From assembly GCA_002862785.1 (NCBI GenBank), contig PKDZ01000041.1, positions 1 through 37,633 on the forward strand: DNA of 37,633 nucleotides, read 5' to 3'. Below the pieces are notes generated by a model that saw only the letters and a program-made list of their open reading frames with translations, ran no database searches and was not told the DNA's origin. Below, piece after piece: positions 1-37,633 of the stretch (position 1 is the stretch's first letter; each line of letters opens with the position of its first letter). The position numbers and the translations under genes were made by a program. The stretch comes from Flavobacteriales bacterium (lineage in GTDB: Bacteria > Bacteroidota > Bacteroidia > Flavobacteriales_D > Sanyastnellaceae).

Positions 1-2
1 TG

Positions 3-74
3 GCCGGCGCCTACGTGCTCACCCTTGAAGTCGAGGGCCGCGGCGTGTGGTCCCAGCGCCTGATGGTCCGCTGA
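3..74 (+). CDS. C-terminus of a secreted protein with a T9SS type-A sorting tail (partial)
   Basis: Only the last 23 codons lie in the window, ending in TGA at 72-74; the gene starts to the left. The residues AGAYVLTLEVEGRG followed by a tail ending SQRLMVR fit the type-A C-terminal sorting signal of Bacteroidota (a G-x-Y hydrophobic strand, then a short basic end such as K/RLVVK/R). This signal directs proteins from the periplasm across the outer membrane through the type IX machinery. The catalytic or adhesive part cannot be seen. A strong palindrome follows directly and probably ends its transcript. The tail assignment rests on pattern only. Confidence 0.6.
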   Translation, partial: AGAYVLTLEVEGRGVWSQRLMVR

Positions 75-85
75 TTCAGGCGATC

Positions 86-130
86 GGACATGAAAAAGGC
101 GGCCCGATTGAGGCCGCCTTTTTCATGTCC
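86..130. terminator. Bidirectional intrinsic terminator
   Basis: A perfect 19-bp inverted repeat (GGACATGAAAAAGGCGGCC at 86-104 and its complement at 112-130) surrounds a 7-nt loop. The stem has a GC-rich core next to an A5/T5 block, so it gives a hairpin followed by a U-run on either strand. It lies between two converging genes (stops at 74 and 144) and can serve both. Confidence 0.85.
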
Positions 131-143
131 GGGTCATCCGTTC

Positions 144-890
144 TCAATCCCGGCGACCCAGGAGGCGCAGCAGAAAGAGAAACAGGTTGATGAAGTCGAG
201 GTAGAGGCTCGTCGCTCCGAGCAGGGCGAGCTTTCGTCCGGTGTCGCTGCCGTATTCGACTCCGGCGGCGATGCGCTTCAGCTTCTGGGTATCGTAGGCG
301 ATGAGGCCCGTGAAGATGAGCACGCCCGCCACGGAGATGGCGTAGTCGAGGGCGGAGGAGGCGAGGAACCAGTTCACCACCATCGCGATGAGGATGCCGA
401 TGAGCGCCATGAAAAGCAGGCTGCCGAGCCGGCTCAAATCCGTGGAGGTCGTATAGCCCACGATGGCCATGACCAGGAAGGTGCCCGCCGTGATGCCGAA
501 CACCTGCATGATGCTCGACCCGGTGTAGACCAGGAAGATGCTGCTGAGTGAAGCGCCCATCACGGCGCTGAAGGCCACGAACAGCAGGGTCAATGTGGAG
601 GCGCTCATGCGCTGCAGACCGAAGTTCATGGCGAGGATGAAGGCCAGAGGGCCGAGCATGACCATCCAGCCGAAGAGGTTCATGCCGCCCGTCTCGCTGA
701 AGAGGAGCATGATGGCCCCGCTGGTCGCGAAGTACCAAGCCACGGCTCCGGTGATGGACAGACCGGTGGCCATCCAGCCAAATACGGCATTCATGAAGCC
801 GCGCTCGTCGGTGACGATGGGGGCGCTGCCGGCGAAGTCCGTGGGCTGCGTTCCGCCGTTGAACAGGCGGGGAGGATCTTGAGGTGTCAT
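144..890 (-). CDS. Bax inhibitor-1 / YccA family membrane protein
   Basis: A 248-residue integral membrane protein with about seven hydrophobic segments, the family's usual topology and length. The N-terminal 30 residues are polar and cytoplasmic. The last third holds the two conserved acidic positions of the family, in the contexts GLIAYDTQ and SLYLDFINLF. In the structurally studied bacterial homologue YetJ such an Asp pair works as a pH-sensitive latch on a calcium leak. Function in this organism is inferred from the family. I chose the ATG at 890 (MTPQDPP) rather than more upstream starts because those run into the folE stop and because a promoter-like CATTTTGC lies 4 nt before this ATG. 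It converges on the partial gene to its left and shares its terminator. Confidence 0.85.
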   Translation of the reverse strand: MTPQDPPRLFNGGTQPTDFAGSAPIVTDERGFMNAVFGWMATGLSITGAVAWYFATSGAIMLLFSETGGMNLFGWMVMLGPLAFILAMNFGLQRMSASTLTLLFVAFSAVMGASLSSIFLVYTGSSIMQVFGITAGTFLVMAIVGYTTSTDLSRLGSLLFMALIGILIAMVVNWFLASSALDYAISVAGVLIFTGLIAYDTQKLKRIAAGVEYGSDTGRKLALLGATSLYLDFINLFLFLLRLLGRRD

Positions 891-894
891 GGGT

Positions 895-902
895 GCAAAA
901 TG
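895..902 (-). promoter_or_regulatory. -10-like box before the Bax inhibitor-1 gene
   Basis: CATTTTGC on the minus strand ends 4 nt before the ATG at 890. It is one mismatch from the TAnnTTSS pattern seen before many genes here. No -33 element was identified. Confidence 0.4.
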
Positions 903-918
903 GGCAATCCCTGTCAGA

Positions 919-1521
919 TTAGACGCCCTGCGTGTCGATGAGGCGGATGAATTCCTTCCGCGTTTTGGGATCATTGAGAAATGCCCCAGTGAAAGCGCTG
1001 GTCGTGGTCAGGCTGTGCTGCTTCTCCACGCCCCGCATCTGCATGCACAGGTGCCTCGCCTCAATCACGACGGCAACACCCTTCGGATCCAATGTCTCTT
1101 GGATGCAATCCCGGATCTGGCGGGTGAGGCGCTCCTGCACCTGAAGCCGGCGGGCGAACACGTCCACCACCCGGGGAATCTTGCTCAGTCCCGTGATGCG
1201 GCCCTGCGGCAGATAGGCCACATGGGCCTTGCCGAGGAACGGCAACATGTGGTGTTCGCAGAGGGAGAAGACCTCGATGTCGCGGATGAGCACCATCTCC
1301 TCACACTCCTCCTCAAAGAGAGCGCTCCGCAGGATGGCGGCCGGGTCGACGCTTTGGCCTTGGGTGAGAAACGCGAGGGCCTTCGCGGCGCGCTCGGGGG
1401 TTTTCATCAGACCTTCTCGGTCCGCATCCTCCCCGATGGCCTCGATGAGGGCGCGGTAATGGTCGGCCATCCCCCCGATGGCGGCCTCGTCGTAGTGGTC
1501 TTCCCGTCTGTAGAGCGACAT
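919..1521 (-). CDS. folE: GTP cyclohydrolase I
   Basis: Converts GTP to 7,8-dihydroneopterin triphosphate, the first step of folate, tetrahydrobiopterin and queuosine-type pterin synthesis. The 200-residue protein has the expected zinc ligands: Cys88 and His91 in [11 protein letters not shown], and Cys159 in HLCMQMRG. The GTP-binding and catalytic region around GLSKIPR follows the first ligand block. Length and order fit the homodecameric FolE-I type. The ATG at 1521 (MSLYRRED) is preferred over a start 11 codons further up because TACCTTGC, a promoter-like box, lies 5 nt before it. The next gene upstream on the same strand is a 6-pyruvoyltetrahydropterin synthase homologue, which uses this enzyme's product. 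Confidence 0.95.
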
Positions 1522-1526
1522 GGCCC

Positions 1527-1534
1527 GCAAGGTA
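1527..1534 (-). promoter_or_regulatory. -10-like box before folE
   Basis: TACCTTGC on the minus strand, 5 nt from the folE ATG at 1521. It fits TAnnTTSS, a GC-rich variant of the Bacteroidota TAnnTTTG element. If used, the mRNA would begin at or within a base or two of the start codon. Confidence 0.5.
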
Positions 1535-1561
1535 GCACCGGGGCGCCGGGCCACTGCGGAT

Positions 1562-1984
1562 TCACTCCCCGCCGTAGTAGTCGGCGTAGTTGTTCTCCGT
1601 CTCGTACAGGCGGATGTGGTGCAGCGTGCACCCGGTCTCGCCGATGGGCCCCTCGAGCTGCTCCCAAATGCCGATGAGCAGGTTCTCGGTGGACGACCGG
1701 ACCCCCTTCATCCAAGGGACATCGAGGTTGATGTTCCGATGGTCAAGGGGCTCCTCGACATGCTCCTTGATGATGGCCTTCAAATCCTTGAGGTCAATGC
1801 AATACCCCGTCTCCTCCGAGGGCACCCCCTTGAGGGTCACATGCAATTCGTAGTTGTGGCCATGCCAGTTGGGGTTGGCGCACTTGCCAAAGACCTCGAG
1901 ATTTTTCTCCTCGGACCAGTTGTCGTTCCACAGCTTGTGGGCGGCATTGAAACGGGCGCGGCGGGTGACGTAAACGTATTTCAT
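1562..1984 (-). CDS. 6-pyruvoyltetrahydropterin synthase / QueD family protein
   Basis: A 140-residue tunnelling-fold enzyme acting on 7,8-dihydroneopterin triphosphate. Zinc ligands are His16 (FNAAH) and His41 and His43 (HGH); the catalytic Cys35 lies in [14 protein letters not shown] further conserved His occurs in PLDHRNIN. The spacing Cys-x5-HGH is that of animal-type PTPS, which makes 6-pyruvoyltetrahydropterin for biopterin. QueD (6-carboxytetrahydropterin synthase) normally shows Cys-x3-HGH. Automatic annotation would probably call it QueD; the motif spacing argues for a biopterin-type reaction or dual activity. It lies 40 nt upstream of folE on the same strand and shares a 29-bp divergent intergenic region with hldD. 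Confidence 0.85.
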
Positions 1985-1995
1985 GGGGCGGAGTG

Positions 1996-2003
1996 CGAAA
2001 GTA
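1996..2003 (-). promoter_or_regulatory. -10-like box before the PTPS gene
   Basis: TACTTTCG on the minus strand, 11 nt before the ATG at 1984. Its TA step (2002-2003) is also the TA of the divergent hldD box. Confidence 0.5.
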
Positions 2004-2009
2004 CCTTCG
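2002..2009 (+). promoter_or_regulatory. -10-like box before hldD
   Basis: TACCTTCG ends 4 nt before the ATG at 2014. A TTTC about 19 nt upstream (around 1978-1981, inside the PTPS start region) could be a weak -33 element. Confidence 0.55.
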
Positions 2010-2013
2010 TACC

Positions 2014-2991
2014 ATGATTACCATCACGGGGGCCGCCGGGTTCATCGGCAGTGCGCTGGCCGCGCGACTCAATGCGGAGGGATTCAACGACCTCGTGCTC
2101 GTTGACGACTTCGCGGCGCGGCCCGACAAGGCCCGCAACCACGAAGGCCGGACCTGCGTGGAACGGGTCGACCGGGCAGACTTTCCGGCCTGGCTCGAGG
2201 CCAATGAAAACCAGGTCCAGTTCGTGTTCCATCTCGGCGCCCGGACCGACACCACCGAGCAGGACCGCGCCCTGTTTGACCGACTCAACCTGAACTACAG
2301 TCAAGAGATCTGGAATCTCTGCGTCCGATTTGGCCTGCCGTTGGTCTACGCCTCGAGCGCCGCGACCTATGGCGGCGGCGAACACGGGTACAGCGACGAC
2401 CACGAAGTGGTCGACCGCCTCACACCCCTCAACCCCTATGGCGACAGCAAACAGGCCTTTGACCGATGGGCCCTCGCCGAGGCGGAGGCCGGACGCGCCC
2501 CTTACTTCTGGACAGGCCTCAAATTCTTCAACGTCTATGGGCCGGGCGAGTACCACAAGGGCCGGATGGCTTCCGTGGTGATGCACGCCTTCCGCCAGAT
2601 TGGAGAAACCGGGGCGATGAAGCTCTTCCGCAGCCACCGAGAAGATTACGCCGACGGCGAACAGCTCCGTGACTTTGTCTACGTGCGGGACGTTGTGGAC
2701 GTCTGCCATTGGTTGATGCACCACCGCCGGGACAGCGGCCTCTACAACCTCGGCTCCGGCCGGGCGCGCAGCTTCCTCGACCTGACCCGCGCCACCTTCC
2801 ATGCGCTCGACGTGCCCGAGAACATCGGCTTCATCGACACCCCGGAGGACATCCGGGATACCTACCAGTATTTCACCGAAGCCGACCTGTCCAAACTGCG
2901 CGGGATTGGATACGACCGGGAGATGACGGCCCTCGAAGACGGGGTCAAGGAATACGTGCGGGACTTCCTGATGAAGGACCGAACCCTCTGA
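2014..2991 (+). CDS. hldD: ADP-L-glycero-D-manno-heptose 6-epimerase
   Basis: Last step in making ADP-L-glycero-beta-D-manno-heptose for the LPS inner core. The 325-residue extended SDR protein begins with the nucleotide-binding motif GAAGFIGS, has the catalytic Tyr-Lys pair in PYGDSK, and carries the family signature NVYGPGEYHKGRMAS followed by RDFVYVRDVVDV. These blocks distinguish HldD from other NDP-sugar epimerases, including the dTDP-glucose dehydratase later in this window. I take the ATG at 2014, directly before the Rossmann strand, instead of the GTG at 1993, which would sit upstream of the TACCTTCG box. Its TGA (2989-2991) touches the reverse-strand stop of the MerR gene with no gap. 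Confidence 0.93.
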   Translation: MITITGAAGFIGSALAARLNAEGFNDLVLVDDFAARPDKARNHEGRTCVERVDRADFPAWLEANENQVQFVFHLGARTDTTEQDRALFDRLNLNYSQEIWNLCVRFGLPLVYASSAATYGGGEHGYSDDHEVVDRLTPLNPYGDSKQAFDRWALAEAEAGRAPYFWTGLKFFNVYGPGEYHKGRMASVVMHAFRQIGETGAMKLFRSHREDYADGEQLRDFVYVRDVVDVCHWLMHHRRDSGLYNLGSGRARSFLDLTRATFHALDVPENIGFIDTPEDIRDTYQYFTEADLSKLRGIGYDREMTALEDGVKEYVRDFLMKDRTL

Positions 2992-3321
2992 TCAGGCCTT
3001 GCGCTCGACGTCGTCGGCGATGTCGACGAGCTCGGCCCGGATGGCCTCCAGCCGTTGGCGCAGCGCTTCGAGCTGACGGTGCTCCTTGAGGGCCTGCTTG
3101 AGCTGACGCTTGGCCCCGTCAATGGTGTAGCCCTTGCGCTTGAGCAAATCGTGCAGAACGCCAATGATTTCAATGTCCTTGGCCGTGTAGGCGCGCTTGC
3201 CACTCCCCTGCTTCTTGGGGTCCAGGGCCGAGAACTCCTTTTCCCAATAGCGGAGCAGCGAAGCGTTCACGTCGAACTGCTCCGCGACTTCAGAAATGGT
3301 CCAATACCGTTTCGTGGCCAT
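2992..3321 (-). CDS. MerR-family transcriptional regulator
   Basis: A 109-residue protein with an N-terminal winged helix-turn-helix of the MerR type (about residues 5-72: WTISEVAEQF, LLRYWEKEF, YTAKDIEIIGVLHDLL) and a C-terminal coiled-coil helix rich in Glu, Arg, Leu and Gln for dimerisation. It has no cysteine cluster or large effector domain, so it is not a classical metal sensor. It resembles the short MerR proteins found widely in Bacteroidota, whose ligand is not known to me. It may be co-transcribed with the M23 peptidase gene upstream, 45 bp away on the same strand, or use its own CATCTTGC box 6 nt before the ATG. Confidence 0.85.
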   Translation of the reverse strand: MATKRYWTISEVAEQFDVNASLLRYWEKEFSALDPKKQGSGKRAYTAKDIEIIGVLHDLLKRKGYTIDGAKRQLKQALKEHRQLEALRQRLEAIRAELVDIADDVERKA

Positions 3322-3327
3322 GGCCTT

Positions 3328-3335
3328 GCAAGATG
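3328..3335 (-). promoter_or_regulatory. -10-like box before the MerR gene
   Basis: CATCTTGC on the minus strand, 6 nt from the ATG at 3321. It lies inside a small dyad TTGC-n7-GCAA (3327-3341) that could be a self-regulation site, though the dyad is short enough to occur by chance. Confidence 0.35.
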
Positions 3336-3366
3336 CGCAAGGTGGAACCGGGGGCCAAATCGGGCC

Positions 3367-4338
3367 TCAGTCGAAGCTTTGGTTGGCGTTCTCGGATGCC
3401 GCAAGGAGCAGCTCATACTGCTCCGGCGAGAGGTCGTTGAAGTAATAATGGGCAGGATTCACCCGCTTGCCCTCCTTGAACACTTCGTAGTGCAGGTGCG
3501 GCGCCACCGATGTTCCGGTGGAGCCCACGAGGCCGATGACCTCGCCCCGCTCCACGCGCTGACCCTTGCGCACCAGGATCTTGGACATGTGCGCGTACAG
3601 GGTCTCGTAGCCGTAGCCGTGCTGGATCTTGATGTGGTGGCCGTAGCCGTTGTACTTCTTCTTGACCTCGACCACCTTGCCGTTTCCGGTGGCGAAGATT
3701 TCGGTGCCGGTCGGGGCCGAGAAGTCCATGCCCCAGTGCATCTTCCGGACCTTGTAGATGGGGTGGATCCGGTATCCGTATCCGCTCGCCATCCGCTTCA
3801 GGTCGCTGTTCCGGACGGGTTGGATGGCGGGAATGCTCTCCAGCATCTCCTGCTTGCTCCCGGCTAAGTCGACCAACTGACCAAAGCTCTCGCCCTGGGC
3901 CACCATCCGACGCTCCAGCTCGGCCATCTGCTCCCGCAGGGCGATGACCTGCTCACTCTGCTCGAGGCCGCGGAAGTCGCGGTAACGGTCCGCTCCACCG
4001 ATGCCAGGGTTGCGCAAATGGTCCGGATAGGGCTCGGCTCCGAAGATGTTCCGGTAAATCACCTCGTCTCGCTCTGTCAACTCTTCGAGGGCGCCGGTCA
4101 TGTCGGACACCTGCCCTTCCATGGTGGTCAGTTGGGACTCGAGGAACTCGATCTGGCGCTTCTGGCTGCGGACCTTGGGGCTCTCGAAATACTGGTCGAA
4201 GGTGAGGATGGAACCCACGGCAACCGCGGCGAACAGAACGGCACGCGCAAGGAACCAACGGACGTAATCCGCGGTCGTGAACGGCACCGCTTCCATGCGG
4301 AGCTGGGCCTCGTTGAACCGGATGTGGTGTTTCCTCAT
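3367..4338 (-). CDS. M23-family peptidoglycan metallopeptidase, membrane anchored
   Basis: A 323-residue cell-envelope endopeptidase. A short cytoplasmic N-terminus precedes one transmembrane helix (about residues 28-48), then a coiled-coil stretch (about 55-150), then a C-terminal LytM/M23 domain. The zinc site is intact: His201 and Asp205 in HWGMDF, His283 in HLHYE, with the supporting His250 in YAHMSK. This single-pass plus coiled coil plus M23 layout fits family members that cut peptide cross-links during growth. Direct activity is likely given the intact ligands, though some LytM proteins only activate amidases. It is divergent from alaS, with a 128-bp shared intergenic region. Confidence 0.9.
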   Translation of the reverse strand: MRKHHIRFNEAQLRMEAVPFTTADYVRWFLARAVLFAAVAVGSILTFDQYFESPKVRSQKRQIEFLESQLTTMEGQVSDMTGALEELTERDEVIYRNIFGAEPYPDHLRNPGIGGADRYRDFRGLEQSEQVIALREQMAELERRMVAQGESFGQLVDLAGSKQEMLESIPAIQPVRNSDLKRMASGYGYRIHPIYKVRKMHWGMDFSAPTGTEIFATGNGKVVEVKKKYNGYGHHIKIQHGYGYETLYAHMSKILVRKGQRVERGEVIGLVGSTGTSVAPHLHYEVFKEGKRVNPAHYYFNDLSPEQYELLLAASENANQSFD

Positions 4339-4355
4339 GGGGAAAAAATCCGGCG

Positions 4356-4386
4356 CAAAAGTACGCGAAAGTCCCTACTTTCACAA
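4356..4386 (-). promoter_or_regulatory. Promoter of the M23 peptidase gene
   Basis: On the minus strand a TTG (4384-4386) is followed after 20 nt by TACTTTTG (4356-4363), a complete match to the Bacteroidota TAnnTTTG element with its upstream TTG. The box ends 17 nt before the ATG. The alaS transcript starts in the opposite direction somewhere in the same stretch; TACTTTCA at 4376-4383 is a weak candidate for it. Confidence 0.6.
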
Positions 4387-4466
4387 CCGGAAACCCGCGC
4401 CCGCCGCGGCTTTCACAGAGTTTACCACCAACACAGGCGTGTGAACAACGCCACCACAAGGACCCC

Positions 4467-7082
4467 ATGGACGCCGCCACGATCCGCCGCACGTTCCTCG
4501 ATTTCTTCCGCGAGAAGGCCCACGACATCGTGCCTTCGGCCCCCATGGTGCTGAAGGACGACCCCACACTGATGTTCACCAACGCGGGCATGAATCCGTT
4601 CAAGGATGTCTTCCTGGGCAACCGGCCGGCCAAGTCTCCCCGGGTGGCGGACACCCAGAAATGCCTGCGCGTCAGCGGCAAGCACAACGACCTCGAGGAG
4701 GTGGGCGTGGACACCTACCACCACACCATGTTCGAGATGCTGGGCAACTGGTCCTTCGGTGACTACTTCAAGCAGGAGGCCATCGACTGGGCGTGGGAGC
4801 TCCTCACGGACCGCTACGGCATCGACAAGGACCGCCTCTACATCACCGTCTTCGAGGGGGACGCCGGGGACGGTCTGCCCCTCGATCAGGAGGCCGTGGA
4901 CATCTGGTCCCAGCATGTGCCCGCCGAGCGCATCCTGAAGGCCGACAAAAAGGACAACTTCTGGGAAATGGGCGAAACCGGCCCCTGCGGCCCCTGCTCG
5001 GAAATCCACGTGGACATCCGAAACGAGGCGGAGCGGGCCGCCGTCCCCGGCGCCGCCCTCGTCAACCAAGACCACCCACAGGTCATCGAAATCTGGAACC
5101 TCGTCTTCATGCAGTTCATGCGCAAGGCCGATGGATCCCTCGAGCCCCTCCCCGCCCGGCACATCGACACCGGCATGGGCTTCGAGCGCCTCGCCGCTGT
5201 CCTGCAGGGCAAACAGAGCAATTACGACACGGACGTCTTCCAGCCGCTGATCGGCCATTTGAGCCAGGCTTCCGGCAAGGCCTACACCGGGGGAGACGAC
5301 AAAGTGAACGTGGCCCTCCGCGTCTGTGCGGACCACGTCCGTGCCGTCGCCTTCTCCATCGCAGACGGGCAACTCCCCTCCAACGCCGGAGCGGGCTATG
5401 TCATCCGCCGCATCCTGCGGCGTGCCATCCGGTATGGGTACAGCTTCCTCGGACTGGATCGTCCCTTCCTCTTCGAATTGGTGGACGTCATGGCCGACCA
5501 GATGGGCGACTTCTTCCCCGAGCTCCGCGCCCAAAAGACCCTCATCGCCAAGGTGATGAAGGAAGAGGAAGAGGGCTTCCTTCGCACCCTCGACAAGGGC
5601 ATCCAGCGTCTGGACGAGACGATTTCCGGCGCCGACCGGCTCGACGGGGACGCCGCCTTCGAACTGTATGACACCTATGGTTTTCCCATCGACCTGACCG
5701 CCCTGATCTGTGGCGAAAATGGGGTCGAGGTGGACCAGGCCGGTTTCGAGGCCGCGCTGGCCCGGCAAAAGGACCGCTCGCGGGCAGCCGGAAAGATGGA
5801 GGCCGGGGACTGGACCGTCCTCGAGGAGGACCGCATCGAGGAATTCGTGGGCTACGAGCGCCTGGAAGCCGAGGTCCGCATCACGCGGTGGCGCGAAGTC
5901 AAGGTCAAGGACAAGACCCGCTACCAATTGGTCTTCAACCTCACCCCCTTCTACCCGGAAGGCGGAGGACAGGTCGGGGACACCGGTGAGCTCATCGGGC
6001 CCGACGGAAGCCTGCTCATCCTGACGACCCGGAAGGAAAACGAACTCATCCTGCACATCGCGGACCGGCTTCCGGCCGATCCGTCCACCCGGTTCACGGC
6101 GCGGGTCCACGCCGACAAGCGACGGGACACCACGTTGAACCACACCGCCACTCACCTGCTGCACGAGGCCCTTCGGGACATCCTGGGCACCCACGTCGAG
6201 CAGAAGGGCTCCCTCGTCAAGGATGCCGCCCTGCGCTTCGATTTCAGCCACTTTCAAAAGGTGACGCCCGAGGAACTCCTCGAGGTGGAGCAGAGGGTCA
6301 ATGCGGCCGTGCGGGAGAACCGCGCCCTCGATGAGCGGCGCAACATTCCGCTCGAGGAGGCCAAGGCTGCCGGGGCCATGATGCTCTTCGGAGAGAAATA
6401 CGGGGACACGGTCCGCATGATCGGGTTCGGGTCGAGCGTCGAACTCTGCGGCGGCACCCACGTGGGCGCCACCGGCGAGATCGGCCTGTTCCGCATCACC
6501 TCCGAAAGTGCGGTCGCCGCGGGCATTCGCCGCATTGAGGCCGAAACCGGCCAACGCGCCGTCGACGGCACCGTGGCCCAACGCGACGTGCTGCGCCGCA
6601 CCACCGAGGTCCTCAAGGGCCCGTCCGACCTGTTGGCGGCCGTCGAAGACTTGCAAGCCAAGGTCGCCTCCCTCCAAAAGGAGGTGGAGGGGCACCGACG
6701 GGAGCAGGCCATGGCCATCAAGCGCCAGCTGCTCGCCGACATCGAGCGGCCGGGCGGCGACGGCACCCCGGGCATGCTCGTCACGGAGGTTCCGCTCGAC
6801 GCGGGCGCAATCAAGGACATCGCCTTCCAGCTCAAAGCAGAGGCCGCCCCGCTCTATGCGGTGTTCGGCAGTCGGGCGGGAGGCAAACCGACCATCACGT
6901 GCCTCATCACCGCGGATCTCGCGCAGGAAAAGGAGTGGAATGCCGGACAACTCGTCCGGGAGTGGGGGCGCCACATCCAAGGTGGCGGGGGCGGTCAGCC
7001 CTTCTTCGCCACGGCGGGCGGAAAGAACGCCGACGGCATCCCCGCTGCGCTCGATGCGGCCCGGGCCCTCTTCGAGGGATGA
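4467..7082 (+). CDS. alaS: Alanyl-tRNA synthetase
   Basis: Charges tRNA-Ala in the cytoplasm. The 871 residues have the full domain order: class II catalytic core (FLDFFREKAH near the start, then TNAGMNPFKDVF), the tRNA-recognition helices, the editing domain and the C-terminal DHHA1 region. Editing-site zinc ligands are all present: His559 and His563 in NHTATHLLH, Cys661 and His665 in CGGTHVG. Length is normal. The ATG at 4467 places the catalytic core at the usual distance. The long leader (over 80 nt after any promoter candidate) is unlike most genes here, which start almost at the promoter. Stop at 7082, with 16 bp to the convergent small membrane protein gene. Confidence 0.97.
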   Translation: MDAATIRRTFLDFFREKAHDIVPSAPMVLKDDPTLMFTNAGMNPFKDVFLGNRPAKSPRVADTQKCLRVSGKHNDLEEVGVDTYHHTMFEMLGNWSFGDYFKQEAIDWAWELLTDRYGIDKDRLYITVFEGDAGDGLPLDQEAVDIWSQHVPAERILKADKKDNFWEMGETGPCGPCSEIHVDIRNEAERAAVPGAALVNQDHPQVIEIWNLVFMQFMRKADGSLEPLPARHIDTGMGFERLAAVLQGKQSNYDTDVFQPLIGHLSQASGKAYTGGDDKVNVALRVCADHVRAVAFSIADGQLPSNAGAGYVIRRILRRAIRYGYSFLGLDRPFLFELVDVMADQMGDFFPELRAQKTLIAKVMKEEEEGFLRTLDKGIQRLDETISGADRLDGDAAFELYDTYGFPIDLTALICGENGVEVDQAGFEAALARQKDRSRAAGKMEAGDWTVLEEDRIEEFVGYERLEAEVRITRWREVKVKDKTRYQLVFNLTPFYPEGGGQVGDTGELIGPDGSLLILTTRKENELILHIADRLPADPSTRFTARVHADKRRDTTLNHTATHLLHEALRDILGTHVEQKGSLVKDAALRFDFSHFQKVTPEELLEVEQRVNAAVRENRALDERRNIPLEEAKAAGAMMLFGEKYGDTVRMIGFGSSVELCGGTHVGATGEIGLFRITSESAVAAGIRRIEAETGQRAVDGTVAQRDVLRRTTEVLKGPSDLLAAVEDLQAKVASLQKEVEGHRREQAMAIKRQLLADIERPGGDGTPGMLVTEVPLDAGAIKDIAFQLKAEAAPLYAVFGSRAGGKPTITCLITADLAQEKEWNAGQLVREWGRHIQGGGGGQPFFATAGGKNADGIPAALDAARALFEG

Positions 7083-7098
7083 TGGTTCAGAAAGAGAA

Positions 7099-7473
7099 TC
7101 AGGCGAAGGCCGTCTCGGTCTCCTTCGCGTAGACCGGGCCCTCGTACTCCTCGTTGTAGGCGAGGCCGAGGTTCAGCACGTAGAAGGCATTGAACAGGAT
7201 CACCAGGACGTGATCGAGCCAATGGTGCTTGCCGAAGCTCTGTGCGAGCTCCACCATCCACTTGGCGAGGAAATACAGATTGGCCACCGGCACCAACAAC
7301 CACAGGGCGTGGGTCTCGGGGCGACCGACGATCCGCATCAGGGCCACGATGTTCAAGCCAGGGACCAAGGCATGCCAGAAGGGCTGTCCAGCCTTGGCAT
7401 AGAGCCGGGCGGCGCCACAAGCGGCAATCGCTCCGAGGAAAACGATGAGAACGACGCGTTGATTGATATCCAT
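7099..7473 (-). CDS. Small membrane protein resembling the N-terminal domain of Bacteroidota signal peptidase I (DUF5684-like)
   Basis: A 124-residue protein with four hydrophobic segments. The segments KAGQPFWHALVPGLNIVAL, IVGRPETHALWLLVPVAN and AQSFGKHHWLDHVL match the membrane domain that precedes the catalytic part in many Bacteroidota LepB proteins. There is no serine/lysine peptidase domain; the frame closes at 7099 and alaS begins 16 bp further on the other strand, so no catalytic part was lost nearby. Function is unknown. The ATG at 7473 (MDINQR) matches the usual beginning of this domain and has TATGTTGC about 21 nt upstream; an ATG at 7500 would add nine residues. Confidence 0.7.
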   Translation of the reverse strand: MDINQRVVLIVFLGAIAACGAARLYAKAGQPFWHALVPGLNIVALMRIVGRPETHALWLLVPVANLYFLAKWMVELAQSFGKHHWLDHVLVILFNAFYVLNLGLAYNEEYEGPVYAKETETAFA

Positions 7474-7581
7474 GTCGAAGAGGAGTTGCTCTTGCAACAT
7501 AGACGGTGTACTGTGGACATGGTTGCCTTCAACCAACTCCCCATCAACAACTTGACCTTGATGGAGACGCCTCATTCAGCC

Positions 7582-8748
7582 TCAACCCGCGGTGACGTGG
7601 CGCTTGACGTCGGCCGCCGTCACTTCGTCACCGCACAGGATGACGAGCCGCTCCACGACGTTGCGCAACTCCCGGATGTTGCCCGTCCAGGGGGCTTTGG
7701 ACAGCGCCTTCAAGGCCGCCTCAGCGAATCGGGGCGGCTTGACGCCCAGATCGGCTGCCACCCCCTCCAGGAAATGCTCGACGAGCAGGGGCACGTCCTC
7801 GCTCCGTTCGGCCAGGCTGGGCACGTGGATCGGAATCACGTTGAGCCGGTGGAACAAATCCTCCCGGAACCGGCCTTCCCGGATTTCCTCGGCCAGGTCC
7901 TTGTTGGTGGCCGCCAGGACCCGCACGTCGACCTGGATGTTCTTGTCTCCTCCGACCCGCTGGATCACGCGCTCCTGAAGAGCCCGCAGCATCTTGGCCT
8001 GGGCGGGCAACGCCATGTCCCCGATCTCATCCAGGAACAGGGTGCCCCCCTGGGCCTGCTCGAAGCGGCCTTTGCGCTGCTTGACCGCACTGGTGAAGGC
8101 GCCTTTCTCGTGGCCGAACAGCTCGGATTCGATGAGTTCCCCGGGGATGGCCGCGCAATTGACCTCCACGAAGGGCCCAGACCTGCGCTCGCTCTGGGCG
8201 TGGATGCGGCGCGCCACAACCTCCTTTCCCGTGCCGTTCTGGCCCGTGATCATGACCCGGGCATCGGTGGGGGCCACCTTGGCGATGATGCCGCGGATGT
8301 CCTCCAGCGCCGCACTCCGGCCAATCATCTCGTGACCGCCCGCCGTGCGCTTCTGCTGGCGCAGTTTCACGGTCTCCTTCCTCAGGTCCTCCCGGTCCGT
8401 GGCGTGGCGCAAAGCGACGAGCACGCGGTTCAGGTCCAGCGGCTTCTCGATGAAATCATAGGCTCCCGCCTTCAGCGCCTGCACGGCCAGGTCCACGGTG
8501 CCGTGGCCGGTCATGATCACCACTGGCGTCTCCACCCCCTTGAGCGTCAAGGCCTCCACGACTTCAATGCCATCCTTCCCCGGCATCTTCACATCGCAGA
8601 AGATCACGTCGTGCTTTCCGTCCAGGGCGGCCTTCAGGCCCGCCTCTCCGTCCTCCGCCTCGTCCACGGTGTGCTTCTCGTACTCGAGAATGTCCTTCAG
8701 GGCGTGGCGGATGAGCCGTTCGTCGTCGATGATGAGGATGTGGGACAT
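7582..8748 (-). CDS. NtrC-type response regulator (receiver + AAA+ ATPase), lacking a Fis DNA-binding domain
   Basis: A 388-residue regulator. Residues 1-115 form a receiver domain with the phospho-acceptor Asp52 in CDVKMPG and the conserved Lys in EKPLD. Residues 140-375 form a sigma54-activator AAA+ domain with Walker A GQNGTGKE (169-176), Walker B LFLDE and an arginine-finger region. The sigma54-contacting loop, usually GAFTGA, reads GAFTSA (216-221). The chain ends right after the AAA+ lid at RHVTAG, so the Fis-type helix-turn-helix normally following is absent. I recall similar short proteins in other Bacteroidota. It would have to activate RNA polymerase from solution or act through a partner. 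No sensor kinase is adjacent. A CATTTTCG box lies 4 nt before the ATG. Confidence 0.9.
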   Translation of the reverse strand: MSHILIIDDERLIRHALKDILEYEKHTVDEAEDGEAGLKAALDGKHDVIFCDVKMPGKDGIEVVEALTLKGVETPVVIMTGHGTVDLAVQALKAGAYDFIEKPLDLNRVLVALRHATDREDLRKETVKLRQQKRTAGGHEMIGRSAALEDIRGIIAKVAPTDARVMITGQNGTGKEVVARRIHAQSERRSGPFVEVNCAAIPGELIESELFGHEKGAFTSAVKQRKGRFEQAQGGTLFLDEIGDMALPAQAKMLRALQERVIQRVGGDKNIQVDVRVLAATNKDLAEEIREGRFREDLFHRLNVIPIHVPSLAERSEDVPLLVEHFLEGVAADLGVKPPRFAEAALKALSKAPWTGNIRELRNVVERLVILCGDEVTAADVKRHVTAG

Positions 8749-8752
8749 GGTG

Positions 8753-8760
8753 CGAAAATG
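8753..8760 (-). promoter_or_regulatory. -10-like box before the NtrC-type regulator
   Basis: CATTTTCG on the minus strand, 4 nt from the ATG at 8748; one mismatch from TAnnTTSS. It lies in the 42-nt gap after the Ppx/GppA gene, so the regulator may be transcribed separately from the grpE-dnaJ run. Confidence 0.4.
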
Positions 8761-8790
8761 CGGGAAAATCCGGGCATGGCCCTCGGGGGC

Positions 8791-9780
8791 TCAACGGTCC
8801 GTCAACTCGCCCCATTCCCGGGACAACCCCGAGGTGGGCAGGACCTCCGCTGCTTCCGACAGCACCCCTTCGGCCAGCGTGTGCCGCGACCGCAGCACCG
8901 TCGTGACCGAGGGCATCCGCTCGAGCAGGTGCTCGATGAGGGCGCAGGCGATGGACATGTAGGGGATGCGGTCAGGATGGAGGTTGGGAATGGTGGCCAG
9001 ATCCGCCTTGCTCGTGGCCCGGAGGGCCCGGCACCGCGACCTCAGGGTCGGATAGGGCAGCACATCGGCGATGTTCCGGGGATTCCAGTTGGCCTCGGGC
9101 GACTCGAGCGCGGCCAAGGTGTTGAAGGCGCCGCTCGTGCCCACGAGCACCCGGGGAGGATGATCGGAGGCCAGGGCCAACAGGGGAGCGAGGGCCTGGT
9201 CCGCAATGCGCGCGAGGGAATCGAGGTCCTTGGCCTTGAGGGGATCCGAAGGCTTGATCCAATCGGTGAGTCGGGCCACACCCAGGTCGAGGCTGAAGCG
9301 CCCGTGGATGGCCTGCCGGTCCCAAAGGACGGTCTCCACACTCCCGCCCCCGATGTCGAGGGTCAAGGCGGTGTCCTCGCCGAGGACATCCGGACCAACC
9401 GTGTCGGCCACACCGCGCTGGATCCAATCGGCTTCGCGTTCTCCATCGATGACCTCGATGGCCCACCCCCTCTCGCCGGCCCCCGCCGCGAATTCGGCCC
9501 CATTGGCCGCATCCCGGAGGGCACTGCATCCAATGGCCCGCACATGGGTCACCCCAAAGTTCAATGCGGTCTCTCGAAAGGAGGCCAGCACATCGAGCCC
9601 CCGGCGCATGCGGAGCGGCGACAACCGGCCCGTCCGGAAGCTGTCGTGGCCCAGGCGCACAAAGCGCCTCTGGCGAAAGACCGGTTTCCACCCCCCGGGC
9701 TCCAACCGAGCGATGTGCAGGGTGAAGGTGTTGGTGCCGCAATCCACCACGGCGAGGCGGTGCCGATGCTCACCGTCCAT
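8791..9780 (-). CDS. Ppx/GppA phosphatase family protein (exopolyphosphatase-like)
   Basis: A 329-residue member of the ASKHA fold that hydrolyses polyphosphate ends or the gamma-phosphate of pppGpp. The first phosphate loop reads VVDCGTNTFTLHIA and the second is DIGGGSVE; GTSGAFNTLA matches the adenosine or third loop. The length fits the short single-module Ppx proteins common in Bacteroidota, without the C-terminal HD-like domain of the E. coli enzyme. Whether it prefers polyphosphate or pppGpp cannot be decided here. The ATG at 9780 (MDGEHRH) overlaps the end of the ABC permease gene by 11 nt, so the two are probably translated in a coupled way. Confidence 0.85.
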   Translation of the reverse strand: MDGEHRHRLAVVDCGTNTFTLHIARLEPGGWKPVFRQRRFVRLGHDSFRTGRLSPLRMRRGLDVLASFRETALNFGVTHVRAIGCSALRDAANGAEFAAGAGERGWAIEVIDGEREADWIQRGVADTVGPDVLGEDTALTLDIGGGSVETVLWDRQAIHGRFSLDLGVARLTDWIKPSDPLKAKDLDSLARIADQALAPLLALASDHPPRVLVGTSGAFNTLAALESPEANWNPRNIADVLPYPTLRSRCRALRATSKADLATIPNLHPDRIPYMSIACALIEHLLERMPSVTTVLRSRHTLAEGVLSEAAEVLPTSGLSREWGELTDR

Positions 9781-11119
9781 GGCCACGCACCCATTGGAGC
9801 AACAGGGCCCAACCCGACGCCGAGTCGCCCGCCAGCACACCGTGCCGGTAGGCCCGACCGGCAACCCACAAGACAAGCCGAGCCGTGAGGAACAACAGAA
9901 GAACGGAAAGCCCCAGCTCCCAGAACGGGACGCCGACCGCCACCCGGATCAACATGATGACTGGCGAGGTCAACGGGAACCAGCTCAGCCACGAGAAGGC
10001 AGCCATGTCGGGATTTTCCATGGCCTGAATGCCGAAGACGTAGGCAAACATCAGCGGCATAGTCAGAGGGAACACCATGCCCTGCCCCTCCTGTTCGGAT
10101 TGAACGGTGGACCCGACCACGGCATAGAGACTTCCGTAGAGCAGATATCCTCCCACAAAGAAGACCACGGTGCTGATCACCATGAGGACCCAGTCGATGT
10201 CGAGCAGGACCTTGGTGAACTCGTTTTCTGCCATCACGGTCAGGAGGTCGGCGGGAACCTCGCCCGCTGCAACCGCCCCTGCACCGGGAACCATGCCGCT
10301 GTCGAAGGCGAACTGGAACCCTGTGAAGGCAAGGGTCGACAGGACCGACCAGGCCACAATCTGTGTCAGTGCCACGGCGCCCATGCCGACCACCTTGCCC
10401 AAGAGCAGCTCCTCCGGACGGACGGCCGCGATGAGCACCTCCACCACCCGGTTGGACTTCTCTTCCACCACGCTTCTCAGGATGAGCCCCCCGTAGACGG
10501 CGAGGACGAGAAACAAGACAGCGCTGAACATGAAGCCCACGAACCCGCGGATTTCCTCTCCGCCCCCCTCGGTGCGGTTGCCGGCGTCGGAGGCTGCCCG
10601 GTCCACGAGGTTGAGGTCGAATTTGAGCCGCTGATAGGCCTCCCAATCGAGCTCGGTGCTCTCGAGCACACGGGCGTGCTCCATGGCCCGACTGAGGTCC
10701 CGTTCAATGCGCCGCTTGGCCTGCATCCCCGGCGAGGTCTCATACACGAGATAGCCGGCCTTGTTCTGCAAAACGGACTCATCGAACTCCACGAGCGCGG
10801 TGTATCCCTCGATCTGCCAGACGCTGTCCGCCGGTGCCTCGCGTGTGAAGCGGTACTCGAGGAGGTCTCGCTCGGGAAAGCATCCCGGGCAGCGCGGCAC
10901 GTATTGGCCACTGGCCGCATCCAACCGGGTGATCAAGCCCGGCATGTCCTCCACGAGGACGCGGTTCCGGGTCTCCGTGCCCTCGGTCAGCATGACCGTC
11001 AGGGCGATGAACCCCACCCCGAGGAACGGCATGAGCAAGGTCGCCAACAGGAAACTCCGCTTGAACACGCGTGTCCGCCATTCACGGCCGATGACCGCTC
11101 CGATCAGGCTTCCTTTCAT
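9770..11119 (-). CDS. ABC transporter permease, ABC-2 / NatB type
   Basis: A 449-residue membrane subunit of an export-type ABC transporter. A first membrane helix (about 22-44) is followed by a large polar extracytoplasmic domain (about 45-195), then five or so helices in the C-terminal half, including FSAVLFLVLAVYGGLIL and ISTVVFFVGGYLLYG. This shape is typical of the NatB/ABC-2 family, proposed to export sodium or hydrophobic compounds. Substrate is unknown. The start overlaps the stop of the ATPase gene by the 4-nt ATGA (11116-11119). Confidence 0.88.
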   Translation of the reverse strand: MKGSLIGAVIGREWRTRVFKRSFLLATLLMPFLGVGFIALTVMLTEGTETRNRVLVEDMPGLITRLDAASGQYVPRCPGCFPERDLLEYRFTREAPADSVWQIEGYTALVEFDESVLQNKAGYLVYETSPGMQAKRRIERDLSRAMEHARVLESTELDWEAYQRLKFDLNLVDRAASDAGNRTEGGGEEIRGFVGFMFSAVLFLVLAVYGGLILRSVVEEKSNRVVEVLIAAVRPEELLLGKVVGMGAVALTQIVAWSVLSTLAFTGFQFAFDSGMVPGAGAVAAGEVPADLLTVMAENEFTKVLLDIDWVLMVISTVVFFVGGYLLYGSLYAVVGSTVQSEQEGQGMVFPLTMPLMFAYVFGIQAMENPDMAAFSWLSWFPLTSPVIMLIRVAVGVPFWELGLSVLLLFLTARLVLWVAGRAYRHGVLAGDSASGWALLLQWVRGHGR

Positions 11120-12063
11120 GATGCCGGCTCGGTTGTGGCGGCCCCGGACTGGACCGCTTGGATGAACAAGGACTCCATGGTGGGGCGCACCTTGACGAAT
11201 TCAAGAATGTCGACCGCCTGACCGAGGGCCTGGAGCACCTGCCCGGGCTGCTCGGGATTCCGGAGCCGGATGGCGGCCCGACGGGTGCCCTCGGCCACGT
11301 CCGGCTCGATGCCGTCGAGGTGGGCCAGGGTGCCGAGCGCATTGGTGAAGGCAATGTCATTGCCCCGGAAGACGACTTCCTGCTCGCCGGACCACCCCGA
11401 TTCGCGGAGGGCATCTGCCTCGCCGGCGAGGACGATGTTGCCCTGGTCGAGCAGCACCACGCGGTCGCACAGGCGTTCGACGCTGGGCATGTCATGGGTC
11501 GAGAGCAGGATGGTCGTGCCCGATTCGGCGAGCGAGCGCACAACATCGACGATGCGGCGCGCATTGATGGGATCGAATCCGCTCAACGGCTCATCCAGAA
11601 TCAGCAGGGAGGGCTGGTGGACGACGGTGCAGATGAACTGGATTTTCTGGGCCATCCCCTTGGAGATGTCGGAGACCTTCTTGTCCCACCAGCCATCGAC
11701 CTCGAGCCGCTCAAACCACGCCTTGAGCGCGGTGACAGCCTCGGGCCGGTCCATGCCCTTGAGCCGGGCGAAATAGACGGCCTGCTCCCCGACCTTCATG
11801 TCACGGTACAGCCCCCTTTCCTCGGGGAGATACCCGATGCGCCGGACCGCTTCGCGGCTCCATGGCGTTCCATCCAGTTCAATGGTTCCGCCATCGGGCT
11901 CGACGATGCCCATGATGCTCCGGATGAGTGTGGATTTTCCCGCGCCATTGGGTCCGAGCAGGCCGAGGATGGCTCCCTTCGGCACGTCAAACCCGACACC
12001 ATCGAGCACCTGCTGCTCACCGAAGGATTTCCGGAGTCCCGAGATGCGGAGGGCGTGGGTCAT
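11116..12063 (-). CDS. ABC transporter ATP-binding protein, NatA type
   Basis: The 315-residue ATPase for the permease that follows. Walker A is GPNGAGKS (37-44), the Walker B region LLILDEP precedes SGFDP, and the switch His lies in LLSTHDMPS. The signature, normally LSGGQ, reads ISKGMAQK, the variant common in NatA-like subunits. Beyond the nucleotide domain about 90 C-terminal residues form the regulatory extension typical of the group. The ATG at 12063 (MTHALRI) is chosen because it starts 4 nt after the dnaJ stop and directly before the first nucleotide-binding strand. Confidence 0.9.
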   Translation of the reverse strand: MTHALRISGLRKSFGEQQVLDGVGFDVPKGAILGLLGPNGAGKSTLIRSIMGIVEPDGGTIELDGTPWSREAVRRIGYLPEERGLYRDMKVGEQAVYFARLKGMDRPEAVTALKAWFERLEVDGWWDKKVSDISKGMAQKIQFICTVVHQPSLLILDEPLSGFDPINARRIVDVVRSLAESGTTILLSTHDMPSVERLCDRVVLLDQGNIVLAGEADALRESGWSGEQEVVFRGNDIAFTNALGTLAHLDGIEPDVAEGTRRAAIRLRNPEQPGQVLQALGQAVDILEFVKVRPTMESLFIQAVQSGAATTEPAS

Positions 12064-12067
12064 GGAA

Positions 12068-13177
12068 TCAGCTGAACATGTCCCGCACCCGCTCGAAGAA
12101 GCCCTTCTCGCGCGGGTCGGGGTCCGGTTGGAAATTGGGGGCCTCCCGCCACTTTTCCAAGATGTCCCGCTCTTCGGCACTCAATTCCTGCGGGGTCCAG
12201 ACGTTGAGGTTGACCAGAAGATCGCCCTTTCCGTAGCTGTCCACGGAGGGCAACCCCTTGCCCTTCAGGCGCAGGATCTTGCCGCTCTGGGTGCCGGGCT
12301 CAACCCGAATCTTGGCCTTGCCCTGCAGGAGGGGAATCTCAATTTGGGCGCCCAGGGCCGCCTCGACGAAGGAGACATAGTGGTCGAGGTGGAGGTTGCG
12401 GCTGTTGCGCGTGAAGAATTCGTGGTCCACCTCGCGGATCTGGACGAGCAGGTCCCCGGCCATTCCTCCAGCGGGAGCGGCGTTGCCCTTGCCGCGGAGG
12501 TTGAGCTGCATGCCGTCCTCCACGCCAGCGGGGATGTCAATCTCCACCACGGTCTCCTCGCGGCGCAGGCCGTGTTCGTCCGCATCCTTGGGCTTGGACT
12601 TGACACTCCGACCCAAACCTCCACAAGTAGGGCAGGTTGAGGCCGTCTGCATCTGGCCAAGGATGGTGTTGGTGACCCGACGGACTTGGCCCGTTCCCCC
12701 GCATTGGCGGCAGGAATCGTACTCCACACCCTCAGCCTGAACGAGGCGGAACACCTTGACTTTCTTGATCACGCCCTCGGCAATCTCCTCCAGGGTCAAT
12801 TGGACCTTGATGCGCAGATTGGACCCTTTCATCCGGCGAGGTCCACCCCCACCGCCACCACCGAAGGCCCCTCCAAAGGCGCCGCCGAAGATGTCGCCGA
12901 ACTGGCTGAAGATGTCGTCCATGTTCATGCCGGCACCGTCTCCAGCGGCACCGCCCATGCCGGCGTGACCAAAGCGGTCGTACTTGGCCCGCTTCTGTTG
13001 GTCGCTCAGAACCTCGTAGGCTTCTGCCGCCTCCTTGAACCGGGACTCGGCCTCAGCATCGTCGGGATTCTTATCCGGGTGGTATTTGATGGCCAGCTTC
13101 CGGTAGGCCTTCTTGATGTCGGCCTCGGATGCCCCCCGGTCCACCCCGAGGATCTCGTAGAAATCGCGCTTGGACAT
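12068..13177 (-). CDS. dnaJ: Chaperone protein DnaJ with a reduced zinc domain
   Basis: The 369-residue co-chaperone stimulates DnaK ATP hydrolysis and delivers unfolded clients. The J domain (1-70) carries HPD at 33-35, followed by a Gly/Phe-rich stretch (about 71-115), the zinc region and two beta-domains. Canonical DnaJ has four CxxCxGxG motifs forming two zinc sites; this protein has only two, CRQCGGTG (156-163) and CPTCGGLG (182-189). The places of the first and fourth are taken by VFRLVQAEG and KPKDADEHG. These two middle motifs normally form one zinc site together, so a single zinc is expected. I recall a similar layout in other Flavobacteriia but cannot confirm. It lies 8 nt after grpE and 4 nt before the ABC ATPase gene. 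Confidence 0.95.
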
Positions 13178-13185
13178 GCTCCGGA

Positions 13186-13743
13186 TTAGTTGCCGACGAC
13201 CACCTTGGCGAACCGCAGCACGCTGTCGTGGAGTTTGTAACCGGGCTCGACCACGTCGACCACCTTGCCCTTGAGGTCCTCGGTCGGAGCCGGAATCTGG
13301 GTGATGGCCTCGTGGAGGTCCGTATCGAATTCCGCCCCCTTGGCCTCCATGCGCTGGAGTCCACGGGCCTCGAGAATGCCCCGCATCTTTTGCCCGATGA
13401 GCTGGTAGCCCTCCTGGAGCTGTTCCGGCTCCTGCTCCGCAGCGGCGGCGCGCTCAAAGTCGTCGAGGACCGGCAGCATCGCTTCGGTCAGGTCCCGGCC
13501 CGCGCTGCGCACGAGATCGGCCCGCTCCCGCATCGTTCGCTTGCGGAAATTGTCAAACTCAGCATACAGACGGAGGTACTTGTCCCGCCAAGCCTCATCC
13601 TCCCCGGTCTCGGCCGTGACGGCTTCAGGGGCATCCTGCGTCTCCACATTCCCTGCGGATTCCTCAGTCTTGCCCCCCTCTCCGGCTGTTGTGGCTTCGG
13701 CGTCCTGCAGGGGCTCTTCCTCATTCATGGCGTGCATCATCAT
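13186..13743 (-). CDS. grpE: Nucleotide exchange factor GrpE
   Basis: About 185 residues: an acidic, low-complexity N-terminus (rich in Glu, Ala, Thr), a long helix around [17 protein letters not shown], and the C-terminal beta-domain with [11 protein letters not shown] and [17 protein letters not shown]. GrpE releases ADP from DnaK. Several ATGs lie close together (13743, 13740, 13737 and 13728). I take the first because CAAATTCG, a promoter-like box, ends 7 nt before it; the start at 13728 (MNEEEP) is equally good by protein content. dnaJ follows after 8 nt. No CIRCE (HrcA) inverted repeat is visible upstream. Confidence 0.92.
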
Positions 13744-13750
13744 GGGATGG

Positions 13751-13758
13751 CGAATTTG
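13751..13758 (-). promoter_or_regulatory. -10-like box before grpE
   Basis: CAAATTCG on the minus strand, 7 nt before the first grpE ATG at 13743; one mismatch from TAnnTTSS. No heat-shock operator is recognisable. Confidence 0.35.
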
Positions 13759-13805
13759 CGTCGCGGTGTCCAATCGCCGTGCCATGGGGTCCACGGCCGA
13801 CAACG

Positions 13806-13853
13806 TGACAGGCCGGGCGACCCACTGTCAGGCCCGCCCGGTCGACATGACAG
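13806..13853. repeat. Cluster of short inverted repeats between the thioredoxin gene and grpE
   Basis: Three hexamers TGACAG, CTGTCA and TGACAG (13806, 13825, 13848) and a nested CCGGGCG/CGCCCGG pair (13813-13819 and 13835-13841) can form alternative hairpins. There is no clear T-run, so it is a poor intrinsic terminator. It could be a transcript 3' end for the thioredoxin gene or an operator for grpE. Confidence 0.3.
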
Positions 13854-13858
13854 GAAAA

Positions 13859-14398
13859 TCAGAGGCGAGCGACGTGCTTGTCGATCTGGATGTGCAGCTC
13901 CATGCCGCGCAGGTTCTTGGCGACGATGATGCCGTTCTCGTCCACGAGGAAGCTCATCGGGATGCTGCTGACCCCATAGAGGGCCGCCGCTTCGCTGTCC
14001 CAACCGGCGAGATCGCTGCCGTGCCAGTCCCAGTTCAGCTGGTCCTGTTTCACGGCCTTTTCCCAGCTCTCCTGCTTGCGGTCGAGGGAGACGCTGGCGA
14101 TGGTGAAGCCGTCGGCCGACTTGAACTTGGCTTTCCGGTACTTCTTGTAGGCATTCACGACGTTGGGGTTCTCCCGCCGGCACGGGCCACACCAGCTGGC
14201 CCAGAAGTCGACCAGCACCAACTGCCCCTTGAGGTCACTGAGCCGAATCTGGTCACCTTCGATGCCCTGCAGGATCAGTTCGGGTGCCTGGTCTCCGATG
14301 TTGGTGCCCACCCGGGGATCCTGGGCGAGAACGGAGGTGCTGAAGGCGAGGCAGCCCATCAGGAGGGCAGAGAGGCGGGGAAAGGTCAACGTGCTCAT
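13859..14398 (-). CDS. TlpA/ResA-like periplasmic thioredoxin
   Basis: A 179-residue exported disulfide reductase. A signal peptide (about 1-25, ending VLAQ) precedes an AhpC/TSA-thioredoxin domain with the active site WCGPC (Cys70, Cys73) and the cis-proline loop GVSSIPMSF. The pattern DFWASWCGPCRRENP is typical of Bacteroidota TlpA proteins that keep periplasmic cysteines reduced, for example in cytochrome c maturation. The partner is not in the window. The ATG at 14398 is preferred over a TTG four codons upstream because the TAAATTGT box sits just before it. It lies downstream of murA on the same strand (42 nt), probably with its own promoter. Confidence 0.88.
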   Translation of the reverse strand: MSTLTFPRLSALLMGCLAFSTSVLAQDPRVGTNIGDQAPELILQGIEGDQIRLSDLKGQLVLVDFWASWCGPCRRENPNVVNAYKKYRKAKFKSADGFTIASVSLDRKQESWEKAVKQDQLNWDWHGSDLAGWDSEAAALYGVSSIPMSFLVDENGIIVAKNLRGMELHIQIDKHVARL

Positions 14399-14406
14399 TA
14401 CGATAG

Positions 14407-14414
14407 ACAATTTA
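14407..14414 (-). promoter_or_regulatory. -10-like box before the TlpA-like gene
   Basis: TAAATTGT on the minus strand, 8 nt from the ATG at 14398, in the gap after the murA stop. It overlaps the alternative TTG start, which argues against that start. Confidence 0.45.
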
Positions 14415-14440
14415 CGGAGGGAACGGCGGAGGTGGAGGCG

Positions 14441-15754
14441 TCAGTCTGCGAGGCGCTCAATCTGGGCTCCCAACGCCCGCAAACGATGTTCGATGTACTG
14501 ATAGCCGCGGTCAATTTGGCCGATGTTGTGGATGGTCGAACGCCCCTCTGCCGACAAGGCGGCGATGAGCAGCGACACGCCCGCCCGGATGTCCGGTGAG
14601 GTCATGGTTACCCCGCGAAGCGGCGCCTTGCGGTCGAGGCCGATCACCGTGGCCCGGTGCGGGTCGCACAGGATGATCTGCGCGCCCATGTCGATGAGCT
14701 TGTCCACGAAGAACAACCGCGACTCGAACATCTTCTGGTGCACGAGCACACTGCCCCGGGCCTGGGTGGCCGTCACGAGCAGGATGGACAGGAGGTCCGG
14801 GGTGAACCCGGGCCATGGCGCATCCGCCACGGTCAAGATGGAGCCGTCGATGAAGGTGTCGATTTCGTAGTGGTCTTGGGCGGGCACATAGAGGTCATCG
14901 CCGCGCCGCTCCAGACCGATGCCCATGCGCTCGAACACCCGGGGAATCTGGCCGAGGTCGTCCCAGCTCACGTCCTTGATGGTGACCTCGCCCCGCGTCA
15001 TCGCCGCCATGCCAACGAAGCTGCCGATCTCAATCATGTCCGGCAGGCAACGGTGGTCGCACCCGCCGAGAGAATCGACCCCCTCGATGGTGAGCAGGTT
15101 GGACCCCACCCCGGAGATCTTGCCGCCCATGCGGTTGATCATCTTGCAGAGCTGCTGCAGGTAGGGCTCGCAGGCCGCATTGTAGATGGTGGTCGTGCCA
15201 TTGGCCAGGGCCGCGGCCATCACGATGTTGGCGGTGCCGGTCACCGAGGCCTCATCGAGGAGCATGTGGTTGCCCTTCAAGCCGTCGGGCGCCTCGGCCC
15301 GATAGAACGTCTCGCCTGCGTCGTAGCGGAAGCTGGCCCCGAGGTTTTCGAATCCGATGAAGTGGGTGTCCATCCGGCGACGGCCGATCTTGTCGCCGCC
15401 CGGCTTGGGGATGTAACCCTTTCCGAAGCGGGACAGCAAAGGCCCCATGATCATGACGCTGCCCCTCAACCCACTTCCTTTCTGGCGGAATTCCGGGCTC
15501 TCGAGGTAGTCCATGTTCACGTCGTCGGCTTGAAACCGGAACGTGCCCGCATCGAGCTTCTCGACCTTCACTCCCATGGAGGCGAGCAAGTCGATGAGCC
15601 GGTTCACATCGACGATGTCCGGAAGGTTGGCGATGGTGACGGGTTCGGAAGTCAGGAGGACGGCACACACAACTTGGAGGGCCTCGTTCTTGGCCCCTTG
15701 CGGTGTGATGGATCCATTGAGGGGATGCCCTCCTTCGATGACGAAAGTGCCCAT
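14441..15754 (-). CDS. murA: UDP-N-acetylglucosamine 1-carboxyvinyltransferase (Cys-to-Asp active site)
   Basis: The first committed step of peptidoglycan synthesis: transfer of enolpyruvate from PEP to UDP-GlcNAc in the cytoplasm. The 437-residue protein shows the EPSP-synthase fold hallmarks PQGAKNEALQ at the start and the loop GYIPKPGGDKIGRRR. In that loop the residue matching E. coli Cys115, the fosfomycin target, is Asp121 (codon GAC, 15392-15394). Asp keeps activity and removes the drug's attachment point, as known from mycobacterial and chlamydial MurA; the Bacteroidota form is usually the same. The ATG at 15754 (MGTFVIEGG) begins at the first strand; a TTG 26 codons earlier is not used by homologues. 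No promoter box was found near the start, so co-transcription with the DUF4290 gene is possible. Confidence 0.96.
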   Translation of the reverse strand: MGTFVIEGGHPLNGSITPQGAKNEALQVVCAVLLTSEPVTIANLPDIVDVNRLIDLLASMGVKVEKLDAGTFRFQADDVNMDYLESPEFRQKGSGLRGSVMIMGPLLSRFGKGYIPKPGGDKIGRRRMDTHFIGFENLGASFRYDAGETFYRAEAPDGLKGNHMLLDEASVTGTANIVMAAALANGTTTIYNAACEPYLQQLCKMINRMGGKISGVGSNLLTIEGVDSLGGCDHRCLPDMIEIGSFVGMAAMTRGEVTIKDVSWDDLGQIPRVFERMGIGLERRGDDLYVPAQDHYEIDTFIDGSILTVADAPWPGFTPDLLSILLVTATQARGSVLVHQKMFESRLFFVDKLIDMGAQIILCDPHRATVIGLDRKAPLRGVTMTSPDIRAGVSLLIAALSAEGRSTIHNIGQIDRGYQYIEHRLRALGAQIERLAD

Positions 15755-15874
15755 GGCGCGGTCAGTGGTTTGCCCCCCAATGTGGGGCAGGGCAAGGGGC
15801 AGGTGACCTGGCTCGGGCGTTGTTTTCGACAAGGGGTCGGGGAGGCCCGGCGACGGCCCTCTCGCGCGGCCCGA

Positions 15875-16522
15875 TCAGCGCTTGCGCTTGCCGCCGCGGT
15901 GCTGGCGGAAATTGTTGGACGTCTTCCGCTTGCTCTTGAGGATTTCGCTGGAGGAGACGAGCTCTTTTTCGGCGGGCACGTCGAGTGCCCCTCCGGACAT
16001 CTCGCGAAGCTGGGCGCGGATGAGGGCATCCTCCACAGCCCCCTTGTTCCACGTCAGGTACTGGCGCTTGAGCAGGTTGGCAATCATCATGGCCAGCGCG
16101 GCGCGCTCCTCTCCTTCGGGCATCTCAATGGCCTTGGCGATCAGATCCTCCACGATCCGACCGTAGAAAGAGGGGCGCTTGCCAATCTGGGTGTAGGTCA
16201 GGGATTCCGGACCCGAATCCTCCTCGGGCTTGGCGGGCGGCGGGAAGGGACCGTCGATGTCGAGTTCCCAATTGGCCATGACGTGCAAATGGCCCCAGAG
16301 CTTTTCCTCGTGGTCCGTCATCTCCTTGGACCCGGGCACGAGGGTGCGCATCACGCTCACGATGGCCGCGGCACACTTGTTGCGCTCGTCGCGGTCCTCG
16401 ATGCCGATGCAATGCGCCACCATCTCGTGCACCACCCGGCCGTATTCGGGGATGGAGATGTGGGGGCGGCGGCTGTTGTAAGTCAAGCCATCGAAGGCCG
16501 TCGTAGCGGGGGAAGTGGGCAT
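15875..16522 (-). CDS. DUF4290 family protein
   Basis: A 215-residue soluble protein of a family restricted, as far as I know, to Bacteroidota. Family blocks visible are LTYNSRRPHISIPEYGRVVHEMV, with the shorter core IPEYGR, then RDERNKCAAAIVSVM, EEKLWGHLHVMANWELD and a proline-rich turn. The last 30 residues are strongly basic (SKRKTSN, HRGGKRKR), suggesting nucleic-acid or membrane-surface contact. Function is unknown. It lies directly upstream of murA on the same strand, separated by 120 nt that hold a short GCCCC/GGGGC hairpin (15772-15788) and no other feature. Repeated adjacency to murA in related genomes would suggest an envelope role. Confidence 0.85.
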   Translation of the reverse strand: MPTSPATTAFDGLTYNSRRPHISIPEYGRVVHEMVAHCIGIEDRDERNKCAAAIVSVMRTLVPGSKEMTDHEEKLWGHLHVMANWELDIDGPFPPPAKPEEDSGPESLTYTQIGKRPSFYGRIVEDLIAKAIEMPEGEERAALAMMIANLLKRQYLTWNKGAVEDALIRAQLREMSGGALDVPAEKELVSSSEILKSKRKTSNNFRQHRGGKRKR

Positions 16523-16566
16523 GTCGCGGTGGACTGGAAAATGTGGTCGGCTCGGGAGCCTTGTGC

Positions 16567-17391
16567 TCAGCGCTTCTTGAAGGTCTCGGACCTCGCACCA
16601 AAGTTGACGAAGTACTCGCCGCGTGCAAGATAGCGAAGGATGACCTCCTTACCATGCCCCTGAAGAACCACGGTCCCGAAGGCATTGACCACTTCATACT
16701 GGGTCTCCTCGCTGAACGCCATCCGCTCGGTGCGCGGATCGTAGTCGAATCGAATCGGATCGGCCTTGGAAGTGAAGCGGGCCTCGCCCTTGACCTCGAG
16801 GGCACCGTCGGCCGCCAAATGGGTCAATCGGAGGATGTTCTCGCCTTGGACCGGCTTGAACCGGGCGTTGTAGTACCGCTCTCCGGGTCCCCCGAGTCCA
16901 TCGACCCGGACCACATCCACCCATTTGCCCCACTTCAGCTGTTGCAGAACGAAGGGCATCCGGCCCCGCTCCTCGGAGGTCACCCACCGCACTTCTCCGT
17001 TGTCGTCTGCCTCAAATTCGATGAGCTCGAACCCGGGTGAAGGGGCGATGACCTCGGGGTTGAGGATCCGCGGCTCACACCCGGGGCGGTGCATCAGGCG
17101 CACAGCCACTCCCTTGCCCAGCGAGAGGCCGTGACTGCGCAGATCCACCTCAAAAGCGTGGGAATTGACTTGGTCGGCGGTGACGAGTCCGTTGACCCGA
17201 ACCTCGTAACAACAGAATCCGACGCCATCGGGGTTGGTTTCGTTGACCACCAAAAGGTTTTCCCCTTGGTAGAGGCCGGCAACATCGATGGTCTGCTGGG
17301 CCCGGACCGTCGGCCGGGACAAGACCATGAGCAGGGACACCGTGCACAAGGTCGCAAGGCACAAGGGCCGGGCGGAAAGGGTGTGAACCAT
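16567..17391 (-). CDS. Secreted protein of unknown function with a T9SS-like C-terminal tail
   Basis: A 274-residue protein with an N-terminal signal peptide (hydrophobic CLATLCTVSLLMVL, cleavage near VRAQQ). The middle part is beta-rich and has no motif I recognise; Cys-Cys occurs in GFCCYEV. The last 45 residues (YEVVNAFGTVVLQG, then LARGEYFVNFG, ending SETFKKR) look like a type-A T9SS sorting tail: a strand-turn-strand with G-x-Y and a basic end. The ATG at 17391 is preceded by a TAGATTCG box; a GTG one codon upstream is less likely. It is divergent from the histidine kinase gene. Confidence 0.7.
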   Translation of the reverse strand: MVHTLSARPLCLATLCTVSLLMVLSRPTVRAQQTIDVAGLYQGENLLVVNETNPDGVGFCCYEVRVNGLVTADQVNSHAFEVDLRSHGLSLGKGVAVRLMHRPGCEPRILNPEVIAPSPGFELIEFEADDNGEVRWVTSEERGRMPFVLQQLKWGKWVDVVRVDGLGGPGERYYNARFKPVQGENILRLTHLAADGALEVKGEARFTSKADPIRFDYDPRTERMAFSEETQYEVVNAFGTVVLQGHGKEVILRYLARGEYFVNFGARSETFKKR

Positions 17392-17398
17392 CACGCTC

Positions 17399-17406
17399 CG
17401 AATCTA
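17399..17406 (-). promoter_or_regulatory. -10-like box before the secreted protein gene
   Basis: TAGATTCG on the minus strand, 7 nt from the ATG at 17391, matching TAnnTTSS exactly. Confidence 0.5.
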
Positions 17407-17463
17407 CAACATCCCGCCCAAGTCAGGCCGAGGCCCAACCGGGTGGAAGGCCCCGCGAACCCG

Positions 17464-17471
17464 TAACTTGG
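17464..17471 (+). promoter_or_regulatory. -10-like box before the histidine kinase gene
   Basis: TAACTTGG ends 4 nt before the GTG start at 17476, matching TAnnTTSS. It supports the GTG start. Confidence 0.45.
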
Positions 17472-17475
17472 AGCC

Positions 17476-18750
17476 GTGTCTCGACGCCGCATCCGACTGC
17501 TCATCCTGACGGGCCTGCTTTCCATTTTCGGCACGCTGGTCCTGCAGCTCATCTGGCTCCGGCAGGCGGTGGACCTTGGGGAGAGGGAATTCAATGACCG
17601 TGTGGTCATCGCCCTGACGGAGGTGGTGGACCGCGTCCAGAGCATGCGCGGTGACAGCGCTGTCGTGGAGCCGGTCCGACAGCAGGCCTCCAACGCCTTT
17701 GTCGCCAACCTCAACGACACCCTTCACCCCTTTCTGCTGGAAGCCCTGTTGCGGGAGTCCTTTGAGCGGGCCGCCCTGGACGCCCCGTTCGACTATGCCA
17801 TCTACGACTGCTTCAGTGACAGCATCGTCTACGGCGGTCATGTTGGCGGTCAGGAATCCGAGGAGGCGATGCCCCCCCGGTTCGATCGAGATGGGCACTA
17901 TTTCGGCATCCGCTTCCCCGACCGGCGTGCCGACATCCTCATGAGCCTCGACCGCTGGCTGCTCGCGAGCGTGCTGCAACTGCTGGTCCTCGGCACCTTT
18001 GTCTATGCGGTGGTCATTGTTCTGCGACAGAAGCGGCTGTCCGAGGTCCGGGAGGACTTCATCAACAACATGACGCACGAATTCAAGACCCCCATCGCCT
18101 CCATCGAATCCGGCGCGCAGCTCCTTCAGCGTGAGGAAATTGGAGCGGATGCCGCGGCCCGGAAGCGCTATTTGGACCTGATTTTGTCCGAGAACGGCCG
18201 GATGCGCCGACAGGTCGAGAAGGTCATGGAAATGGCCACGGTCGAAAAGGGCGCCGTGCGGCTGGCCCGCGACCCGTTCGACCCGGCCGACTGGGTGCGC
18301 CGAAATGTGGATTCGGCCCTGCCCTCCGTAGAACGGCTCGAAGGCCGGCTCGTGGCGGTGGTGCCCGAGGAGGCTTCCGGCGCACAGCACGTAGGTGACC
18401 TCACTCACCTCGACGGCGTGCTGAGCAACCTCATCGACAACGCCATCCGCTATTGTGGCGACGCCCCGCCGGACATCAAGGTCCGGCTGGAGCGGATGGA
18501 CGGAGGCCGTTCCAGTTGGCGGGTGACGGTGGCGGACCGCGGCATCGGCGTCCCTGCGGAGCACCTGGAGCGCATCTTCGACCGGTTCCACCGCGTCCCC
18601 ACTGGAGACCGGCACGACGTCAAGGGCTTCGGCCTCGGGCTGCACTACGTCCGGTCCATCGTGGAAGGACACGGCGGCCAAATCCGCTGTACGCAGCGGG
18701 AGGGCGGCGGCAGCGTGTTCACCATTGACCTTCCCAATCCGGCCCCATGA
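17476..18750 (+). CDS. Sensor histidine kinase
   Basis: A 424-residue inner-membrane kinase. Transmembrane helices at about 7-27 and 161-183 flank a periplasmic sensor region of about 130 residues with no recognised fold. There is no clear HAMP domain; the second helix leads directly to the dimerisation domain with the phospho-acceptor His201 in MTHEFKTPI. The ATP domain has the N box (NLIDNAIRYC), the G1 box (DRGIGVP) and the G2 box (GFGLGLHYV). The layout resembles Bacteroides RprX. The start is GTG, with a promoter box 4 nt upstream and no in-frame ATG before the first helix. Its TGA overlaps the regulator's ATG by 4 nt, so the pair is translationally coupled. Confidence 0.9.
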   Translation: MSRRRIRLLILTGLLSIFGTLVLQLIWLRQAVDLGEREFNDRVVIALTEVVDRVQSMRGDSAVVEPVRQQASNAFVANLNDTLHPFLLEALLRESFERAALDAPFDYAIYDCFSDSIVYGGHVGGQESEEAMPPRFDRDGHYFGIRFPDRRADILMSLDRWLLASVLQLLVLGTFVYAVVIVLRQKRLSEVREDFINNMTHEFKTPIASIESGAQLLQREEIGADAAARKRYLDLILSENGRMRRQVEKVMEMATVEKGAVRLARDPFDPADWVRRNVDSALPSVERLEGRLVAVVPEEASGAQHVGDLTHLDGVLSNLIDNAIRYCGDAPPDIKVRLERMDGGRSSWRVTVADRGIGVPAEHLERIFDRFHRVPTGDRHDVKGFGLGLHYVRSIVEGHGGQIRCTQREGGGSVFTIDLPNPAP

Positions 18751-19478
18751 GCTCCGATTCGCCCCGCATCCTGCTCGTAGAGGACGACCCCTCCCTTGGC
18801 CTGATCCTGCACGACCTCCTCCGCCTCGAGGGCTACACCGTCGACCTGATCCGGGACGGGCGGGAAGCCCTGCCCGCCTATCATGCCGCAGAGGTGGACC
18901 TCGCCGTGCTCGATGTCATGCTCCCTGGGCGGGATGGATTTGCCCTGACCGAAGACCTCCGCATGGTCTCCCCCACGCTGCCCATCCTCATCCTGACCGC
19001 CCGCGACCGGGTGGAGGACCGGGTCCGGGGCCTCAAGGCCGGAGCGGATGACTATGTGATCAAGCCATTCGACAACGAGGAGCTCCTCCTCCGCATCGGG
19101 AGTCTACTGAAACGGGCACAGCCACGGGACGAGGGGCAAGCCAACACCCTGTGCGTCGGATCGTTCACCCTCGACCGGGAGTCGTACATGTTGAGCTGGC
19201 CCGAAGGCGAACAGCGGCTCACCCGCAAGGAGGGCGACGTCCTCAAGCTGCTGATGCAACGGGAAGGCCGGACCACGGAGCGCGACCTCATCGGCCGCCT
19301 CGTATGGGGCGAATCCGGCTATTTCATTGGACGGAGCATGGACGTGTACATCGCCCGGCTCCGGAAGATCCTGAAGGCCGACCCCTCGGTCCGGCTCGAA
19401 ACCTTGCATGGCGTTGGATTCCGATTGGATGGTCCCGACCGAGCGGGGAGTCCTCAGTCGCAGACCAGCCCGAAGTAG
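18747..19478 (+). CDS. OmpR/PhoB-family response regulator
   Basis: A 243-residue DNA-binding regulator. Receiver domain residues 1-125 contain the acidic pair EDD near the start, the phospho-acceptor Asp56 in VLDVMLPG, and Lys in VIKPFD. Residues 135-230 form the OmpR-type winged helix (LTRKEGDVLKLLM, then SMDVYIARLRKIL and the wing TLHGVGFRL). It forms a cognate pair with the kinase upstream. The target genes cannot be read from the window. The last 25 nt overlap the 3' end of the convergent arylsulfotransferase-like gene (19454-19478), which leaves no room for a terminator between them. Confidence 0.93.
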   Translation: MSSDSPRILLVEDDPSLGLILHDLLRLEGYTVDLIRDGREALPAYHAAEVDLAVLDVMLPGRDGFALTEDLRMVSPTLPILILTARDRVEDRVRGLKAGADDYVIKPFDNEELLLRIGSLLKRAQPRDEGQANTLCVGSFTLDRESYMLSWPEGEQRLTRKEGDVLKLLMQREGRTTERDLIGRLVWGESGYFIGRSMDVYIARLRKILKADPSVRLETLHGVGFRLDGPDRAGSPQSQTSPK

Positions 19479-21367
19479 GTCAGCAATTCGAGCACATCGG
19501 CCACGCCGATCAAGCCGTCGTCGTTGAGGTCGGGCTGGCAGTCCTCAGCCGGACTGAAGGCGCAACTCCCGTCATCGAAGAAGGCGCCCGAGTCGAAGTT
19601 GTCGGCTCCCACCAGCGTGCATCCCACTCCGTTGCCGGAACCGCACAAGGTATCGTCTCCGGCAAACGGGGAAAAGCCTGGGTCGTCCGGATCCGTGCAT
19701 CCCGGACAGGAAGAGGCCGCTTGGCCCAGACAGGCTCGAATCACCTCGCCATCCCAATCGACCGGCCAGGTGAGATCGAGAGTCCGCTGGATTCCATCCG
19801 GCTGTCCATCCGCCTTGAAGCCATAAGTCCAGACTCCATTGCCGACCACGAGGCTGCCCGTCCACGTTCCAAATCCTCCGGCTTCAAAAGTCAGCGTCGG
19901 CAAATCAAGCCAGGCCAGACCCACCGAGGCCGGGACCGCCCCCCATTGCGTGGCATCCACCCTGAACTCAAGCAGATACTGGCAACTGCCGTCGTCAAAC
20001 GGCAATGTCGAGCATGGGTTGAAGTTCAGGGCCATCGGATCGAGGCACTGGTCGGCCTCAGGGTCCGCGAACGGCACCTCGCCGACGCACTCGCATTGGT
20101 TGTTGACGGCGTCCTGCACTGTGCAAGGGTCTCCGTCATCGCAGGGCGATCCCACGAACAGGCACTCGCCGTCCACCACGGCCAGCTGGTCGTAGTTGCA
20201 GGCGGCTGTGTTGCGGCATCCGATGCGCAACGGCAGGGCACCCGCAGGCACTTTCCGGGCGCGGTAGTTCCAGTAGTTCGCGGGGAAGTACACGGTCCCG
20301 AGCAGGTCCCCGGAGGCCGAGTATTCCGACACCATGCCCCCGTTGTATTCGTCGGATCCCGCCGTTCCCCAGCCAATCAGGGTGCCCCCATCCTCCAGGC
20401 GCTGGATGCTGCCCTGCGAACCGGCAAAGTTGCCGTCCGGGTGGGGCCACGTCTCGATGACCGTGGCGGTCCAATTGTCGTAGTCGAGCTGGTATTCCAC
20501 GCCTCGGGAGGTAAGGGGTTCACTGCCGGTGGCGTTGTCGAAGACGATCATCCTGTTGCCGGGCAGCAGCTGGGCATCGTGCTGCTGGGCGAAGGCGCCG
20601 GTCGCGTCGGTGAAGGTGAAATTGCTCTCGGGACCGCCCATCTGCCAAGCGAGGCCACCCGAAGTCCGGTCGATGCGGACCACGAGGTCCATGTTGCGCA
20701 TGCAGAGCAGGATGTCTCCATTTTCCTGCGTTTCGAAGGCATTGTGGTGATAGGCGTCGATCAGGGAGGCTTCCCAATTGCAGTGGGAACAGAATGTGGC
20801 CGGGATGTGGTCGGAGGCCCGCCAGGTCCAGATGATGTCTCCGTTCTCATCGAGCTCTTGGAGGATGCAATCGATGACCGCTCGGGACGGATTGTCCGGA
20901 TCGGGAACGCTGTCGGCGACATTCATGGTGATGATCTCCGACCCCATCAGGAGAGAGGTGCCATCTGCCCGCAGTTCGAGGTCATGGAAATCCACATCGG
21001 CTCCGACAAACTCAATGATGTTCGAGACGAGCAGAGAACTGTCCAGCTCGTGCCACCAGCCCTCGAGTGTCGAGAACCAAGCGACCGTGCCATTCTCGTG
21101 GAGGTCAAAGTTGAACCCCTCAAAGGGACGGAGTTGGTTGTGCCGGGCGACACCGGCTTCATCGATGACGAGCGGATAGGTCAGGTTGGAGCTGAAGCGC
21201 GGTGCGGACAGGATCCAACCGGGCGCAAACTGCTGGCCGGGCTCCATCTCCACGGTGATGTCCAGTCCGGCGCCGGTCTGTGCGTGAAGTCCCCCGGCGA
21301 AACAGGCGGCTCCGAGCATGAGAACGCACACGACCACCCCGGAAAATCCGGGGAACAATTTTTTCAT
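19454..21367 (-). CDS. Secreted arylsulfotransferase-like protein with Cys-rich repeats and a C-terminal dockerin-like module
   Basis: A 637-residue exported protein. A signal peptide (MKKLFPGF, hydrophobic core, cleavage near LHAQ) is followed by about 370 residues resembling the ASST/arylsulfotransferase beta-propeller family (HDLELRADGT, WEASLIDAYHHNAFE, LAWQMGG, QQHDAQLLPGNRMIVFDN). Further on come diverged copies of the GCTDxxACNYD repeat (GCRNTAACNYD; CLDPMALNFNP) and an Ig-like or carbohydrate-binding-like stretch. The protein ends in a single dockerin-like EF-hand loop (DLNDDGLIGVADVLELLTYFG, key positions D, N, D, G, D). No T9SS type-A tail is present. Substrate and catalytic competence are unknown. 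The ATG at 21367 starts the signal peptide; a longer open frame upstream is not convincing. Confidence 0.78.
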   Translation of the reverse strand: MKKLFPGFSGVVVCVLMLGAACFAGGLHAQTGAGLDITVEMEPGQQFAPGWILSAPRFSSNLTYPLVIDEAGVARHNQLRPFEGFNFDLHENGTVAWFSTLEGWWHELDSSLLVSNIIEFVGADVDFHDLELRADGTSLLMGSEIITMNVADSVPDPDNPSRAVIDCILQELDENGDIIWTWRASDHIPATFCSHCNWEASLIDAYHHNAFETQENGDILLCMRNMDLVVRIDRTSGGLAWQMGGPESNFTFTDATGAFAQQHDAQLLPGNRMIVFDNATGSEPLTSRGVEYQLDYDNWTATVIETWPHPDGNFAGSQGSIQRLEDGGTLIGWGTAGSDEYNGGMVSEYSASGDLLGTVYFPANYWNYRARKVPAGALPLRIGCRNTAACNYDQLAVVDGECLFVGSPCDDGDPCTVQDAVNNQCECVGEVPFADPEADQCLDPMALNFNPCSTLPFDDGSCQYLLEFRVDATQWGAVPASVGLAWLDLPTLTFEAGGFGTWTGSLVVGNGVWTYGFKADGQPDGIQRTLDLTWPVDWDGEVIRACLGQAASSCPGCTDPDDPGFSPFAGDDTLCGSGNGVGCTLVGADNFDSGAFFDDGSCAFSPAEDCQPDLNDDGLIGVADVLELLTYFGLVCD

Positions 21368-21450
21368 GCCGGGTCCGTCTTGTGCGTGGTACACTCGACC
21401 TTCGACAGACCGTCGGTCGCGGCGCCCGCCTTCACACCCATTGGAGAGAA

Positions 21451-22053
21451 ATGACATCTCGTCTACAATTTACTAATTTTAATCGAGTTTTTTTGCATTT
21501 TAGACGAACGAATGTTGCAAAGAAGCCGGGGGTTGTCCTCGTCCTCATCGCCCTGACATTGCTGGGGTTTGACAACTCGACCCATGCGCAGGTTCGCATC
21601 GAGTCCGGAGGCCGATGGGATCTGATCAATGCGGGACTCGGAATGAGCACCCGTGGACTGCCCGTCTTCATCGGGTTGGAGCAGACCGTGGACGACCACA
21701 TTTCAGCGGGGTTGATCGGCACCTTCCAATCCTACCGGGAGAGCGGCGCCGCCGGGACCTGGGCCCATCAGTTCTACGGGGTGGGTCTCCAGGGCAATTA
21801 CCATTTCATCGAACTCGCCCCCGCCCCGTATGACTTCTTCGCCGGCCTGACGGTCGCTTGGACGGCCCACAGTTTCCGCTGGGCCGGAACAGGCGCGGCC
21901 CCGGGATCCTATGACGGCAGCGCCATCGGCGGCACGGGTTTGAGCGCCCAGATCGGAGGACGCTATATGTACAAGGGCACCACCTTCCTCCTGCAATTGG
22001 ATGGCGGCACCCTCACCAGCGGTTTCCTCGCGGGCCTCAGCTTTCCCCTGTGA
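21451..22053 (+). CDS. Predicted outer-membrane beta-barrel protein
   Basis: An exported protein of up to 200 residues. A signal peptide (KKPGVVLVLIALTLLG, cleavage near THAQ) is followed by alternating amphipathic strands with many Gly and aromatic residues, ending in FPL, as in small outer-membrane barrels. No specific family is recognised. The start is doubtful: the ATG at 21451 lies in AT-rich sequence with codons unlike the rest of the gene, and 21451-21510 looks like a promoter region. An in-frame TTG at 21493, with TAATTTTA 11 nt before it, would give a shorter n-region and may be the true start. It overlaps the next gene by 1 nt (TGATG) and so belongs to the waaA operon. Confidence 0.6.
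   Translation: MTSRLQFTNFNRVFLHFRRTNVAKKPGVVLVLIALTLLGFDNSTHAQVRIESGGRWDLINAGLGMSTRGLPVFIGLEQTVDDHISAGLIGTFQSYRESGAAGTWAHQFYGVGLQGNYHFIELAPAPYDFFAGLTVAWTAHSFRWAGTGAAPGSYDGSAIGGTGLSAQIGGRYMYKGTTFLLQLDGGTLTSGFLAGLSFPL
21482..21508 (+). promoter_or_regulatory. Motif ATCGA-N11-TTTTAGaCGAA, copy 1
   Basis: The gapped motif occurs once here and once at 29687-29713 with identical spacing and 15 identical defined bases. Both copies lie in AT-rich gaps upstream of minus-strand genes for dockerin-like secreted proteins. No known regulator is assigned. Confidence 0.3.
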
Positions 22054-22826
22054 TGACGCGTCCGTCCCTCCGACTTCCCTTGGCCCTTGCCATGCTCGCC
22101 GTCGCCTGGCACGCTCCAGCGCAAACGGGGTCCAGTCAGGAAAAGAACGGGGTTCGGCCGGGACACCAACTCCTGCTCCACACGGCGCTGCATGTGCCGT
22201 GGGGTGATCTGGCCGACCGGTTCGGAGCGGCCAACACTGTGGGCATCGGATGGCGGAGGACCGCCGCCTCAGGATGGCGCTACGGAGTCCAATACCGCTT
22301 TCAGACTGGAGCCGACGTTCGGGAGCCGGGGCTCTTGTCCAACCTCATCGACCCCAACGGCCACGTCATCGACAACGAGGGCCGCATCGCCTTGCTGACC
22401 GCCCAGCAACGGGGCACGCTGCTGCTGGCCACCCTTGGCCGAAAGTGGTCGTTGGGCGCCCGCCATCCCGAGACCGGTTTCATCGCCGAGATCGGGGCCG
22501 GATTCTGGGAACACAAAGTGCACTTCCAGAATCGGGGCAACCGCATCACCCAACTCGAGGAGCCCCACCTGCAGGGGTACGACCGGCTGAGTGGCGGCTG
22601 GGCCCTCGTGCCCCGTGCCGGTTTCGAGTACCATTCCCCCAACGGACAGGCCCGATTCCAGCTGGGGTTGGAGGCCCTGATCGGCCGGCTTCAGCCCAGC
22701 CGGGCATGGAACACGGACACGGGCCTGGCCGACGAAGGACCACGCCGGGACCGCGCCCTCGGCCTGTTCGCCGCCTGGATCCTGAGGCTGCAGGCGAGAA
22801 GCACCTCGGTCGACTACACCTACTGA
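22053..22826 (+). CDS. Exported protein, probable outer-membrane beta-barrel, coupled to waaA
   Basis: A 257-residue protein with a signal peptide (LPLALAMLAVAWHAPAQ) and about ten amphipathic stretches with Gly and aromatic residues typical of an outer-membrane barrel or autotransporter-like fold (WRYGVQYRFQTG, GFIAEIGAGFWEHKV, ALVPRAGFEYHS). No named family is recognised. Its ATG overlaps the upstream stop by 1 nt and its own stop overlaps the waaA ATG by 1 nt, so the three genes are translated as a unit. This suggests a job in outer-membrane or LPS assembly, as an inference from position only. Confidence 0.65.
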   Translation: MTRPSLRLPLALAMLAVAWHAPAQTGSSQEKNGVRPGHQLLLHTALHVPWGDLADRFGAANTVGIGWRRTAASGWRYGVQYRFQTGADVREPGLLSNLIDPNGHVIDNEGRIALLTAQQRGTLLLATLGRKWSLGARHPETGFIAEIGAGFWEHKVHFQNRGNRITQLEEPHLQGYDRLSGGWALVPRAGFEYHSPNGQARFQLGLEALIGRLQPSRAWNTDTGLADEGPRRDRALGLFAAWILRLQARSTSVDYTY

Positions 22827-24100
22827 TGTTCGGCCTCCTCTATCCCCTCGGGTCCGCGGTCCTCTGGGTCGGCCTTCACCTCGCCGCCCTCTTCGGGCAC
22901 GAGAAGGCCCGAAAGGCGGTCACCGGGCGCAGGGGATGGGCGAATCGACTCGCAGTGGCCGCCAGCACGGTGGCCCTCGAAAAGCCGGGGCCGTGGATTC
23001 ACGTGCACTGCGCCTCCCTCGGGGAATACGAACAGGCCGCTCCCCTGCTCAAGGCGCTCCGAAACCGGGCCCCGGAACGCCCCCTCCTCCTCACCTTTTT
23101 CTCCCCGTCTGGAAAAGAGGCTGTGCCGCCCGGTGCGGCAGACCACGTGGACTACCTGCCCTTCGATACGCTTCGGAATATGCAGCGATTCGATGCCATC
23201 CTTCCGGTGGCGGACACCGTTCTCGTGAAATATGAACTGTGGCCGAGGCTCATCGAAGTCCGCCTCGCCCGGGACGCTCGCCTGCACCTGGTGGCCGCCC
23301 GTTTCGATCCGGGACGCCATCCGATGGGGCGCTGGGGCAGTTGGGTCCGAAAGCGCCTGGCCCGGTTCACCCACCTCCTGGTCCAGGACGAGGCCTCCGC
23401 CGAGACCATTGGCTCATTTGGCCTCGGGGCTGAGGTCCTTGGAGACCCCCGCGTCGACCGTGTGCTTTCCACTGTTCAAACGCCCCCGAATGAGGCCACC
23501 CAGGACCGCATCGACCAAATTAAACGCTGGGTGGACGGCCGCAAGCTGCTCGTGGTGGGCAGCGCCTGGGAAGGAGACTGGAAGGCGGTTCGGCAGCTTC
23601 TCCCCGACCTGCCAAAATCAGAATGGTGCCTCCTTGTGGCGCCCCATGAAGTGCAAGGACGCCCTGTTGAAGCGTGGGCCGAAGAATCCCATTTTCCACG
23701 GATGTCCAGGAGCTTGCCGGAAGACCGGATGGGTGCGGACGGCCTGATTCTCGACGAAGTCGGCCTTTTGAAGCACGTGTACGGCCTCGGTGCAGCGGCC
23801 ATCGTGGGGGGCGGATGGGGAGCCGGAGTGCACAACACCTTGGAGGCGGCGGCCTTCGGCTTGCCCATCGCGGTCGGCCCCAACATCGCGGGGTTCAGGG
23901 AAATTGAGGCCTTGCGTGCCCAAGGCGGTCTCGTCGTCTGTTCGACCCCCCATGAGATGGCCGAGACGGTGGGCCAATGGATGTCCGCCGAGGGCGAATC
24001 CTCCAGGGCGGAAGCGGGTGCCGCAGCGGCCGCATGGGTCTCAAGCCAGTCCGGTGCTGCAGTCCGGATTGCGGAGCGGGTGTTGGACCCACGGGGGTGA
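22826..24100 (+). CDS. waaA: 3-deoxy-D-manno-octulosonic acid (Kdo) transferase
   Basis: Transfers Kdo from CMP-Kdo to lipid IVA at the inner membrane. The 424-residue GT-B enzyme has an N-terminal membrane anchor (about 3-23), then the acceptor domain with the probable catalytic Glu67 in CASLGEYEQAAPL, the hinge, and the CMP-Kdo-binding half (LLVVGSAWEGDW, VAPHEV, AIVGGGWGAGVHNTLEAAAFG, PIAVGPN). Length and motif order are those of WaaA/KdtA; the number of Kdo units added cannot be told. With hldD elsewhere in the window it shows that this organism makes a heptose- and Kdo-containing LPS core. Confidence 0.92.
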   Translation: MFGLLYPLGSAVLWVGLHLAALFGHEKARKAVTGRRGWANRLAVAASTVALEKPGPWIHVHCASLGEYEQAAPLLKALRNRAPERPLLLTFFSPSGKEAVPPGAADHVDYLPFDTLRNMQRFDAILPVADTVLVKYELWPRLIEVRLARDARLHLVAARFDPGRHPMGRWGSWVRKRLARFTHLLVQDEASAETIGSFGLGAEVLGDPRVDRVLSTVQTPPNEATQDRIDQIKRWVDGRKLLVVGSAWEGDWKAVRQLLPDLPKSEWCLLVAPHEVQGRPVEAWAEESHFPRMSRSLPEDRMGADGLILDEVGLLKHVYGLGAAAIVGGGWGAGVHNTLEAAAFGLPIAVGPNIAGFREIEALRAQGGLVVCSTPHEMAETVGQWMSAEGESSRAEAGAAAAAWVSSQSGAAVRIAERVLDPRG

Positions 24101-24120
24101 AACCGGCGACCGGAAATGCA

Positions 24121-24146
24121 GAAGGGCCTCCTTCCGGAAGCCCTTC
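24121..24146 (-). terminator. Hairpin downstream of tRNA-Gly
   Basis: GAAGGGC (24121-24127) pairs with GCCCTTC (24140-24146), and the loop contains TTCCGGAA, which can pair further. It follows the tRNA by 8 nt on the minus strand. The T-run is weak (TGCATTT), so termination may be partial. It also lies just after the waaA stop. Confidence 0.5.
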
Positions 24147-24154
24147 ACACTCTG

Positions 24155-24227
24155 AGCGAGAAACGAGACTCGAACTCGCGACCCCAACCTTGGCAAGGTT
24201 GTGCTCTACCAACTGAGCTATTCTCGC
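24155..24227 (-). tRNA. tRNA-Gly (GCC)
   Basis: A 73-nt cloverleaf read on the minus strand: acceptor GCGAGAA pairs with TTCTCGC, D-loop AGTTGGTAGAG, anticodon stem CAACC/GGTTG around loop TTGCCAA (anticodon GCC), T-arm with TTCGAGT, discriminator T. CCA is not encoded. Confidence 0.95.
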
Positions 24228-24237
24228 TAGCGGACGG

Positions 24238-24267
24238 CGAATTTACACCAAAACCCATTGCCTGCAA
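24238..24267 (-). promoter_or_regulatory. Promoter of tRNA-Gly
   Basis: On the minus strand TTG (24265-24267), a 19-nt spacer and TAAATTCG (24238-24245), ending 10 nt before the mature tRNA 5' end. This supports the TAnnTTSS box as this organism's main -10 element. Confidence 0.65.
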
Positions 24268-24378
24268 CCGCTCCACCGACAAAAGGGTCGAGAACAACGT
24301 AGATAATAAAGTAGGGTATTCCCGCTGTTCGGTGCATATTGAAATGCCGGACTTGTCTGCCAGCTGAACCAACCAAAC

Positions 24379-27300
24379 ATGAGAATTTCCTCAACCTCCT
24401 TTTCCGTCGAACAGCGGAATTCCCTCTCTCCCTCCTTTCATCCAACAGCCTTCAAAAGTTCCATTGAGCGACTTCGTCTGGGCCTTTTGTACACCAGTCT
24501 GATTCTAGCGCTTGGATTGTCTGGTAAAATGGTGGTACATGCCCAAGTTGCCCAAGGTGGTGCCCCTTGGAAATGGGGCTCATTTATCGACTTGTCGAAT
24601 ATTCCTCAGATTACAACTGGAGAGCTCGACCTGACAGTCCTCAATGCTGAGGACGCAGTAACAGACCAGTACAAAGAAGCACCTTGGAGGTTTGGCGTAG
24701 AGCGCGAAGTCAATCTTGGGCTGGACAATGCGGGTGAGTGGACGTTCGATAAGGATCGTTGGATTTGGCGTTTGGCCATTCACTGTCCCGGAGCGACTGG
24801 CATAGGCCTGACCCTTGGCAGCTTTGATGTACCGGAAGGTGCGGCTCTGTTCATTTGGAACAATGACCGGACCCAATTCCTCGGCAGTTTTACTGAGGCT
24901 AACGAGAAGGATTGGGGCTTCTTGCCTGTCGGCCTTTTGGATGACGACCAAATTGTTGTGGAGTACCAAGAGCCACTTGGCGTCCACGGCCTAGGCGACG
25001 TGCGCATCAGCCAAATCATCCACGGTTACCGGAGTCTGCTGCTCCACCCACTAAGTCCCACAGCCAATCAATCGAACATGGGGCCCTTTGGCAATTCAGG
25101 CGCCTGCAATATCAATGTCAATTGTCCTGAAGGTTCAGCTTGGCAAACGCCCAAGAAATCCGTTGCCCTCATCACCAATGGTGGATTCGCCGTCTGCTCA
25201 GGAGCCTTGGTCAACAACACGTCCGAAGACGGAACGCCCTTTTTCCTTACCGCCAACCATTGCCTCGGAAATCCCAACAGCTGGGTCTACTATTTCAACC
25301 ATGAAAGCAGCACCTGTGGTGGAAATACAGGACCCACGGACCAAAGCATTTCCGGGGGAACGCTGTTGGTCAACAGTGGTGCAAGCGATGTGGCCCTGAT
25401 TGAGTTAAGTTCCGCTCCTCCAGCCAGCTATGATGTAGAATATGCGGGATGGGATGCGAGTGGATCAACTCCAACCTCTGCAGTAGGCATTCACCACCCA
25501 AGCGGTGATGTCAAAAAAATCTGTTTTGACGATGATGCGCCGTACACCTCGACTGCCGGAGGCGCACAAGTTTGGTGGATTGATGCCTGGGAATTAGGCG
25601 TAACAGAACCCGGTTCATCCGGCTCTCCCCTCTTTGACCAAAACCAGCGCATCATTGGCCAGCTCTATGGCGGTGCGGCAGCGTGCAATGGCTCGGTCAA
25701 CAACGGTGCTTATGACTATTACGGACGCATGGATGTGTCATGGGGAGTTGGGCTGTCGGGCTATCTCGACCCGCTGGGGACTGGACAACTGTTCCTCGAC
25801 AGCTATCCCACCAACAGCAACCCGGATGCGGGATGCACGGACCCCACCGCATGCAATTACGATCCTGAAGCCACAGAAGACAACGGAACCTGCCAAGACG
25901 AAGACGTTTGTGGAATCTGTGGTGGAGACGGAACCAGCTGCACGGGCTGCACGGACTCCACGGCCTGCAATTATGATGAGACGGCCACCGTTGACGATGG
26001 ATCCTGCATTTTCCCGCAAAACGATCTTCCCTGCAATTGTGATGCAGAAGGTGCAGTCGACGTTGTTCTCGGTGCCGAGGAGTCATCATCCTCCTTCACG
26101 TTCAGCGCTGAAGGGACCCCCGAAAGCTTGGACATCAACTTGAATTGGACCAACCTTAATGGTGGTGGAAGCTGGCCTGCGGACTTAGCCATCTCCATCA
26201 CTGGACCCGATGGTGGTTGCGTGGCCATTGGAGGTTACAACGCAAGCCCTGCCGGATGCACGAGTTTGGGCAACTATGACCTTTGGCCGGCCGACTGGCA
26301 GGTCACGGCATCGGGCAACTACACCGCCTCGGTCGACTTGACAGGAAATGGACTCAGCGGAAATGGAAGTTGGTCCGTCTCCCTGTTCAATGGTTACGGT
26401 ATTTCTGACAATGTCCAATACGACGCCTCGTGGTCCATTTCCGGCCTCTGTGGCTCCGGTGGTGGAGGCATTGGCGGCTGTACCGACAGCACCGCCTGCA
26501 ACTACGATCCGTCCGCCGTCATCGACGATGGTTCCTGCCTCGCACTGGATCTGTGCGGCGTCTGCGGTGGCGATGACAGCAGTTGCGGTGGCTGTACCGA
26601 CAGCACCGCCTGCAACTACGATCCGTCCGCCGTCATCGACGATGGTTCCTGCCTCGCACTGGACCTGTGCGGCGTCTGCGGTGGCGATGACAGCAGTTGC
26701 GGTGGCTGCACCGACAGCACCGCCTGCAACTACGATCCGTCCGCCGTCATTGACGATGGTTCATGCCTCGCCGAGGGCCTCGCCTTCTCATTGACCATCC
26801 TGCTCGACAACTACCCTGGAGAGACGACCTGGGGTCTGGTAGACAGCACGGGTGCCACCATTGCCACAGGCGGGCCTTATGTGGACCAGGGGGCTACTGT
26901 AGTCGAGAACTTCTGTGCGGGTGATGGGTGCTACACCTTCACCATTTTCGACAGCTTCGGAGACGGCATCTGCTGCGCATACGGGTTTGGCGATTACGCG
27001 CTCACCGTGGACGGCGCCCTCGTAACCGCCGGCGGGGAGTTCGGTGACCTTGAATCCACCTCGTTCTGTGTGGGTAGCGGATTTGGCTGCACCGACGCTA
27101 CGGCCTGCAACTACGATCCGGATGCCACCATCGACAATGGCGTCTGTGACTTCAGCTGCTATGGCTGCACCGACCCGGCGAGCTGCAACTACGACCCGGA
27201 CGCGACCATCGACGACGGCTCCTGTATCGGTGACGGCATCCCAGTCACGGTCAGCGTCACCACGGACACCTGGCCAGGAGAGACGACCTGGACCTTGGCC

Positions 27301-28983
27301 GACAGTGTCGGTACTGTCCTGATCTCCGGTGGCCCCTACACCAGCTCGGGCACTACGGACGAACAGTCCGTTTGCGTCGGGGACGGATGCTACACCTTTG
27401 AGATCCTCGACAGCTTCGGAGACGGAATCTTCGATCCGGGCGGCTACACGTTGACGGTGGATTCCGCCGTCATCGCCTCCGGCGGCGCCTTTGGCACGGG
27501 AGAGTCCATCGAGTTCTGCACCGACAACCTCAACTTCGGATGCACGGATCCGGCGGCCTGCAACTACGATCCGGACGCCGGCATCGACAATGGCACCTGT
27601 GACTTCAGCTGCCTCGGATGCACGCTCGAGGCCGCGTGCAACTACGACCCCAGCGCCACCGTGGATGACGGCTCCTGCCTCTTCGACGACGACTGCGGCG
27701 TCTGCGGCGGAGACAACAGCACCTGCGGCGGTTGCACCGATCCGGCGGCCTGCAACTACGATCCCGACGCCATCATCGATGATGGCTCTTGCATCATTGG
27801 CGGCCTGAACTTCACCATGACCACCGTGCTCGACAACTACCCCGGAGAATTCTCCTGGGTCCTCGCCGACGAAACCGGAGCCCCCGTTTGGTCCGGAGGT
27901 ACGTACGGCGGACAGAGCGGCACCGTCGTGGAGACCACTTGCCTGCCCGAGGGATGCTATGACCTGACGGTCAACGACAGCTTTGGCGACGGCATCTGCT
28001 GCGCCTTTGGCGATGGCTCCTACACCCTCGAGGTGGCCGGCACCACGGTCGCCACAGGTGGCGATTTCGGCAGTACGGAGACGACGAGCTTCTGCACCGG
28101 GGACGACATCCCGGGCTGCACGGACGCGGCGGCCTGCAACTACAACCCGTCCGCCACGCTGGATGACGGCTCCTGTGCCTACCCGCCGGCCGACAACCTC
28201 GATTGTGACGGGAACTGCCTCAACGACGCCGACAACGACGGCATCTGCGACGAGGACGAGCAAGCGGAGAGCAGCTTCGTCCAGCTCGGCTACGATGTCG
28301 TGGGCCAGAACACGGTGGCCGGCATGACCACCTACCGCGTATGGGTGGAGCTCGCCGATCCGACCGAGCAGCTCGTTGCGGTCTACGGATTCGACAGCGT
28401 CCCGCTGACCATCAACACGACCACGGCCTTCTACCAGAATCCACTCGGCGGTGCCCTCGCCGTGGACTACAACCCGGCTGTGCTTCCGGTGGACCCACTC
28501 CTCGAGTTCGACAGCTGGCTGACGGTGGGCGGACAGGACAACTCCGCGGACGTGAGCACGATCGGACTGGACTTCGCAGCCTTCGAAAGTGCCGGAGGGG
28601 CCATTGTGGCGGACGATGTCAACGGCGGCTCGGTGTTCATCTACCCCGACCTCGAACCCACGGCCTTCCCGGATGAGGACGGCCACGTCCTCATCGCGCA
28701 ACTGACCACGGACGGCGAGGTGAACCTCACGGTCAACCTGCAGACCCGGAGGGCAGATGGCGAGAACCCGCAGATCCTTCAGCAGAGCCTCACCTTCCAG
28801 GAAGTCTATGAGTGCTTCGGCGACTTCAACAACGACGGCGTGGTCGGCATCGGTGACCTGCTGATGCTGCTCGGCGACTTCGGTTGTCCGGCGGACTGCA
28901 ACCACGACATGAACGGAGACGGCAGTGTGACCACCTCCGACATGTTGGTCATGCTTTCCCTCTTCGGCGAGTCCTGCGACTGA
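24379..28983 (+). CDS. Large secreted trypsin-like serine protease with Cys-rich repeats and C-terminal dockerin-like modules
   Basis: A 1534-residue exported protein. A long N-terminal segment precedes a signal peptide (hydrophobic LLYTSLILALGLSG, cleavage near VVHAQ). Residues about 230-470 form a lysyl-endopeptidase/trypsin-like domain with His294 (TANHC), Asp337 (ASDVALIEL) and Ser414 (GSSGSPLF). A beta-sandwich resembling a proprotein-convertase P or CUB-like domain follows (about 550-690). The rest holds eleven GCTDxxACNYD repeats (nucleotides 25831-28176), four CGVCGGD spacers, and three beta modules of about 95 residues with a DSFGDGI signature. The end has two dockerin-like EF-hand loops (DFNNDGVVGIGDLL; DMNGDGSVTTSDML). 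No T9SS type-A tail is seen. The first 2 kb is clearly less GC-rich than the rest. It is flanked by tRNA-Gly and tRNA-Leu. Confidence 0.85.
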   Translation: MRISSTSFSVEQRNSLSPSFHPTAFKSSIERLRLGLLYTSLILALGLSGKMVVHAQVAQGGAPWKWGSFIDLSNIPQITTGELDLTVLNAEDAVTDQYKEAPWRFGVEREVNLGLDNAGEWTFDKDRWIWRLAIHCPGATGIGLTLGSFDVPEGAALFIWNNDRTQFLGSFTEANEKDWGFLPVGLLDDDQIVVEYQEPLGVHGLGDVRISQIIHGYRSLLLHPLSPTANQSNMGPFGNSGACNINVNCPEGSAWQTPKKSVALITNGGFAVCSGALVNNTSEDGTPFFLTANHCLGNPNSWVYYFNHESSTCGGNTGPTDQSISGGTLLVNSGASDVALIELSSAPPASYDVEYAGWDASGSTPTSAVGIHHPSGDVKKICFDDDAPYTSTAGGAQVWWIDAWELGVTEPGSSGSPLFDQNQRIIGQLYGGAAACNGSVNNGAYDYYGRMDVSWGVGLSGYLDPLGTGQLFLDSYPTNSNPDAGCTDPTACNYDPEATEDNGTCQDEDVCGICGGDGTSCTGCTDSTACNYDETATVDDGSCIFPQNDLPCNCDAEGAVDVVLGAEESSSSFTFSAEGTPESLDINLNWTNLNGGGSWPADLAISITGPDGGCVAIGGYNASPAGCTSLGNYDLWPADWQVTASGNYTASVDLTGNGLSGNGSWSVSLFNGYGISDNVQYDASWSISGLCGSGGGGIGGCTDSTACNYDPSAVIDDGSCLALDLCGVCGGDDSSCGGCTDSTACNYDPSAVIDDGSCLALDLCGVCGGDDSSCGGCTDSTACNYDPSAVIDDGSCLAEGLAFSLTILLDNYPGETTWGLVDSTGATIATGGPYVDQGATVVENFCAGDGCYTFTIFDSFGDGICCAYGFGDYALTVDGALVTAGGEFGDLESTSFCVGSGFGCTDATACNYDPDATIDNGVCDFSCYGCTDPASCNYDPDATIDDGSCIGDGIPVTVSVTTDTWPGETTWTLADSVGTVLISGGPYTSSGTTDEQSVCVGDGCYTFEILDSFGDGIFDPGGYTLTVDSAVIASGGAFGTGESIEFCTDNLNFGCTDPAACNYDPDAGIDNGTCDFSCLGCTLEAACNYDPSATVDDGSCLFDDDCGVCGGDNSTCGGCTDPAACNYDPDAIIDDGSCIIGGLNFTMTTVLDNYPGEFSWVLADETGAPVWSGGTYGGQSGTVVETTCLPEGCYDLTVNDSFGDGICCAFGDGSYTLEVAGTTVATGGDFGSTETTSFCTGDDIPGCTDAAACNYNPSATLDDGSCAYPPADNLDCDGNCLNDADNDGICDEDEQAESSFVQLGYDVVGQNTVAGMTTYRVWVELADPTEQLVAVYGFDSVPLTINTTTAFYQNPLGGALAVDYNPAVLPVDPLLEFDSWLTVGGQDNSADVSTIGLDFAAFESAGGAIVADDVNGGSVFIYPDLEPTAFPDEDGHVLIAQLTTDGEVNLTVNLQTRRADGENPQILQQSLTFQEVYECFGDFNNDGVVGIGDLLMLLGDFGCPADCNHDMNGDGSVTTSDMLVMLSLFGESCD
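26476..26771 (+). repeat. Tandem 114-bp coding repeat, 2.6 copies
   Basis: Units start at 26476, 26590 and 26704, each 114 bp (38 codons: one GCTDxxACNYD repeat plus one CGVCGGDDSSC spacer). By eye the first two differ at one base (GAT/GAC); the third is partial with a few more changes. The near-identity points to recent duplication inside the protease gene. Confidence 0.9.
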
Positions 28984-29003
28984 TCCCGCCTCAAATGGAA
29001 TCC

Positions 29004-29034
29004 AAAAGCCCCGGCCTTGCGGTCGGGGCTTTTT
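29004..29034. terminator. Intrinsic terminator after the protease gene, usable from both sides
   Basis: A 13-bp stem (AAAAGCCCCGGCC, 29004-29016, with its complement at 29021-29033, one G-U wobble), loop TTGC, then T5. It lies 20 nt after the protease stop; read on the minus strand, it can also end the tRNA-Leu transcript. Confidence 0.88.
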
Positions 29035-29036
29035 CG

Positions 29037-29122
29037 TACCCGGAGCGGGACTTGAACCCGCACGACCCATTCGGATCAACAGAGTTTAAGTCTGTCGTGT
29101 CTACCAATTCCACCATCCGGGC
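29037..29122 (-). tRNA. tRNA-Leu (UAA)
   Basis: An 86-nt class II tRNA on the minus strand: acceptor GCCCGGA with TCCGGGT, D-loop region TGGAATTGGTAGAC, anticodon stem CAGA/TCTG around CTTAAAC (anticodon TAA), a long variable arm (TTGATCCGAATGGGTCGT), T-loop TTCAAGT, discriminator A. CCA is not encoded. Confidence 0.95.
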
Positions 29123-29131
29123 AGGCGGACT

Positions 29132-29139
29132 GCAAGGTG
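29132..29139 (-). promoter_or_regulatory. -10-like box of tRNA-Leu
   Basis: CACCTTGC on the minus strand, 9 nt from the mature tRNA 5' end. It shows that C is tolerated at the first position of the box. Confidence 0.4.
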
Positions 29140-29174
29140 CGAAACAAAGAAGGAAAGCGAGGCGGGTGCGGGCG

Positions 29175-29654
29175 TCAGTCGAGGACGGACGAGACCCAGC
29201 GTAAGCCGGTCCAGACGAGTTCGGCGTAGCGCCCATTGGTCTCGAACTGGCGGGCCAGCGCGAGCCAGTTGCCTGCGGCGTCCTGGAGGTAGACCTGCTG
29301 GTCGTCCATGTCGGGCTGCTTCTCGACCGCCATGCGGAAGGATTGGCCGGGGAACTCCCCATCGGGCACCGTCACATAGAGGTAGGGTAAGGTGAAGTCC
29401 TCAGCGATGTAGAGGTCGTAACCGAGGGGCAGGACCGTGGTGGTGTCCGGGTCGAAATGGAGGACGCTCGGTCCGATGGCCTCGACATCGTAGGGGAGAC
29501 CGTAAACGGCCAGCACGGCGATCACATCGCCTGCCCCGATCTGGCCATCGCCATTGGCGTCGGGGTTGAACGCTTGGGCATGACCCGGTCCGGCCAGAAG
29601 ACAGATGAGGAGCGCAAACGCGGCGCGAAGGGACAAGCGGGAAACGGCGTGCAT
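29175..29654 (-). CDS. Small secreted protein with an N-terminal dockerin-like EF-hand module
   Basis: A 159-residue exported protein. The signal peptide (LRAAFALLICLLAGPGHAQ) is followed directly by DANGDGQIGAGDVIAVLAVYG, the same EF-hand/dockerin-like pattern that ends two other secreted proteins in this window. The remaining 115 residues are beta-rich and match nothing I know. The ATG at 29654 starts the signal peptide; the frame stays open far upstream across the wbpE-like gene on the other strand, but that part is not coding. It lies between tRNA-Leu and the sugar operon. Confidence 0.65.
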   Translation of the reverse strand: MHAVSRLSLRAAFALLICLLAGPGHAQAFNPDANGDGQIGAGDVIAVLAVYGLPYDVEAIGPSVLHFDPDTTTVLPLGYDLYIAEDFTLPYLYVTVPDGEFPGQSFRMAVEKQPDMDDQQVYLQDAAGNWLALARQFETNGRYAELVWTGLRWVSSVLD

Positions 29655-29669
29655 GGCTTTTCGGAATCT

Positions 29670-29677
29670 GCAAAATA
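29670..29677 (-). promoter_or_regulatory. -10-like box of the small dockerin-like gene
   Basis: TATTTTGC on the minus strand, 15 nt before the ATG at 29654, within an AT-rich patch (29665-29720). Confidence 0.45.
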
Positions 29678-29686
29678 CGAAATTCC

Positions 29687-29713
29687 ATCGAATAATTATA
29701 TGTTTTAGTCGAA
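29687..29713 (+). promoter_or_regulatory. Motif ATCGA-N11-TTTTAGtCGAA, copy 2
   Basis: The second copy of the gapped motif described at 21482-21508, upstream of the minus-strand dockerin-like gene and of the plus-strand sugar operon. Confidence 0.3.
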
Positions 29714-29769
29714 GTTTTTGGCGAAGGGTGCCCCTGGTTTTCAGGCGCCGGATGAGTCCGGTCCGACGG

Positions 29770-29777
29770 TATCTTCG
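29770..29777 (+). promoter_or_regulatory. -10-like box of the sugar-nucleotide operon
   Basis: TATCTTCG, 9 nt before the wbpE-like ATG at 29787, matching TAnnTTSS. Confidence 0.55.
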
Positions 29778-29786
29778 CCGCACGCG

Positions 29787-30965
29787 ATGGCCCAGGACTC
29801 CTCTCCCCTCCACATGGTTGACGTGCGCGGACAGTATGCGCACATCCAGTCTGAGATCGATGAAGCCGTGCTGAATGTCGTCCGCTCCGGACAGTACATC
29901 AACGGGCCGGCCGTGCGCGACTTCACCTCCGCGCTGGCGACCTGGCTCGGGCACTCGGAGGAGCATCCCCTCCACGTGGTGCCTTGCGCAAACGGAACCG
30001 ACGCGCTGCAGGCCGCCCTCATGGCGCTGGACCTGAAGCCGGGCGACGAGGTCATCACCCCCTCCTTCACCTTCATCTCGACCGTGGAGGTCATCCACCT
30101 GCTCCGGCTGACCCCGGTGATGGTCGATGTGGACCCGTGCACCTTCACGTTGGATGCGGCCGCCGTTGCCATGGCGGTCTCGCCCCGCACCAAAGCCATC
30201 ATGCCGGTCCACCTCTATGGCCAGTGCGCCGACATGACGGCGCTTCAGGCAGTCGCGGATGAACATGGCCTTTCGCTCATCGAAGACACGGCACAGGCCA
30301 TCGGCTCCGCCTGGCAAGGGACCGACGGCCAATGGGGAGCCGCCGGCACCATCGGTACCATCGGCACCACGAGCTTCTTCCCCTCCAAAAACTTGGGAGC
30401 CTACGGGGACGGCGGAGCGTGTTTCACCCGGGATGCGGCCTTGGCCGAGCGCCTGCGGATGATCTGCAACCATGGATCACGCCAGCGCTACCAGCACGAG
30501 ATCATCGGGATGAACAGCCGGCTCGACAGCATCCAGGCGGCCATCCTCGGCGTCAAGCTGCCCCACCTCGAAGGGTACAATGCCGCCCGGAGCGAGGCGG
30601 CGGACCGCTATGACGCCCTGTTGGGAGACCACCCGATGGTGTCGGTGCCCTATCGCCATCCGCGGTCCCGTCATGTCTTCCACCAATACACGATCAAGCT
30701 CAACAACAAGGGTGAGGGTCCGGGCCTGAGGGACCATGTGGCCGCCCATCTGCAGGCCGAGGGTGTGCCTTTTGGCATTTATTATCCCAAGCCGATTCAC
30801 CAGCAGGACGCCTTCTCCGATGTGCCCGGCGGGACGCCGAAACTGCCGGTCACCGAGGACCTCACCGACCGGGTCTTGAGCCTCCCGATGCACACCGAAC
30901 TGACGGAAACCCAGCAACGGCGGGTGGTGGATGCGGTCCGAGGGGGGCTCGATTCATATATTTGA
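29787..30965 (+). CDS. wbpE: DegT/DnrJ/EryC1 aminotransferase, WbpE-like
   Basis: A PLP-dependent sugar aminotransferase of 392 residues. The PLP lysine is Lys201 in SFFPSKNLGAYGDGG. Other family blocks are PCANGTDALQAALMAL, GDEVITPSFTFISTVE, PVHLYGQCADM and EDTAQAIG. The sequence follows Pseudomonas WbpE closely in these blocks. WbpE aminates UDP-2-acetamido-3-keto-glucuronate at C3 in the UDP-GlcNAc(3NAc)A / UDP-ManNAc(3NAc)A pathway. The WbpD-like acetyltransferase in the same operon supports this choice over other DegT functions. ATG at 29787, just after the TATCTTCG box; a TTG further up lies before the box. Its stop codon forms part of the promoter box for ugd. Confidence 0.85.
   Translation: MAQDSSPLHMVDVRGQYAHIQSEIDEAVLNVVRSGQYINGPAVRDFTSALATWLGHSEEHPLHVVPCANGTDALQAALMALDLKPGDEVITPSFTFISTVEVIHLLRLTPVMVDVDPCTFTLDAAAVAMAVSPRTKAIMPVHLYGQCADMTALQAVADEHGLSLIEDTAQAIGSAWQGTDGQWGAAGTIGTIGTTSFFPSKNLGAYGDGGACFTRDAALAERLRMICNHGSRQRYQHEIIGMNSRLDSIQAAILGVKLPHLEGYNAARSEAADRYDALLGDHPMVSVPYRHPRSRHVFHQYTIKLNNKGEGPGLRDHVAAHLQAEGVPFGIYYPKPIHQQDAFSDVPGGTPKLPVTEDLTDRVLSLPMHTELTETQQRRVVDAVRGGLDSYI
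30957..30964 (+). promoter_or_regulatory. Internal promoter before ugd
   Basis: TATATTTG, a full match to TAnnTTTG, overlaps the wbpE-like stop codon (30963-30965) and lies 28 nt before the ugd ATG. It could allow ugd and the genes after it to be made independently of wbpE. Confidence 0.5.
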
Positions 30966-30992
30966 GGAAACCCTGTCATTCTCCTTCTTCTG

Positions 30993-32309
30993 ATGAAAAT
31001 TGCTGTCGTCGGCACCGGTTATGTCGGACTCGTCACCGGAACCTGTTTTGCGGAAACAGGCAATGAGGTCATCTGCGTCGACATCGATGCGAACAAGGTG
31101 GAGAAGATGCGCAATGGGGAAGTCCCCATCTACGAGCCGCATCTCGATGTGCTGTTCGAGCGCAACATCGCTGCCGGACGTCTGAACTTCACCACCGATT
31201 TGGCCGAGGCTGTCGAACCCGCCGAAATCATCTTCCTCGCCCTGCCCACCCCTCCTGGAGAGGACGGCAGCGCGGACCTGAGCTACGTGCTGGATGTGGC
31301 CGACCAGCTGGGCCGCATGATCACCGACTACAAGGTCATCGTGGACAAGAGCACCGTGCCCGTGGGGACCGCCGAGAAGGTGACCGCTGCCGTGGCTGCC
31401 CATGCCACCGTCGACTTCGATGTGGTCTCCAACCCGGAGTTCCTTCGCGAGGGCTATGCCGTGGATGACTTCCTCAAGCCCGACCGTGTGGTCATCGGCG
31501 TGGGAAGCGACCGGGCCGAGGAGGTGATGACCCGCCTCTACAATCCGTTCATCCGCCAAGGCAATCCGCTCATCGTGATGGACGAGCGCAGCGCCGAGCT
31601 GACCAAATACGCCGCCAACGCCTTCCTCGCCACCAAGATCACGTTCATGAACGAGATCGCGAACTTCTGCGAGAAGGTGGGCGCCGACGTCGACAAGGTG
31701 CGCCGCGGCATCGGTACGGACACCCGCATCGGTCCGCGTTTCCTGTTCCCCGGCATCGGTTACGGGGGAAGCTGCTTCCCGAAGGACGTGCAGGCCCTGC
31801 ACCGCAGTGGCCGGGAAGCGGATTACGAATTCGAGATCCTGACCAGCGTGATGGAAGTCAACGAGGCTCAGAAGACGGTCCTCTTCGAGCCCATCCGCCA
31901 GCGCTTCCATGGCGACTTAAGCGGCGTCCGCATCGCCCTGTGGGGCCTCGCCTTCAAGCCGGAGACGGACGACATCCGAGAAGCTCCGGCGCTGTACATG
32001 ATCGAAAAACTCCTCGAGGCCGGAGCCACGGTGTGTGCATACGATCCGGAGGCGATGGACAACGTGAAGGACCGCCTCGGCGACCGCATCGACTTCGCCA
32101 AGGACCCCTATGCCACGCTGACCGGGGCCGATGCCCTTTTGATCTGCACCGAATGGCAGGTCTTCCGGACGCCCGATTTCGACAAGATGCAGGGCGCACT
32201 CAACAACCCCATCGTCTTTGATGGCCGCAACCTCTATGATGTGGAGGACATGGCCAAGCACGGCTGGGAGTACACCTCCATCGGCCGTCGCGGCACCCAC
32301 GCAGGATGA
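30993..32309 (+). CDS. ugd: UDP-glucose 6-dehydrogenase
   Basis: A 438-residue enzyme oxidising UDP-glucose twice to UDP-glucuronate with two NAD+. The N-terminal Rossmann motif is [10 protein letters not shown], followed by KSTVPVGTA and NPEFLREG; the catalytic Cys261 is in [11 protein letters not shown]. The C-terminal UDP-binding domain is complete ([13 protein letters not shown]). The GGSCFPKD form and the N-terminal [10 protein letters not shown] favour UDP-glucose over UDP-HexNAc, in contrast with the second dehydrogenase of this operon. UDP-glucuronate is the substrate of the next gene's product. Overlaps uxs by ATGA. Confidence 0.92.
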
Positions 32310-33289
32310 AGCGCGTTCTGATCACCGGCGCGGCCGGATTCCTCGGCTCCCACCTCTGCGACCGGTTCATGGCAGAGGGGCACCACGTGATCGGGATGGA
32401 CAACCTGATCACGGGCGACCTCCGCAACATCGAACACCTCACTGGCCTCGACCGCTTCGATTTCCACCATCGCGACGTGAGCCAATTCATCCACGTGAAG
32501 GGGGATCTCGACTACATCCTGCACTTTGCGTCGCCGGCGAGCCCCATCGATTACCTCAAGATTCCCATCCAGACCCTCAAGGTGGGCTCGCTCGGGGTTC
32601 ACAATTGCCTCGGTCTTGCCCGGGCGAAGGGGGCCCGGATGCTAATCGCCAGCACCAGTGAGGTGTACGGCGATCCGGAGGTTCACCCTCAGCACGAGGA
32701 GTACTGGGGACATGTCAATCCCGTGGGGCCGCGCGGCGTATATGACGAGGCCAAGCGCTTCCAGGAGGCGATGACGATGGCCTACCACACCTTTCACGGC
32801 CTCGAGACCCGCATCGTCCGCATCTTCAACACCTACGGTCCCCGGATGCGACTCAACGATGGCCGGGTGCTGCCCGCCTTCATCGGACAGGCCCTGCGCG
32901 GAGAAGACCTCACCGTCTTTGGTGACGGCAGCCAGACTCGAAGCTTCTGCTACGTGGAAGACCTCGTGGAAGGCATTTACCGCCTGCTCCTGTCGGACGA
33001 GCACCGTCCTGTCAACGTTGGCAACCCCGACGAAATCAGCATCGCCGACTTCGCCGAGGAAATCATCGCCCTGACCGGGACCAACCAGAAGGTCATTTAC
33101 AAGCCCCTGCCAACTGACGATCCGAAGCAACGGCGTCCGGACATTGCCCGCGCCCGCGAGGTTTTGGGGTGGGAGCCGAAGGTGGGTCGCGCCGAGGGCC
33201 TCGCCATCACCTACGAGTACTTCAAGGGACTCTCAGAGGAAGACCTCCGCAAGACCGAGCACAAGGATTTCACCTCCTACAGCAAATGA
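32306..33289 (+). CDS. uxs: UDP-glucuronate decarboxylase (UDP-xylose synthase)
   Basis: A 327-residue extended SDR protein converting UDP-glucuronate to UDP-xylose. It starts with the NAD-binding GAAGFLGSH. The UXS-specific blocks are [32 protein letters not shown] (with the catalytic Tyr and Lys) and [10 protein letters not shown]. The C-terminal half matches the sugar-binding part of short cytosolic UXS forms. With ugd it forms a two-step route from UDP-glucose to UDP-xylose. The ATG overlaps the ugd stop by 4 nt and the stop overlaps the acetyltransferase start by 4 nt. Confidence 0.92.
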
Positions 33290-33888
33290 GCGGCTTGGTG
33301 GAACACAACGGTTGGTTCGCCCACGAGACGGCGGTCGTCGACGAGGGATGTTCCATCGGAGCCGGCACCCGCATCTGGCACTTCAGCCACATCATGCCAG
33401 GCGCCACGCTCGGCGAAGGTTGCAACGTGGGGCAGAACGTGGTGATCAGCCCCGACGTCATGCTGGGTCGGAATTGTAAGGTCCAGAACAACGTCAGCCT
33501 GTATACTGGGGTGACCTGTGGGGACGATGTCTTCCTCGGCCCGAGCTGCGTGTTCACCAACGTGACCAACCCTCGCAGTGCCGTCGTGCGCCGCGACCAG
33601 TATGCCCGGACCCATGTCGGCCGGGGGGCGTCCATCGGAGCCAATGCGACCATTGTGTGCGGCCATGACATCGGCGATTTCGCCTTCATCGGCGCCGGAG
33701 CCGTGGTCACCAAGGACGTCCCAGCCTATGCCCTCGTCGTCGGCAACCCTGCCCGACAGGACGGCTGGATGAGCGCCTTTGGCCATCGCCTCGCCTTCGA
33801 TGCCGACGGCATGGCCACCTGCCCCGAATCCGGTGAGCAATATTCAATCCGGGATGGACGTGTCCATCCCAGTGACAAGACACCATGA
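33286..33888 (+). CDS. wbpD: Left-handed beta-helix N-acetyltransferase, WbpD-like
   Basis: A 200-residue hexapeptide-repeat acyltransferase. Repeats of the type [LIV]-G-x4 run through most of the chain ([64 protein letters not shown]). The stretches [27 protein letters not shown] and WMSAFG agree with Pseudomonas WbpD, which acetylates the 3-amino group of UDP-GlcNAc(3NH2)A. Its substrate would come from the wbpE-like aminotransferase two genes upstream. Related alternatives are other 3-amino-sugar N-acetyltransferases. It overlaps both neighbours by ATGA. Confidence 0.85.
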
Positions 33889-35198
33889 GTACGAGAGACT
33901 TGCACCAGCAACTGCTCGACAAGGACGCCACCCTCACCGTGATCGGCCTGGGCTACGTCGGCCTGCCCATTGCCTTGGCCTTTGCCCGGCACATCAGCGT
34001 CATCGGCTTCGACATCCACGCCGGACGGGTGGAGCAGATGAAGCAGGGCATCGACCCCAGTGAAGAGTTGGAGAAGGAGGCCTTCGACGGGTGCGACATC
34101 ACGTTCACGGCGAACCCGGCCGACCTCAAGGCGGCCCAGTTCTTTGTGGTGACGGTTCCGACCCCCATCAACGCGACCAACCAACCCGACCTCTCGCCGC
34201 TGATCTCGGCCTCCCGCATGGTGGGCGATGCGCTGTCGCCTGGCGACTACGTCGTCTATGAATCCACGGTCTACCCCGGTTGCACGGAGGAGGACTGCGT
34301 GCCCATTCTCGAGGAGCGAAGCGGCCTGACCTTCGGCAAGGACTTCAAGGTGGGCTACAGCCCGGAGCGCATCAATCCGGGCGACAAGGTGAACACCATC
34401 GAGACCATCGTGAAGGTGGTCAGCGGCAGCGACGCCGAGAGCCTCGACGTCATCGCCCGCACCTACGACCTCGTGGTCAAGGCCGGGACCCACCGCGCCT
34501 CGAGCATCAAGGTGGCCGAGGCCTCCAAGATCATCGAGAACACCCAGCGCGACGTCAACATCGCATTGATCAACGAGCTCAGCATCATCTTCAACCGGGT
34601 AGGCATCAACACCTTTGAGGTGCTCGAAGCCGCCGGAACGAAGTGGAACTTCCTCAAGTTCACTCCCGGCCTCGTCGGGGGCCATTGCATCGGGGTCGAC
34701 CCCTATTACCTCACGTGGCGAGCGGAGAAACTCGGCTACCACGCCAAGGTCATCAACTCGGGACGGTATGTCAACGACAGCATGGGCTACTACGCCGGCA
34801 AGCAAGTCGTCAAGCGCCTGCTGGAAAAAGGCGTGAATCCGCTCGAAGCCAAGGTCCTCGTGATGGGCGTCACCTTCAAGGAGAACGTCGCCGACATTCG
34901 GAATTCCAAGGTCTTCGATGTGATCCGCGAGCTGCGGTCCTTCAATGTGGAGATGGACGTGGTCGACCCGTTTGCGTCCGCGGATCAAGTGGAGCGAGAA
35001 TACGGCGTCCAGCTGTCCGAAGCGCCCGGAGAAGCTGCCTACGACGCCGTCATCGTCGCGGTCAATCACGCCGAGTACACCGGGTACGACAAGGCCTCCT
35101 TCGGTCGGCTCTTCCGCAATCCGGACGTTGGATTCCTCGTGGACATCAAAGGCATCTACCGCCACCTGTCCGACGACTTGAACTACTGGAGTTTCTGA
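33885..35198 (+). CDS. UDP-N-acetylhexosamine 6-dehydrogenase (TviB/WbpO/WbpA group)
   Basis: A 437-residue nucleotide-sugar dehydrogenase. The Rossmann motif is VIGLGYVGLPIALAF, followed by VPTPINATNQPDLS and VYESTVYPGCTEEDC; the catalytic Cys268 lies in PGLVGGHCIGVDPYYL. These forms mark the UDP-HexNAc group and separate it from ugd upstream. It most likely makes UDP-GlcNAcA (or UDP-GalNAcA), the first intermediate of the WbpA-B-E-D pathway, whose E and D steps are also in this operon. Which epimer is used cannot be decided. It overlaps the wbpD-like gene by ATGA and ends 1 nt before rfbB. Confidence 0.88.
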   Translation: MSTRDLHQQLLDKDATLTVIGLGYVGLPIALAFARHISVIGFDIHAGRVEQMKQGIDPSEELEKEAFDGCDITFTANPADLKAAQFFVVTVPTPINATNQPDLSPLISASRMVGDALSPGDYVVYESTVYPGCTEEDCVPILEERSGLTFGKDFKVGYSPERINPGDKVNTIETIVKVVSGSDAESLDVIARTYDLVVKAGTHRASSIKVAEASKIIENTQRDVNIALINELSIIFNRVGINTFEVLEAAGTKWNFLKFTPGLVGGHCIGVDPYYLTWRAEKLGYHAKVINSGRYVNDSMGYYAGKQVVKRLLEKGVNPLEAKVLVMGVTFKENVADIRNSKVFDVIRELRSFNVEMDVVDPFASADQVEREYGVQLSEAPGEAAYDAVIVAVNHAEYTGYDKASFGRLFRNPDVGFLVDIKGIYRHLSDDLNYWSF

Positions 35199-35199
35199 C

Positions 35200-36282
35200 A
35201 TGGCCGACACCCTGCACACCCCGAAGGTCCTTCTCGTCACCGGCGGCGCCGGCTTCATCGGATCGCACGTGGTGCGCCGGTGGGTCACCCGCCATCCGGA
35301 TGTGCGGGTCATCAACCTTGATGCGTTGAGCTACGCCGGCAACCTCGCCAACCTCAAGGACATCGAAGGCGCGACCAACCACCGCTTCGTCAAAATGGAC
35401 ATCCGCGACACGGAGGCGGTCACGGCCCTGATGAAGGAGGAAAACGTCGATTCGGTGATGCACCTCGCCGCGGAGAGCCACGTGGACCGGAGCATCTCGG
35501 GCCCCATGGCGTTTCTGGAAACCAACATCATGGGCACGGCCTCCATGCTCTCTGCCGCCCGGGCCGCCTGGTCCGACTCCGACGGCGGCATGGACGGCAA
35601 GCGATTCCATCATGTCTCCACCGACGAGGTCTACGGCTCACTGGGCGAGACTGGATTCTTCACGGAAGAGACGGCCTATGACCCCCGCAGTCCGTACAGC
35701 GCCTCCAAGGCCTCCAGCGACCACATCGTCCGAGCCTGGCAGCACACCTATGGCATGCCGGTGGTCCTGTCGAACTGCTCCAACAACTACGGGTCCTTCC
35801 AATTCCCCGAGAAGCTCATCCCCCTCTTCATCCGCAACGCTGTCCAGAAGAAGCCCCTGCCGGTCTACGGACAGGGCGTCAACGTCCGGGATTGGCTCTG
35901 GGTAGAGGACCATGCCGCCGCCCTCGAGGTGATCATCACGAAGGGCGCCCATGGGGAGACCTACAACATCGGCGGGGAAAACGAGTGGCGCAACATCGAC
36001 CTCATTCGCCTGATGTGCCGCCAGCTGGACGCCAAGCTAGGCCGGGCCGAGGGCGAGACGGAGGGCTTGATCACGTATGTGACGGACCGCGCCGGGCACG
36101 ACATGCGCTACGCCATCGACGCCACCAAGCTCCGCGAGGACCTCGGATGGCGGCCGTCCATCACTTTTGAGGAAGGACTTGCCAAGACAATCGACTGGTA
36201 CCTCGCCAATGACGCCTGGCTCGAGCACGTAACCAGCGGCGCTTACCGCGACTACTACGAACAGCAGTACGGCGACCGCTGA
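35200..36282 (+). CDS. rfbB: dTDP-glucose 4,6-dehydratase
   Basis: A 360-residue extended SDR enzyme making dTDP-4-keto-6-deoxyglucose, the branch point for rhamnose and many 6-deoxy sugars. NAD-binding GGAGFIGSH, catalytic STDEVYGSLG (Asp-Glu pair), and SPYSASKAS (Tyr and Lys) are present, with NNYGSFQFPEKLIPL typical of RfbB. No rmlA, rmlC or rmlD partner is in the window, so the end product is unknown. The start is 1 nt after the previous stop and the stop overlaps the next ATG by 1 nt. Confidence 0.93.
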   Translation: MADTLHTPKVLLVTGGAGFIGSHVVRRWVTRHPDVRVINLDALSYAGNLANLKDIEGATNHRFVKMDIRDTEAVTALMKEENVDSVMHLAAESHVDRSISGPMAFLETNIMGTASMLSAARAAWSDSDGGMDGKRFHHVSTDEVYGSLGETGFFTEETAYDPRSPYSASKASSDHIVRAWQHTYGMPVVLSNCSNNYGSFQFPEKLIPLFIRNAVQKKPLPVYGQGVNVRDWLWVEDHAAALEVIITKGAHGETYNIGGENEWRNIDLIRLMCRQLDAKLGRAEGETEGLITYVTDRAGHDMRYAIDATKLREDLGWRPSITFEEGLAKTIDWYLANDAWLEHVTSGAYRDYYEQQYGDR

Positions 36283-37049
36283 TGGGCTGGCTGTCAAGGT
36301 GGTTCCGACCCGGCGCCGAGCCGGCAAAATCGGCGGACATTGAGCCGCTGGACCTGTCCGTCTTCCGCTATGACTTTCACAGCCACCTGGTGCCGGGGGT
36401 GGACGACGGAGCGCCCGATCTCGCCTCCTCCCTCGAGATGATTGACGGACTCATGGCCCTCGGCTATCGAGGCGCCGTGACCACCCCGCACATCATGGTG
36501 GGCACCTACCCCAACGACCGAAGCACACTGGAGCTGCCGTTCGACGCCCTGCGTCAGGCGGTGGCGGAGCGGCACCCCGATTTCCAGTTGGCCCTCGGCG
36601 CGGAGTACTTCCTGGATGCGTCGGTCCTGACGGCTTTGCGCGATGGCGATGATCTGCTCGCTCCCGGGGGACGCCTGCTCTTCGAATTGGCTTTCGGAGC
36701 CCCGCCCGAGGAGGGCCTGCTCCAGGAGTTCCTGTTCGAGGCGCAGGTGCGCGGGTTCCAGCCGGTGATGGCGCACGTTGAGCGTTACCCCTATTGGCAC
36801 GGAGAGCTCCACCGCTTCGGGGATCTCGCCGATCAAGGGGTCTGGCTGCAGGTCAATGCGGCGTCCCTCGCCGGCGCCTATGGTCCGGAAGTCCAACAGG
36901 CGGCAGAGACTTGCATCGATAAAGGGTGGGTCAATCTGCTCGGCACGGACGCCCATGGCATCCGGCACATCGACGCTCTCGCCGCCTCCCGAGTCCGACC
37001 GGCCGTGCACCGCTTGGCGGAAACGGCACGGAATGCCTCGTTGTTCTGA
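36282..37049 (+). CDS. PHP-domain tyrosine-protein phosphatase, CpsB/CapC/YwqE family
   Basis: A 255-residue metal-dependent phosphatase. The first metal motif His33-x-His35 lies in DFHSHLVPGVDDG; later ligands are in VTTPH, the AHVERYP block and GTDAHG. CpsB-type enzymes dephosphorylate the bacterial tyrosine autokinase controlling capsule or exopolysaccharide export. Its place at the end of a sugar-nucleotide operon fits that role. The kinase itself is not in the window. Its TGA (37047-37049) touches the ferredoxin stop codon on the other strand. Confidence 0.88.
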   Translation: MGWLSRWFRPGAEPAKSADIEPLDLSVFRYDFHSHLVPGVDDGAPDLASSLEMIDGLMALGYRGAVTTPHIMVGTYPNDRSTLELPFDALRQAVAERHPDFQLALGAEYFLDASVLTALRDGDDLLAPGGRLLFELAFGAPPEEGLLQEFLFEAQVRGFQPVMAHVERYPYWHGELHRFGDLADQGVWLQVNAASLAGAYGPEVQQAAETCIDKGWVNLLGTDAHGIRHIDALAASRVRPAVHRLAETARNASLF

Positions 37050-37376
37050 TTAGCCTACAGGGGCGAGGCGAATGACCATGCCGTCCATGTCGTCCTTGAG
37101 GTGGAGCTGGCAGCCGAGGCGGCTCTCGTCCGTCACATGGAAGGCCTCGTCCAGCATGTCCTCCTCATCGTCCGACTTCTCAGGCAGGTCGGCGGAGGCG
37201 GGCTCCTCCACATAGCAGTGGCAACTGGCGCACATCGCCATGCCACCACACGTGCCCTCCACGGGCAACTCGGCGCTCTTGCAGAGCTCCATGACGTTCA
37301 TGTTCATGTCGGTCGGGGCCTCCAACTCGTGGGGGACGCCGTCGCGGTCGATCACGGTGAGGCGGATGGTGGACAT
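37050..37376 (-). CDS. 2Fe-2S ferredoxin, adrenodoxin type
   Basis: A 108-residue electron carrier. Cluster ligands are the three cysteines in CGGMAMCASC (C-x5-C-x2-C) and a fourth in GCQLHL near the C-terminus, spacing typical of the adrenodoxin/putidaredoxin group. An acidic stretch (SDDEEDMLDEAF) may bind the reductase. It lies 2 nt after the end of a ferredoxin-NADP reductase gene on the same strand, so the two are one operon and likely redox partners. The ATG at 37376 (MSTIRLTV) begins the first strand. Confidence 0.9.
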   Translation of the reverse strand: MSTIRLTVIDRDGVPHELEAPTDMNMNVMELCKSAELPVEGTCGGMAMCASCHCYVEEPASADLPEKSDDEEDMLDEAFHVTDESRLGCQLHLKDDMDGMVIRLAPVG

Positions 37377-37378
37377 GG

Positions 37379-37633
<255 letters not shown>

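Follow-up and report, generated by a model that had tools for sequence, protein, structure and literature searches.

The locus discussed here raises the question of what a short, dockerin-like EF-hand unit does at the very end of secreted proteins in a genome that also encodes many proteins with the standard type-A tail of the T9SS. In the window, i.e., the whole stretch of 37,633 nucleotides that was analysed, the module is found as originally described: an EF-hand loop ends the arylsulfotransferase-like protein P0001, two units end the protease P0002, and one directly follows the signal peptide of a small protein. The features are the following:

19454..21457, minus strand: P0001, with a signal peptide, an arylsulfotransferase-like domain, DDGSC-type cysteine repeats, and the terminal module
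19457..19540, minus strand: single terminal EF-hand/dockerin-type unit, the last 28 residues of P0001 (profile E 3.0e-12, 48.7 bits)
24379..28983, plus strand: P0002, with a trypsin-like protease, cysteine repeats, and a two-unit tail
28813..28884, plus strand: first unit of the P0002 tail (profile E 4.4e-6)
28897..28980, plus strand: terminal unit of the P0002 tail, the top profile match of the genome (E 2.0e-14)
29175..29654, minus strand: small secreted protein, 159 aa from a likely start at about 29654, with no recognised tail
29496..29564, minus strand: N-terminal unit of the small protein, lacking the two cysteines (profile E 3.3e-6)

The likely start of P0001 is the MKKLF at 21367, and its translation from the minus strand ends in ...CQPDLNDDGLIGVADVLELLTYFGLVCD*. 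Pfam classifies this protein as ASST-like (PF14269/PF05935) and assigns P0002, which ends in ...FGESCD*, to Trypsin_2. The small protein gave no Pfam or NCBIfam match over 29175-29612, its first 14 residues being absent from that scan, and a PADLOC scan of the P0002 tail came back empty. A loose regular expression for the loop, run over the six frames of the window, returned four units (one in P0001, two in P0002, one in the small protein) and no others. Long open frames lie opposite P0002 (26788-29079, minus strand) and P0001 (19151-21454, plus strand); at a GC content of 63%, they most likely just mirror the coding strands.

Abundance, anatomy, and relatives of the module

Searched with a profile built from 16 of its own terminal units, the window's genome yielded 85 matches at E<=1, the best of them at 2e-14, and the sharing of the module by three secreted proteins of the window, as first noticed, thus understated its abundance. 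We read the DNA around 83 of the 85 matches, leaving out short partial ones on contigs C47 and C75, and these 83 fall in 64 ORFs. The predicted bias towards protein ends was borne out, since 55 of the 64 ORFs have at most 8 residues between their last unit and the stop (0 residues in 30 carriers, 1 in 15, 2 in five, 3 in two, and 5, 6, and 8 in one each), which rules out a random scatter along proteins. The other nine ORFs have N-terminal units (five), internal units (three), or a likely chance match (one, at E 0.72, in an ORF that by eye is of the TonB type). Chance or low complexity as the origin of the matches is ruled out by the contrast between these 85 matches and the phylum at large, where only 4 of 395 genomes have any at E<=1e-4. 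Of the 55 terminal carriers, eight are truncated on their 5' side by the edge of a contig, and three are mini-ORFs of doubtful standing, on C6 (two) and C62 (one). Among the 47 carrier ORFs complete at the 5' end, 44 have a signal-peptide-like start according to our own heuristic, which was used with no control set. On C6, at about 50.0-50.4 kb, two tiny ORFs (L101) are each barely more than a pair of units devoid of cysteines, with no signal peptide by the same heuristic.

The module is made of a dockerin-type EF-hand loop and a helix between two cysteines, with the consensus C-x2-D-x-[DN]-x-D-G...D-L-L...L-x2-F-G-x2-C-(D/E)-end. The 55 last units have D at loop position 1 (55), D or N at position 3 (50), D (47) or N (5) at position 5, G at position 6 (50), and D at position 12 (54), and a leucine of the helix is nearly invariant (54/55). 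The helix is followed by F, Y, or W (52/53), G (43/53), and the closing cysteine (53/53). In 50 of the 55 tails no more than 3 residues follow the last cysteine, E or D being the commonest next residue, and 48 have a second cysteine upstream of the loop. Two units occur in 18 carriers (adjacent in 17, spaced in one) and a single one in 37. Cysteine-rich repeats of the type GCTDxxACNYDPxAxxDDGSC are present in P0002 and in 36 of the 55 terminal carriers. Single-sequence structure predictions of the tail reached mean pLDDT values of 45 and 40, with a helix only at low confidence. The loop has the spacing typical of dockerins. It may bind calcium, and the two cysteines may form a disulphide.

Which known domain is this? 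A Pfam and NCBIfam scan of the last 220 residues or fewer of all 55 carriers (E<=0.01) matched Dockerin_1 in 11 tails, EF-hand_1 in nine, and NF041540, the GC-type dockerin domain-anchored protein, in seven. With dockerins of type I (PF00404) the module has in common the D-x-[DN]-x-D-G-x-[IV]-x3-D loop followed by a helix, and the wider EF-hand-type pattern D-x-[DN]-x-[DN]-G-x-[ILV]-x3-D holds as well (D or N at position 5 in 52 of 55). It differs from them in having two closing cysteines, no cohesin match in the genome, and mostly single units, the two tandem repeats being found in 18 of the 55 tails (P0001 has one unit, P0002 two). Against the Pfam Dockerin type I model (gathering threshold 22.9), P0001 gave no match and P0002 scored 19.2 bits, its two units together reaching 29.5 bits in the genome search. 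Among solved structures, the profile comes closest to the cellulosomal dockerin 2y3n_B (E 1.7e-11); further dockerins and a large number of calmodulins rank after it.

The two-unit tails match NF041540 over the whole model (1-67). The tail of P0002 differs in scoring 25.2 bits (28813-28977), under the cut-off of 29, and most tails here have a single unit. The window's genome has seven matches, all under the cut-off (the best reaches 28.7 of 29 bits), and neither G019 nor G032 has any, yet 6 of the 9 genomes searched, all six in the window's family, pass it. For this reason we take the two-unit form, by sequence, to be this named domain of the curated collection, and tails with one unit to be a variant of NF041540. 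GC-type dockerins were probably modelled mainly on Planctomycetota. In the portions of the PMC literature consulted, we found no paper naming the NF041540 or GC-type dockerin family, and no account of the tail in the available parts of articles on dockerins, T9SS tail types, and dockerins of Flavobacteriales/Bacteroidetes or Planctomycetes (including PMC10202324 and PMC11557425). If the tail does the work of a type-A tail, these dockerins, so far a database name in the literature portions covered, would gain a place where their function can be looked for. The PEP-CTERM and GlyGly-CTERM systems, as far as the excerpts describe them, are similar in being short C-terminal homology tails common to many proteins of one genome. 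Their tails finish with a transmembrane helix followed by basic residues, whereas the tail described here is closed by a cysteine and mostly acidic at its end.

Exchange with type-A T9SS tails on homologous proteins

Like the T9SS tails (type A, PF18962/TIGR04183, and types B and C), the module stands at the C-terminus of proteins that have signal peptides, and it alternates with type A. It differs from them in being far shorter, in its EF-hand-type loop, and in having no T9SS model match: the families listed for the 55 tails at E<=0.01, 3 from NCBIfam and 18 from Pfam, include no T9SS tail model, a result that holds for types A and B. Two weak internal matches to a home-made type-A profile, at E 1e-3 and 5e-5, turned up in proteins carrying the module. 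Type-A tails (PF18962) number at least 37 in the window's genome, 24-61 in genomes of its genus, and 82 in G019; one more, on contig C8, was detected with the home-made profile alone. The 37 type-A ORFs of the window's genome include none with a terminal module and one with an internal module.

With repeats masked, we set the bodies of all 55 carriers against type-A ORFs, 37 from their own genome and 75 from G019, where the other 12 of 87 matches were weak, cut, or interrupted. Some stretch is shared at E<=1e-5 by 41 of the 55, in many cases through repeats only. A stricter set of 21 carriers shares at least 250 aa at 30% identity or more and E<=1e-30 with a type-A-tailed ORF, although some of these matches run through the adhesin-type domains of one giant ORF. 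The clearest cases include 1) P0002, with a type-A-tailed homologue in G019 (48% over 451 aa); 2) C1_p_14002 (38% over 401 aa, of a body of 432 aa); 3) C5_p_44727 (47% over 624 aa); 4) two haloperoxidase-like carriers (51 and 55% over 659 and 620 aa); and 5) two paralogues within the window's genome, on C29 and C30, that have different tails (75% over 411 aa). P0001 is not an exchange case, because it matches the type-A ORFs of its own genome and of G019 through repeats only; its relative L140, in Flavobacteriales bacterium isolate PL36313bin_11, has the same tail. The proposal that the module works in place of the type-A tail holds on two results: the tails are free of T9SS model matches, and homologous enzymes carry either one. 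The proposal that it works beside that tail holds in part: two proteins with an internal module (L147 and L283, on C8, glycoside-hydrolase-like by eye) end in a type-A tail, and no terminal carrier does.

The alternation is best followed in the haloperoxidase-like family (DUF6851/VCPO_2nd by Pfam), which has 48 matches in 27 of 32 genomes. We read 47 of these ORFs, to their ends where possible, leaving out a fragment at a contig start in G020. Type-A tails, called with a home-made profile from PF18962 segments, end 26 of them, and the module ends 19 (18 by script and one, L252, by eye, with the module 14 residues from the stop); two run into the end of a contig. No ORF has both tails, and every one that is complete at the 3' end has one or the other. 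Paralogues of both tail kinds coexist in four genomes (G017, G021, G022, and G043). A quick tree of 44 bodies requires four tail changes, two of them forced by starred branches. Since the AU test did not reject a single clade of module-tailed proteins (p 0.37), we dropped the claim of several independent swaps in this family and retain at least one. The two complete rows from other families (f2 and f4) have type-A tails, which makes the replacement of a type-A tail by the module, at least once, the likelier direction by sequence.

Because related enzymes carry either this tail or a T9SS tail, the former probably works as an alternative address label. We give an even chance to a more specific reading, in which a tag for targeting or docking, akin to GC-type dockerins and placed at the C-terminus, substitutes for the type-A tail. 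The process would involve 1) export of the carrier by Sec with its signal peptide; 2) binding of calcium, outside the cytoplasm, by the 12-residue D-x-[DN]-x-D-G loop; 3) closure of the loop-helix by the two flanking cysteines; 4) capture of the folded, mostly acidic end (...FGxxC-D/E-COOH) by a partner other than a recognisable cohesin; and 5) a surface or extracellular location provided by this partner, as the type-A tail provides for the homologues. The sequences establish where the tail sits, its motif, the lack of T9SS model matches, the exchange with type-A tails, and the expansion in one family, whereas calcium, the disulphide, the partner, the final location, and the way across the outer membrane are what we infer here. 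If the tail does the work of type A, then 55 proteins of this genome would be labelled by a tag of about one third of the type-A length, against at least 37 that bear the usual T9SS one. Related enzymes that differ in their tails form natural pairs, which would then make it possible to test how C-terminal signals are read by the T9SS or at the cell surface.

An alternative is that calcium and the disulphide lock the tail into a structural cap that has no partner, and that the carriers stay in the periplasm or are exported in some other way. Stabilising structure is a common role of Dx[DN]xDG calcium loops in the parts of PMC3123361 consulted, which counts for such a cap, as does the failure to find a partner in the genome. 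The tail also closely follows a cysteine-rich DDGSC repeat (within 45 residues) in 24 of the 37 single-unit cases, against 2 of the 18 others, and the same repeat precedes 1 of the 37 type-A tails of the window's genome and 0 of 75 in G019. Yet neither such consistent alternation with type A (26 against 19, none with both) nor a place at the stop of so many kinds of proteins is what one would expect of a cap, and we regard it as unlikely.

Partners, export, and other positions of the unit

A docking-only module would be expected beside an export tail. Because it stands alone in the 55 carriers, either the module or its partner would have to supply the address, unless the carriers are periplasmic, and this is why we rank the targeting or docking tag first, a T9SS signal and a cap next, and docking on cohesins last. 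In the last case, the tails would dock on cohesin-bearing scaffoldins in a classical cellulosome-like assembly, as the relatedness of the profile to a cellulosomal dockerin (2y3n_B, its top solved structure) might suggest. But the cohesin-like partner that had been envisaged did not turn up: a search of the window's genome with PF00963 gave no match at E<=0.1, although a divergent cohesin could escape such a search. In a sample of 40 genomes, eight had some match and four passed the cut-off, one of the latter in the window's family (G024, with 13 module copies). Furthermore, the top dockerin chains match twice, unlike 37 of the 55 tails, which consist of one unit, and the Pfam families found in 31 carriers (the first 25 of 36 families) are mostly not cellulases. 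We therefore consider such an assembly very improbable.

Could the tail be instead an export signal of the T9SS, of a class beside A, B, and C, that the same translocon recognises either by itself or with the help of an adaptor? It occupies the position of the type-A tail and alternates with it in homologues, PorV-family proteins were found in 27 of the 27 genomes searched, and two of the three internal modules (L147 and L283) are followed by an extra type-A tail, as if export needed a C-terminal module. In the available parts of PMC10202324, the type B and C regions are of about 100 residues. The module has 28 residues against the 75 positions of the PF18962 model, and type-A tails are present in 39 of 40 sampled genomes of the order, whereas the module occurs in bulk in one family only. 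PorV-family copies (two or three in four genomes of the window's genus, three or four in four g4 genomes) are not more numerous where the module abounds, which speaks against this reading and rules out extra copies as a dedicated receptor. On balance, a T9SS signal seems doubtful to us.

The preferred targeting or docking tag does not account for all positions of the unit. Five ORFs of the window's genome, i.e., the small protein and those at C1:50596, C49:11238, C60:7350, and C76:1595, have the unit at the same N-terminal place and no recognised tail, and four of the five lack the two cysteines. The small protein is thus a carrier, as had been claimed, in that the unit is there, and it belongs to this N-terminal group rather than to the terminal one. 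A pair of internal units on C19 is likewise in an ORF with no recognised tail. These six ORFs fit poorly with a purely C-terminal tag, and the N-terminal carriers show that the unit also has another use. The sequences fit a terminal module that replaces the type-A tail and an N-terminal variant used otherwise, most easily in binding.

Distribution and possible founder

At E<=1e-4, the module was found in 121 of the 299 genomes surveyed in the order, most of the surveyed genomes being drafts: 106 of the 114 genomes of the window's family, against 15 of 185 elsewhere, these 15 belonging to two families and having one or two copies each. Within the window's family, most genera have at least 27 copies per genome, with fewer in g24 (4-7), g9 (3-9), and g27 (1-2). 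At the same threshold, none was found in seven of seven g4 genomes nor in one g27 genome; G019 (g4) has one weak copy (E 0.005). All 17 genomes of the window's genus have 46-108 matches at E<=0.01. The four matching genomes of the phylum survey (E<=1e-4) are the window's own, G021 (same family), G032, and G360, the match in the latter being internal. Among 33 loci from other genomes, a biased choice of the best-scoring ones, 32 end 0-5 residues from the stop.

The lone copies of G032 (f9), G027 (f4), and G019 (g4) are on mutually homologous proteins (38-55% over 389-508 aa), which are also related to the own-genome carriers on C29 and C18 (29-39% over 179-529 aa). These homologies may point to an early founder protein for the tail. 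The simplest reading of the sequences is that the tail sat early on this one protein and later spread in one family. A bolder version, which we hold to be rather improbable, would add the module to the sorting signals of the T9SS as a fourth class: a tag of 28 residues, folded by calcium and a disulphide, that replaced the type-A domain, sat early on one widespread secreted protein, and spread in one Flavobacteriales family (to about 50 proteins in the window's genome) with a family-specific receptor or adaptor. The three lone copies (L079, L081, and L082) are all on one homologous protein.
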